A stretch of DNA of 64,000 nt from Aquila chrysaetos chrysaetos (Eukaryota; Chordata; Aves; Accipitriformes; Accipitridae), in assembly GCF_900496995.4 (NCBI RefSeq), contig NW_024470384.1, positions 186,001 to 250,000 of the forward strand, given 5' to 3'. The notes under the pieces were generated by a model that ran no database searches, was not told where the DNA came from, and saw only the letters and a program-made list of their open reading frames with translations. Position numbers and translations under genes: made by a program. Shown here in pieces: positions 1 to 64,000 of this stretch; the first letter of the stretch is position 1, and the number at the start of each line of letters is the position of its first letter.

Positions 1-393
1 CCCTGCAGGGAGGGTGCTCGGGGGGTGGGGTGGGGTAGCAGGGACATGTTAGGGGGTGCTGGGGAGGATTAGAGGGTATTGGGGGGTGCCGGGGAGAGCA
101 AGGGTGTATCTCGGGCGTGCAGGGGGCATCCCGGGGGTATTTGGAGGGTGCCTGGGTGTAATGGGAAGGATCTGAGAGGGGTCACAGCGGTGCCAAGGGG
201 GTACCCTGGGGTGCTGGGGGGGGGGGGGGGTGTGGGTCACCAAGGGAGAAATGGAGGAGATGGGTTGGGGGGCGGGGGGCGGAGAGCGGTTCTCGGGGTA
301 TTTGAGGGACACGGGGGAGGATTTGGGGGAGGATTCTGGGGTTTGGGGCGGAGTTGAGGAGCCGGGGAGGTCGGGGGGGGGGGGTCCGGGTAC

Positions 394-739
394 CCTCGTG
401 GCGGTTGGCGTGCAGCACACGGGGCAGCAGCCGCTCCCGGCAGTACTTGCGCAGGGCATCGCGCAGCAGCCGCTCCTCGGGGGCCAGCAGCCCCTCCAGC
501 CCCAGCGGGTCCCGCCAGTCGAAGGCGGCTGCAGCTGGGGGGGGGGGGGGTGTCAGCACCAGCCCTACGGCCGACCCACACATGTGCCCCCCCCCCAGCA
601 GCGAGGGGGCCGGGAGGGGGAGGCAGTTGGGGGTCTCGGCCCCCTGTCCCCACTCACCCTGCGACGGGGGCGCCGTGCCCCCCCAGCGGACTCCGGTCCG
701 GACCAGGCGCAGCAGCGGGGCGGCGAGTCGCAGCGCCAT
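394..739 (-). CDS. GCDH: Glutaryl-CoA dehydrogenase, N-terminal exons (partial)
   Basis: Mitochondrial matrix flavoenzyme that oxidatively decarboxylates glutaryl-CoA to crotonyl-CoA in lysine, hydroxylysine and tryptophan catabolism. Coding exon 1 is 739-658: it begins [16 protein letters not shown], an Arg/Leu-rich presequence consistent with mitochondrial import, and ends at a GTGAGT donor. Coding exon 2 is 534-394; it contains [13 protein letters not shown] and [17 protein letters not shown], which match human GCDH FDWQDPL and YCQERLMPRILLANRNE. The frame joins across the intron (G|CT) and exon 2 ends in phase 1, ready for the Val of the next exon. Bases 1-393 are G-rich intron with no further exon seen; the acyl-CoA dehydrogenase core lies beyond the left edge. 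MAST1 ends about 510 bp upstream on the same strand. The identification is secure for so short a fragment because sequence and neighbourhood agree. Confidence 0.88.
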
Positions 740-1249
740 GGGGGCCTGGGGGGGGGGGGGGACGACGGGACGGGACGGCAGCTGGTCCAGGGACCCCCAA
801 CTGCCACCCCCAGGGATCCCCCCAACCACTCCCCTAGAGGTCCCCAAGACCCTTAAATACCCCCAGGGCCCCCCCTGCTGCCCCGCCCCCCCAACTGACC
901 CCGATCCCCCCCCAACGGCCACAGGCCCCCCCCCGCACCGTACGAGCTCGGCGGCGGCGAACGGGCCCGGAGGAGCCCTCGGCCGTGACGTCCCGGGGGG
1001 GTGGGGTGGGGCGTGACGAGGGGCGTGACGTTAACTCTTGCCTGCCCGGGCTCCGGGGTGGGGCCCAGGGCTGCGGGACCCCCAGACCACCGCCCGGACA
1101 GAGCCGGGGGGGAGCGGGGGGGGGGGTTGGGGGATTTCGGGGGCCGGGGGGGTCCCCAGGACTGCGGCTGCGGCGCGATGACGTCTCGTGACCCCCCCCC
1201 CACCCCGTCCCCATGGAGGCACACGTCGTGGGATCGGTGCTGTACAGGC
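740..1249. promoter_or_regulatory. GCDH promoter / GCDH-MAST1 intergenic spacer
   Basis: About 500 bp separate the GCDH start codon from the MAST1 poly(A) signal. The stretch is CpG-rich with poly-C/poly-G runs and contains CRE-like sites (TGACGTCC near 986, TGACGTTA near 1026, TGACGTCT near 1179). No exon of KLF1 or DNASE2, which lie here in human, is visible. It is presumably the GCDH CpG promoter. Confidence 0.5.
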
Positions 1250-1255
1250 TTTATT
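1250..1255 (-). terminator. MAST1: MAST1 poly(A) signal AATAAA
   Basis: TTTATT on the plus strand reads AATAAA on the minus strand, about 1 kb beyond the MAST1 stop codon. It is the only canonical signal seen between MAST1 and GCDH, so 1256-2250 is taken as the MAST1 3' UTR. Confidence 0.7.
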
Positions 1256-1319
1256 GGTCCCCCGGGCCCCCCCGGCCCCCCCTGTCCCGGGGGCGGGGCG
1301 TTTGCATAGCGAGAATGGG

Positions 1320-1980
1320 GGGCGTGATGATGTCACGGGGGGATGGTGAAGTCACCTGCTTGGCCGGCCCTTGCAGTGATGCCAGTTGCTGTAGTGTGAC
1401 ATCACTGCGTACCTGGGATGCGTCAGCCCCGCTCGGTGACCTCACGGCGGCGACATCACCGCTCGGCACCAGTCATTGCCCCCACCCCACTGTCACCACA
1501 GCTGTGACATCACCATTCCCACGCCTTCGGTTACATCAGAGGTGTGACAGCAGCACCCCTGTTACATGATAACTGTGACATCACCACTCCTACACCATCA
1601 GGGACACCGTAACTGTGACATCGTCAAATCCACACCACCACCACCACCACCGACACCGTAGCTGTGACATCACCATTCCCACGCCTTCGGTTACATCAGA
1701 GGTGTGACAGCAGCACCCCTGTTACATAACTGTGACATCACCACTCCTACACCATCAGGGACACCGTAACTGTGACATCGTCAAATCCACACCACCACCA
1801 CCACCACCGACACCGTAGCTGTGACATCACCACTCCACTGGCACCAGTTGTGGCATCACTTTCACTCCCCAGTGGCCACTGCCACTGTGATGTCACGGCT
1901 CCCCCTCCCCGAGTGACATCAGAGCTGTGCCCTCGCCCCTCCCACCCCATCTGTGACATCACCGCTGTGACATCAGCGAG
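1320..1980. repeat. TGACATCA-rich minisatellite in the MAST1 3' UTR
   Basis: A 160-bp unit at 1501-1660 is repeated at 1661-1817, identical apart from a 3-bp deletion, and a third partial copy starts at 1818. Each unit carries several TGACATCA or TGTGACATC octamers and a (CAC)n tract. Looser copies of the octamer continue to about 1980 and back to about 1320. The octamer differs from the palindromic CRE TGACGTCA by one base. Confidence 0.85.
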
Positions 1981-2250
1981 GCAAGAACCAGGGGCAAATG
2001 GGAGACTGTGGTGGGGGGGAGGGGGGGGAGAGAGACACCCCAGGGTGGGGGCGGGGGGGGGGCTGCCGGGCCGATGACATCACACCGGGGGGGGCGAGGG
2101 GGGGTGTCACAGTATTAACCCTTCGCGTACGTGGGGAGGTGCCGGGGGGGGGAGTGGGTGGGGCTGCAAGCCGCTTCCCTGGCCGAGGCGGGCGGGGGCC
2201 CCGCATGCCTGGGGGTCCCCCCCTATTTACAGTCGCGGCAGGGGGGAAGA

Positions 2251-14065
<11,815 letters not shown>

Positions 14066-14460
14066 GGCGCCGCCGCTGCCGGTGCGGGGGGGTCCCGGCC
14101 CCCCCCCCCGCGCCCCCGGTGCCCGCAGCCCCCCCCCTCAGCCGCCCGCCGCCATCCTCCGCCGCGCGGGACCCCCGGGAGCGCCCCGCCCCCCGGCCCC
14201 GCCCAGCCCCGCCCCCACGGGGGGACCCGGCCGTCCGGGGGGGGGGGAACGGCCCCCCCCCGGGGGAGGGGGGGGGGGGGTTAACCCCTGCGCTGCCAGG
14301 ACCCCCCGGCTCGCCCCCCCCCCTCCGGCGCTGTCCGCGGTGCTGAACCGGCCGCGCTCTCCAGGCCGGACGCCGGGGTCCCCTCGGGGGGGGGGGGGGG
14401 GGGGGGGGGCGCTCCTGCCCGCCCCCCCCCCCCCCCCGTGTGTGTGTCCCGTGTTAATAT

Positions 14461-15056
14461 TCGGGCAATACGGCAGAGCACACCCCCCCCCCGCCACGAC
14501 CCCCCTCCCCCGCCTCATTAGTGACATCACAGCACCGTAACCCCCCTAAAAACGCGCCCAAAAGAGGGGGTGTGGGCGGGGCTGCTCAGGGCCCCCCCCA
14601 GTGACCCCCCGGTACCCCCCCCCCGGATTAGACCCCTAATCCTCCGGGATTGAGGACATGGCGATTTCCAGGCGCCCGGCCAGGACCGATTAAGTTGGGG
14701 GGGGGGGGGGGGAACACGGGCCAGACACCTGGGTTCCCTTCCCCCCACGGGGGGGGACGACACGATGACACGACAACATGACAACATGATCATGGGGGGG
14801 GGGCCACAACCCCTCCCCAAATCCAGGGAGTCCCAAACGCCCCCCCCAAACTCGAGCATAATGGGGTCTGTTCACCCTGCAACACCACAGACCCCCCAAA
14901 AGGTACAGACACCCCCCCGCCCCCCCTTCCCTGTGACTCCCCCAACTTCACAGGGGGAATAAATGGGTTTGTTGCTACCCCAGTCTCCCCCCCCCCAAAA
15001 AAAGAAGTGGATTTGGTTTTTTTTTCGCCATTCTTTGTAAAAAAACAATCACTTGC
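14461..15056. other. MAST1-RNASEH2A intergenic spacer
   Basis: No gene is seen. Human has RTBDN here; no riboflavin-binding-protein-like exon is visible. The stretch holds an isolated plus-strand AATAAA at 14958 and one copy of the dispersed ACACCTGGGTTCCC-type motif near 14717. Confidence 0.5.
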
Positions 15057-15062
15057 TTTATT
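15057..15062 (-). terminator. RNASEH2A: RNASEH2A poly(A) signal AATAAA
   Basis: TTTATT on the plus strand, 33 bp beyond the RNASEH2A stop codon, implying a very short 3' UTR. Confidence 0.8.
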
Positions 15063-15094
15063 GGGGGGTGGGGGGCCCCCATTCCGGGGGGGGG

Positions 15095-17773
15095 TCACAG
15101 CTCAGCCAGGGGCCGCAGGCTGCGCTCATGGAAGAAGCGGTGGGGGGGTCGCCGGGCCGGGGTCCGGGCGAAGTAGGAGAGCACCGAGGGGGGGGGCCGT
15201 AGGGTCCTGCTTGGGGTCCTCATCAGCCCTGGGGGGTGGAGGTCAGTGACCCCAGGGGAGGCACAGGGGACCCCGGAGTCCGTGGGGGGGTCCTGCCCAC
15301 CCCCCCCCCCCCCCGCAACTGCAAGGCAAGGACCCCTGTGCCCCTTACCAGTGCATGGGACCCTGGTGCCCCCCCTTTGCATGGGAACACTCCCCCCAAC
15401 CTCGTCCCCCCCATTGCAGAGACACGACCTCCTGTGTCCCCCCCATTGCACAGGTCTGGTGTGTCCCCCCAGCCCCCCCATAGCACAGATGGGGCCCCCT
15501 TGTGCCTCCCCCCAATTACACAGGGACCTTCCCCTTTTTGTCCCATAGCCCCTTCACCACAGACCCCCCCAAAACATCACACTGGGATCCCCCCAAGACG
15601 CAGCAGCCCCTGTGCAATCCCCCCCCCCCCGCCCCCCCCCCGTACCACTTGATGGGGACCCCCCTGCGCTGCAGCAGCTCCTGCGCCGTCCCCCAGCTGA
15701 AGCGCACGAACTGGGGGAACCCAAAGACAGGCTCGAGGTGCCGCCGCAGCCACTCCTTCGTCTTGGGGTCTGGGGGGGGGGGGGCAGCCATGAGGGGCGC
15801 CTGGACATTGGGGTCCCCCGGGGGCCAGACCCCCCCGTGCCCCCCCCCCCCCAGCCACTCCTACCGTTGGGGTACCCTGAGCCGTAGTCCCGGTCGATGT
15901 CCTCCAGGTCCTCCACAAACTTCCAGTGTTTCACGGCCCGGTCACGGGCGACCTGGGGTGGGGCAGAGGGATTTGGGGGGGCCCCAGAGAGATTATGGGG
16001 GTCCTGGGCCCCCCCATGAAACTCACTGCCCCAGGGTGCAGCTGGGTCTGGGGCAGAGTGATGGAGTAGATGTGGGGTGCTGGGGGGGATGGCGCCTGGA
16101 GGGTGGGTAGGTTTTCGGTGCGGGGGGGGGGGGGGGGGGTTGGTGCCCACCTTGGCACAGATGCTGGCGGCGCTGACAACGGGGAAGAGCCCATCAGCTT
16201 TGGGGCGCACGGTCACCTCCAGCCCCGGGAAGCGCTGCCGCAGCTTCGCCTCATACTTCTCTGCCGGCCCCACTGTGTCCACGAACACCTGGGGGAGCCC
16301 CGGTCCCCCAAAATCACCCCCAGCTCCCCAAAATTCACCCCTGGCTCCTTGATCCATCCTGCCGTCCCCCCAGCACCCCAAAACCCCTGCAAAAGCTCAA
16401 ACCCCCCAAACCCTCTGCTGCACCCTGACCCCCCCCTCCTCAAAAGCACCCCCAAAGCAGTCCCAAATCAACCTGGAGCCACTCGGCACCCCAAAATCCA
16501 CCCTAAATCACCCCAAACAATCCCAGACTCACCCTGCACCCCCCCAAAACACCCCAAATTCACCCCAAAATCAACGCAGAGCCCCCTCCAGAGCTCCAAC
16601 TCTCCCCCCAAATCCTCAGCCCAGTGAGGGAAACCAATGCACAGAGGGAGGAGAAAGGTGGGGTTCACCCTCAGCCCAGGGCCCCCCCCCAGTTCCCCCT
16701 GCCTGCACCTGGGCAGCCCCCACACCCTCCAGCCCCCCCAAACCCACCTCGGCCACCTGCACCCCAGAGTCTAGCGCGAACTGGATGAGGCCCACAGCTG
16801 TATCGTGCGACAGCTCGTTCAGGTTGTACTTGGCTCTGGGGGGGTCGGGGGGGTGTCACCTCCCAGCACCCCAAATGGGGAGCAACCCCCCCCAGCACCC
16901 CGAACTGGGGGGGTGGTGGGGCAGGAGATGGAGACTGCAGGAACCAGGTTTAGGGAGTCAGGGGCACCCAAAGGGTGCTGGGGGGGCCAAGGGGGGTCCC
17001 AGAGGGGTCTAGGGGACCCTGGGGAGGGGTTCGGGGGTCTTACCGCTGCTGCATGCAGGCAGAGATGTGGTTGGGGGAGCCCTGGTGGGGTTTGGGGGGC
17101 CCTGGGGGTGTCGGGGGGGGGGGTGTCTCACCGCTGCTGCATGCAGGCAGAGATGTGGTCGGGGGGCAGCACGTGCAGTGCCCACCCCAGGATGTCGCTC
17201 GCTGCCTCCAGCAGCCCAAAGCGTCGCTCCCGCTCCCCCTCCGACAGCGTCTTCGAGTCTGGGGGCGGGGGCAGGGTGAGGGACCCTCCCGGACTCGCCA
17301 ACTCCCCCCAGGAACCGCCACCCATCCCAGGACCCCCCAACATCCCCCGTGCCCCAAACCCACCCTTGGGACCTCCAAACCTCCCCCCCACAGGACCCCC
17401 CGGGGTTCCCGAACCCCCCCCCCCCCCCGAGACGCTCCCACCTGCCACACCCAGCGCCTCCAGTTCCTCCAGCTTCTCCACGGGGCAGTAGCAGATCCCA
17501 TAAACCATAGGCCCTAGAGGAGGGGGCGCGGGGGGGGTGAGACCAGGGAGGGAGGAAGGACCCCCCCCCCCCAGCCCAGTGCAAACCGCAGCCGCGCCAC
17601 GTGCAGCCGCCCCCCAACACCCCCCCCCTCCGACCCCGACCTCACCCAGCACCGGCCCCCGCCCCGCCTCGTCCACGCCGAGGGCGCAGGGCCGGTGGCG
17701 GCAGAGGGGGGGGGACGGCCGAACCGAACCGCCCCGCGCCCGCCGGGTCCCGCTCCAGCCGCGCCAGCGCCAT
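15095..17773 (-). CDS. RNASEH2A: Ribonuclease H2 catalytic subunit A
   Basis: Nuclear endonuclease subunit that cuts RNA in RNA:DNA hybrids and starts removal of single ribonucleotides from DNA, with RNASEH2B and C. Exons: 17773-17646, 17513-17442, 17258-17132, 16835-16748, 16288-16151, 15952-15865, 15769-15646, 15228-15095. The catalytic acidic residues are present: Asp-Glu in [12 protein letters not shown], Asp in VFVDTVG and Asp in [17 protein letters not shown]. The start [12 protein letters not shown] aligns with human MDLSELERDNTG. Two C-runs (plus-strand G9 at 17706-17714 and 15188-15196) each carry one base too many; without them the protein is 298 residues (human 299). The 3' end of exon 3 with its donor is duplicated in the following intron. 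JUNB lies upstream on the same strand. Confidence 0.94.
17034..17165 (-). repeat. Duplicated end of RNASEH2A exon 3 with splice donor
   Basis: The genuine exon end on the minus strand (TGCATGCAGCAGCG|GTGAGAC, ending 17132) is repeated 88 bp further into the intron, ending about 17044 as GCAGCAGCG|GTAAGAC. About 30 bases of exon sequence are nearly identical. Confidence 0.85.
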
Positions 17774-17996
17774 CGCCGGGGAGGGCGGGGTTTGGGAGGG
17801 GAGGGGCCCACGCACAGCCCCCTGGGAGATGGGGGTTACAGGGGGCACCCCCATAGACCAGCCCCCCCGGGGGTCACGGCGGGGTCCCGGACGTCTGCGT
17901 CCCGCGGGGGTCGGGAGTCCCGGCCGGGAAGTGCCGCCCCGGGGCGGGCGGTGCTGGGCAGCGCGGGTGGGGGTTCCCGGAACGGCCCCCGCCTGC

Positions 17997-18006
17997 CCAT
18001 ATATGG
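17997..18006. promoter_or_regulatory. CArG box / serum response element
   Basis: CCATATATGG is a perfect CC(A/T)6GG site for SRF, inside the 14-bp palindrome GCCCATATATGGGC. It sits just beyond the JUNB transcript 3' end and about 50 bp from a CRE. In mammals a downstream SRE-CRE enhancer drives immediate-early junB induction. Confidence 0.75.
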
Positions 18007-18052
18007 GCATGGCTGCGTCAGCGGGGAAAGCCCCGGCACCGCCCTCTTCCGC

Positions 18053-18060
18053 TGACGTCG
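18053..18060. promoter_or_regulatory. CRE-like site TGACGTCG
   Basis: A seven-of-eight match to the CREB/ATF palindrome, about 50 bp from the CArG box. Confidence 0.6.
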
Positions 18061-18190
18061 GTGCCCGCGGGCTCTGGGGGCCGCTGGCGAGGGGGGGTCC
18101 CACGGGGCGAGGCGGGACACGCCGGCGAGGGGACACGGACACCGACACACACACACGAACACACCCCCCCCCCCCCAGAACACAGCACAA

Positions 18191-19039
18191 TTAGACCCAT
18201 TATTACAATTATTATTAATTAAATACAAACGTACAAAAAAAATAAACAGCGACAACAAAACGCCCCCGACCCTCCTCGGATGCAGGGGCACCGGCGGGGC
18301 CTGTAAACGTTACAGGGGGGGTTCCCCCCCAATACACCCCCCGTTTGGGGTGCACAGAACAGGGGCTCAGCCCCCCACAAAATGAGTCCATCCCTGGGAT
18401 ATCCCCCCCCCGGGTGAATCCCCAGTTTGGGGGGCCCGACCCTGCGGGTCCCCCCCAGGCCCGGAGGGGTCCCCAGGCCCAGCTGGGGGGCACCCCCAGA
18501 CCGGGTTTGGGGGTACCCGGTCCATCCCACAGGTCCCGTTCCCGCGGGCCCTGGGGGTCCCCCAAGCCCACCGCGGGAGCCCAACTAGGGGTGCCCGCTC
18601 CTGCAGGTCCCTTCAGGCTGGTCCATGCTGGGGGGGGGGGGGCAAGTCCAGGGGTCCCCCATCCTCACAGGTCCTTTTGGGGTTCTCCATCGGGGGTCCC
18701 CAGCTCCTCCAGGTCCATGCTGGGGGGGTAGTCCCCTCTGGGTGCCCCCCGAGAAGCGGTGGCCTTCACCGAGCAGCAGCCGGAGCCGACAGGGGTCCGT
18801 GTCCACGGGGGTCCCCACCAGGACCCCCCACCCCGCCACCGAAGCCGTGGTCCTCGTCCTGGCACAGTCCCACGCAGCGTCCCGTCGGGGCGCCCCGTAC
18901 CTCCGCGTCCGCGCTGGGGCTCCCCGTCCCTCCGGGTCCATCCAGGTCCGTGGGGTCCCCATCGGGGTGTCCGTGCGGGGGGTCTCCACCGGGCAGCGGC
19001 CGGGGCGGGGCCGGTCCGTTCCCCGCCCGGGGGTGGTGG
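18191..19039 (-). other. JUNB: JUNB 3' UTR
   Basis: Runs from the JUNB stop to an AT-rich end around 18180-18245 (TTTGTATTTAATTAATAA on the minus strand). This is the only AT-rich patch for several kilobases and typical of an immediate-early 3' UTR end. No canonical AATAAA is seen on the minus strand. Confidence 0.6.
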
Positions 19040-19685
19040 CTAGAAGCCGAGGGCAGCGCCGGGGGGCAGCGGGCAGCCGGAGCCGGCGTGGTCGCGCACG
19101 GAGCCGCGCAGCCGCCGCACCTGGGCGCGGAGGCCGGCCGCCGTCGCCGCCAGCGCCGCGTTCTGGGCGCGGAGCCCACGGACGCGCTGCTCCAGCCGGG
19201 CGATCCGCTCCAGCTTCCGCCGCCGGCACCGGCTCGCCGCCAGCCGGTTCCGCAACCGCCGTCGTTCCGCCTGCAGCCGTTCCCGGCGAGTCCGGGCCCG
19301 GCTCGGCCGCCTCCGCCTCCGGTGCTGCTCCGGGGACCCCCGGGAAGGGTCCTCCCCCCGCCGCCGCCGCCGCCGCCAGCCCCGACGGCTCCGGCAGCGC
19401 CACGTTGGGCGGCCCCGGCTGGTGCAGCTCGTCCAGCGCCTGCGCGAAGCTGCCGGTGAAGCCCTCGCGCTCCCCGGGGCCGGGGTAGAAAAAGCCGCCG
19501 GTACCGGCACCGCTACCGAAGAAGCCGCCGTCGGGGCAGGGCGCCGGCTTGAGCCCGCGGAAGGGCTCGGGGGGGGGCCCCGGCGGCAGCGCTCCCGCCA
19601 GCGCCCCGTAGTCGGGTTCGGGCCGGCAGAAGCCGCCCGAGAAGGGCGCGGGTCGGTAGAACGGCGGCTCCATCCGCGCGCACAT
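19040..19685 (-). CDS. JUNB: JunB AP-1 bZIP transcription factor, short form
   Basis: Intronless immediate-early gene whose product dimerises with Fos/Jun partners on TRE sites. The start [12 protein letters not shown] aligns with human MCTKMEQPFYHD. Mid-region [14 protein letters not shown] and PPNVALPEP align with GFADGFVKALDDLH and PPNVSLGA. The basic region is [20 protein letters not shown], followed by five heptad leucines; the protein ends GAALGF. Length is about 214 residues against 347 in human: the part holding the JNK-phosphorylated SSELERLIVPNSNG segment is absent. The N-terminal and bZIP halves are in different frames; the total length (646 nt) is one base over a multiple of three, so one surplus base lies between about 19180 and 19350. 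A TATA and a CCAAT box lie upstream. Confidence 0.88.
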
Positions 19686-19761
19686 GCGGCCCAACCGGGG
19701 AAAGGCGCGGAAGCGGCGGCGGGACTCGAACCCGCGTCCCCGCGCCGCGCCGCCCGCCCGC

Positions 19762-19767
19762 CTTATA
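19762..19767 (-). promoter_or_regulatory. JUNB: JUNB TATA box TATAAG
   Basis: GGGTATAAGG on the minus strand, about 77 bp upstream of the ATG, with a CCAAT box at 19794-19798. This implies a short 5' UTR of about 50 nt. Confidence 0.7.
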
Positions 19768-20032
19768 CCCGCCCGCGGCGGAAGCGCGGCCCCATTGGCT
19801 GCGGCGCCCGCCGGACACGCCCCCCGCCCCCCCCGCGAACGGACACGCCCCCGTGCGGGAAGGGGCGGGGCCTTGCGGGGGAGCGGGGGGGGCGCGTAAC
19901 GGTGGGGGGACACACGCGTGTGCAAGGGGGGGGCACGCACCCGTGAGCACAGACGTAGGGGGGCATGTGGGGGGCACCCAGCACCGGCGTGTGCACGGGG
20001 TACAGGTACACGTGGGCCGGGCTTTGGGAGGG

Positions 20033-20765
20033 GCACACGCGTGTGAGCGTGGGTCCCAGCACACGTCCCGGTGCACACGCGTGTGAGCACAGGCCCCAGC
20101 ACACGTCCCAGTGCACACGCGTGTGAGCACAGGCTCTGGTCATGTCCTGGTGAACACGCGTGTGAGCACAGGCTCTGGTCATATCCCTGTGAACATGCGT
20201 GTGTGAGCACAGGCTCCAGTTGTGTCCCAGTGAACACGCGTGTGAGCACAGGCCCCAGCACGTGTCCAGGTGAACACGTGTGAGCACAGGCTCTGGTCAT
20301 GTCCCTGTGAACATATGTGTGTGAGCACAGGCTCTGGTTGTGTCCTAGTGAACGCGTGTGTGAGCACAGGCCCCAGCACGTATCCAGGTGCACACGCGTG
20401 TGAGCACAGGCCCCAGCACGTGTCCTGGTGCACATGCGTGTGAGCACATGCCCCAGCATGTGTCCCAGTGCACACGTGTGTGAGCACAGGCTCTGGTCAT
20501 GTCCTGGTGAACACGCGTGTGAGCACAGGCTCTGGTCGTATCCCTGTGAACATGCATGCGTGAGCACAGGCTCTGGTTGTGTCCCAGTGAACACGTGTGA
20601 GCACAGGCCCCAGCACACGTCCCGGTGCACACGTGTGTGAGCACGGGCCCCAGCACATGTCCACGTGCACACGCATGTGAGCACGGGCTCTGGTCACGTC
20701 CTGGTGAACACGTGTGTGAACACAGGCCGCAGCACAGCTCTGGGTGCACACGCGTGTGATCCCAG
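20033..20765. repeat. 40-bp VNTR (ACACGCGTGTGAGCACAGGC unit)
   Basis: About 18 copies of a 40-41-bp unit. The anchor GTGTGAGC falls at 20041, 20081, 20121, 20160 and so on to about 20760. Units alternate between GGCCCCAGCACA and GGCTCTGGTCAT variants. It lies in the JUNB-HOOK2 spacer and creates long stop-free frames on both strands that are not genes. Confidence 0.9.
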
Positions 20766-20931
20766 CCCACACCAGGGCTGGGGCGAGCGCAGAGCACACG
20801 CGTGTCATGTCAGGGCCATGCGCACACACGAGCTCATGTGGTGCCCATGCGTGTCGGCTCCCGTGCTGTGGGCGCCCGGACACCTGGGTCCCCCCACGGG
20901 CGCCCGGACGCCTGGGTCCAGTCCCCGTCCC

Positions 20932-20959
20932 TGAGTCACCGTCGGCAACACGTGAGTCA
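20932..20959. promoter_or_regulatory. Paired AP-1 sites
   Basis: Two perfect TGAGTCA sites, 20932-20938 and 20953-20959, 21 bp apart (two helical turns), about 1.25 kb upstream of the JUNB start. A third is at 21346-21352. These could serve AP-1 autoregulation; that is inference. Confidence 0.5.
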
Positions 20960-22767
20960 CTTCCCTCCCCGCGCCCCGGCATCGCACACCCGCGCTCAGC
21001 ACACGGGACCCCCCAGCCTGAGTCCCCCAGGACGCCCCTGCCCGGCGGGAGACCCAGGCGTCCGGGCGGGGCGGACGCGGGTTAACGAGCGGCGTGTCCC
21101 GGCCTGCCAGGGCGGGGCAGGGACGCACACACGTGTGCATGCATGAGGACATGTGTGCGGGGTGGCGGCACGGGGGTCCCCCCCACCCAGTCTCGGCCAC
21201 ATGCTAATGCCCCGCGCTGCCGGCAGCCCCCGGGGCTTTCCAGGGGGGACCCGGGCATCCGGGCCCCGCCCCCACCCTGGATTTTAGGGGATTTTGGGGC
21301 CGTCTCATTTTCCCTCCTGACTTCTCCTTCCCCACAAGCAGCCCCTGAGTCAGGCCCGGCCGGACCCCCTGCTGTGACCCCTGGGGATCCGGGTGTCCCG
21401 GGCCCCCCTGCCCCAGTTCTACCCCCCCATGGGGGAAACTGAGGCGGGGGGGGGTGTTAGACCTGGATGCCTTGGTCCCCTGGCTGCGCCCTCCCCATGC
21501 CAGGAAGTGACGGGAGCAGGAAGTCGGGGGGGGGGGGGGTGAAGGAGGGGGGGTGGCAGCTCTTACCCCGATGCCGGGGTCCTCCAGCTGCAGGGGCTGG
21601 GCCTGGGGGGCCGCGGGGGGGCCTGGGCCCGGGGAGGTCTCAGGTTCCCCCCACACCCCCCCCAGTGCCTCTCACTTGGCATCACCTTTGGGTGCCCAAC
21701 GGCCCCAACGGCCGCAGCTGCCACCGGGTTTTCGGTGCGGGGGGGGGGGGCTGCCCGCTCAGGGGACCCAGGCGTCCAAGGCCAGGGCCTGTGAACCCCC
21801 CCCACCCCCAGGGGACCCAGGCATCCGGCACCGTCCCCCCACCACAGGCAGTGGGGCGAGAATCCACCCATCTGGGCCAACCCCCCCCCTGCAAACTGCG
21901 AGTCCTGGGGGGACTGGGACTAACTGGGGGGAGTGACCATGCACCTGAGGGTGGGGTGGAGCGAGGCTGGGGGGGATGGGGGCTCTGGGGGGGGGTGGCT
22001 CAGGGGGACCCAGGAGTCCCTTGGGAACCCGGAGGCCCCGTGGGGTGGGAATTTCCCAGCATGCCCTGGGCCTGGACGCCTGGGCTCACAGTAGTGGCAA
22101 CAACCGGGGGGGGGCACTGGGAGGGTCTTGGGGCCAGACTGGGGGCACTGGGGGTGCACTGGGACACGGTGGGGCAGGGGCAAAGCTCCATTGGGAGCAC
22201 TGGGATGTCCCCAGGGCTCTACTGGGAGCACTGGGGGGTTTCCAGGGCTCTACTGTGAGCACTGGGGTATCCCCAGGACTGCACTGGGAGTGCTGGGGGG
22301 GTCTCCCGAACCGCAGTGGGAGCACGGGGGGGGGGGGGGTCCCGGACTCCCCCCGTCCCGGAACCGGAAGTGCCGCCGCGGGGGTAGAAGCAGCGCGCGC
22401 TGGCGTTGCCATGGCGATGCCGCTGACACCCCCCACCCCCCCTTGGACGCCTGGGTCCCCTGGGGCCGGTTCCCGCCGCCCGCCCCACGCCGGTGACGCA
22501 ACCGGAGTCACCGAGTTCGTCGCTGACGTCACGGAGGCGGTGCCGCCAATCCCGCCCCGCAGGGGAAACGGCCCGGCCTGACCCCGCGCGGCCCCGGCGC
22601 CGTCCCCCCCCCCCCTTCCCCGGCCCCCCCCCGCACCTGGCGGCTGCCGGTCCCCGACGGGGCGGGGCGGGCCCGGCCGAGCAGACGGGAGCGGCCGGAG
22701 GGGCGGGGGCGGGCGGTGACGCGGCGCTGAGTCAGCGGCGGGGCCGGGAGGGGCGGTGCTGGGCGCC
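20960..22767. other. JUNB-HOOK2 intergenic region
   Basis: No gene was recognised. The stretch has repeated copies of the dispersed GGACCCAGGCGTCCGGG-type motif, a ~40-bp GGGAGCACTGGG minisatellite at about 22190-22335, long G-runs, and from about 22480 a CpG island leading into the HOOK2 promoter array. Confidence 0.5.
22725..22737. promoter_or_regulatory. MARE-like palindrome
   Basis: CGCTGAGTCAGCG is a perfect 13-bp palindrome with the TGCTGAGTCAGCA core bound by Maf/NRF2/AP-1 dimers. It lies 30-40 bp before the HOOK2 promoter array. Confidence 0.55.
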
Positions 22768-23440
22768 AAGATGGCGGCGGAGGCGGGGCCGAACAGGGGC
22801 GGGGCCGGCAGGGGCGGCCCCTCTAGGCGGAGCTCGAGAGCACAGGCGGACCGCCCCAAGATGGCGGCGGAGGCGGGGCCGAAGAGGGGCGGGGCCAGAA
22901 GCTGCGGCCGCTCTGGGCGTGGTACTCTGTAGCCCTGGAGGACCGTCTCCAATATGGCGGCGGGGCGTGGCCGAAAGGGGCGTGGCGAGCAGGTGAGGCC
23001 GCTCTGGCCGCATCTCTGTAGCCCTGGAGGCCCGGCTCCAAAATGGCGGGGGGGCGGGGCCGGAAGGGGCGGGACGAGCCTGTGAGGCCGCTCTCGTCAC
23101 GACTCTGTAGCCCTGGAGGCCCGGTCCTGATAGAGCGGAGGGGCGGGGCCGGAAGGGGCGTGGCGAGCAGGTGAGGCCGCTCTCGCCACGACTCTGTAGC
23201 CCTGGAGGCCCGGTCCTGATAGAGCGGAGGGGCGGGGCCGGAAGGGGCGTGGCGAGCAGGTGAGGCCCGCTCTCGCCCACGACTCTGTAGCCCTGGAGGC
23301 CCGGTCCCGAGAGAGCGGAGGGGCGAGGCCGGAAGGGGGCGGGGCAGGCAGGTGCAGCCGCTCTGGGCGCGGCTCGGTGCCCCTGGCGGACCGGCCCTGA
23401 GATGGCGGCCACGGCGGCGGGGCGGGATGCGTGTGGGCCG
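22768..23440 (+). promoter_or_regulatory. HOOK2: Eight-unit ~90-bp promoter array ending in HOOK2 exon 1
   Basis: Equivalent ATG/ATA/AGA landmarks at 22771, 22861, 22954, 23043, 23130, 23219, 23310 and 23402 give 87-93-bp spacing. Early units carry AAGATGGCGGC (YY1 consensus) and all carry GGGGCGGGGCC-like Sp1 boxes, a GCCGCTCT block and a CCTGGAGG block. The eighth unit's ATG is the HOOK2 start codon and its GGCCGCTGCTCACC block is coding. Confidence 0.88.
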
Positions 23441-26400
23441 CTGCTCACCTGGGTAAGGGGGGGCCGGGACCCCCCCGGACCCCCCGAGACCTTGTCGGGC
23501 CCGTGTGACTCCCTCGGGCACCCCCGCGCCCGTGTGATCTCCCTGCCAGGTCCCCCGTACCCCCTGAACCCCCCCAGGCGCTTTCTGCGGCCTGGTGACC
23601 CCCCCGAGCACCCCCGGCACCCTGTGACACCCCCCCCCACCCCCCCCCAGGCCCTGTGATTCCTCTCGGGTACCTGCTGAGCCCTTGTGACCCCCCCCCT
23701 AGCACCCAGTGACCCACCTGGTGCCCTTTGCCCCCAGCTAATGTGGGGGGGGTTAACAGGGGGGGCAGCCCAGTGGGGTCTACCCTATGCCTAGGAGAAT
23801 GTTGCTGAGGGTAAAAAGGGGGGGCCTGCCCCCCCCTGCAGTGCTTTGGGGGGCTTGTGCAGGTTTGGGGGCTCCCCTGCCTGCAAGGGAGGCATTGGTG
23901 TATGGGGGGGGGGGCAGGACACGAGTTGTCTGTTCTCAGCCCTGAGCAGGTCCAGGGGAGCTGTTTTGGGGGTAGCCATGCCCTGACCCCCCACTTTGTG
24001 CCCCCCAGCTGCAGACCTTCGCCCCCCCCCTCGCCCTGTGCCTCCCCCCAGGACCTGGCTAGTGGGGTGGCCCTCGCCCACGTCCTGCACAGCATGTGAG
24101 TGGCAGGGGGACACTGCCCCCCCACTTTGGGGACACCCTTAGGGCCCCCCAAAGGGGTCTGGGGCACCCCCAGGTGGGGGCAGTGTGGCAGGAGGGGACC
24201 TGATTTTGGGAACCACCCTGTGCCCCCCAGCGACGCCTTGTGGTTCAACGAGACATGGCTGGGCCGGATCCGGGATGACGCTGAGGATAACTGGCGGCTG
24301 AAGGTGGGGGGGGCACGTGTTGGGGGGGGGCATGTTTGCAGGGGGGACACTTCTATGTGTGTTTTGGGGGGGTAATTCTCAGCCTTTGGTCTGCTCTGGG
24401 GCGTGAGAAGGGAGAATGGAGGTTTTGGAAGTGTTGGTTTGGGGTGGTCTGGGGGCAGCTTGTTTGGGGGGGATGTTTTGGGGGACGCAATGCAGGGGCT
24501 GATTGGGAGAGCTGGTTTTGGGGGGTTCAGTTGGGGAGGGCCATTTTGGGGAAACCTGAGGCAGGGCCACAGCAGTGCGGGGGGGTATTTTGGGGGTATG
24601 GGGGAGTTCCCAGCTTTCCCCCACACACACAGGTGAGCAACCTGCGGAAGGTGCTGCAAAGCGTCCTGGAGTACTGGCAGGACGTGAGTGTGGGGGTGCG
24701 CGGGGGACCCAGGCATCCGGGCCCCCCGTTTTGGGGTGGGGAGGTTCCCCAGAGGGGGGGCTGACCTTGCCCCCCCCCCTTCCTGGCCCCCCAGGTGCTG
24801 GGCCAGGCGGTGGCGGAGCAGCACGTGCCCGACGTGGCGCTGGCAGCCCAGCACGCCGACCCAGAGCAACTGGGCAAACTGGTGCGACTGGTGCTGGGGT
24901 GCGCTGTGAGCTGCGAGAGGCGGGAAGGTGGGTGCAGGGCTGGGGGGCCCCCACCCCCCTGAAATGCCCCTTGACCCCCCTAACCCCCCCCACATCTCCC
25001 CTTTGCAGAACATATCCAGCGCATCATGACACTGGAGGAGTCGGTGCAGCACGTGGTGATGATGGCCATCCAGGAGGTGGGGGTGGTTTGAGGGTCCCCA
25101 GGGAGCTGTTGGGGGTCCCCAGGAGGTGTTGGGGGCCCTAGGCGGGTCGGGGGGAACAGGAGAGGTTGGGGGTCCCTGTGGGTTGGGCTCAGGGAGATTT
25201 TGGGGCATCTTGGGGGCCTGAGAGTGAATGGGGCCAGAGAGCTCTGTAGGAAGGTTTTTGGGGGTGGTTCTTGGGGGATTTTGGGGAAGCCCTGGGTGTT
25301 ATGGGGGGGGCCTGAAGAGCCCCCGCAAACCCCATTTTGTGATTTTTTCCTTCATACAGCTTTTGGATAAAGAGCCGTCAGAGACGATGGCAGTGGAGAC
25401 GTATGGGAACTTTGACACACAGGTAGAGGGATGGGGGGGGCAGACTGGGGGGGCTGTGTGCAGGGATAGGGGAGCAAGGCCAGGGTCAGTGGGGGACAAC
25501 TGCGGTAGGAGCGTTTGGCAGGGGGGGATGCAGGGAGCCCCGAGGCTGGGGTAGGCTGGGGATTGTTGGGGAGGAACAGAGAACGGTTGAGGGGGTTTGG
25601 GGGTGTCTGGGTGACCCCCCAGCACTGACACCCCCCCCGCCTTTTCCTTTTTGCAGTCACGGCGCTATTACTTTCTGAGCGAGGAGCCCGAGGAGGCCGG
25701 GGGACCGCAGCAGCGCTGCCTTGAGCTGGAGCAGCAGGTGGGGCCCGGATGGCTGGGTCCTCCTGGTGGGTGCTGGGGGTCCCCCGATCATCTGGGTCTC
25801 CCAGTGCTGTTCCCTCCCCATTTCTAGAACTGGGGCGAGGGCACCCAAAGCAGTAATGCTGAGCGGGAGAGGATTTTTTGCTGTCCCCTATGAGGGTTGG
25901 GCGCAGACACCCAGTGAGACCCCGCTGGGATGGGAGCCCGGACACCCGGGTCCCCTCCCGGACACCTGGGTCCTGCTGGCGCGGGGCAGGTGGCGGTGCT
26001 GCTGGAGGAGAAGGGCAGCCTGGCGGAGGAGAACCGGGCGCTGCGGGAGGAGAAGGCGCAGCTGGAGGCCGACGCCACCGGCGCTACCGCCAAGAAGCTG
26101 CTGTTGCTGCAGACGCAGGTGGAGCAGCTGCAGGAGGAGAATTACCGGTAGGACCTGGATGCCTGGGTCCCCTGGGCAGGGGGAGGGGGCCAGCCCGGGT
26201 GCCTGGGTCCCTTAGCAGGGGGGTCACCCCGATTTCTGGGGTCTGGGTTTTGTGCCAGAGAGAACAAAACGGGGGTCAGGGGAGCAAGGTGCATCCCGCA
26301 CCCCTGTGCCGCGGGGGTGCCCCTGACGCCGGGGTCCCCCTGCGCAGGCTGGAGAGCGGGAAGGAGGAGCTGCGGGAACGCTGCAACCGGCTGGAGAGGG

Positions 26401-29400
26401 AGGCGCGGGGGCTGCAGGCACGAGCAGAGGAGCTGAGCAGCCTGGCCGGGGAGGCACGGGCCCTGCGCGATGAGATGGACGTGCTGAGGTGGGCTGGGGT
26501 CCCGCAGGGGGACAGGGTTGCCCGGACACCCCTACGGGCACGTCCCCCGGTGCTGCTGGCGCAGGGAGGGGGTCAGCGGTGCCGCCCGTCCGGCAGGGCG
26601 TCGTCGGCGCGCGCAGGGCGGCTGGAGGCGGCGGTGGCGGCGTACCGGGGCCGGGCAGCGGCAGCGGGCGACCTGCGGCGCTGGGTGCGGGCGCTGGAGG
26701 AGCGCCATGCCTCCCAGCTGCGCCGCGCCGCCGCGCTGCAGCAGCAGCTGGGCCGGGCGCAGGCGGGCTGCGCGCAGCTGGAGGCTGCCCGCAGGCAGGT
26801 GGGCGGGGCTGTGGCTAGGTGGGCGGGGCTGTGGCTAGGTGGGCGGGACTGCAGGGGTCGGTTGGGGCGGGGCTTTGGGCCAGGGGTGGAGCAACATGGT
26901 CCAGGTCCCAATGCAGCTGGGACTGAGGGGGTGTGGCTTTGGGGCAGGGGGTGGGGCTATGCCTATAGGCTCCTCCCCATGGGGGGTATAGGTGGGGTGG
27001 GGCCATGCAGCAGAGGCATGGTGCATGGGGAGGTGGGTGGGGCCATCCCCAGCAGGGTGGCTGATGGGGGGTGGAGCCAGGAAAGGGGGTGGGGCTATGT
27101 GGAGCTAGGGGTGGGACCAGGTCAGCAGGGGGCGGGGCCACCCATGGGTCAGGCAGGGGATGCTAGCAGAGGTGTGAAGGTGTGGTGGGTTGGGCTGTTC
27201 CCAGGGCGGGGCTAAGGGCTGGGGGTGTGGTCAGCTGTGGCCCCGCCCAGGTGGAGTTGCTGAGTGGGCAGCAGGCAGAGGCAGAGCAGCGGGCAGAGAA
27301 ATGGCAGGTGGAGTTCAGGAACCTGCAGGAGAAGTTCGAGGCACTGAACAAGGAGAAGGAGGTGGGTGGGGTGTCCTTCCCCCTGCCCCGGCCCCGGACG
27401 CCCGGGGTCCCCGTTCCGGATGGCTGCGTCCCCCCCGCTGACATTCCTCGCTCACAGCGGCTGCTGGAGGAGCGGGACACTCTGCGCGAGGCCAACGAGG
27501 AGCTGCGCTGCACTCAGGTGCAGCAGAGCTGCCAGGCAGGTGGGTGGGGGACTCTGGGGGCACGGTTACAGACCCCCTTGGGGAGGTGACAGACCCTGCG
27601 GGGGAGAGAGATTTGGTTGAGCACAACCCTCGTGCAAGACACCAGAGAATCCCTGCTCAGGGCAGGGGTTTTGGGCTGGGGGGGTTACCCTGAGGGGGGG
27701 GGGGTTGGGGGGCTTTGAGGGGGCTGGGGTGCAGTGGGGGTCCACAGAGTGCAGTTTGGGAGTGTCACTTCTCACCCCCCCCGCAACTATCCGTCTTCCC
27801 AACCACCACATGCAGTGCTGGAGAAGGGGACAGCCCCAGCAGGAAACCTAGCAGCCGAAATCCTCCCTGCAGAGCTGAGGTGGGTGCAAGGGGGGGTTCC
27901 CAATCCTGGGGCCCTCCCCAGATCTCCTGACCCCCCTGGACCCCCCAGGGAGACGGTGGCGCGGCTGCAGCAGGAGAACCGGCGGCTGCAGGCGCAGGAG
28001 GTGACGCTGCGGCTCCAGCGGGATCAGCTCCAGCGGCAGCTGCATGATGCTGACCGGCAGAGGGTGGGGGCCGGGGGGGGGTCATGGTGTCCCGAGCTCC
28101 CCCCCAGGCCCCCCCGCATCCCTAACACCCCCCCAACCCGCAGGCTGGAGTCCACGGGGGTGGCGGAGCTGCGTACAGTGCTGGGGGATCAGGGGGACCC
28201 CGCAGAGGAGGTAAGTGGGGTGAGGGGGTGTGGGCTTCCTTGAGGGATCGGGGGTTTGGGGAGGTGGGAAAACATTGCTATTTGTTTTGGCGGGGTCTCA
28301 GTATTCTTAGGGGTTCTCATTTTATTGGAGAATTCTGATGGTTTGGGGGACTTCATAGTTTTAGTATGGCTTCCGCATCTGAGGGCAAGTGGGGTTTGGG
28401 TTTTGGGGGGGCAGGGGCTTCTCAGGCCCCCCTAGGCTTTGGGGATGCTGGAAAGCCCCCCCCTCACTCCTCATTCCCCCCAGTTGCTGCTGCTGGAGGA
28501 GACCCTGGAGGAGCTGTGAGTGTGAGGGGGAAGGGGCCAGCCTGAGCCCCCCTGGGTGGGGTGGGGTGGACGGGACAGCCCGTCCCCACGTCCCCAACCT
28601 GTGTGTCCCCCCCGGTCTCCCAGCAAGGAGCTGCCCAAGGCAGGGGCAGAGCTGCAAGGGAAGGAGGAACTGGAGCCACGCGGGGACGGCAGCGGTACGG
28701 AGTGTCCAGGGGGGGTCAGTGTGTTGGGAGGGGGGGCACAGGGAAGAGGGAGGTGGCAGGAGCTGAACCATGCCTCAGTTTCCCTCAGGCAGACTGTGGG
28801 TCCAGGGGGAGGGAGCTGGTGTGGGAGCCTCCCTGGCTTGATCTCCTTTTTGTGCCCCCCCTGCCCCGCTCCCCTCTTCATGCCCCCCCCAGGGTCACAG
28901 GACGAGGAGGAGCTGCAGCACAGCCTGCGCCGGAGGGAGGAGACCCTGCGCGTCCTGGAACAGCGCTGCCATCGGCATGCTGGGGGGGCCCGCACGGTGC
29001 GGGGCCGGGACCCCCCCCCCGGGCTGCCCTGGGAGCACTGGGGGGGCTCAGGGACCCTGGTGGTCCTGGGGTTGAGGGAGCTTGGGGGCCCTCAGGGCTG
29101 TTTTGGGGTATTGGAGGGGTTGTGGGAACCGCCAAGAATATCGTACCTATGCTGGGGGGGGGGCTCTAAGATTCTCCCCCAGGGTCTCTTGGGTGCATGG
29201 GGGGCTCTGGGGCCCCCTAGGGATGCCCTGGTTTGGGGGGGTCTGGGACCTTCCTCAGAGCATTCTTGGGTGCATGGGGGGGGGCTGGGACCCATTGGGA
29301 GGATCTCAGTGAGGGTGCTCAGGACTCTTCTTGGCTGGGGAGGAGCCCTGGGGTATCTGGGGGGATGCTGGGACCCCCCAGGGCTGTTTGGCAGGCCAGA

Positions 29401-30276
29401 GGGTCTTTGGCAGGGGACGGGACCCTGGGGGGGCTCCTCTGTGTCGGGGTTTGGGGGTCCCATGCTGTCACCCCCGCCAGGTGTTGCGGGCGCTGGAGCC
29501 GAAGCCCCCTGGCCCTGCGGCGGCCTCCGCCCTCCGTGCCCTCCGGAACCAGCTGCAGGAGAAGGACGCCCTGATCCGGCACCTGGAGGTGAGGGGGGGC
29601 TGGGGCAGGGTGTCCGGGGGTCTCCAGCTCCGGCTCAACCCTCCCTGGCCCCCCCCAGAGCGACTGCGAGCGGAGCCACGCGCAGCGGGAGCGGGAGGAG
29701 CGGCTGCTCGTCACTGCCTGGTACAACATGGTGAGCGATGGGGGGGGGGGGTCTGGGGGGGGGCAGCTGCTCCTGGGGGTGGGGGCACGGGTGCCCCCTG
29801 GGCAAAGGCTGCGAGTGGGGGCACAGATATTCTCACGGACAGCAGATACCACGTGGTGGGCACAGATGCTCTTGGGGAGGCCATAGGTACTTCTTGGCAA
29901 GCAGGTACCCCGGGGGGGGGGGGGTTTTTATAGATACTTCGGGGGGGGGGCAAAGATACCCTGGGAGAGAGCAAGTATTTGGGGGGGCTGTAATTGGGGG
30001 GGTATTTGGTGGGGTAAATGCATCAACTTGGGGCGGTCAGTGGCTTGGTGCTGGAGGTCCTTATGGTCTCCCCAGGCACTGTGGGTCTGGGGGGTTCCGA
30101 CACTCAACCCGTGTGTGTCCCCCCGCCAGGGCCTGGCGCTGCAGCAGCAGGCAAGCGAGGGAGTGGGGGCACGGGCCCCCCCCCGGGGGGGCTCAGTCCT
30201 TCCTGGCCCAGCAGCGCTTGGCCACAGCCGCCCGCCGCACCCGGCCCCCCCCCATGGCCGCCCCCCCAACCGCTGA
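23402..30276 (+). CDS. HOOK2: Hook microtubule-tethering / dynein activating adaptor 2
   Basis: Links cargo and centrosome to microtubule motors through dynein-dynactin. Exons: 23402-23452, 24009-24095, 24231-24303, 24633-24683, 24795-24927, 25009-25076, 25360-25422, 25657-25737, 25990-26147, 26348-26488, 26597-26798, 27251-27361, 27458-27539, 27816-27879, 27949-28063, 28144-28210, 28484-28515, 28624-28694, 28893-28996, 29481-29588, 29659-29730, 30130-30276. The N-terminal Hook domain reads PLLTWLQTF, WFNETWLGRI, LVRLVLGCAVSCE and HIQRIMTLEESVQHVV. Coiled-coil follows (AKKLLLLQTQVEQLQEEN, LREANEELRC, NLAAEILPAEL). The C-terminal part has QSFLAQQRLAT. Frame breaks by one surplus base occur at C9 24022-24030, in GGG at 28062-28064 and in C9G7 30176-30191. 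The last dozen residues and the stop are uncertain: two further C-runs could matter. Confidence 0.93.
26799..26850 (+). repeat. Tandem splice-donor repeat after HOOK2 exon 11
   Basis: AGGTGGGCGGGGCTGTGGCT, a 20-bp unit starting at the exon 11 donor, is repeated two and a half times, placing copies of the AG|GTGGGC donor at about 26799, 26819 and 26839. Confidence 0.85.
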
Positions 30277-30479
30277 CTGGGGGTCTGGGGGGGCCCCCCC
30301 TTCTCTGGGCTGGTCCCATTTTAGATACTACTGGCTCGGCCTTGCCCCCCATTCTCTTGGGGGGGGGCAAGGCCCTGCACCCCTCTTTGGGGGGGCTTTT
30401 AGCACTTCTATTTTTGTACCCCTTTTCTGTGGGGCAGGGGTTCCTGCTCCCGCCCCCCCCCCCCCCCCAAAATCCTTTC

Positions 30480-30485
30480 AATAAA
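30480..30485 (+). terminator. HOOK2: HOOK2 poly(A) signal AATAAA
   Basis: CAATAAAGC about 200 bp after the predicted stop. The opposing BEST2 signal lies 24 bp further on. Confidence 0.85.
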
Positions 30486-30508
30486 GCTACAGGATTCAGG
30501 GCTGGGGG

Positions 30509-30514
30509 TTTATT
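30509..30514 (-). terminator. BEST2: BEST2 poly(A) signal AATAAA
   Basis: TTTATT on the plus strand, 77 bp beyond the BEST2 stop. Cleavage 10-30 nt downstream would fall across the HOOK2 signal. Confidence 0.8.
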
Positions 30515-30590
30515 CCCAACAGGGGCTTGTATAGGCTTAGCTGTGTTCGGGGGGGGGGTGTTTTGGGGTTTGCCTCCTTAAACTATGTCA

Positions 30591-33500
30591 TTAGCGCTGG
30601 GGTGCAGGAGCCAGCGGTCGTGGGAGCTGCTGCTCCCTCCCGGGGCGTCCCCCAGGAGAACGGCTGTGTCCCCCCCGAGGCTGTCCCCATCCCCGTCCCC
30701 TGGGGCAGCAGGCGCGGGGGGGGGCCCCCGGGGGAGGCTCGGGGCCAAGCCCCCCCTCAGAGCCAGCGCTGTTCTTGCGGCGGAGCAGGGAGAAGCGTCG
30801 GGTGAAGGTGCCTGGGGGTGGCCGTGGGGGGGGGCTCAAGGGTGTCCCCGAGGGTCTCCCCAATGTCCTCCAGCGGCTGGAACTGCATCTCCTCCTTCGC
30901 CAGCCTGCAGGACGCCGGGGTCACCCGAAACCACCCAGAGACATGGTGGTCACCCCAAACCTCCCCCTGGGCACCTGGGGTCATGCCCAACACCCTCCTA
31001 AGATGTCAGGGACACCCACAGCCCCCAGGACTGGCTTTGGGGGGGTCCCAGGCTGGGCCATGGGGTCCCTGGGGGTGTTTTGGGGTCCCTGGGGGGGGAA
31101 AGTAGAGGTCCCTAGAGGCAGTTGGGGGTCTCTGGGCAGTTTTGGGTAGGGGTCTCTAGGGTAGTTTGGGGGAAACTGGTAAGGTCTTGGGCTGGCTGGA
31201 GGGGATCTGGGGGGCAGTTCGGGGGTCAGTGGGGTTTGGTGGGAGTCCCTAGGGCAGTCTGTGGTTTTGGGGGACCCCAGGGAATTGTTTGGGTTCCCCA
31301 GGGTCCCTCCCAGTGGGGTTGGGGGGCTGTAGGATCTGAGGCAGGGAGTCCTGAGGGGGTTGGGGGTCCCGGGGTGGGGGGTCCTGTCCCCACTCACGCC
31401 ACGTCGAAGGCGGAGCCGCGGAAGGCAGGCTGGCGCAGCGGGGCGGCCGCGGCCGTGTAGGGTGCCCGGGGGCTGGCGGCGTCCCAGTACCGGTCCCGCT
31501 CCAGTGCTGGCACCTCCCCGTACAGCTCGTCCACCGCCAGCATCGACACCTGTGGGCCAGATGCCTGGGTCCACCGCCGGACGCCTGGGTCCCCTCCTGG
31601 ATGCCTGGGTTCCCCCTGCCACCCGCCCCCCCGCCGGGTGTCCTGTGGGAGCGGGACGGGGGTACCTGGAAGTTGCGGTCAATGAGCGTGTTGGTCTCAA
31701 AGTCGTCATCGTCCTCGCCGAAGGGGTTGATGAGCTGCTCGGCCACCTGCGGCGGGGCCAGCGTGATCCCAAGGCTGCCGTGTGTCCCCCGGCCCCCCCC
31801 CCAGCCCTCCCACCCACCTTGAGCCACCCCACGTAGAAGAAGAACTGGAGGAGGGTGAAGACGGGGACCCCCAGGTCCAACTCGTGCCCTGCGTAGCCCT
31901 GGGCTGGGTCCAGGAACTGCCGCCCGATCAGGCAGGTGACGAAGAAGGTGTAGACGGCGATGGTCACCACCTGCAGTGGGGGGACGGTCACCCACCAATG
32001 TGTCCCCCCACGTCCTCTCGTGTCCTTACGTCCCTGTCTGCGTTCCTCCATCCCTGCCAACGTACCCCCATGTCCGTCCATCCTCATCCATGTCTCCTTG
32101 TGTTGCTCCAGGTCCCCCCATGTTCCCACATCCCTGTCCTGACCCCCCATGTCCCTTCATGTCCCCTCACGTCCCTCCATCCCCATCCAGGCCCCCCCAC
32201 ATCCTTCCATCCCTCTTGGGTCCTCTCCGTGTCCCCCCATCCCTGTCTGTGTCCCCCGCATGTCCCTCCATCCCTATTCAGTCCCCCCTTCCCCTCTCCC
32301 CCCCACCCCGCACCATGTCCCCATTCCTGCCATTCCCCTCCCCTTCCCAGTGCTCCCAGTGCCCACCTGGGTGTACACCAGTGGGACGCTGATCCAGTCA
32401 TAGTGGAAGAGGAGGCTGCAGTGGCCCCGAAAGCGGTTCAGCTCCTGGGGGGGCGGGCACGGGAGGGTTGGGGGGGGCCCGGAGGGGGCCCGGGGGGAGT
32501 CAGGGGGCTTGGTGGGTTGGGGGTACCTCCATGAGGAGCTTGAGGGCGCAGTCATCACGCACACGACCCTCCCGCCGCGCCTGCCCCGCCAGCGCCCCGA
32601 ACCAGGCGCAGGGCACCCAGAACTTGTTGTAGGGCGAGCGCAGCCCCTCCAGCCGCCGCCGCTCCTCCCGCGTCAGGAACCCTGCAGGGCCAGCGTCACC
32701 ATCTGCCCCCCCCCCCCCCCATGACGTCACCCGCTGCCCCATAATGTCACTGCCTAGCAGCATTGACACCCAGTGATATCGGGGTGCCCCACTGATGTCG
32801 CAGCACAGAGGTTAGGGGAAGCTGATGCCCAGCCCCATGAAGTTCCCATGATGACATCGCTGCCTCTCTGATGACATCACCACCCCCACAGCGACACCAC
32901 TGCCGTGATGCCATTCCCATCCCCAGTGTGGTGCTCCACGGTGACATCACTGCTATGATGCCATCCCCAGGGGGTCCCCGCGCCCCCTGCCACCCTCCCG
33001 CTGGTCCCACTGGCCCATTACTGCCCCTGTGCTGACGTCACCCCCTCTGATGACATCACCGTGCCCTGATGAGGTCACAGCACAGCGGCAGGGACGCACC
33101 AGCCTCGACGAGGTGGTCGGTGGTAGGGAAGCGCTTGTAGACGGCGGTGCTGACGGCGCGCAGCACCAGCAGCGCAGCCAGGCTGCCGTAGCGCATCAGG
33201 GTGCGGCGCAGGATGCGGCCCCGCGCGTCGGCCCCATGGACGTTGCCCGCCACGGCCACCATCAGCCCATCCGGCGCCGGGACGCTGCGGAACTGCCCCC
33301 ACCAGCGCTCCAGCACCAGCGCCACGTAGAAACCTGCGGGACTGGGATGCTCTGGGGGCACTGGGAGCCCTGGGAAGGGGGTGTTGGGGGGAGTTTGGGA
33401 CACTGGGAGCACTGGGGACATGATGAGGTGGGGGAGCTGGGGCACGGGGGGGGCAGTGGGAGCACTGGGTGGAGGTGCTGAGTGAAGTTGGTGACACTGG

Positions 33501-34230
33501 GAACGCTGGTAGGGGTCATGGGGGGGCAAGGGCACTGGGGACAGTGGGAGTACTGGGAGAAGGCACTGGAGGGGCGGGAGCTAGGGACACGGGGAGGGGG
33601 ACTGGGGGGTCTCACCGAGGACAAAGGAGACGGGGATGAGGTTGGTGGGTCTGGGGAGGCTCTGTGGGGACACTGGTGGCCTGGGGGGGTCTCGGGGGGG
33701 GGGGGGGGGGGTCCCGGGCGGGCCGGGGCTCTCACCGAGGACAAAGGAGACAGGGATGAGGTTGGCCGACTTGTCGCAGTAAAGCACCAGCTTCTCAAAC
33801 AGCCGCTTCTGCGCCTCCGACAGCAGGAACCTGGGAGGGGGGGACCGGACACGTGAGGGGACACCGGGGGCTTCACCCAGCCCCTCCCTCCAGCTGCGTG
33901 TGTCCCCCCCTCCGTGTCCTGCCGTACGAGGTACCGTGTCTCCATGCAACCCGTGTCCCCCCGTCCCCATGACCCCCCCCCGCACCCTGCGTGTCCCCGT
34001 AGCCCCATTCCGATGCACTCCCTGCACCTCCGCGTGCCCCCGCGCACACCGAGTCCCCCCACGTGCCCCCCACCGCACCGGTAGGCCAGGCTGAGCCCCA
34101 GGTAGGCGGCGAGGAAGAGGAGCAGCTCCCGGTAGAGCAGCTTGTAGATGCTCCCGCGCCAGAGCAGCAGCAGCTGCGAGAAGCCCCCAAAACGCGCGGT
34201 GGCCACCCGCGAGGTGTAGGTCACCGTCAT
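30591..34230 (-). CDS. BEST2: Bestrophin-2 calcium-activated chloride channel
   Basis: Pentameric plasma-membrane anion channel of secretory epithelia. Exons: 34230-34079, 33830-33736, 33333-33100, 32681-32527, 32444-32367, 31970-31818, 31746-31666, 31549-31398, 30904-30591. The start [20 protein letters not shown] is bestrophin-specific. Further matches are [63 protein letters not shown] and [11 protein letters not shown]. The acidic Ca2+ clasp [13 protein letters not shown] is intact. Plus-strand G9 at 30826-30834 has one base too many; discounting it gives [11 protein letters not shown] (human RRLSFLLRKNS), a stop at 30591 and about 470 residues (human 509). The last exon is otherwise diverged and Pro/Arg-rich. 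The 3' end of exon 2 is duplicated in intron 2. The gene converges on HOOK2, as in human. Confidence 0.93.
32000..32335. repeat. CCCCATCC/GTCCCC-type pyrimidine minisatellite, BEST2 intron 5
   Basis: Degenerate 20-35-bp units around CATCCCTGTC and GTCCCCCCAT fill the intron between exons 32444-32367 and 31970-31818. Confidence 0.6.
33605..33770 (-). repeat. Duplicated end of BEST2 exon 2 with splice donor
   Basis: CTCACCGAGGACAAAGGAGA and the following GGGATGAGGTTGG occur at 33731-33768 (the true exon end and donor on the minus strand) and again at 33611-33648, 120 bp into the intron. Confidence 0.9.
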
Positions 34231-34600
34231 CGCGGCCGCGGTGACACCCGGGCAGTGCCCTGGGGACGGCAAAACCCTGGGGGACGAAGAAACGGGACCC
34301 TGGGGGCACGAAAACACTTTGGGAGGGGGGGGACATGCACCTGGGGGGGGGGGATGTCATTGAACCGATACCCAGGGGACACGAGGCACAGCCTGGGGAC
34401 CCCGACACCCTGGGGACACGCCACGGGGCACTGCCACCCCCCCCCCCCTCCCCAGGCTGGGCAGGGACCCCCCCCCCCCCATTCCCCCCCCTCACCTGTG
34501 GGAGACCTGAGCTGGGGCGGCCACCGCTGGTCTGGGGCCACCGTCCCCATCCCCGGACCTTAAATACCGTCCTGGGTCTGGCCCTGCCCCGGGGCTGGGG
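34231..34600 (-). promoter_or_regulatory. BEST2: BEST2 promoter and non-coding exon 1
   Basis: On the minus strand TATTTAAG (about 34560-34566) is a TATA-like element. It is followed by a possible 5' UTR exon ending at a CCACAG|GTGAGG donor near 34499 and an acceptor near 34261, shortly before the ATG at 34230. Confidence 0.5.
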
Positions 34601-35292
34601 GGGACACACACACGCCTGGGTCCCCTGGAGGAGGGCGGGGGGGGGGAAGGCCGGACGCCTGGGTCCTTCCCCCGTAACCCCCAGGGGAGCGGCCACTCTG
34701 GTTTGGCAAGTCCTGAGCCCACCCCCTCCCTGGGGGGGGAAACTGAGGCAGGGTTGGGGTGGGGGGGGTTGGTGGCTCGGACGCCTGGGTCCCCCCCGGG
34801 CTGGCCTGGATCCGGCCCCGCGGCCTCATGCCAGCAGCAGGGTCGCAGGGACAGATCGCAGCGGGACGTGAGACATGGGGCTGGACCTGTGTGGGGCGGG
34901 GGGCGGGGGGGCCACCGCCACGCAGCCCCCCTAAAACGCTAGAGCCTGGTTGCTGCAGCCCCATCATCCCCCCCGGGACCCAGGCGTCCGGGCCCCAACC
35001 TCCCCCGCTGCAGGACCCCCCCCCCACCACGCTGGGGACCCCAGCGTCCGGGCTGCCCCCCTCCCCCTCCCCGTGCCCCGTTAATCCGCCTCGAGCGCTA
35101 ATGAGGGTCCCTGCGTCCCGCCAGGCCTGGTGCCAGCCGGCGTTGACGTCACACCCCCCAGTGCCAGGCTGAGCCCCGCGGCCCCCAGAGGACCCAGGTG
35201 TCCGGGCCCCCTCCCCCTCCAAGTGCCACGCAGCGAACCCAGGCGTCCAGGCCCCCCCAAAACACCCAAGAGCTGCCTCTCCACTTCCCGAG
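34601..35292. other. BEST2-GET3 intergenic spacer
   Basis: No gene seen. It holds at least six copies of the dispersed GGACCCAGGCGTCCGGG-type motif in both orientations. Confidence 0.5.
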
Positions 35293-35298
35293 TTTATT
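35293..35298 (-). terminator. GET3: GET3 poly(A) signal AATAAA
   Basis: TTTATT on the plus strand, about 250 bp beyond the GET3 stop. Confidence 0.8.
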
Positions 35299-35543
35299 AT
35301 TTACACGAGGTCCCCTGGGGGGGTCCCGTCTCTGCCCCCCCGGCCTGGGGGGGGGACAGACGGGGAGGGAGGGGGGACAGAGCAGCCCGGGGCAGGGGCT
35401 GTGGTGCTGGTTGGCTGCAGCCTGGAGGTGGGGGCTGCGTGCGGGGGGGGGGGGTGTGTGGGCAGAGCCGTCCTGCCCCTCCTGGGGGGGGGGAAATAAA
35501 TATCGGCTGCCCCCCCCCCCCCCCCCCGGGGGGCGTGGGCAGG

Positions 35544-37718
35544 CTATTTGGGGCTGGGGGGCTGGTAGGGGTCCAGCAGGAGGGAGGAGAAGGTGTTCAC
35601 TTTGTCAGCCCCCCGCACCTCGTGGGGCAGCAGCGGCAGCTTCACGATGTGAAAATCCTCGTACAGGTCCTCCATCTGTGGGGAGAGTGGGGCGGGGGGC
35701 AGGGAACCAGGCGTCCAGGCCCCCCAACCCCCACAGCACCCCGCCCATGGCCTCAGGGAGGGTCCCAGGCATCCAGGATCCCCAAATTCCACCTCCCAAG
35801 ATCCCCTCCCCTCCCAGAGCCAGGCAGGGTCCCAGGCATCCGGGCTCCCCAAATGTTAACGCCCACCCCGACCCCCTCCCAGGCTCCCCAAACTCAGCCC
35901 CCCGGCCCCCGCCGCTGCGCCGTGGACCCCCGCATAGAGGCGGTACCTGGTCGAGGTACTTGGCCTGGATCTTGTGCCGGGCCTCGCACATCTTGCAGGG
36001 CCGCTGTGGGTCGGGGAAGACGAGCTGGTTCACCACGATGTTGTGGGTGTCGATGCGGCACTTGGCCAGCTCCTGGATCAGCCGCTCGGTCTCGTAGAGT
36101 GAGAGGAACTCGGCGATGCACACGCAGATGAACGTTGTCTGCTCCTGCCGACCCGGGCCCCCACACCGCGCTCAGCGTGACACCACAACACCACGCTCGG
36201 CAACACCGGTCTCAGGGTGACACCGCTCTCGGCATCCCCTCCGCAGACCCAGCTGTCCGGCACAGAGACCCTGGAGGGATCCCTGCCTGGCCCCGCGGCA
36301 CAGGATTCCCCACAGGAATGTGCACGGGCCAGCTTGGCCACATCCCTGTCCCCCTCCTGTTGACCCCATCCCCCTCCCAGCGTCCCCACTCCCCTACTTG
36401 GCATCCCCATCCCTCTCCTGGCATCCCCATGCCCCCCAGAGGAGGCCCCCCGCCCCACTGGTGGCCTTACCGGGTCCTTGAACTGCTCGCTGACGGAGCG
36501 GATGACGGGCAGCGTCTCCTCCAGCTTGGAGGCCAGCTGGTCAGCATTCATGTCCCCCAGCCCCAGCATGTTGCACATCTGGGGAAGGTGGCGGTGAGAT
36601 CCATCCCCCGAGGCCACACATGCCGTCCACCCCACAGGGGTCCTGTCCCCACAGCCCCCGTCCTCACCTGGGAGATGAAGGGGCTGATCTGGTTCTTGAT
36701 CTGCATGAGGCGGCCCAGGCCCCGCTCCACGATGGTGGGGAAATTGAGCAGACGCAGCGTGTGGCCAGTGGGCGCCGTGTCGAAGACCACCACCGAGAAG
36801 TTCATGCCCTTCACCAGCCTGCGGGGCCAGCGGGGGGGGGGGGGGGAGTCAGCAGGGTCACAACCCCAAAACTCAGCCCCTGACAGGCCCCCCCGGCCCC
36901 GTACAGCTCCGCTCACCTCATCACCTCAGCGTAGCTCATGGCCTCATCGATGCCGGGGAAGGCACTCATGGCCTCTTGCATCATCTTCTTGCCCATGCTC
37001 AGCATGTTGTCCTCCTCAAAGAACTCGTCGGGCAGCTCCGCCACCCCCAGGCTGGGGTCGATCTCCTGCCGGGGTTCGGACGGTGAGAGGGGCCGTGGTG
37101 GGGGCGGGGCGGGCTCTCGCCTCCGTCCTGGACTCACCATGGCAAAAAGGTTGTCATAGCCCTTGACTTTGGTGGGGACTTTGGAGAACTTCTGGTCGAA
37201 GGCGTCGGAGATATTGTGCGCGGGGTCGGTGGAGATGATGAGGACGCTCTCCCGCACCTTCGAGAGCTGCACGGCCAGGCTGCAGCTGGGGGGGACAGCA
37301 GTGACGGCGGGGGTGGCCCCCCCGGGGACTGCTTCTGCCTTCTGCCCGAGGGGCTCTAGCTCAATTCCGCCCCCCCCGTCCCGGGGCGCTCCGATTGCAT
37401 GTGTCCCATCCCCCCTCCCGCCAGGTGGTCTGCTCCGGTTCCCCCCCCCCAGGGTAGCCGGGTCCAATCCCCCCCCCCCCCCCGGGGGCCCGATCCCACC
37501 CCATCCCGGCGCGATCACCGCCCCCCCCCCCGGGGGCCCGGCCCGGCCCCGCCGCACCTGCAGGTGGTCTTGCCCACGCCGCCCTTCCCGCCCACGAAGA
37601 TCCACTTGAGGCTCCGCTGCTCGATAATGTTCGCCAGCGTCGGCTCCAGCGGCTCCACGTCGGGCGCGTCCTCGAACTCCTCCGCCTCCGGCCCCCACCC
37701 GCCCGCCGCCGCCGCCAT
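35544..37718 (-). CDS. GET3: Guided entry of tail-anchored proteins ATPase GET3 (ASNA1/TRC40)
   Basis: Cytosolic homodimeric ATPase that shields the C-terminal membrane segment of tail-anchored proteins and delivers them to the ER receptor WRB-CAML. Exons: 37718-37558, 37285-37138, 37065-36917, 36818-36668, 36578-36471, 36144-35947, 35675-35544. The deviant Walker A loop is [10 protein letters not shown]; the switch region is STDPAHN; the A-loop region is [15 protein letters not shown]; the dimer zinc motif is CKMC. The spliced frame is intact at 348 residues, exactly the human length, with no surplus bases. The start codon lies within AAGATGGCGGC, a YY1-type element. TRIR starts 246 bp away in the opposite direction. 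Confidence 0.97.
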
Positions 37719-37963
37719 CTTCCGCCGCGCCGCCGCGCCGCCGGCCCGCCCGCGCCCTCATTGGCCGCCGCCCCGCCGCGCTGTCGCGCCCCCTGCGGCG
37801 GATTGGCCGCCGCGCCTGGCGATCCGGCGCGGGGCGGGACAGCGCGGCGAGCGACCCGCGCGTTGCCCGGCAACGCCGCCCCGACGGCCGTCGCGCTGAC
37901 GTCATCTCCCGGCGCCGCGCGCTTCCCGGCGTTCCCCGCGGCGCGGCGTTAGCGGCGGACAAG
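37719..37963. promoter_or_regulatory. GET3-TRIR bidirectional CpG promoter
   Basis: A 245-bp spacer between divergent start codons, CpG-dense and without TATA. It contains ATTGG (inverted CCAAT) boxes near 37760 and 37802 and a TGACGTCA CRE near 37898. Both start codons sit in AAGATGG context. Confidence 0.75.
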
Positions 37964-39233
37964 ATGGAGGCGCACGGCGAGGAGGGGGAGGCCCCGTCGC
38001 CGCCGCCCGGGCCCGGCGGCGGCGTGAACGTCTTCGCCAACGACGGCAGCTTCCTGGAGCTCTTCAAGCGGAAGATGGAGGCGGAGCAGCAGCGGGAGCG
38101 TGAGGCGGCGGCGGCGGCCGCGGAGGCCCCCGGCGGTGCCGGGCCCGGCCCGCACCGCCCGTCCGACGGCTCGAAGAGGAGCGGCGGCGCCCTCAGCTTC
38201 GTAAGGACGCGGGGCCCGCGGCCTCCTCCCGCCCCCGCCGGCCCTGCTGCTGCCCGGCCTGCCCGCCCGCTGCGGCGGCCCCGGCTGAGGGTTTCGCGGG
38301 GGTACCGGGGCCCTCGGGCTGGCTCCGGGGGTGGCGGTGGCTTCTTCCCGGCAGCGGCGGCCTGCCGCGGGAGAGCTTCCCCGGGTGAGCCGGTTCCCCG
38401 GGCGTGAGTACAGGCCCCGGTTTTGCCAGCGGCACTTCCCGGGACCGGGGCCAGGACCGGGACCGGGGCCCTCGGCGGGGCTGGTGGCCCCGGGGCCCTG
38501 GAACTCCGCGGGCACCTGTGGTCGCCGAGCTGGGGGGGGGCACGTCCGGGGGGGGCCGTACCGCCGCTTTCTGGAGCGGTCCTGGGGGCACCTTAGTGCT
38601 GTTCAGGGCTCCCTGTCATGCTGTCTTTTGGTTTTGGGTTTTTCTTGTCTCTTCTTGAACCACATCAAACCGCACCAAAATCCTCCGTTCCTGGGGAATG
38701 GGGGTGGCTTCAGCTGCTCTGGCACCGCTGTTCCCCGGGGGACGTCACCCCCGTCCTCGGGGATGGCAGCAGCGGCTGCCGGCAGCACCCCGGGCAGGAG
38801 CGGGGTCCCCGCGGTGCTGCCCGCTGCGGGCGGACGGACGGACGGCTGCCGGCCGGGGTCTGACGGACGTCCCTCCTGTTCCGTTGTGCAGGGGGCGGCG
38901 CGGTCCCCGCGGCGCGCGTAACGGTGGCAGTTCTGTCCCTTCCCCCAGGTGGGCAGGCGGCGAGGGGGGAACAAGCTGGCCCTGAAGACGGGAGTGGTGG
39001 CCAAGAAGCAAAAGACGGATGAGGAGGTGGGTGTCCCCGGACCCCCGACCGCTCCTGGGGGGACACGCGGTGCTGCCGGGGGGTGCCGCGCTCACCGACC
39101 TCGTTTTCCCCTTGTTTCCTTGCAGGTGTTGACGAGTAAAGGCGACGCCTGGGCCAAGTACATGGCGGAGGTGAAAAAGTACAAGGCGCATCAGTGCAGC
39201 GACGACGACAAAACCCGGCCCCTGGTGAAATAG
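37964..39233 (+). CDS. TRIR: Telomerase RNA component interacting RNase (C19orf43)
   Basis: Small nuclear protein described as an exoribonuclease associated with telomerase RNA. Exons: 37964-38200, 38949-39026, 39126-39233. [20 protein letters not shown] is followed by [20 protein letters not shown], then [20 protein letters not shown] and a C terminus ending KTRPLVK, nearly identical to human. The frame is intact and gives 140 residues. The only large difference is a longer Glu/Ala-rich linker in exon 1. An ATTAAA signal lies 287 bp after the stop. It is transcribed divergently from GET3 and in the same direction as TNPO2. Confidence 0.96.
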
Positions 39234-39519
39234 CGCCCGCGCCCGGACTCGCCCCTGTATATACTTATTTAAGGGCAGGGGAGGCGCCGGCCCCGCCCCT
39301 TTTATATCTATAAATACCGATCGTGCGCCCGGGGCCGCCGCTCCCGCCCCGCCGGCAACCAGGACTTGACGCCGGCTGGCAAACTGCTGCCGCTGCCGCC
39401 TGCTGGGACCCGTCGCCACTCCTCCCCCCACCCGGCCCCTGTGTGGGGGGGTGGTTTTGGGGTAGAAAGCGGAGAAACGGGGAGGGGAGAGGCGGGAGCG
39501 GGGGGGCCGCTGTCGCAGC

Positions 39520-39525
39520 ATTAAA
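39520..39525 (+). terminator. TRIR: TRIR poly(A) signal ATTAAA
   Basis: GCATTAAAGACC, the common variant hexamer, about 290 bp after the TRIR stop. Confidence 0.7.
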
Positions 39526-40200
39526 GACCTCGGAGATTTCGGAGCTGCTGAGCGACTTGTGGGTGTTTTTGGGGAAGGGGCCACCCCCCCCCACTGTTAC
39601 ACCGGTCTTGTGGGTTTGGGGGTCTCCTGGTGTTTGGGGGTGAGATGCTGAGACTGCTGTGATGGGGTGACACAACCTGCCCCACACTGTCACCTGCTGG
39701 GGGGGTACAGCCTCACCCGGCCATGACACCGACTGACTCTGAGGCTTCCAGCCATCAACTCTTTATTTACCATCCCCCCCCCCCCCGCCCCCAGCGCCAA
39801 ACTTTCACCATTATTGGCTTTTTTTCCCCCAGTAAAGCTGGGGGGGGGGGGGGGTTGGGACCCGCAGCCTGTGCCCCCCCCCCCCCGGCGTGTGGCGGGG
39901 CCGGGCCCTCCTGGGGCAAACTCCAGCAGATGACCCTGACGGGTTTGTGGTCCCAGTTCCCCCGTGCGCTGCGATCGCCCCGGTTCACCCACCCAGTGCG
40001 CCCAGTCTCCCCAGTGCTTCCCCGACCTGGCGGGACCCGGCTAGCGCCGCCCACCCGGCGCTGAGCAGGGGGGAGGCTGCCGCCGGGGGCGTCCGTCGCT
40101 CCCTTGGTCGGGCTTGCGCGGGGGAGGCCTTCCTCCCCCGGCAGTGGTACGGCCCGCGCCGCGGGGCGCGCTGGGCGGTCGAGTCCGGCGTTGCAGTGCC
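39526..40200. other. TRIR-TNPO2 spacer
   Basis: No gene recognised on either strand. A minus-strand AATAAA at 39762-39767 has no gene attached to it. Sequence is CpG-rich with G-runs. Confidence 0.4.
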
Positions 40201-40492
40201 GAGGGGAGGGGGTGACTCCGCGCATGCGCGCAGCAGCACCGCCCTTTCCCCATGTGGCCCCGCCTCCGGCCCACGTGACGCGGCGCTGTCCTTCCCGCGC
40301 GTTCACGTGGTGCCCGCGGCGGGGCGGACGGTGGCCGGCGGGGGTCAGCGCCCGCGTGCCGCGCTCGCTCCCTCCGGGCAGCGCCGGTGCCCCGCGGCTG
40401 CGCGAGGCCGCCCCGAGCCCCCCCCCCTTCCCCCCCGTCCCCGACCGTCCCCCCCCTCCCCGCCCCGAGCCCCGGGATCCCCCCTCCGGCAG
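40201..40492 (+). promoter_or_regulatory. TNPO2: TNPO2 promoter and non-coding exon 1
   Basis: Contains the NRF1 palindrome GCGCATGCGC (40220-40229), an E-box CACGTGAC (40272-40279) and TCACGTGG (40303). A TCCGGCAG|GTACGG donor at 40492 marks a 5' UTR exon; it would join the acceptor at 41305 just before the ATG. Intron 1 (40493-41305) is CpG-rich. Confidence 0.65.
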
Positions 40493-40635
40493 GTACGGGC
40501 CCGGCGGGAACGCGGGGGTGGCGGAGAATCGGCGCGGGGCCTGGCGGGCGGGGGAGGCCCGGCCGGGACCGGGCTGGGGTGGGGGGGGTGAAGGAGACCG
40601 CGGGGGGGGGGCTGAGGGGGGTGATGGGGGGCTGA

Positions 40636-47398
<6,763 letters not shown>

Positions 47399-48420
47399 GC
47401 CAGGCGGAGGCACCGGAACCAGGTCTGGGAGGGGGGGGGCAGCACCCGTAAACGGGGGGGGTAGACAGGTGGAACCCCCCCTCAGCACGACAGACCCTCC
47501 CTGACTCCTCTCCCCTCTCTCGCAGGTCGGCGCCGGGAGGCCGTCGGGGGACGGCGGCCGTGAGCGGGCGACCCCGCGCCGTGCCCGGGGGGGTTCGGGG
47601 GGGCGGGAGGAGCCGCGTGGGGGGGCCACGGCACGGTGCCCCCCCCCCCCATCACCCTGTCCCCAGCTGCCCCGGGGGGGGGGGGGGGGGGCCCCGAGAT
47701 CGGTTTCACCCCCGGGGGGGAGAAGGGGGGGGAGGGACTGGGGGGGGGGGGGGGGGTCCATGGCAGCCGCGGGGGAGGGATGGACCCGTGGCGGGGGCAC
47801 CCCAAAACCCTGGGGGGAGGGGAAGCAAAAAACCGGGGCAAAAGGGTCCAAAAAATGGGGTGGCCTGGGCGGGGGGGGGACCACCCCCCCCCCCTTTTCC
47901 GCTGTAGGATGTTCCTGTCCCCCCGCCCCAGCATGGTGCCCCCCCCCCACCCCGTACCCATGCACACGTTTATGGAGATAAACCTATAGGAACATATAGA
48001 GCAGCCCCGGCCGGGGGGGGGGGCGCGGGGTGGCCCCGGGGGGGGCGGGGGGGCCCCCGGGGGGGGGGGGCGGGGGGCCGGGGGGGGCCGAGCCGCCGCC
48101 GTTGTGCTTCGTCGTGAGCGAGTCGGTGCCACGTTTCTTGTGTTTTTTTTCCCCGTTTTGTTCCGTTTTTTACCGTTTACAGGGCGGGAGGGGGGGGGGC
48201 GGGGGGGAGAGCGCCCCGCAGGGACCGGCGGGGGGGGGGCGGGGGGGCGGGGAGGAGGCCGCGTCCTGGAGGGGGGGGGGCGGACCCGGTTGAGCCGCGC
48301 CCCCTCGTTCCTGCTCGGCAAAGAGAGTCCGTTGTTGACCGTCCGCCGTCTCGGTGCCGTTTGTTCCCGCCGGGGGGGTATTGGGGGGGGGGGGGGGGGG
48401 GTGTCACTTCCCTGCCCCGG
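47399..48420 (+). other. TNPO2 3' UTR and G-quadruplex-rich spacer
   Basis: No AATAAA found; the true TNPO2 3' end is uncertain (ATAAACC near 47978 is the nearest). Runs of 8-18 G dominate 47690-48260, giving many potential G-quadruplexes on the plus strand. No coding signal is convincing. Confidence 0.5.
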
Positions 48421-48483
48421 GGCCGCTGCCGCCCTTCCCGGTGGTTCGGCTCCTACACGTGGTCCCCTTCCGGCGCCTTTGGA

Positions 48484-48491
48484 TGACGTCA
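48484..48491. promoter_or_regulatory. FBXW9: CRE TGACGTCA, FBXW9 promoter
   Basis: Perfect CREB/ATF palindrome about 500 bp upstream of the FBXW9 ATG, at the edge of a CpG island (48440-48620). Confidence 0.6.
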
Positions 48492-48992
48492 CGATGAGCC
48501 TCTCTCGCATTGGGCGAGGCGCCGGTCACATGGGGGCGGCGAGAAGCCGCCCGCGCGCCGGAAGCGGATCCCGCCGTGGCCGTGGCGACGGGACGCGGCG
48601 GGGCCAGGCCGGGACGCGCCCCGGTACCGGGGGGGGGCTCGGGGGGACACCGGACCTTGCGGGGGTGGGGGGTGGGGCATGAAGAGAGGGTGGAAAGGCG
48701 GATGAGGGGGGGGGGGGGTCTCGGTACTGGGGTTGGTGGGACTCGGGTGTTGGGGCGGGTGCCGGTACCGGGAGTTCAGGGAGTACCTGGGTGTTGGGGT
48801 ATCCTGGAGGGGGGGGTCCGGGGGAGGGGGGGGGTCCCGGGGCTCTGGGGGGTCCCGGTTTGGGGCGAATCCCGGTGTTATGGGGCGGGGGTGGGGGGCC
48901 GGTAACGGGGGCTGAGGGCCGTGCTCGGGGCGCGGGGGGGGGACACCCCGCCTCTGGGGCTGCGGGAGGTGCTGACACCCCCGCCCCCAGCC

Positions 48993-51694
<2,702 letters not shown>

Positions 51695-51875
51695 CATGCC
51701 GCTACGGCCCCATGCTCACACTGCCTGGGAAGCGGAGCTGGGGGGGCTCCCCGGCGCCGGGGGGGGGGTCTGTCTCCCGCCGGGCGCGGGGTCCCCTCTG
51801 CGCCCCCCGACATGGAGGAGACGGGCCCAGCCTTGGGCCCTTGGTGGGGCTGGAAGTTGCTGCTTGTTCATGGGT

Positions 51876-51881
51876 ATTAAA
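51876..51881 (+). terminator. FBXW9: FBXW9 poly(A) signal ATTAAA
   Basis: GTATTAAAAGG about 180 bp after the FBXW9 stop and 335 bp before the DHPS ATG. Confidence 0.65.
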
Positions 51882-52054
51882 AGGACTTGACTGGAGCAGA
51901 GGTTGCGTGTCCCTCCCCGCGGGGGCATCCGTGGTTTTGGGGCGAAGTTGGGCGGTTTGGGGGAGGTTTCGGGGTAACCCCGGTCCAGCGCCATCCCCGC
52001 AGGCGAGGCCGTTCGCTTCTGGGAGTCGATTGCCCCTCCGTGGCCACCGTCCCT

Positions 52055-52215
52055 TCTTCAAGATGGCGGCGTGCAGCTGTACGGCAGAGAGCGGGGGGGG
52101 GGGGGGCAGCAAGATGGCGGCGCGCAGCCGCAGTGTGCGGCGCGGCGCTGGTGGGGGCGGGCCAAGATGGCAGCGCGCAGCGGCGGCGCGGCAGAGTGAA
52201 GGCGGCCGGAGCCCC
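52055..52215 (+). promoter_or_regulatory. DHPS: DHPS core promoter with three AAGATGG elements
   Basis: AAGATGGCGGC at 52060-52070 and 52111-52121, and AAGATGGCAGC at 52164, are about 50 bp apart. They fit the YY1 promoter element that often overlaps transcription starts of housekeeping genes. All three ATGs are in frame with the chosen DHPS start. Confidence 0.7.
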
Positions 52216-54444
52216 ATGGCGACGCCGGGGCAGGCCCCCGCCGCGGCCCTGCGGGCCGTGCTGAAGCCGAGCGGGCCCCTCCCGGGCGAGAGCCTCCCGG
52301 TGCGCGGGTACGACTTCGCCGGCGGCCCGGACCACGCCGCGCTGTTTCGTTCCTTCCGTACCACCGGCTTCCAGGCCACCAGCTTCGCCCAGGCCGTCGC
52401 CGAGATCCACCGGATGGTGGGCGCGCCGGGGCCGGGGGGTGGCGGGGTCCCGGGGCGGCGGGAGGGGGTCCGGGGCGCGGCCGGAGCCGGTCCTGACCAC
52501 CCCCCCCCCGCGCCCGCAGATCGCGGCGAAGCTGGAGCCGCTGAACGAGGGAGGAGCGGGGCCGGGCTGGGCTGGGGGGGCCCCGGCCCCCGTCGGGCTG
52601 CACCATCTTCCTGGGCTTCACTTCCAACCTCATCAGCTCCGGCGTCCGGGAGACCATCCGCTACCTGGTGCAGCACAACATGGTGCGTGGGGCCTGGCGC
52701 GGCGGCGGGCTCCGTCCGGTGCTCCACCTGCCCCGGGGCTGTCGCCGAAGTCCCTGGCGGGGGGCGAGGGGGGGACCCTCAGGTCCTTGGGGTGTCTCCC
52801 GGGCCGGCCCCAAGGTCCCCACCCTGTCCCTGAGGTCCCTGCAGGCTTCCCAGGGGGATGCGTGGCTCCCGAGGGCGTCCCCGAGATCCCCGAGCTGTTC
52901 CTCGGGTCTCTGTGGGATCTGGGGGGGTCCCCAGCCTGGTCCTGGGGTCCCACCCCTGTCCCTGTCCCCTCAGGGTCTTTGGGGTCCCCAGCATTCCTGG
53001 GGGCTCAGCGCTGCCCCCGAGGTGTCCCCCAGCTTGCTCTAGGGTCCTTCAAGGCCCCCCCCCCTTCTCCCTGGGGTGTCCCCAAAGTCCTGAGCTGTCT
53101 CCCCCCGGGGCAGGTGGACGTGCTAGTGACCACGGCGGGGGGGGTGGAGGAGGACCTCATCAAGTGCCTGGCGCCCACTTACATTGGGGACTTCAGCCTG
53201 CGGGGCCAGGACCTGCGCCAGAGCGGCATCAACAGGTACGGGGCGCCGGGGTCCCCTCCCGGACACCGGGGTCCCCTCCCGGGCTGAGCCTGTCCCCTCC
53301 CCAGGATCGGGAACCTGCTGGTGCCCAACGACAACTACTGCAAGTTTGAGGACTGGCTGATGCCCATCCTGGAGCAGATGGTGGACGAGCAGGAAACGCA
53401 GGGTGGGGGGTGGCCGGCCCGGACGCCTGGGTCCTCCCCGGCTCGGGGGGGGCACGAGGGGCCCGGACGGCTGGGTCCTCCCTGGCTGGGGGTCCTGAGC
53501 GTGGTGGTCCGGCAGGGCGTGAGGTGGACCCCCTCCAGGATGATCGCGCGGTTGGGCAAGGAGATCAACAACCCCGAGTCGGTCTGCTACTGGGCGCAGA
53601 AGGTAGGTGGGGATGGGGGGGACGGTCACCGCGGGCGTCACCACGGGTGTCACCGCCCGTCACCGCATCCCCTTTCCAGAACAACATTCCGGTGCTGAGC
53701 CCGGCGCTCACCGATGGCTCCCTGGGGGACATGATCTTCTTTCACTCCTACAAGCGCCCGGGGCTGGTGCTGGACATTGTGGAGGGTGAGTGTGTCCCCA
53801 GAGGCCGGGGTCCCGTCCCCACCCTGCCGCTGACGCTGGGGTCCTGCCCCCCCCGGTGCCAGGGTGTCCCCCCCCCCCGATGCCAGGGTGTCCCCTGACA
53901 GCCGTCTCTGCCCGCAGACCTGCGCCTCATTAACACCCAGGCTATCTTCGCCAGGAAGACTGGGATGATCATCCTGGGCGGGGGGCTGGTGAAGCACCAC
54001 ATCGCCAACGCCAACCTCATGGTGAGGGGAGTGGGGGCCCCCCCCCATGTCCTGGGGGATGGGGAGGGGGTACGGGGCACCCCCGAGGATGGGGAGGGGG
54101 CACAGGGGCTCACCCTGCTCCTCACCCCGCAGAGGAACGGGGCCGATTTCTCCGTCTACGTCAACACGGCGCAGGAGTTCGACGGCTCCGACTCGGGGGC
54201 GCGGCCGGATGAGGCTGTGTCCTGGGGCAAGATCCGGATGGATGCCACCCCCGTCAAGGTGGGATGGGGGGGGGGTCCTGGGGTGGGGCACGGAATTTGG
54301 GGTGCCCGGAGGGGGATCCCCCATCCTCACCCCCTCTTCTCTGCCCAGGTATATGCCGACGCCTCCCTGGTCTTTCCGCTGCTGGTAGCAGAGACATTTG
54401 CCCAGAGAGCCGATGCCTTTCTATCGGAGATGCCAGCAGAGTGA
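52216..54444 (+). CDS. DHPS: Deoxyhypusine synthase
   Basis: NAD-dependent enzyme that transfers the aminobutyl group of spermidine to one lysine of eIF5A, the first step of hypusine formation. Exons: 52216-52416, 52520-52682, 53114-53235, 53305-53402, 53516-53602, 53680-53785, 53918-54021, 54133-54258, 54349-54444. Matches include [77 protein letters not shown] and [20 protein letters not shown] followed by KI; the last holds the catalytic lysine. Two surplus G bases shift frame: one in G7 52574-52580, one at the exon 4/5 junction (GGG 53401-53403 or 53515-53517). Without them the protein is 366 residues (human 369). The start at MATPGQAP is chosen by length; upstream in-frame ATGs are promoter elements. 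It converges with WDR83. Confidence 0.95.
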
Positions 54445-54775
54445 GACAGTGGTGGTGTGTCCCTGGGGGCTGAGCCCCCCATCTCTGGGTGGGGGGCAAG
54501 CCCCCCAATTTGGGAGGGCCGAGCCCCCACTACCTCTGCAGGGGCTCCCATCTCAATGCCCCCAGGCTCTGCTTCCCACACCCCAAACCGGCGTGCGCAG
54601 AGCAGAAGAGAGCGGGGTGACTCCCCCAAACAGGGGAATGGGGGAGCTGGGACCCCCACAGCACCGTCCACCTGTCCGTGCCCCCCCCCCCCGTCACCGT
54701 CCACCTGTTCCCCCCCTCCCCAGCGCTTGTATTTATTTAAGCTGCTCGGGGGTCCGCGCAGCTCCGCGCGCTCCC

Positions 54776-54781
54776 AATAAA
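54776..54781 (+). terminator. DHPS: DHPS poly(A) signal AATAAA
   Basis: CCAATAAAGC about 330 bp after the DHPS stop. The WDR83 signal on the other strand is 27 bp further on. Confidence 0.85.
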
Positions 54782-54807
54782 GCACTGCAGTTTCTCCACA
54801 CTGTGGG

Positions 54808-54813
54808 TTTATT
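54808..54813 (-). terminator. WDR83: WDR83 poly(A) signal AATAAA
   Basis: TTTATT on the plus strand, about 115 bp beyond the WDR83 stop codon. Confidence 0.8.
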
Positions 54814-54850
54814 TCTCGTTACCGGGGGACGCAGATGGGCACTGCGGGTG

Positions 54851-54940
54851 CCCCCCCAAACCCGCGTCACGTGGTGGCGTCCCCCCCAAACCCGCATCAC
54901 GTGGTGGCGTCCCCCCCAAACCCGCGTCACGTGGCGGTGT
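54851..54940. repeat. Three-copy 30-bp repeat with E-box, covering the WDR83 stop codon
   Basis: CCCCCCCAAACCCGCGTCAC then GTGGTGGCGT repeats at 54851, 54881 and 54911. Copies differ at one position (copy 2) and three positions (copy 3). Each holds the palindrome TCACGTG(G), and the WDR83 TGA (54927-54929) is in copy 3. Confidence 0.9.
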
Positions 54941-56808
54941 CCCCCTCAGGCTGGAAGCTCTCCTCGCGCCAGAGCTGGACCTGGCCCTCGGTGGCGGTGA
55001 GCAGGCAGGGCAGGGTGGGGTGGAAGGAGAGTGACTGCACCACGCCGCGGCCCACTGCTAGGCTGAGCGCCAGCGAACCCTGCGGGGGGGTGTGAGGATG
55101 TGGGGGGGCTCCCCTGGGACCCGCCAAGCGCAGGCTCGGCCCCCCCTTGCCCACTCACCTCCACCAGGTCCCAGAAGTAGACATTGCCATCCTCAGAGGC
55201 GCTGCCCACGTGGGTGTCCTGCTCGCTCAGCACGCAGTCCAACCGGTACGCCGTGCTGCGGTGGCCCGTGTACCTAGGGGGGGGTTCCGGGGGGGACGGG
55301 GTGAGGTAGGGGCCCCCCCCACAGCCCCCCAGGGGGGCACAGGGCCATTGGGAGGGGGCTCGTACTCGCCCAGCAGCTCCCCCGTTTCCTTGTCCAGCAG
55401 GCGCAGGGTGGAGTCGAGGCTGGCAGCCAGGGTGCACTGCCCGTCCTTGCTGAAGCAGACGCTGGTGATGGGGCCTGGAAGCAGATGGGAATTTGTGGGT
55501 GTCCTGGAGAGCCCCCCCCCACGCTGGTGTCCCACACCCCCTCACTCACTCCCTATGTAGTCGGAGTAGAGCTGGCCAGCGCGCAGGTCGTAGCGCCGGA
55601 CACGGCTGTCCACAGAGCTGCAGAGAGGGGGTGTTAGTGCAGGGGGATCCTGCTGACCCCAATCCTGGGGGGCCCTGCTGGCCCTGTCCCCCCCTGACCG
55701 TGTCCCCGTCCCCTGAGTGCGTCCCCATCCCTCACCCCGACAGGATCTCGTGGTCGGAGACCTTCACGCTGGAGATGCCGTCCTTGGCCTCGTCCAGGAC
55801 CTGGACGGGGTCAGGGCGGCGGGAGCGGCAGTCCCAGCACCGGACAGTGGAGTCGATGGAGCCTGGTGGGGGGCCGGGGGGAAAAGGGGGTGTCAGGTGG
55901 TGTCAAGGGAGGGCTCTGGTGCTGGCAGGGCCCCCCAAGACCGCCTCCTTACCAGACACTATGATGGTGGCCTCCTCATTGAACTGGACGCAGTTCACCT
56001 TCTGCGAAACAAGCAGGGAGTCAGCACCCTGCAGGGAGCCCCGACCCCCCAAGTCCCCCCGGACCCCTCACCCCCGCTGCCCCATGTCCTCACCCCCGCG
56101 TGTCCCCGGTACTTGCGGACCACTTGTCCGGTGGCCACGTCCCACAGCGCCACTGTCTTGTCAGCCCCGCAGGAGCACAGCTGGCTGTTGTCAAAGGAGC
56201 TGGGGGAGACGGGGTGCCCTGTCAGTGGGGCTGGGGGGGTCCCCGAGGGGTGGGGGTCCCCACAGCCCCCTGCCCCTTACCCCGCGGCATCCAGCACCTC
56301 ATAGCCGTGCCCCTGGTAGGTGCGCAGGGCTGTGCCCTTGTGCGGGTTCCAGAGCTTCAGGGACTTGTCGCTGCCGCAGGTCAGGCAGTAGTTCCCGTCC
56401 ACTGGGGAGGGGGGGACTGAGATGATCCCCCCGGCACCCCAAATAGGCACCCCCTCCACAGGAGCTGCGGTCCCCAGTTACCTCCCCCAGGGACAGGAGC
56501 CTGGGACCTCTTTCCTCCCCTCTGGGATGGGGACTGGGAGTGTGCCCCCGCCCCTTCCTCCCCCTGGGATGGGATCAAGGAGTTGGGGTCCCCGTGCCCC
56601 CGGGATGGGGTGCGGGTCCCCGTTCCTACCCCCCCGGGATAGGGGCCGGGTCCGCACTCCCCCCGGCCCCGGGTCCCCCTTTGCTCCCCCCCCGCCGGTC
56701 CCACCGTTAAAGCGGACGGCCCGCACCGCGCCCTGCCCGCACTCCAGCGTCCGGACCCGCTGCCGCGGCAGCTCGGGACGGGGCGGGCCGCGGCCGCGGG
56801 AAGGCCAT
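54927..56808 (-). CDS. WDR83: WD repeat domain 83 (MORG1)
   Basis: Seven-bladed WD40 scaffold of the ERK cascade, also a PHD3 (EGLN3) partner and a spliceosome component. Exons: 56808-56705, 56401-56281, 56199-56094, 56001-55953, 55862-55736, 55617-55550, 55474-55366, 55273-55159, 55079-54927. Blades include [98 protein letters not shown] and [16 protein letters not shown]. Exon 1 begins MAFPRPRP like human MAFPEPKP but its downstream part ([20 protein letters not shown]) is one base out of frame; one surplus base near 56780-56783 would explain it. Corrected length is 316 residues (human 315). Divergent from WDR83OS and overlapping DHPS at the 3' end, both as in human. Confidence 0.94.
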
Positions 56809-56879
56809 GGCGGGCCGGGACCGCGACCGGGGCCGGGGCCTCTTCCGGCGGCGGCGGCGGAAGCGGGCGGCGGGGCGGC
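56809..56879. promoter_or_regulatory. WDR83-WDR83OS bidirectional promoter
   Basis: Only 71 bp separate the divergent start codons, so the 5' UTRs must be tiny or overlap. The stretch is CpG-dense and holds TTCCGG/CGGAAG Ets-type sites (about 56841 and 56859). Confidence 0.75.
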
Positions 56880-57847
56880 ATGGCGGACCCGCGGCGACCG
56901 GCGCGGGTGGCCAGGTGGGACCGGGGCACGGGGGGGGACACCAGGAGGGGGACCGGGGAGGGGACACCGGGGGGGGACAGGGGCCCCGGCCCGTCTGACT
57001 GTGCCGCCCCCAGGTACAAGCCGCCGGCCACCGAGACCAACCCGGCGCTGGAGGACCCCACGCCCGACTACATGAACCTGCTGGGGATGGTCTTCAGTAT
57101 GTGCGGGCTCATGCTTAAGGTGGGGGCACCGGCACCGGTCCCGGGGGGCACCGGCACCGGGCGGGACGCGGGGACACCTGCCCAGGGTGGGCACTAGCTC
57201 CGGGAGGCACCGGGACCAGCCTGGGGTGGGCGGTGGGATGATATTTTGGGGGCTGAGGACTGTCGCTGGGGGGGTTCTGGGGTGGCTGAGGGCCGTGGGG
57301 GCACAGGGACCATCCCCGGGGGGGTTCAGGGGCACAGGGACCATCCCCGGGAGTGTTTGGGTGGTCGAGGGCCAATGGGGGAGAGGGGCTGTCCCCGGGG
57401 GGGGGTCAAGGGCTGTCCCCAGGGGGGTTCAAGGGGACAGGGGCCATCCCCAGGGGGTTTTGAGGCGGCCAAGGGACAAGGAGGGGACAGGGGCCATCCC
57501 CAGGGGGTCCCCACACCGTACCCAAGGGGTCCCCACGCCATACCCCTCCGCCCGCAGCTGAAGTGGTGCGCCTGGATTGCCGTCTACTGCTCCTTCATCA
57601 GCTTCGCCAACTCCCGCAGCTCTGAGGACACCAAGCAGATGATGAGCAGCTTCATGTGAGTGCCAGCGGCTCCGGATCCGGCCCTGGGGTGCCGCATCCC
57701 CTGCGGAGGGGACAGCGGGGAGACCATCCCAGTTTTGCGGGGGTCTCTGAAGCCCAGGCTGGTGTCTCTCCCCTCTCTAGGCTCTCCATCTCAGCCGTGG
57801 TGATGTCCTACCTGCAGAACCCCCAGCCCATGTCCCCTCCCTGGTGA
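56880..57847 (+). CDS. WDR83OS: WDR83 opposite strand / Asterix, PAT complex subunit
   Basis: Small ER membrane protein that with CCDC47 forms the PAT complex, a chaperone for multipass membrane protein insertion. Exons: 56880-56914, 57014-57119, 57558-57655, 57781-57847. The sequence [56 protein letters not shown] and [17 protein letters not shown] is almost identical to human. It has two to three hydrophobic segments, 101 residues and an intact frame. The start ATG (GGCATGG) was chosen because it gives MADPRRP, equal to human MSDPRRP; human has five extra N-terminal residues. Confidence 0.96.
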
Positions 57848-57916
57848 CGGCCGGTGTCGTTCCCCGGGGAGGGCGCTCACCGTGGGGGAGGCAACGGGTT
57901 GAGTCGGGGCCAGGAC

Positions 57917-57922
57917 AATAAA
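57917..57922 (+). terminator. WDR83OS: WDR83OS poly(A) signal AATAAA
   Basis: GACAATAAAGG, 70 bp after the stop codon. Confidence 0.85.
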
Positions 57923-58575
57923 GGGGGTGCTGGGGCAGAGCTCGTGGTCGTTGTGGTTTGTACGTACCTGCGTGGGCTGGACCCTGCTCAGAGGTGCGGC
58001 CTCAGCAGGCAGATGGGGTGGATGGACCCCCCGCCGGGGTTGGGGGAGCCCCAGAGGTGTGGGACCCTGCTTGGGGGATCTGGGGGACCTGCCGGGGGGA
58101 ACGGTGGGTGAAGATGGCCAGAGTCGGAGGGAGCGATGGGATGTGAGGGCTGGGGGAGCCCCAGGGGGCTGAGGGGAGCCTGGGGGGGGTCCAAGGGGAG
58201 CCCCGGGTGGGGCTGAGGGGAGCCATGGAGGTGGCAGAGCCCCGGGGGGGGGGCTGAGGGGAGCCCTAAGCTCCGGCTGCCCCCGGGGCTCCCCTCAGCA
58301 CCCCGGCGCCATCGCCTCTGTGAGGGATCCGGCTCCTCGACGCGCCATTGGAGGAGTGAGCTGCCCGTCTCTCGCTCTGCGCCGACCACGCCTCGGCGGG
58401 GGCGGGGTTTCGGGAGCTGCCACACGTCATTGGCTACTGAGCGTTCTCCCGCCGCCGGAGGGGCTGTTGCCGACGCCCGCCCCGGGAGGAGTAGCTCGCG
58501 GTGTCAATCATGAGCACTCCTCCTCCTCATTGGCGCCAGTCCGTTATGTCACCGCCCCGCCTGTGGCGGGAGGGG
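57923..58575. other. WDR83OS-MAN2B1 spacer
   Basis: No gene recognised. G-rich GGGGGAGCCCC-type repeats occupy 58020-58300, then a CpG island begins around 58320 with three ATTGG boxes (58347, 58430, 58529). Confidence 0.5.
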
Positions 58576-58623
58576 GTGTGTGTGTGTGCGTGTGCGCGCG
58601 TGTGTGTGTGTGTGCGCGCGCGC

Positions 58624-58662
<39 letters not shown>
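58576..58662. repeat. (GT)n/(GC)n microsatellite, Z-DNA-prone
   Basis: 87 bp of almost uninterrupted alternating purine-pyrimidine, including GCGCGCGCGCGC, located 90 bp upstream of the MAN2B1 start codon. Confidence 0.95.
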
Positions 58663-58663
<1 letters not shown>

Positions 58664-58725
58664 CTCTCGCTTGCCCAGAGGGGGTGGAGTGGAGACCCCT
58701 CCCCCCCCAGGTCATGTGTACGGGC

Positions 58726-58737
58726 GGTCACATGACC
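58726..58737. promoter_or_regulatory. MAN2B1: CLEAR-like E-box palindrome
   Basis: GGTCACATGACC is a perfect 12-bp palindrome, one step from the TFEB/TFE3 CLEAR consensus GTCACGTGAC. A second E-box, GTCATGTG, is at 58711-58718. Both immediately precede the MAN2B1 ATG, a lysosomal gene. Confidence 0.65.
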
Positions 58738-58752
58738 GTGCCCGCGAGCGGC

Positions 58753-61700
58753 ATGGCGGTGCCCGGGGCGGTGGCGCTGCTGCTGCTGCCGCTCCTCGGG
58801 GCGGTGGCCGCGGGCTGCGGGTACCAGGTGGGCCCGGGGGGATTGGGCCGGGGAGCCACTGGAGAGGGGACTGGGCGAGACTGGAGGGGCTCTGGGAGAG
58901 GCTGGAGGGACACCGGAGCGTCCTGGGGAAACGGGAACTGGGGGGGAACTGGGAGGGACTAGGGGAGCTGGGAGGCACTGGAGACACTGGGATGGCCTGG
59001 GGGAGCCGGGAGAGACTGGGAGCACTGAGGAAACGGGGACTGGGAGAGACCTGGGGGAACTGGGCAGCTGGGAGAGATCGTGGTGGGGAAGCTGGGAACC
59101 CAGGAGGGACTGGGGGGCAATTGGGAGGAACTGGGGCAGGGAGAAACTGGGCTGAGGGAGCTGGGATACTGGGAGAGACTGAAGGGAGGTGGGGAAACGT
59201 GGATGGGGCAGCTGGGCTGGGACTGGGCGAACTGGGAGAGGTCAGATGGGGGGGGAGCAGTGGGGGACTGGGAGAGGGAAACTGGGACAATCTGGGCCTG
59301 AGGAGTGGGAAGGGATTGGCGTCTGTCATGGGCTGGGATTGGGAACACTGTGGAGAGGCTGGGATGGGGGTGCTAGGGGAGGAAGAGGAGGGTTTAGGGT
59401 ACTGGGGTGCTTGGAGAGGGCTGGGGCACGGCTGGACAGTGACAGTCACATGCCCCAGCTGGGCTGTCACTGGAGGGGGAACGACACGTAGGCATCCTGG
59501 CCTGCCCTTCCCCCCCCCAGGCAGGGGACCCAGGCGTCCTGGCCACTGGTTTTTAACGGCCGTTTGCATCCTCCCCTGCGACCCAACGGCCTCCTCTGGA
59601 AACGGCTGGCGGAGGGGCAAGGGGGGGACGTGGGGTGTGGGCACAGCCCCGTACGAGCTCTCAGAGACTCCGCTTGTGCCCGCAGTCGTGTCCGCCCACG
59701 CGCCCCGACCTCCTCAACGTGCACCTGGTGCCCCACACGCATGATGACGTGGGCTGGCTCAAGACGGTGGAGCAGTACTTCTATGGAGGTGGGTGTCCCT
59801 GCCACCGTGGGGGTGGGGGGGGATGGTCCCCGGGGAGGGGTGGTGATGTCCCCAAGGCCACTGCAGCACCTGTGGGGACAGAGGTGACAGCTTCAAGGCC
59901 ACCGTGGGGGTGGAGGTGATGCTCGGCGAGGCCAGCGTGGGGTCGAAGGGACACTGAGTGCCAGAGATGGAGCCTGCAGCCTCACGGCGGGGCGGGGGTT
60001 GGGGGCAGAGAGACAAATCCTGCCCTCGGGACGGGGATGAGAGGACTGCGCTTTCTGCCCATTGTCCCCAGCGTGGTGTCGTGACCCCGGTTTGCCTCTT
60101 GTTTTTGCCTGTCAGAATAGTGCTGGGACTCCTGGACCTTTCTGTGTTCCCCCCTCTATGTCCCTTGGATGCTTCTGTGCCCCCCCCACAACCCCCTGTT
60201 CTCCCCCCACATCCCCTGGAGGTTGCTGTGACCCTATCTCCCCTATTCCATGACCCCCCTGACCCCCGGATGTCACCTGTGTCCCCACGGATGTTGCTGT
60301 GACCCTGTATACCATATCATGCTGTGCCCCTGTGCCCCCTCCCCGCCTGTCACGGTTGACCCCGTCAGTGCGTAACGAGGTGCAGCACGCGGGGGTGCAA
60401 TACATCCTGGACTCGGTGGTGGCCCAGCTGGCAGCCGACCCCTCCCCGCCGCTTCATCTACGCCGAGGTGGCCTTCCTGGCCCGCTGGTGGCGGCAACAG
60501 GACGAGGCCACGCGTCGCACCGTCCGCCAGCTCGTTGAGCAGGGTGCGGGGGGCACGGCGTGGATGTCCCCTGGGGGGGGGAATCTGCCGCTGAGAGGAA
60601 TGTGGGGGGTGTCCCTGGAGAGGGACGTGGGCATGGGGGCACACCGGGATGGGGACAGGGGGGCTGGGGTGTCCCTGAGGGTCATGGGGAGCACGCAGGG
60701 ACATGAGCAGGGGGGGACTGGGGTGTCCTTGGGGACATGCAAGGACATGGGGCGGGACTGGGGTGTCTCTTGGTGGACAGGGACATGGAGGGACAATGAC
60801 TAGAGTGTTCCTTGGAGGATATGGGCTCGGGGGTGGACTGGGGTGCCCTGGGGGGACAGAGACTTGTGGGGTGGTACTGGGGTGTCCCAACAGGGATTTA
60901 GGGGGGGGTACTGGTGTGTCCCTGGAGAGACACAAGTACAGGGGGTTCACAGGAACACAGAGGGGGACTGAGGTGTCTCTGGGGGTTTACAGGGGGTGCA
61001 CAGGGACATGGGGGGGATTGGGGTGTCCCAGGGGTGAGATGGGCATGGGGATGTGACTCTGAGGGGGCACAGAGGCCGGGGGGAGGCTGAGGAGTCTGGG
61101 GTGCTCCCAAGGGACTTGGGGTGCTGCTTGTCCCTGAGCACCCCCCCCCTTCCCTGCAGGCCGCCTGGAATTCGTGGGGGGGGGCTGGTGCATGAGCGAT
61201 GAGGCGGCCGCCCACTACAGCCCCGCCATCGAGCAGCTGGCACTGGGCCGTCACTTCCTGCGCCGGGAGTTCGGGGCCTGCGGCACCCCTCGCGTGGCCT
61301 GGCAGATCGACCCCTTCGGGCACTCCCGCCAGCTGGCTGCCATCTTCGCCCAGGTGGGAGACCCCCCCCACTCTGCGCCCACCCACCCTCCCTACCCGGC
61401 CCTGCAGGGGACCCCGGCATCCAGGCTGACCCCTTCCTCCCTGCAGATGGGCTACGATGGACTCTTCGTGGGGCGCGTGGACTACCAGGACAAGGCGACG
61501 CGGGAGCAGCTGCGGGAGATGGAGTTGCTCTGGCGGGCGAGCACGAGCCTGCCGCCCCCCACTGCCGACCTCTTCACTGGTGGGACGGGGCGCAGGGCCC
61601 CTCCTGGGGCTGGGGGTCCCTTGGGTCTCCCCCCAAGCTCTTCCTGGGGGCTGGTCCTGTCCCGGGGTGCCCCCCTGGGTGTTGCCCATCCCTTGAACCT

Positions 61701-63876
61701 TCCCCTGTCCCCTTTCCCTCCCCTCCTGAGGGTGACCTGTCCCTTCCTGGGGCTGTTGCCGTCTTCTGGGTCCCCTCTGGGATTTTTCCTTGTCCCTAGG
61801 GCTGAGCCCGTTCTCCATCCAGCTGATCTCAACCCTGTCCCCAGCCCAGCCGCCCCATCCCTGGGCTGACCAGGGGGGTGACTGTCCCCAGGCATCCTCC
61901 CCAATGTCTACAACCCGCCATCGGGGTTCTGCTGGGATCAGCTCTGCTCCGACCCGCCCGTGGTGGATGAGGACAGTGAGGAGAACAACGTGGACAACAT
62001 CGTCTCCACTTTCCTGCAGATTGCCGCCAGCCAGGTGGGTGCCCCTGGGTGGTGGGGTGCTCCCTGGGGTGGGTGGGGGGTCCTGGACACCAGGGTTTCC
62101 CTCTGGGACAAGGGGTGCTGACCTGTCCTGTCCCCACCCCAGGCCGAGCACTACCGCACCAACCATATCATCATGACGATGGGCTCCGACTTCCACTATG
62201 AGAACGCCAACCTGTGGTTCAAGAACATGGACAAGCTCATCGCTCACGTCAATGCCCGGGTGAGTGGGGTCTCCCCTGTGTATCCCTGCTGTCTGCTGTG
62301 CCCCTGCCCCAGCCCGTCTCACACCCTCCCCTGCTTTTCCAGCAAGCCAACGGCAGCCGCGTCCACGTCCTTTATTCCACCCCGTCCTGCTATCTCTGGG
62401 AGCTGCACCGGGCCAACCTCTCCTGGTGAGGCCAGGGGGGTGAGGGGGAACCCAAGTGTTCAGGTGGGACGGACAGACGGACGGATGCAGCCTGGCTTTC
62501 CCACAGGTCCCTGAAAATGGACGACTTCTTCCCCTATGCAGATGGCCCCCACCAGTTCTGGACGGGCTATTTCACCAGCCGACCCGCCTTCAAGCGCTAC
62601 GAGCGCCTCAGCAACAACTTCCTCCAGGTGGGACGGCGGCCTGTGTGCCGGGGTCCCCATCCTGGATGCCTGGGACCCCTGACCCTCTCCCTGACCCTCC
62701 CTTCTTTCCCGGCAGATCTGCAGTCAGCTGGAGGCCTTGGCAGGGATGGCGGCACGGGACGGTCCCTATGGGCCTGGGGACAGCTCTGTGCTCCGTAAGT
62801 GCTGGCATGGGGCCCCCGGGGACCCCTCTGGATCCGCCTGATGCCCCCTTGCCCCTCCGGCAGGTGAAGCTGTGGCCGTGGCCCAGCACCACGACGCTGT
62901 GACCGGCACCGAGAAGCAGCACGTGGCTGACGACTACGCCAGGCAGCTGGCGGCGGGGTGGGAGAGCTGCCAGGTAGGGCCCTGCCGCCTGTTTTGGGGG
63001 GACAGATGGGGTTTGGGGGGTGCAGGGCCAGGGCCAGCAGTTGGGTGTGGACCAGCATCACGTCCATGGGCCACACTGGTATGTGGGCGGATGAACTGGT
63101 TTCTGCGGAGAACGGGAGCTGGTCACCGTCTTAGGGATGAGCCCCTGACCCTGACCAGCGTTTTGGGGACAAGCTGGGGTCTGGGGCGGCCAGAGCATGA
63201 GAGCTGGCGGCCACAGCTGGGGTGGGGGGGATAAGCCAGCGAGCACCCCTCGTTACGTCCCCTCGTTACCACCCGCGCCACGTGACCGTCCCCTGCTCTT
63301 GGCAGCTCCTGGTCGCCAATGCCCTGGCCAGCCTCAGCGGCAGCAAGGAGAACTTCGTCTTCTGCAATGCCCTCAACATCAGCGTCTGTCCCCTGACGGA
63401 GGCGGCCGGCTGCGTAAGCACCTCAACGGGGGTCTGGGGGGGCTGTGGGGTCCCGGCGGGGCTAACGCACCGCGTCCCTCTGTCCCCCAGTTCACCGTCA
63501 TCCTCTACAACCCCCTGGGCCGCCACGTGTCCTGGCCCATCCGGCTGCCAGTCAATGGGGCATCCTACGCGGTGACAGACCCCCAGGGCCAGCCCGTGCC
63601 CAGCGAGGTGAGCCCGGGCCAGCCGCCGCATCCCCCCTCGCCTGCCCACAGCCCTCCCTGACTCTCCCTGCCTGTCCCCAGGTCGTCCCCATCTCCAACT
63701 TCACCCGCCGGCTGCGGGGGGACGGGAGCAGTGCCACGCGGGAGCTCCTCTTCCAGGCCTCTGCACCCGCCCTGGGCTTCAGCACCTTCACGGTCTCCCG
63801 GATGAGCCGCGGGGACCCCCGTGTACCCCCTGCCCAGACGCCAGTGTTGTCACAGCCTCGGGAGATCCAGAATGAG
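58753..63876 (+). CDS. MAN2B1: Lysosomal alpha-mannosidase (5' part; 3' end beyond window)
   Basis: Zinc-dependent GH38 exoglycosidase that removes alpha-mannose residues from N-glycan fragments in lysosomes. Exons: 58753-58827, 59686-59788, 60369-60543, 61160-61353, 61447-61579, 61892-62034, 62143-62259, 62343-62425, 62507-62627, 62716-62794, 62864-62973, 63306-63413, 63491-63607, 63682-63876. Signal peptide [20 protein letters not shown]. Zinc ligands and nucleophile are in [13 protein letters not shown] (His, Asp), [10 protein letters not shown] (Asp nucleophile) and [10 protein letters not shown] (His). Other matches: [60 protein letters not shown] and VILYNPLGR. Exon 3 has one surplus C near 60444-60447; corrected reading [13 protein letters not shown] matches human. 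The visible 584 codons cover roughly the first 58% of the protein. Upstream in-frame ATGs exist (near 58717), but the chosen start directly precedes the signal peptide. Confidence 0.95.
58835..59450 (+). repeat. ACTGGGAGAG-type minisatellite, MAN2B1 intron 1
   Basis: Around 40 degenerate copies of a ~12-15-bp unit (GGGAACTGGGAGAG) fill most of intron 1 directly after the exon 1 donor. Confidence 0.75.
60560..61100 (+). repeat. GGGGTGTCCCTGGGGACA-type minisatellite, MAN2B1 intron 3
   Basis: Units of about 45-55 bp containing GGACTGGGGTGTCC repeat nine or ten times through intron 3, after the exon ending at 60543. Confidence 0.7.
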
Positions 63877-64000
63877 GTATGGTCCCACTGCGAGGGATGC
63901 ATTCCCCCAACATGTGCTGGGCACTGGGTGGACGCAGTTTGGGGTCTTTCGCCACAGGGTCCCTGGGGCTGGAGCAGGTCCCTGGGCAGGGGAAAGCCCA

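Follow-up and report, generated by a model that had tools for sequence, protein, structure and literature searches.

In Aquila chrysaetos chrysaetos, the HOOK2 gene seems to begin inside a promoter minisatellite that arose by local tandem duplication of the gene's own core-promoter/start-codon module, with Sp/KLF and YY1 sites that would feed one downstream start. Judging from the DNA sequence, we give this reading a probability of roughly 0.6. The duplicated module, about 89 bp long, would comprise a TISU/YY1 motif that surrounds an ATG, then GC boxes and a spacer. The initial annotation of this window (64,000 nucleotides, whose numbering is used throughout) had proposed the amplification of such a module, and this proposal is supported: the array is real, a genome search finds it at this locus only and the start codon lies within it.

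Tandem Repeats Finder (TRF) reported an array at 22762-23409 on the plus strand, with a period of 89, 7.2 copies, 82% match and a score of 624, thus head-to-tail units in the range of about 10-100 bp that is typical of a minisatellite. Self-identity at lag 89 was 0.589, compared to a mean of 0.334 over lags 60-119 and a maximum of 0.405 in 300 dinucleotide shuffles. In 100 shuffles of 22501-23900, TRF detected no array of period ≥30 (score ≥50). The array had first been described as eight copies of about 90 bp; TRF and the shuffles confirm the tandem array but not eight full copies, as there are seven full units and the start of an eighth. It sits inside a CpG island whose end lies past exon 1, and CpG o/e is 0.78-0.82 in units 1-7. 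ATGs are found in the array at 22771, 22861, 22954, 23043 and 23402. The features of the region are:

22500..22761, plus strand: upstream CpG-island DNA, with a CRE at 22524 and an AP-1 site at 22728
22768..22857, plus strand: unit 1, full TISU match from 22767, ATG at 22771, GC-box-type site
22858..22949, plus strand: unit 2, full TISU match from 22857, ATG at 22861
22950..23038, plus strand: unit 3, AATATGGCGGC, ATG at 22954
22954-22992, plus strand: unit 3 segment of 13 codons (39 nt), then a donor-like CAG/GTGAGG at 22993, phase 0
23039..23127, plus strand: unit 4, AAAATGGCGGG, ATG at 23043
23128..23216, plus strand: unit 5, ATG/YY1 core lost (GATAGAGCGG), donor-like CAG/GTGAGG at 23171
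23217..23306, plus strand: unit 6, reading GATAGAGCGG, donor-like site at 23260
23307..23397, plus strand: unit 7, GAGAGAGCGG, diverged
23398..23409, plus strand: start of unit 8, TGAGATGGCGGC, with the HOOK2 start codon at 23402-23404
23402..23452, plus strand: HOOK2 coding exon 1, MAATAAGRDACGPLLTW, 51 nt, ending in phase 0, with the donor GTAAGG at 23453

Pairwise identity of the aligned units 1-7 ranges from 68 to 100%, and likeness tends to rise with proximity. Divergence is greatest in units 1 and 7, at the two ends, and unit 3 is as close as 0.85 to units 5 and 6, slightly above the 0.83 to its own neighbours. As read from these alignments, this is the pattern usually seen when a minisatellite turns over through exchange between its units. 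Unit 6 shows no substitution relative to unit 5 over 88 aligned bases, the only differences being single-base C indels, and this near-identity in one genome suggests recent turnover. The left edge of the array is not sharp, since 22680-22761 matches the GC-box part of unit 1 (1 of 500 randomised sequences was as good); no further ATG unit was found in this flank. Elsewhere in the window, the reading frame of HOOK2 exon 2 seems to shift by one base at a run of nine Cs (24022-24030), and the N-terminal part and the bZIP of the neighbouring JUNB-like gene lie in different frames. Assembly errors at homopolymers are likely behind these frame slips and behind the C indels of unit 6.

The motif repeated in the array corresponds to an element known as TISU, with the consensus SAASATGGCGGC (PMC5577775). 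TISU is a YY1-dependent transcription element, acting through its positions 5-11, and at the same time a translation initiator for very short 5'UTRs (PMC2518114). In a TISU promoter, the element is expected within about +30 of the transcription start. By its letters, the repeated motif is TISU, which is the better name for it, and AAGATGGCGGC is its core. The first two units had been said to carry a YY1 consensus around an ATG, which is correct: AAGATGGCGGC is present in both, and both match TISU at 12 of 12 positions (exactly, at 22767 and 22857). Units 3 and 4 had been taken for one-base variants of this sequence. This applies to unit 3 (AATATGGCGGC), whereas unit 4 (AAAATGGCGGG) is two bases off. 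The loss of the ATG in later units takes the form originally given, GATAGAGCGG, in units 5 and 6, but unit 7 differs (GAGAGAGCGG). Altogether, the ATGGCGG core is kept in units 3, 4 and 8 and is gone from units 5-7. The copy at the HOOK2 start keeps ATGGCGGC and agrees with TISU at 10 of 12 positions (by eye), and is therefore weaker than those of units 1 and 2. Thus, a degenerate copy, at 23402, serves as the translation start and the two exact copies do not.

The other recurrent element is a GC-box-type site (GGGGCGKGG), of which each of units 1-7 holds at least one. Mean pairwise identity between units is 0.74 for the ATG/TISU block; the least conserved block reaches 0.65, and the remaining four reach 0.82, 0.85, 0.84 and 0.79. 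The GC-box and GGCCGCT blocks (0.82-0.85) are thus better conserved than the one around the ATG, so that no special constraint on the TISU copies is apparent. Units 5-7, in addition, share an altered ATG block, so that the loss may be a single inherited event and is weak evidence for selection.

This lack of special conservation fits a neutral minisatellite, in which GC-rich promoters on small, repeat-rich chromosomes simply gain tandem duplications by recombination, with no regulatory effect. Such an explanation also finds support in the surroundings, as eight distinct arrays of score ≥150 occur in the 64-kb window versus two in 20 loci of 9.9 kb each (198 kb, contigs C1-C3), 8 of these 20 having been picked for close motif sites. 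Furthermore, birds lack PRDM9 and their recombination is elevated at promoters and CpG islands, and one study describes tandem repeats as abundant at avian promoters (PMC10781513). On the other hand, none of units 1-7 has lost its GC-box-type site, and units 1-4 retain an intact TISU core. We regard neutrality as possible but doubtful. In the preferred reading of a duplicated promoter module, the array would itself stem from unequal exchange or gene conversion at a CpG-island promoter, for which avian promoter recombination would be a plausible cause.

How far the array reaches into the gene was assessed at the start codon. After the in-frame TAG at 23288, the ATG at 23402 is the only one in frame. 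The segment 23360-23409, ending in ATGGCGGC, aligned to 22762-23340 better than any of 500 randomised sequences, hence the array includes the start codon and the coding letters that directly follow it, up to 23409. Both observations bear out the view that the ATG of the last unit is HOOK2's own start. The following segment (23410-23460, the remainder of the exon and 8 intron bases) showed no significant homology to the array, 45 of 500 randomised sequences being as good. A GGCCGCT block of the array had also been described as translated: the letters are indeed in exon 1, at 23436-23442, but the stretch that holds them has no significant homology to the array.

The identity of the gene rests on two levels of evidence. 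Firstly, hand-joined exons match HOOK_N of Pfam at 4.4e-59, which confirms the HOOK family. Their best PDB matches are HOOK1 and HOOK3 structures, and neither kind of match discriminates between HOOK1, HOOK2 and HOOK3. Secondly, the neighbouring genes argue for HOOK2 rather than HOOK1 or HOOK3. The order is an RNASEH2A-like gene (minus strand, RNase_HII), a JUNB-like bZIP gene (minus), the array, HOOK2 (plus), ArsA_ATPase/GET3 and Bestrophin (minus), and SNORD41 at 43779, the only Rfam match at gathering threshold in the 64-kb window. We take this order to agree with the human 19p13 neighbourhood. The naming of the gene as HOOK2 in the initial annotation is supported by this neighbourhood. A divergent gene that would use the array as its own promoter was also considered and rejected: the upstream JUNB-like gene (bZIP, minus strand) is about 3 kb away, and its start codon and a TATA-like site were placed by eye near 19.68 kb and at 19.76 kb, respectively. 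Six long minus-strand open reading frames around the array gave no Pfam match. The interval between JUNB and HOOK2 contains another minisatellite, at 20033-20759, in which a 40-bp unit occurs 18 times. Its distance upstream of the JUNB-like start is a few hundred bases.

When 22924-23400 was searched against the 1.23-Gb genome (144 contigs), two matches were obtained, both the array itself; the search skips very common words, so that this count is a lower bound. As the unit was found only at the HOOK2 locus, it was amplified locally, and an origin from a dispersed repeat or a retrotransposon is rejected on this search. The same result bears on the suggestion that the HOOK2 coding exon had been captured by a pre-existing dispersed repeat. 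Here, the unit is indeed repetitive and has an ATG of its own, but its matches are confined to this locus and the arrays at other genes described below are built from different units. Hence capture, already proposed in the initial annotation, receives almost no credence from us.

In a next level of analysis, the motif itself was counted. AAGATGGCGGC occurs 433 times forward and 433 times reverse in the genome, an odd equality, and its reversed control 17 and 17 times. Same-strand pairs gave 17 matches at a gap of 30-60 and 11 at a gap of 61-90, which merge into 18 loci, a lower bound as only exact motifs were used. Inverted pairs at a gap of 30-60, the range tested, were absent (0 convergent, 0 divergent), and pairs of ETS motifs at the same gap likewise numbered 0 forward and 0 reverse, a count without a single-site denominator. 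The same-strand bias is partly expected because TISU is oriented to the gene, and alone it is no proof of duplication. TRF arrays with at least two motif copies were present at 6/18 pair loci and 0/12 single-site loci, where the groups differ by the selection on copy number and all 12 controls lie on contig C1. With this restriction, the difference speaks against neutrality. At the other 12 pair loci, the motif may have recurred independently or been duplicated long ago. Four of the 18 pair loci are on contigs of less than 400 kb; the HOOK2 contig (C92) measures 367,739 bp, of which the window covers 186001-250000.

Gene starts were assigned for HOOK2, TANGO6, NOP53, COG1, TPGS1, VPS16 and DHPS, the other 11 of the 18 loci being outside this set. 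As far as the start assignments go, the start codon is the last motif copy at HOOK2, TANGO6, NOP53 and COG1, and probably also at TPGS1. In the case of TANGO6 (L035), the start codon comes 45 bp after the last motif of a 47-bp array, and TANGO6_N (PF25267) is in frame from the ATG. In the case of NOP53 (L041), the array has a 33-bp unit and the start codon lies 66 bp past its last motif. The NOP53 exon-1 peptide matches NOP53 of 8fkz at 3.4e-11; it has no Pfam match, and Nop53 downstream stays below the Pfam cut-off. Unlike at HOOK2, the TRF arrays of TANGO6 and NOP53 end before the start codon. At COG1 (L042), there are two motif copies, the second of which provides the start codon; PF08700 is in frame, but the N-terminus found no PDB match and TRF detected no array at the locus. 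TPGS1 (L046), the start of which we presume from the peptide MAAYEKRR, has several motif copies and no TRF array. No Pfam match is in frame from its ATG, and TPGS1_C lies downstream in another frame.

At the genes that we take from their start peptides to be VPS16 (L040) and DHPS (near 52.2 kb of the window), the motif copies lie upstream of a different ATG. At 52060-52174, two exact AAGATGGCGGC and a third copy, AAGATGGCAGC, precede the DHPS-like start (Pfam DS downstream), with no TRF array. The VPS16-like promoter (C95:95488, about 1484-1601 of L040) contains CCGTGCCCTCACTCAAGATGGCGGCGG three times with unequal spacers, which looks like an initiator and TISU duplicated as one block; TRF missed this visible repeat. 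Two further loci were noted. L031 (C2:55783881) has at 1448-1687 a 46-bp array of 5.2 copies and 98% match, with AAGATGGCGGCCATTTTG in four units on the minus strand of the stored locus. L037 (C12:31884637) has four AAGATGGCGGC copies at 1501-1625, and their spacing of 34, 46 and 34 bp suggests the duplication of a dimer.

Regarding function, the cluster of Sp/KLF sites and the four upstream YY1 cores would raise or buffer initiation near the 3' end of the array, and translation of HOOK2 would begin at the last copy. Since units 5-7, the ones next to the start, have no ATG, leaders that begin in or after unit 5 would be free of upstream start codons. Transcripts that begin at units 1-4 would first encounter an AUG in strong context, opening reading frames of 53, 23, 43 and 43 aa, respectively, all of which stop before 23402. 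In reporter tests, TISU AUGs allowed no detectable leakage (PMC2518114), and in JPX the AUG within TISU contributes to the repression of downstream translation (PMC5577775). Given these short reading frames and the lack of leakage, one would not expect extra starts in units 1-4 simply to yield more HOOK2 protein. The earlier idea of a graded promoter, in which each unit acts as a start site, loses weight with the short reading frames of units 1-4 and the missing YY1 core of units 5-7, although it keeps some possibility. It is likelier that the upstream copies would bind YY1 and Sp1 on behalf of a start close to the last copy, by analogy with the tandem YY1 monomers of mouse L1 Tf, which act synergistically (PMC11602158). 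The GC skew changes from -0.26 in 22500-22655 to +0.41 in 22656-22761, and being positive from 22656 it would also allow a transcription start upstream of unit 1.

The donor-like sites of the array raise yet another explanation, namely several functional starts with alternative first exons. CAGGTGAGG, which agrees with 6 of 7 scored donor positions, is present in units 3, 5 and 6. Only unit 3 offers an in-phase splicing exit, at 22993: its 39-nt segment and the 51-nt exon 1 both end in phase 0, so that splicing to exon 2 would yield another HOOK2 N-terminus. Such an agreement in phase has a one-in-three chance, however, and the donors were duplicated together with the rest of the unit. Moreover, units 5 and 6 have the donor without an ATG, while units 1 and 2 have the ATG without such a donor. 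Alternative first exons thus appear distinctly improbable, and one start near the last copy remains the preferred reading.

The HOOK2 array is a variant of known things, i.e. promoter minisatellites, TISU and YY1 arrays. Promoter minisatellites, or variable tandem repeats, are GC-rich tandem arrays at promoters; at HOOK2, the unit is the gene's own start-codon module. The promoter unit of mouse L1 Tf measures about 200 bp, and imprinting is, to our knowledge, not expected in birds. Mouse L1 Tf resembles the array in its head-to-tail promoter units and in YY1 sites acting together (PMC11602158, PMC9022269), which here is a prediction; its units belong to a retrotransposon, whereas at HOOK2 a single host-gene locus is concerned and no dispersed copies were found. 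Repeats of the imprinted Peg3/Gnas regions, described in PMC3091771, are also tandem and contain YY1 sites. Similarly, the HOOK2 array lies in a CpG island and repeats YY1 motifs in tandem (the ATGGCGG core occurs in units 1-4 and 8), but it ends in a start codon. With TISU it shares SAASATGGCGGC at the start codon on the sense strand (PMC2518114), in full in units 1-2 and as the core in units 3, 4 and 8. It differs by its tandem copies and by a start copy of 10/12, and the word 'tandem' is absent from the text of PMC2518114. No prior report of TISU/YY1 tandem arrays at start codons was among the matches listed, which does not prove absence.

What lifts the HOOK2 array above a curiosity is that several other genes of this genome show a similar layout. 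One could go further and see in the bird TISU/YY1 start modules a recurrent class of promoter minisatellites, self-amplified upstream, expandable, tuning output and occasionally giving alternative first exons (as HOOK2 unit 3 might), a generalisation that we put forward as speculative and rather unlikely to hold. TISU couples the positions of transcription start and translation start. Each extra transcribed TISU adds a strong upstream AUG, so that duplication should normally be costly. The arrays of HOOK2, TANGO6 and NOP53 and the multiple copies of COG1 and TPGS1 form a natural series, in which the gain of YY1 sites versus that of upstream start codons becomes testable. The same series bears on whether promoter recombination in birds, which have no PRDM9, makes core promoters into minisatellites.
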